Assembly: GCA_027364495.1 (NCBI GenBank)
Contig: DAHXPE010000434.1
Coordinates: 1-5,048, forward strand
Length of the DNA stretch: 5,048 bases
From: Candidatus Heimdallarchaeota archaeon
GTDB taxonomy: Archaea; Asgardarchaeota; Heimdallarchaeia; Hodarchaeales; LC-3
Direction of reading: 5' to 3'
In this document: positions 1-5,048 of the stretch, one piece after another
How positions within the stretch are numbered: the first letter of the stretch is position 1
Layout: every line of letters starts with the position of its first letter
Notes under the pieces: model-generated
Database searches by the model: none
What the model was told of the DNA's origin: nothing
The model's input: the letters and a program-made list of their open reading frames with translations, nothing else
Translations under genes and position numbers: made by a program

Positions 1-431
1 CAGAATAAAGAGCCTTCTATTAAAAATTAATTAATCTAGTTTTTTATTAACCAGTTAAAGTCAAATAACAAGCTTTAATTTCGCTTTTTTAATATATTGA
101 ATTAATATGAGACTGATTTGTAAATTCTTTAAATGAATTAATCTAAATTTATTTTCCCTTTCTTCTCAATACTTTGATTAATAAGAATCATACAGGACAG
201 TAAATATATATATAGACCAGATGATAAAAATGCATGATTTTGTTAAAGATTTGAATTAGAGGGAAGAGAACTAAGCAATGAAGTCGATGGTTTATTCAGG
301 ATACAAACAAAATCCAAACTAATTGCGTAAAACAGGATTTAATTCGTAAGTCCAATTAATTATGGAGCAACGTCTTTGGTAGAAGGCAAAAAATATAGAA
401 AAGTACATTATACAAGTTCAAATTATAATTC

Positions 432-472
432 ATGAGTTAAAAAAGACGCCAATATTTAAGTTAATAACTCAT
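432..472. repeat. Inverted repeat, possible hairpin
   Basis: ATGAGTTA at 432-439 is the exact reverse complement of TAACTCAT at 465-472, with 25 bases between the arms. After one mismatch, two more base pairs extend the stem outward. With such AT-rich arms and a long loop it is weak as a terminator and has no T-run behind it. It could be a binding site, part of a small RNA, or chance. Confidence 0.35.
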
Positions 473-763
473 TAAATGTTAATTCTGCCTCATCCAGAGA
501 AGAAAGGTAGATACATTAAATTGAAACGAAAATTCTATTTTATTTTTCAATCCAATCTTTTTAATATTATAATAAATTTCTTGGCTATTGTTTAATCTTT
601 AAAATTTTATTTATTTACTTATATACGATCCCAAATTGTTCAGAAAACTAATTTGAAAGAAAATATTAATCATTTTGTCGAATTTAAATACGTAAAATAT
701 GTAATTAAAGAAAAATCCCCCTCAAAAATTCATTCATTCTGCTTTTTTGTTGATATTATCTAT

Positions 764-802
764 ATCTATATTGAAATCATAAATTAAATCTATATTAAAA
801 TC
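764..802. repeat. 15-bp direct repeat upstream of cyclase operon
   Basis: The 15-mer at 764-778 (ATCTATATTGAAATC) recurs at 788-802 with a single G-to-A change. The two copies start 24 bases apart, about two helical turns, so both would face the same side of the helix. They lie roughly 45-80 bases before the TATA-like box of the cyclase gene. This is a plausible place for tandem regulator sites, but the low complexity of the DNA makes chance similarity possible. Confidence 0.4.
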
Positions 803-844
803 CTAGACAATTTTGATTTATTGAAAGACTGATCAATTTTTTTC

Positions 845-852
845 TATATAAA
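845..852 (+). promoter_or_regulatory. TATA-like promoter of the cyclase-UbiA operon
   Basis: TATATAAA is centred near 848.5. Archaeal transcription usually starts about 25 bases after the box centre, which falls at about 873, exactly at the TTG/GTG start of the cyclase, so the message may be leaderless. Purines expected for a BRE element just upstream are absent, because the box follows a T-run. Read as a bacterial promoter instead, TTGAAA at 821-826 and TATATA at 845-850 have an 18-base spacer. The position supports a promoter under either reading. Confidence 0.5.
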
Positions 853-869
853 CCACTAATTACATAAGG

Positions 870-2426
870 TTGGTGATACTTATTTCTTTCGATATTTCCA
901 ACTCTACTAATTTTTTGACTTCTTCTGATGTCTCTTCCCTTTTTGACACTATTTCTGGTCTTAAGTCTTCTCTATTTTCTATGCACCTATCAGGGTCTCA
1001 ATATTTTTCCGTTTATGATACTGCTTTCCTTTCTCTCATTCATGATAATTCTGGTAAGCCTATTTTTACTAACTCGCTTAAATTTCTTTTTTCTTCAGTC
1101 AATCCTGACGGTTCTTGGGGTAATCCAAACATCCTTTCTGATAATATCCTTTCCACTCTTGCCTCTATGCATGCTCTCCAGCAATCTCATCTTTATAACA
1201 CTCCTATTGTTCAAAACATTCTTGCTAAAGCTGAGAAATTCATTTTTGACAATTACAATCGAATCGCTCAAGAAAATTTTTTTACTGTTGGTCTTGAGTT
1301 CCTTCTTCCCAATCTTTTACTTAAAACAGGTGTAAATCTCTTTGATCATCCTATGACTAAAAAACTTGAGACTTATCAACAGAAAAAACTTTCTGTTCTT
1401 CCGCTTGATTATATTCAGCAGATAAAATCTCCTATGCTCTTTGCTCTAGAGTCTCTTGACTCTCATTGTATTACTAGTAACCTTGACCACTTTATTGAAG
1501 CCAATGGTAGTATTGCTACTTCTCCTGCTACAACTGCTTGGTATCTCAACTACAATCCGAAATCTGATAAAATCCCAGAAATGATTCGCTACCTTTCTGA
1601 CCTCTATAATCCCCAGACCGGTGGCGTTCCTTCTTTTGCTGATTATTCTCTTATGAATATTCCTTTTGTCTTATATCCACTTTTTAAAGCAAGAATTCCT
1701 TATCCAAATTATAATACTTTATTACGTTATGTCTATGATCATTGGACTCCCACGGGTGTTGGCCATTCTTCCTGTTTCCCCATGACTGATGCTGACGATA
1801 CTGCTCTCAGTCTTCTTTTATTAAATAAATTTTATTTTATTCCCGATAACAGTGAAAAATTCGATGTTTTACTTCGTTACAAAAGGCAAGATTATTTCAT
1901 TACCTATCCTTTTGAGATCGGAACTTCCAACATGGTCAATCTCCATGTCTTGGATATGCTTTTAGAGACCAATGCTTCCAAATGGAATAGAGAATTTAAT
2001 ATTGACCAATTAGTCTCTTTTATTGCCAAACAGATCTCACCTGAGTATGGTATCGGTGGCGATAAATATCATTACTCTCCTTACTGTCAGAACTGTCATG
2101 CAGTACTGACGTTATCAAAAAATTACCCCTCTCTTAGTAGAAAACTTGTAGATTGGTTATTTGCCAATCAGGATATTAACGGTTTATGGGGTATTACTGG
2201 ACCTACTGTTGAAGAGACCGCTTATGCTGTTTTGGCACTTTGTTATTATCATATCCATGCTGAAAAATTGGATTTGACTATTCTGAATAATGCCATTGAT
2301 TATCTTGTTGCTGATCATGGTCCCTATCCAAATCTCTGGCTTTCAAAAGTTGCTTATACTCCTATTGAGACTGTTAAAGCTCATATCCTTGCTGCACTTG
2401 AACTCTACCATCAGGCTGTGTTTTAA
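870..2426 (+). CDS. Class II diterpene cyclase (copalyl diphosphate synthase type)
   Basis: Predicted soluble enzyme of 518 residues that should protonate GGPP and fold it into a cyclic diterpenyl diphosphate, such as a copalyl-type product. The decisive motif is DADD at 307-310, the DxDD general acid of class II cyclases, within a well-matching stretch (WTPTGVG at 292-298, then DADDTA). Other family landmarks are SVYDTA (47-52), DGSWG (80-84, QW-like), GSIATSPATTAWYL (213-226), SPY (403-405), NGLWG plus EETAYAVLAL (437-457), and a closing YTPIETVKAHILAAL (496-510). There is no DDxxD or NSE-type class I domain, so the diphosphate should stay on the product. The length matches full-length bacterial beta-gamma cyclases of about 500 residues. 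The start is uncertain: TTG at 870 is the most upstream choice (in-frame stop at 849), GTG at 873 fits a leaderless start, and no early in-frame ATG exists. The first 110 codons are about 82% pyrimidine-ending, unlike the transporter gene. The family call is firm; the product stereochemistry is unknown. Confidence 0.92.
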   Translation: MVILISFDISNSTNFLTSSDVSSLFDTISGLKSSLFSMHLSGSQYFSVYDTAFLSLIHDNSGKPIFTNSLKFLFSSVNPDGSWGNPNILSDNILSTLASMHALQQSHLYNTPIVQNILAKAEKFIFDNYNRIAQENFFTVGLEFLLPNLLLKTGVNLFDHPMTKKLETYQQKKLSVLPLDYIQQIKSPMLFALESLDSHCITSNLDHFIEANGSIATSPATTAWYLNYNPKSDKIPEMIRYLSDLYNPQTGGVPSFADYSLMNIPFVLYPLFKARIPYPNYNTLLRYVYDHWTPTGVGHSSCFPMTDADDTALSLLLLNKFYFIPDNSEKFDVLLRYKRQDYFITYPFEIGTSNMVNLHVLDMLLETNASKWNREFNIDQLVSFIAKQISPEYGIGGDKYHYSPYCQNCHAVLTLSKNYPSLSRKLVDWLFANQDINGLWGITGPTVEETAYAVLALCYYHIHAEKLDLTILNNAIDYLVADHGPYPNLWLSKVAYTPIETVKAHILAALELYHQAVF

Positions 2427-2428
2427 TC

Positions 2429-3385
2429 ATGTTTTTTCAGAACAATATAGCCCGATCAGTTGATTTCGAGAGGTTACTCCAATTTTTCCACTTTCTTCGA
2501 CCCCATCAAATGATTTACCAATTGACTTTAGTCACTATTATTTTATTTTTTTCACCAGCAGTTTCAATGTTTCAACTGTTTTCTGCTTTTGTTATGATAA
2601 TTCTAATTACACCATCTTTTTTGCTTGTGCAGGACGTTTTAGGTAAGAAGGATGACGAAAAAGTTGGTCAAAAGAGAATATTATTTTCCAAACGAATCAA
2701 TAAGGTCTTTTTTTATAGTTCGTTAACCATTTTAGTTTTTATCCTGATCCTCAATAATGTTTGGGCTTTGATGTCATACATCCTGTTATTTTTTTTTACG
2801 CTTTCTTACGCTGTCATGAAGCATTATCGTAGGATGGTTTTATCGTATACATTCAGGTATCTCAGTTCTGTGTGGACGTTTTTATTATACCTTTTCATTC
2901 TCGTTGTATCTATCAATGAGCTTTTTTTTGCTCTTCTTATCTTCATTTCTCTTCTAGACCTTGTTGGTAATATTGCCGGTGATATTCGTGATTGCAAAAA
3001 AGATTCACTTGCAGGTGTCAAAACTCTCGCGACCACTAAGGGAATGACCTTTACGTTATTAATTATGTTTTTTTTCGTTTTATTATCTTTTTCCATTCTT
3101 TATTTTTTAATTTCTAATTATTTATTTCTTCTTTTACTATGTATCAATTTAATTCCATTTTTTATTCTAATTAAAATTCCACTTCAATTCTCTCACGGAA
3201 TTTTTCACCTTTCGAAGATTTTTAATTTCCTTTCGATCTCTTTTATCTTGTCTGGTATATCTTTTATTCCATTTTTTTTTGCTTTAACTTGTATAATGTG
3301 TCTTTGGTCTATTTCATATTTTCTTTATTTATATTATCCAGATAATGTAAATATTCATTTTATAAAGGTTGAATTCTATATATAA
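2429..3385 (+). CDS. UbiA-superfamily membrane prenyltransferase (or terpene cyclase)
   Basis: Integral membrane protein of 318 residues with about eight or nine hydrophobic helices, the usual UbiA size. UbiA enzymes move a prenyl group from its diphosphate to an acceptor, using two Asp-rich cytoplasmic loops that hold Mg-diphosphate. The second loop is textbook: D185, D188, D192, G196, then T199-L200. The first loop (68-91) aligns with NDxxDxxxD followed by RPxxSGxIS but reads QDVLGKKDD and then RILFSKRIN: Asn is Gln68, the second Asp is Gly72, while D69, D76 and R83 remain. ATG at 2429 lies two bases after the cyclase stop, with no clear ribosome site, so the two genes are surely co-transcribed and probably translationally coupled. 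Likely role (inference): it uses the cyclase product, either attaching it to an acceptor such as a quinone ring, a glycerol phosphate or another small molecule, or acting as a UbiA-type terpene cyclase. The gene carries several T7-T9 runs, yet its frame is intact across them. Confidence 0.88.
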   Translation: MFFQNNIARSVDFERLLQFFHFLRPHQMIYQLTLVTIILFFSPAVSMFQLFSAFVMIILITPSFLLVQDVLGKKDDEKVGQKRILFSKRINKVFFYSSLTILVFILILNNVWALMSYILLFFFTLSYAVMKHYRRMVLSYTFRYLSSVWTFLLYLFILVVSINELFFALLIFISLLDLVGNIAGDIRDCKKDSLAGVKTLATTKGMTFTLLIMFFFVLLSFSILYFLISNYLFLLLLCINLIPFFILIKIPLQFSHGIFHLSKIFNFLSISFILSGISFIPFFFALTCIMCLWSISYFLYLYYPDNVNIHFIKVEFYI

Positions 3386-3501
3386 AATCAAAATTCTTTG
3401 TATTGTTATCCATCATTATTAGTTCCAATACTGGAAATTACTTTAAGAGAGTTTAGCCAGGTTTATTCAGATCAAGAAAATTGTTATCAATTAAAACATT
3501 T

Positions 3502-3507
3502 AAAAAA
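3502..3507 (-). terminator. Oligo-T terminator of the MFS gene
   Basis: Directly after the TAA of the transporter gene, the minus strand reads six T's, then AAATG and four more T's. Archaeal RNA polymerase often ends at such tracts without a hairpin. In the 122-base convergent gap (3386-3507), a small stem TTCCA/TGGAA with an ATAC loop lies at 3423-3436 but lacks a following T-run. For the plus-strand operon I see only a weak T-rich stretch shortly after its stop. Confidence 0.35.
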
Positions 3508-4812
3508 TTAACTGGTTATTTGTACTACTTTATGATAAAAAAATATAAAGACTAGGCTTAAAAGACTAAGACAAAATAAAAATTCTGCTCCAGCTAATAA
3601 ACCACCTCCTTCTATAATGAAACCAAATAAAGGAAGCAATAAAATTTCAATAATGTTAGCAATTGAAGGCATTAAACTGTAAACACTGTTTCTAATATCA
3701 GAGGGGATCTCTTTTAAAAGAATTCGCTGAAAAGAAGTTTTTACAATGAGACTAATGACACCAATAGACATTAATAAAATTAATATACCTATGATTCCAC
3801 CTAAAAGATTAAAAGAATTGTGAATAGGAATGAAGACAAAAAGAACTATTAGACTTGGAAAGAAAACAATATAATAAAGAAGATTAAGTAAACCTACATG
3901 TTGATCACCAATTTTCTTCGTATATTTAGTAGAATATAATCTTATAAAAAAAGTAGCTAAAAGGAGAATACCTCTAAAGAACCCAACACCAAGATCTGAA
4001 CCAGTATAAGCGAAATAAAAGGGAATTAACATCAGTTCGACCCAAAGCCCTTCAATTACAAAGATGCTTACTCTCGCCATAATTAAAAGAAAGGATTCTT
4101 TTGATGAAATGAAAAATTTTATTCCACCTTTAAAATAAAACAAAATGCTCTTCTTTTTATCTTCTAATATATCATCTACCGCCTTATAATCTTTCAAAAA
4201 AGAAATAACTATGGGAATGTACAAAAGAAAAAGGAGACTTACCATTAAAAATAAGATATTTCTTGACAACAATACCGACAAAAATCCTCCTCCAATGATT
4301 GAAATTGAATTAACCATATTAGAAAGAGTCATCATCCTCTGATAAACAAAGCCATAGATTTTCCTATCTGAATCTACCTGGGCAACTGTTTTTTTATAGT
4401 TATTGTCTAAATAACTTTCAAAAGCACCACTTATTTGACCTACTCCTAGACCAAATGAAATAGAAGCTAAAAAATAGATTTGCAAACTATTATATTGTGA
4501 AATAATGAAATAAGAAAAACCCATAAAGATACAAGCTAACGCAATAATATTTCTTTGACCAATATAATCTGATAAACTACCAGTTGGGTAATCAGTCAAA
4601 AGTTGTACCAGAAGGGTGACAGCTGATAATATTCCCGCATAGTAATAACCCCAGTATTCGATATAATTTAAAAGGATATAAGATTGACCGAGTAATGCAA
4701 TGAAGGAGAAAATAAAATACAATAAAAAGTATTTTCTTATAAGTTTCTGTGTCTGTTTTGGTAAATCCAAAATGCCTAAAAAATTGTTTAAGATACCCAT
4801 CCGAAAGACCAT
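3508..4812 (-). CDS. Major facilitator superfamily (MFS) transporter
   Basis: Membrane carrier of 434 residues with about 12 predicted helices, six on each side of a polar loop at about 207-241. The loop after helix 2 carries MFS motif A: G78, D82, G85 and R87 in TGSLSDYIGQR, preceded by DYP at 74-76. SGAFESYLDN (128-137) and the second-half IPSDIRNSVYSL (369-380) are also typical of the superfamily. The family does not reveal the substrate; drug, sugar or metabolite transport is possible, probably as an efflux-like carrier. The gene runs convergently to the terpenoid pair and has different codon habits (TTA for Leu, AGA for Arg, about 56% pyrimidine-ending codons in the first 80), so I see no firm link to that pathway. 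ATG at 4812 gives the full frame; a second ATG at 4800 (residue 5) is equally possible, and neither has a good ribosome site. Wording such as DYPTG, IGQR and LDNNYK resembles MFS proteins I associate with Asgard archaea, from memory only. Confidence 0.88.
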   Translation of the reverse strand: MVFRMGILNNFLGILDLPKQTQKLIRKYFLLYFIFSFIALLGQSYILLNYIEYWGYYYAGILSAVTLLVQLLTDYPTGSLSDYIGQRNIIALACIFMGFSYFIISQYNSLQIYFLASISFGLGVGQISGAFESYLDNNYKKTVAQVDSDRKIYGFVYQRMMTLSNMVNSISIIGGGFLSVLLSRNILFLMVSLLFLLYIPIVISFLKDYKAVDDILEDKKKSILFYFKGGIKFFISSKESFLLIMARVSIFVIEGLWVELMLIPFYFAYTGSDLGVGFFRGILLLATFFIRLYSTKYTKKIGDQHVGLLNLLYYIVFFPSLIVLFVFIPIHNSFNLLGGIIGILILLMSIGVISLIVKTSFQRILLKEIPSDIRNSVYSLMPSIANIIEILLLPLFGFIIEGGGLLAGAEFLFCLSLLSLVFIFFYHKVVQITS

Positions 4813-4847
4813 GAAAAGATTATTGACGATTAATACTGTGAATTCAA

Positions 4848-4855
4848 TTTTTAAA
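4848..4855 (-). promoter_or_regulatory. TATA-like promoter of the MFS gene
   Basis: The minus strand reads TTTAAAAA, close to an archaeal TATA box. A start 25-27 bases further on would fall near 4825, giving a short leader of about 13 bases before ATG 4812, or about 25 before ATG 4800. Other AT-rich candidates such as TTTATAATT (minus strand, near 4863-4871) lie further upstream, so the exact box is uncertain. Confidence 0.38.
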
Positions 4856-4903
4856 TATGTAGAATTATAAAAAAAATTCTTTTATATTTTTATTCAAGAA
4901 TAT

Positions 4904-4930
4904 TTAAGGCTGAGTTTTATACTCACTTAA
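4904..4930. repeat. Imperfect inverted repeat in divergent control region
   Basis: TTAAG (4904-4908) and TGAGT (4911-4915) pair with ACTCA (4921-4925) and CTTAA (4926-4930). This gives ten base pairs around a five-base loop with a GC bulge in the left arm. It lies between the two outward-facing TATA-like boxes and has no T-run on either side, so a regulator-binding site is more likely than a terminator. Confidence 0.5.
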
Positions 4931-4965
4931 GCCGACAAAAATCAGCAAAAATACTGCCGACAAAA
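4931..4965. repeat. Direct repeat GCCGACAAAA, two copies
   Basis: GCCGACAAAA stands at 4931-4940 and again at 4956-4965, 25 bases apart. A looser relative (ATCAGCAAAA) lies between them at 4941-4950. The second copy touches the TATA-like box of the right-edge reading frame, so a protein bound here could block or recruit transcription of that gene. GCCG stands out in such AT-rich surroundings, which argues somewhat against pure chance. Confidence 0.45.
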
Positions 4966-4971
4966 TATAAA
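4966..4971 (+). promoter_or_regulatory. TATA-like promoter of the right-edge gene
   Basis: TATAAA is centred at 4968.5, and the ATG at 4994 lies about 25 bases after that centre. This is the spacing expected for a leaderless archaeal message. The box directly follows the second GCCGACAAAA copy. Confidence 0.42.
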
Positions 4972-4993
4972 GAATAAATAAAATAGCTTAAGA

Positions 4994-5048
4994 ATGTCGT
5001 ATTTAACTAATTCTGGTACTAATCTCAAGGAAAACGATGCAACCTTTA
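4994..5048 (+). CDS. Partial CDS, start of an unidentified gene
   Basis: An ATG opens a frame that stays free of stops for 18 codons to the window edge, reading MSYLTNSGTNLKENDATF. The fragment is polar, with no signal peptide or membrane segment, and I do not recognise it. Support comes mostly from context: a TATA-like box lies about 25 bases upstream, suggesting a leaderless message, and the frame faces away from the MFS gene across a control region with a hairpin and repeats. No ribosome site precedes it. It may be a regulator or partner of the transporter, but that is only a guess from the divergent layout. Eighteen open codons could also be chance. Confidence 0.35.
   Translation, partial: MSYLTNSGTNLKENDATF

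Follow-up and report, generated by a model that had tools for sequence, protein, structure and literature searches.

A class II diterpene cyclase gene beside a UbiA-superfamily gene in an Asgard archaeon, and a possible two-step diterpenoid pathway

Two adjacent genes in the Asgard archaeal DNA analysed here (the window; 5048 bases, 30% GC) encode a stand-alone class II diterpene cyclase and a UbiA-fold membrane protein, and their activities are predicted from sequence and structural models. The UbiA protein probably uses the cyclised diphosphate that the cyclase would release. The case for such coupling lies in the two-base distance between the genes on one strand, the recurrence of the pair, the lack of a class I domain in the cyclase, and the presence of the catalytic residues. 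Tentatively, we read the pair as one operon for a two-step pathway in which the UbiA protein would be synthase-like, a reading that is very slightly favoured over one in which it would be a transferase.

The third of the three genes in the window is an MFS gene that lies convergently on the opposite strand (3508–4812), and upstream of position 870 the window holds no open reading frame of at least 60 aa. The sequence TATATAAA is a plausible promoter, with a leaderless archaeal message that would start near 870 or 873. An Rfam search of the window gave no match. Coordinates of all features are listed in Table 1.

Table 1. Features of the cyclase and UbiA genes in the window.
Feature	Position	Strand	Detail
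TATATAAA, TATA-box-like sequence	845..852	+	About 25 bases before the cyclase start codons
Class II diterpene cyclase gene	870..2426	+	Start TTG at 870 (518 aa) or GTG at 873 (517 aa)
DADD general-acid motif of the cyclase	1788..1799	+	Alignment of relatives
His of NLHVLD (H359)	1944..1946	+	Putative equivalent of the His activating the Asp of DxDD; assigned by position
Lys of GGDKYH (K399)	2064..2066	+	Putative counterpart of Tpn2 K383 (diphosphate contact); assigned by position
S-K-V-A-Y (S492–Y496)	2343..2357	+	Putative switch-position Ser and base Tyr (Y496); counted along an alignment with Rv3377c A475/Y479
Gap from cyclase stop to UbiA start	2427..2428	+	Two bases
UbiA-superfamily intramembrane enzyme gene	2429..3385	+	ATG start, 318 aa
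UbiA motif I, QDxxGxxDD (Q68–D76)	2630..2656	+	Gly72 in place of the usual second Asp
UbiA motif II, GDxRDxxKD (G184–D192)	2978..3004	+	Extra Asp185 ahead of DxxxD
HGIFH, late helix of UbiA	3194..3208	+	H256 and H260 both nearly invariant in the UbiA clade

The cyclase and its archaeal relatives

All Pfam matches of the cyclase were below cut-off (SQHop_cyclase_C reached 15.2 bits against 26.1), and NCBIfam gave no cyclase match at E 1. Among solved class II cyclases, phmmer matched the protein to 6vpt (E 2.7e-37) and 9b99 (E 2.3e-27), and a 20-row cyclase profile reached 6vpt at 7.7e-98. The AF2 model (pLDDT 89.5) was closest in Foldseek to 6vpt (E 5.5e-22, TM 0.78/0.83), followed by Tpn2 and PtmT2. 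It has the two-domain alpha-barrel fold without a class I domain, with the best fits on 6vpt, 7xkx and 5bp8; TM values to full-length squalene–hopene cyclases (0.58–0.63) were lower than the 0.78 for 6vpt. An earlier note on this DNA had described an intact DxDD motif and no class I domain, and both points hold, the motif reading DADD and the model containing no class I domain.

The DADD motif is kept in all 13 of the rows aligned there (P0001–P0011, P0014 and P0015), down to 40% identity. The available part of PMC9814783 describes the roles of the activating His, of the diphosphate-contact Lys (K383 of Tpn2) and of the base Tyr, for each of which the cyclase has a putative counterpart. In the same partial text, Asp at a further switch position gives labdane skeletons and Gly or Ala gives clerodane or halimane ones, and Asp occupies this position in 84.1% of the Tpn2/CPP synthase family. 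Here the site holds Ser in 12 rows (P0001–P0011 and P0014), and P0015 ends before it. Because the switch residue is Ser and not Asp, a rearranged skeleton is expected over plain copalyl diphosphate; our guess, from this one residue, is that a bicycle of the halimane or clerodane type is the more likely product.

A protein search that scored 7995 candidates returned 43 cyclase rows including the window's own, two of them overlapping in a C-terminal piece only. The relatives include proteins from Hodarchaeales (P0014, 40% identity) and Heimdallarchaeota (P0015, 48%). A 39-row tree places the window's cyclase inside a 17-row group (support 98/99) made up of 13 rows taken beforehand as archaeal, six of which form its own close clade, and four further rows; the Asgard rows join first with the cyclase of G242, from the Thermoplasmatota set (support 95/88). 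This placement, within a supported archaeal clade near Hodarchaeales and Heimdallarchaeota proteins, bears out the archaeal setting that the earlier note had assumed and makes an archaeal origin likely.

Class II cyclases were scarce in other sampled archaea: two phyla gave 4 positive genomes of 292 and 2 of 300, respectively (E 1e-20, centres included). A search of genome contigs found 182 relatives, and the 80 retained had a top identity of 32% and no Asgard title among them. No relatives were found in viral contigs. Plasmids gave cyclase matches in 32 records, all below 60% identity. Ten of these were opened: in six a terpene synthase is annotated close to the cyclase, and three have no annotation. 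In one more, the unannotated neighbour of the cyclase has what we take, by eye, to be class I-like motifs.

The closest sister of the window's cyclase outside the Asgard group is the G242 cyclase. The next gene in G242, with its first ATG 29 bases past the cyclase stop, encodes a PF01255 protein, for which Rv3378c structures are the best matches among solved relatives (E about 4e-13). In G248 a cyclase piece is followed by the same gene (308 of 315 residues identical), so we counted the two as one observation. Rv3378c is an adenosine prenylation enzyme, and its equivalents accompany many Rv3377c homologues (PMC9814783, available part). Beside the window's cyclase the neighbour is UbiA and not an Rv3378c-like gene. 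If the G242 neighbour has the Rv3378c role, the slot after archaeal cyclases of this group would be filled by unrelated allylic-diphosphate enzymes, one UbiA and one Rv3378c-like, as would be expected if the UbiA protein uses the cyclised product. We regard the G242 comparison as the weightiest argument for coupling.

Other sampled archaeal cyclases have different neighbours, namely an MFS gene in L009 and PEP-utilising domains in L013 and L157. Neither an Rv3378c-like nor a UbiA partner was present in these three loci, and the single neighbour scanned at L153 gave nothing recognisable. An exporter common to archaeal cyclase loci was considered and rejected, as the MFS protein encoded in the window shows little similarity to its counterparts next to two cyclases of other archaea (E 0.25 and 0.001, over short stretches).

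Recurrence of the pair

Five cyclase/UbiA cluster pairs have longest contigs of identical size, at 20687 bases (the window's own), 3152, 3768, 14810 and 55056 bases. With random size jitter 0.08 such pairs would be expected (maximum 3 in 20000 draws), and the sources of the pairs agree. These equal sizes suggest that the same pair lies on four other public contigs; if the contigs are indeed the same, the sizes of 3152 and 3768 bases mean that the two genes must be close there.

Within the clade the pairing is not invariable. The P0006 cyclase lies on a 53038-base contig, a size at which no UbiA row occurs, and of the 7 UbiA rows on contigs of at least 8 kb, 3 (own included) find a cyclase row to match. 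Four more divergent cyclases whose contigs exceed 10 kb (P0014, P0017, P0020 and P0021) have no matching UbiA row. Outside the clade, three of the 80 genome loci (L030, L068 and L075) have UbiA near a cyclase, in flanks of at most 10 kb, many of them shorter. The neighbour search used an HMM that contained L030's own protein, so that the L030 score is inflated, and two matches at E 0.03–0.1 were left uncounted. By HMM, UbiA was near the cyclase in none of 10 plasmid loci and none of 10 loci of the Streptomyces set. Two Amycolatopsis loci carry cyclase, P450 and UbiA together. On the search for the same adjacent pair in other genomes, which the earlier note had suggested, the outcome is divided: the five exact size coincidences, own included, speak for recurrence, but no UbiA gene lay beside the cyclase in any of six other archaeal genomes, within the stretches examined.

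The UbiA protein and its possible donors

As the earlier note had stated, a UbiA-superfamily protein is encoded two bases after the cyclase: the reading frame is there, and its product has the UbiA fold. The Pfam UbiA match (E 4.1e-8, 33.3 bits) is just under the cut-off of 34.2, precomputed PF01040 is present on 13 of 19 UbiA rows including the window's own, and the AF2 model (pLDDT 85.5) has UbiA structures as its best structural matches. The 19 rows, own included and some of them fragments, came from the protein search; a profile search for more relatives gained two fragments and nothing else. No solved UbiA relatives were found by sequence at E 1 or with the profile at E 10, and plasmids had no UbiA match at E 0.01. 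Among viral models, the single match at E 0.001 or better was a giant-virus UbiA.

The UbiA motifs are conserved across rows of 45–58% identity. Over the 19 rows, including the fragments, 44 columns are invariant, and six of these are Asp residues of motifs I and II, which makes a dead enzyme unlikely. The loss of one canonical metal-binding Asp, together with the marginal Pfam score, could be taken to mean that the protein is non-catalytic and helps the cyclase or anchors it to the membrane, or that the two neighbours are functionally unrelated. Given the invariant columns and the recurring pair, we think this very improbable.

Most references show NxxxDxxxD in motif I. Its canonical form, NDxxDxxxD, is absent from the 16 aligned UbiA rows, all of which have QDxxGxxDD; canonical motif II, DxxxD, is present as D188 and D192 in all 16. 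Position 72 is Gly throughout the clade (16 of 16, own included), against 30 Asp, one Glu and one Gly among 32 references. Asp185, three residues ahead of the usual motif II pair, is likewise found in 16 of 16 clade rows, against 3 of the 32 references. Fungal UbiA-type terpene synthases have the signature NxxxG/AxxxD plus QDxxDxxxD, and four Asp-to-Ala changes in them each abolished product, according to the accessible text of PMC9835599. Compared with the first fungal motif, the Gly and the last Asp agree and the first residue is Gln, not Asn; compared with the second, DxxDxxxD agrees and the first residue is Gly, not Gln. The likeness of Gly72 and Asp185 to these motifs, which is partial, is one point in favour of a synthase.

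L112, from a Chloroflexi genome, is the sole reference among the 32 with both motif changes. Its neighbours are an AroB-like gene and a gene for a UbiG methyltransferase (266 bits against a cut-off of 103), and L112 itself lies far from the class II cyclase of the same contig (L004). The two Amycolatopsis UbiAs next to class II cyclases retain the motif I Asp. Since L112 stands beside a quinone-type methyltransferase gene and the Amycolatopsis proteins keep the Asp, both changes together are a sign of an unusual UbiA and, at the level of sequence, not diagnostic of a terpene synthase. The L112 context led us to lower our estimate for a synthase a little, to raise that for a transferase a little, and to lower slightly that for a synthase evolved separately in Asgard archaea, discussed below.

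In the best tree the UbiA clade sits on a very long branch (stem 3.9, support 100/100) outside every labelled housekeeping clade. The earlier note had weighed such a housekeeping placement against its own proposal; the position in the best tree favours the proposal, but joining the protein to several of these clades was not rejected. In AU tests, trees that held UbiA with MenA (p 0.062), with two DGGGPS-like rows (0.059) or with heme O synthase (0.082) all survived, and joining it with 4-hydroxybenzoate rows was disfavoured (uncorrected p 0.022, from a set of five tests). Nor was grouping with the UbiA-type synthase candidates rejected (p-AU 0.176), the candidates being two Amycolatopsis proteins of unproven function.

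The surviving trees and the imperfect pairing with the cyclase would fit a separate prenyltransferase on linear GGPP or another linear donor, either a DGGGP synthase paralogue or a quinone enzyme, that has only a promoter in common with the cyclase. Against this stand the isolated branch, the result for 4-hydroxybenzoate rows, and the absence of the canonical motif I Asp from every aligned UbiA row, and we judge a linear donor unlikely.

A transferase acting on the cyclised donor is only a little less credible to us than a synthase. Coupling to the cyclase would be the same, and the UbiA protein would move the cyclic diterpenyl group onto an acceptor such as a glycerol phosphate lipid, a quinone precursor, a nucleoside or a small molecule. 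UbiA proteins in general are mostly transferases. The closest profile and fold matches of the window's protein are archaeal DGGGP-synthase-like (hhalign gave 63.7 against four such rows, reference rows that are themselves below NCBI cut-offs), and NCBIfam has a weak match to geranylgeranylglycerol-phosphate geranylgeranyltransferase (E 3.4e-4, 20.3 bits vs 278). The surroundings of L112 point the same way, as does the second gene of the sister archaeal cyclase, which belongs to an adenosine-prenylation family (PMC9814783, in part). Two points argue against a transferase: the motifs resemble those of fungal terpene synthases, and none of the window's three genes would supply an acceptor. The idea of a cyclised ether lipid as product is retained for a transferase only.

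A candidate pathway and known systems

In the synthase-like reading, the soluble cyclase would protonate GGPP through an aspartate of its DADD motif, a step for which the inference is strong, and yield a bicyclic C20 diphosphate. The membrane UbiA protein would then bind this diphosphate by way of Mg2+ coordinated by Asp residues of its motifs, most likely D76, D185, D188 and D192, and ionise it. Further cyclisation, elimination or water capture may follow.

Pairs of a class II cyclase and a UbiA protein are already known in actinobacteria, in platencin and other clusters, and the archaeal version looks separately evolved. For platencin, PtmT1 is the ent-atiserene synthase (PMC10847714, available part), and a UbiA-type synthase that turns ent-CPP into ent-atiserene is described in the accessible part of PMC10301674. 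Of 342 actinobacterial ent-CPPS clusters, 14% include a likely UbiA cyclase (PMC9814783, in the text available). PtmT2 and its UbiA-type partner resemble the arrangement proposed here, in which a class II enzyme makes a bicyclic C20 diphosphate and a UbiA-fold enzyme takes it to the final skeleton. The platencin pair differs in being actinobacterial; members of the Tpn2/CPP synthase family mostly carry Asp at the switch position, where the window's cyclase has Ser, and the window has no P450. An Amycolatopsis UbiA, standing in for PtmT1, which was not itself compared, has no significant pairwise similarity to the window's UbiA (E 3.4).

The Rv3377c/Rv3378c terpene nucleoside pathway is similar in that, among solved relatives, none is closer to the cyclase than Rv3377c (6vpt), and in that the second enzyme takes the cyclised diphosphate, as proposed here; unlike the UbiA of the window, that second enzyme has PF01255-type relatives. 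The fungal enzymes Fma-TC, EriG and Tps1A/Tps2A, compared by published signature (PMC9835599, part of the text), share Gly or Ala for Asp in motif I and DxxDxxxD in motif II. However, Tps1A/Tps2A and Fma-TC take FPP according to the same partial source, and the first residues of both motifs differ. Archaeal DGGGP synthase (7bpu, 6m31) differs from the window's UbiA in that the canonical NDxxDxxxD is lost here, with 16–18% identity in structural alignments.

Among the literature matches listed, with subscription journals mostly outside them, no class II diterpene cyclase/UbiA pair is reported from an archaeon. The available portions of the Asgard-related articles PMC12872458, PMC13036324 and PMC7472256 describe no such archaeal pair.

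It is conceivable, but in our view rather unlikely, that a UbiA-type terpene synthase arose within the Asgard archaea themselves. It would be an ancient, isolated branch of the UbiA superfamily that lost the motif I Asp and gained the motif II Asp separately from fungi and that takes as its substrate what an archaeal class II cyclase makes. If true, and taken with the Rv3378c-like partner in Thermoplasmatota, archaeal cyclic-diterpenoid pathways would consist of one cyclase lineage and exchangeable second enzymes. Should the UbiA protein be a transferase, it would form an archaeal terpenyl conjugate of a new type. If the proposed coupling is right, the two-gene cassette could be expressed in E. 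coli, the effect of the motif I Asp-to-Gly change in UbiA would become testable, and a cyclic diterpenoid pathway would be added to the archaeal relatives of eukaryotes.

The UbiA protein of the window and bacterial UbiA proteins

The motif SHGIFHLxK, in a late transmembrane helix of the window's UbiA protein, is near-invariant across the clade to which that protein belongs. The two motif changes of this clade both occur in the Chloroflexi UbiA of L158 and L112 (NxxxGxxxD and DxxDxxxD), where the surrounding genes encode UbiG, AroB-like, xylose-isomerase-like and histidinol dehydrogenase proteins; together they may serve an atypical pathway of quinone or aromatic metabolism. In the two Amycolatopsis operons, the UbiA proteins are candidate UbiA-type diterpene synthases.

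Upstream of the window's gene pair, the first 869 positions (about 870 bases) have a GC content of 23%; this region contains no ORF of at least 60 amino acids and has no match in Rfam at gathering scores.

Features of the window and of the compared loci
Feature	Locus	Position	Strand	Source or remark
UbiA, same gene as L112	L158	6684-7586	-	Chloroflexi, G004
Class II cyclase/cytochrome P450/UbiA operon	L068	10007-13688		Amycolatopsis
Class II cyclase/cytochrome P450/UbiA operon	L075			Amycolatopsis
Class II cyclase + PEP-synthase-like gene	L013	9917-12915		Archaeal
Class II cyclase + PEP-synthase-like gene	L157	656-4617		Archaeal
MFS transporter gene	Window	3508-4812	-	Convergent with cyclase/UbiA pair
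Class II cyclase + PF01255 gene	L154	7789-10355		G242, Thermoplasmatota set
Class II cyclase + PF01255 gene	L155	1-1800		G248, Thermoplasmatota set
SHGIFHLxK	Window	3194-3208		Late transmembrane helix of UbiA protein

Divergent relatives of the cyclase

Three related cyclases (P0016-P0018) carry DADN instead of DADD and are also altered in the region of the base Tyr, changes that suggest a possibly different chemistry. Another relative, P0034, is an Ig-like-repeat protein whose final residues (about 57) match the cyclase C-terminus with 71% identity. This tail could be a fusion, a fragment or an assembly join; the longest contigs of P0034 and of the nearly full-length cyclase P0006 are both 53038 bases.

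Neighbours of other archaeal cyclases

MFS genes that have little similarity with that of the window also adjoin the cyclases in L009 and L157. The PEP-synthase-like neighbours in L013 and L157 comprise a phosphohistidine domain and a PPDK N-terminal plus mobile domain.

In the genomes G242 and G248 of the Thermoplasmatota set, a PF01255 protein is encoded directly after the class II cyclase (308 of 315 residues are common to the two copies), and its best solved relatives are structures of Rv3378c, from the known terpene nucleoside pathway. The genes for this cyclase and PF01255 protein would be the terpene-nucleoside gene pair in archaeal form.
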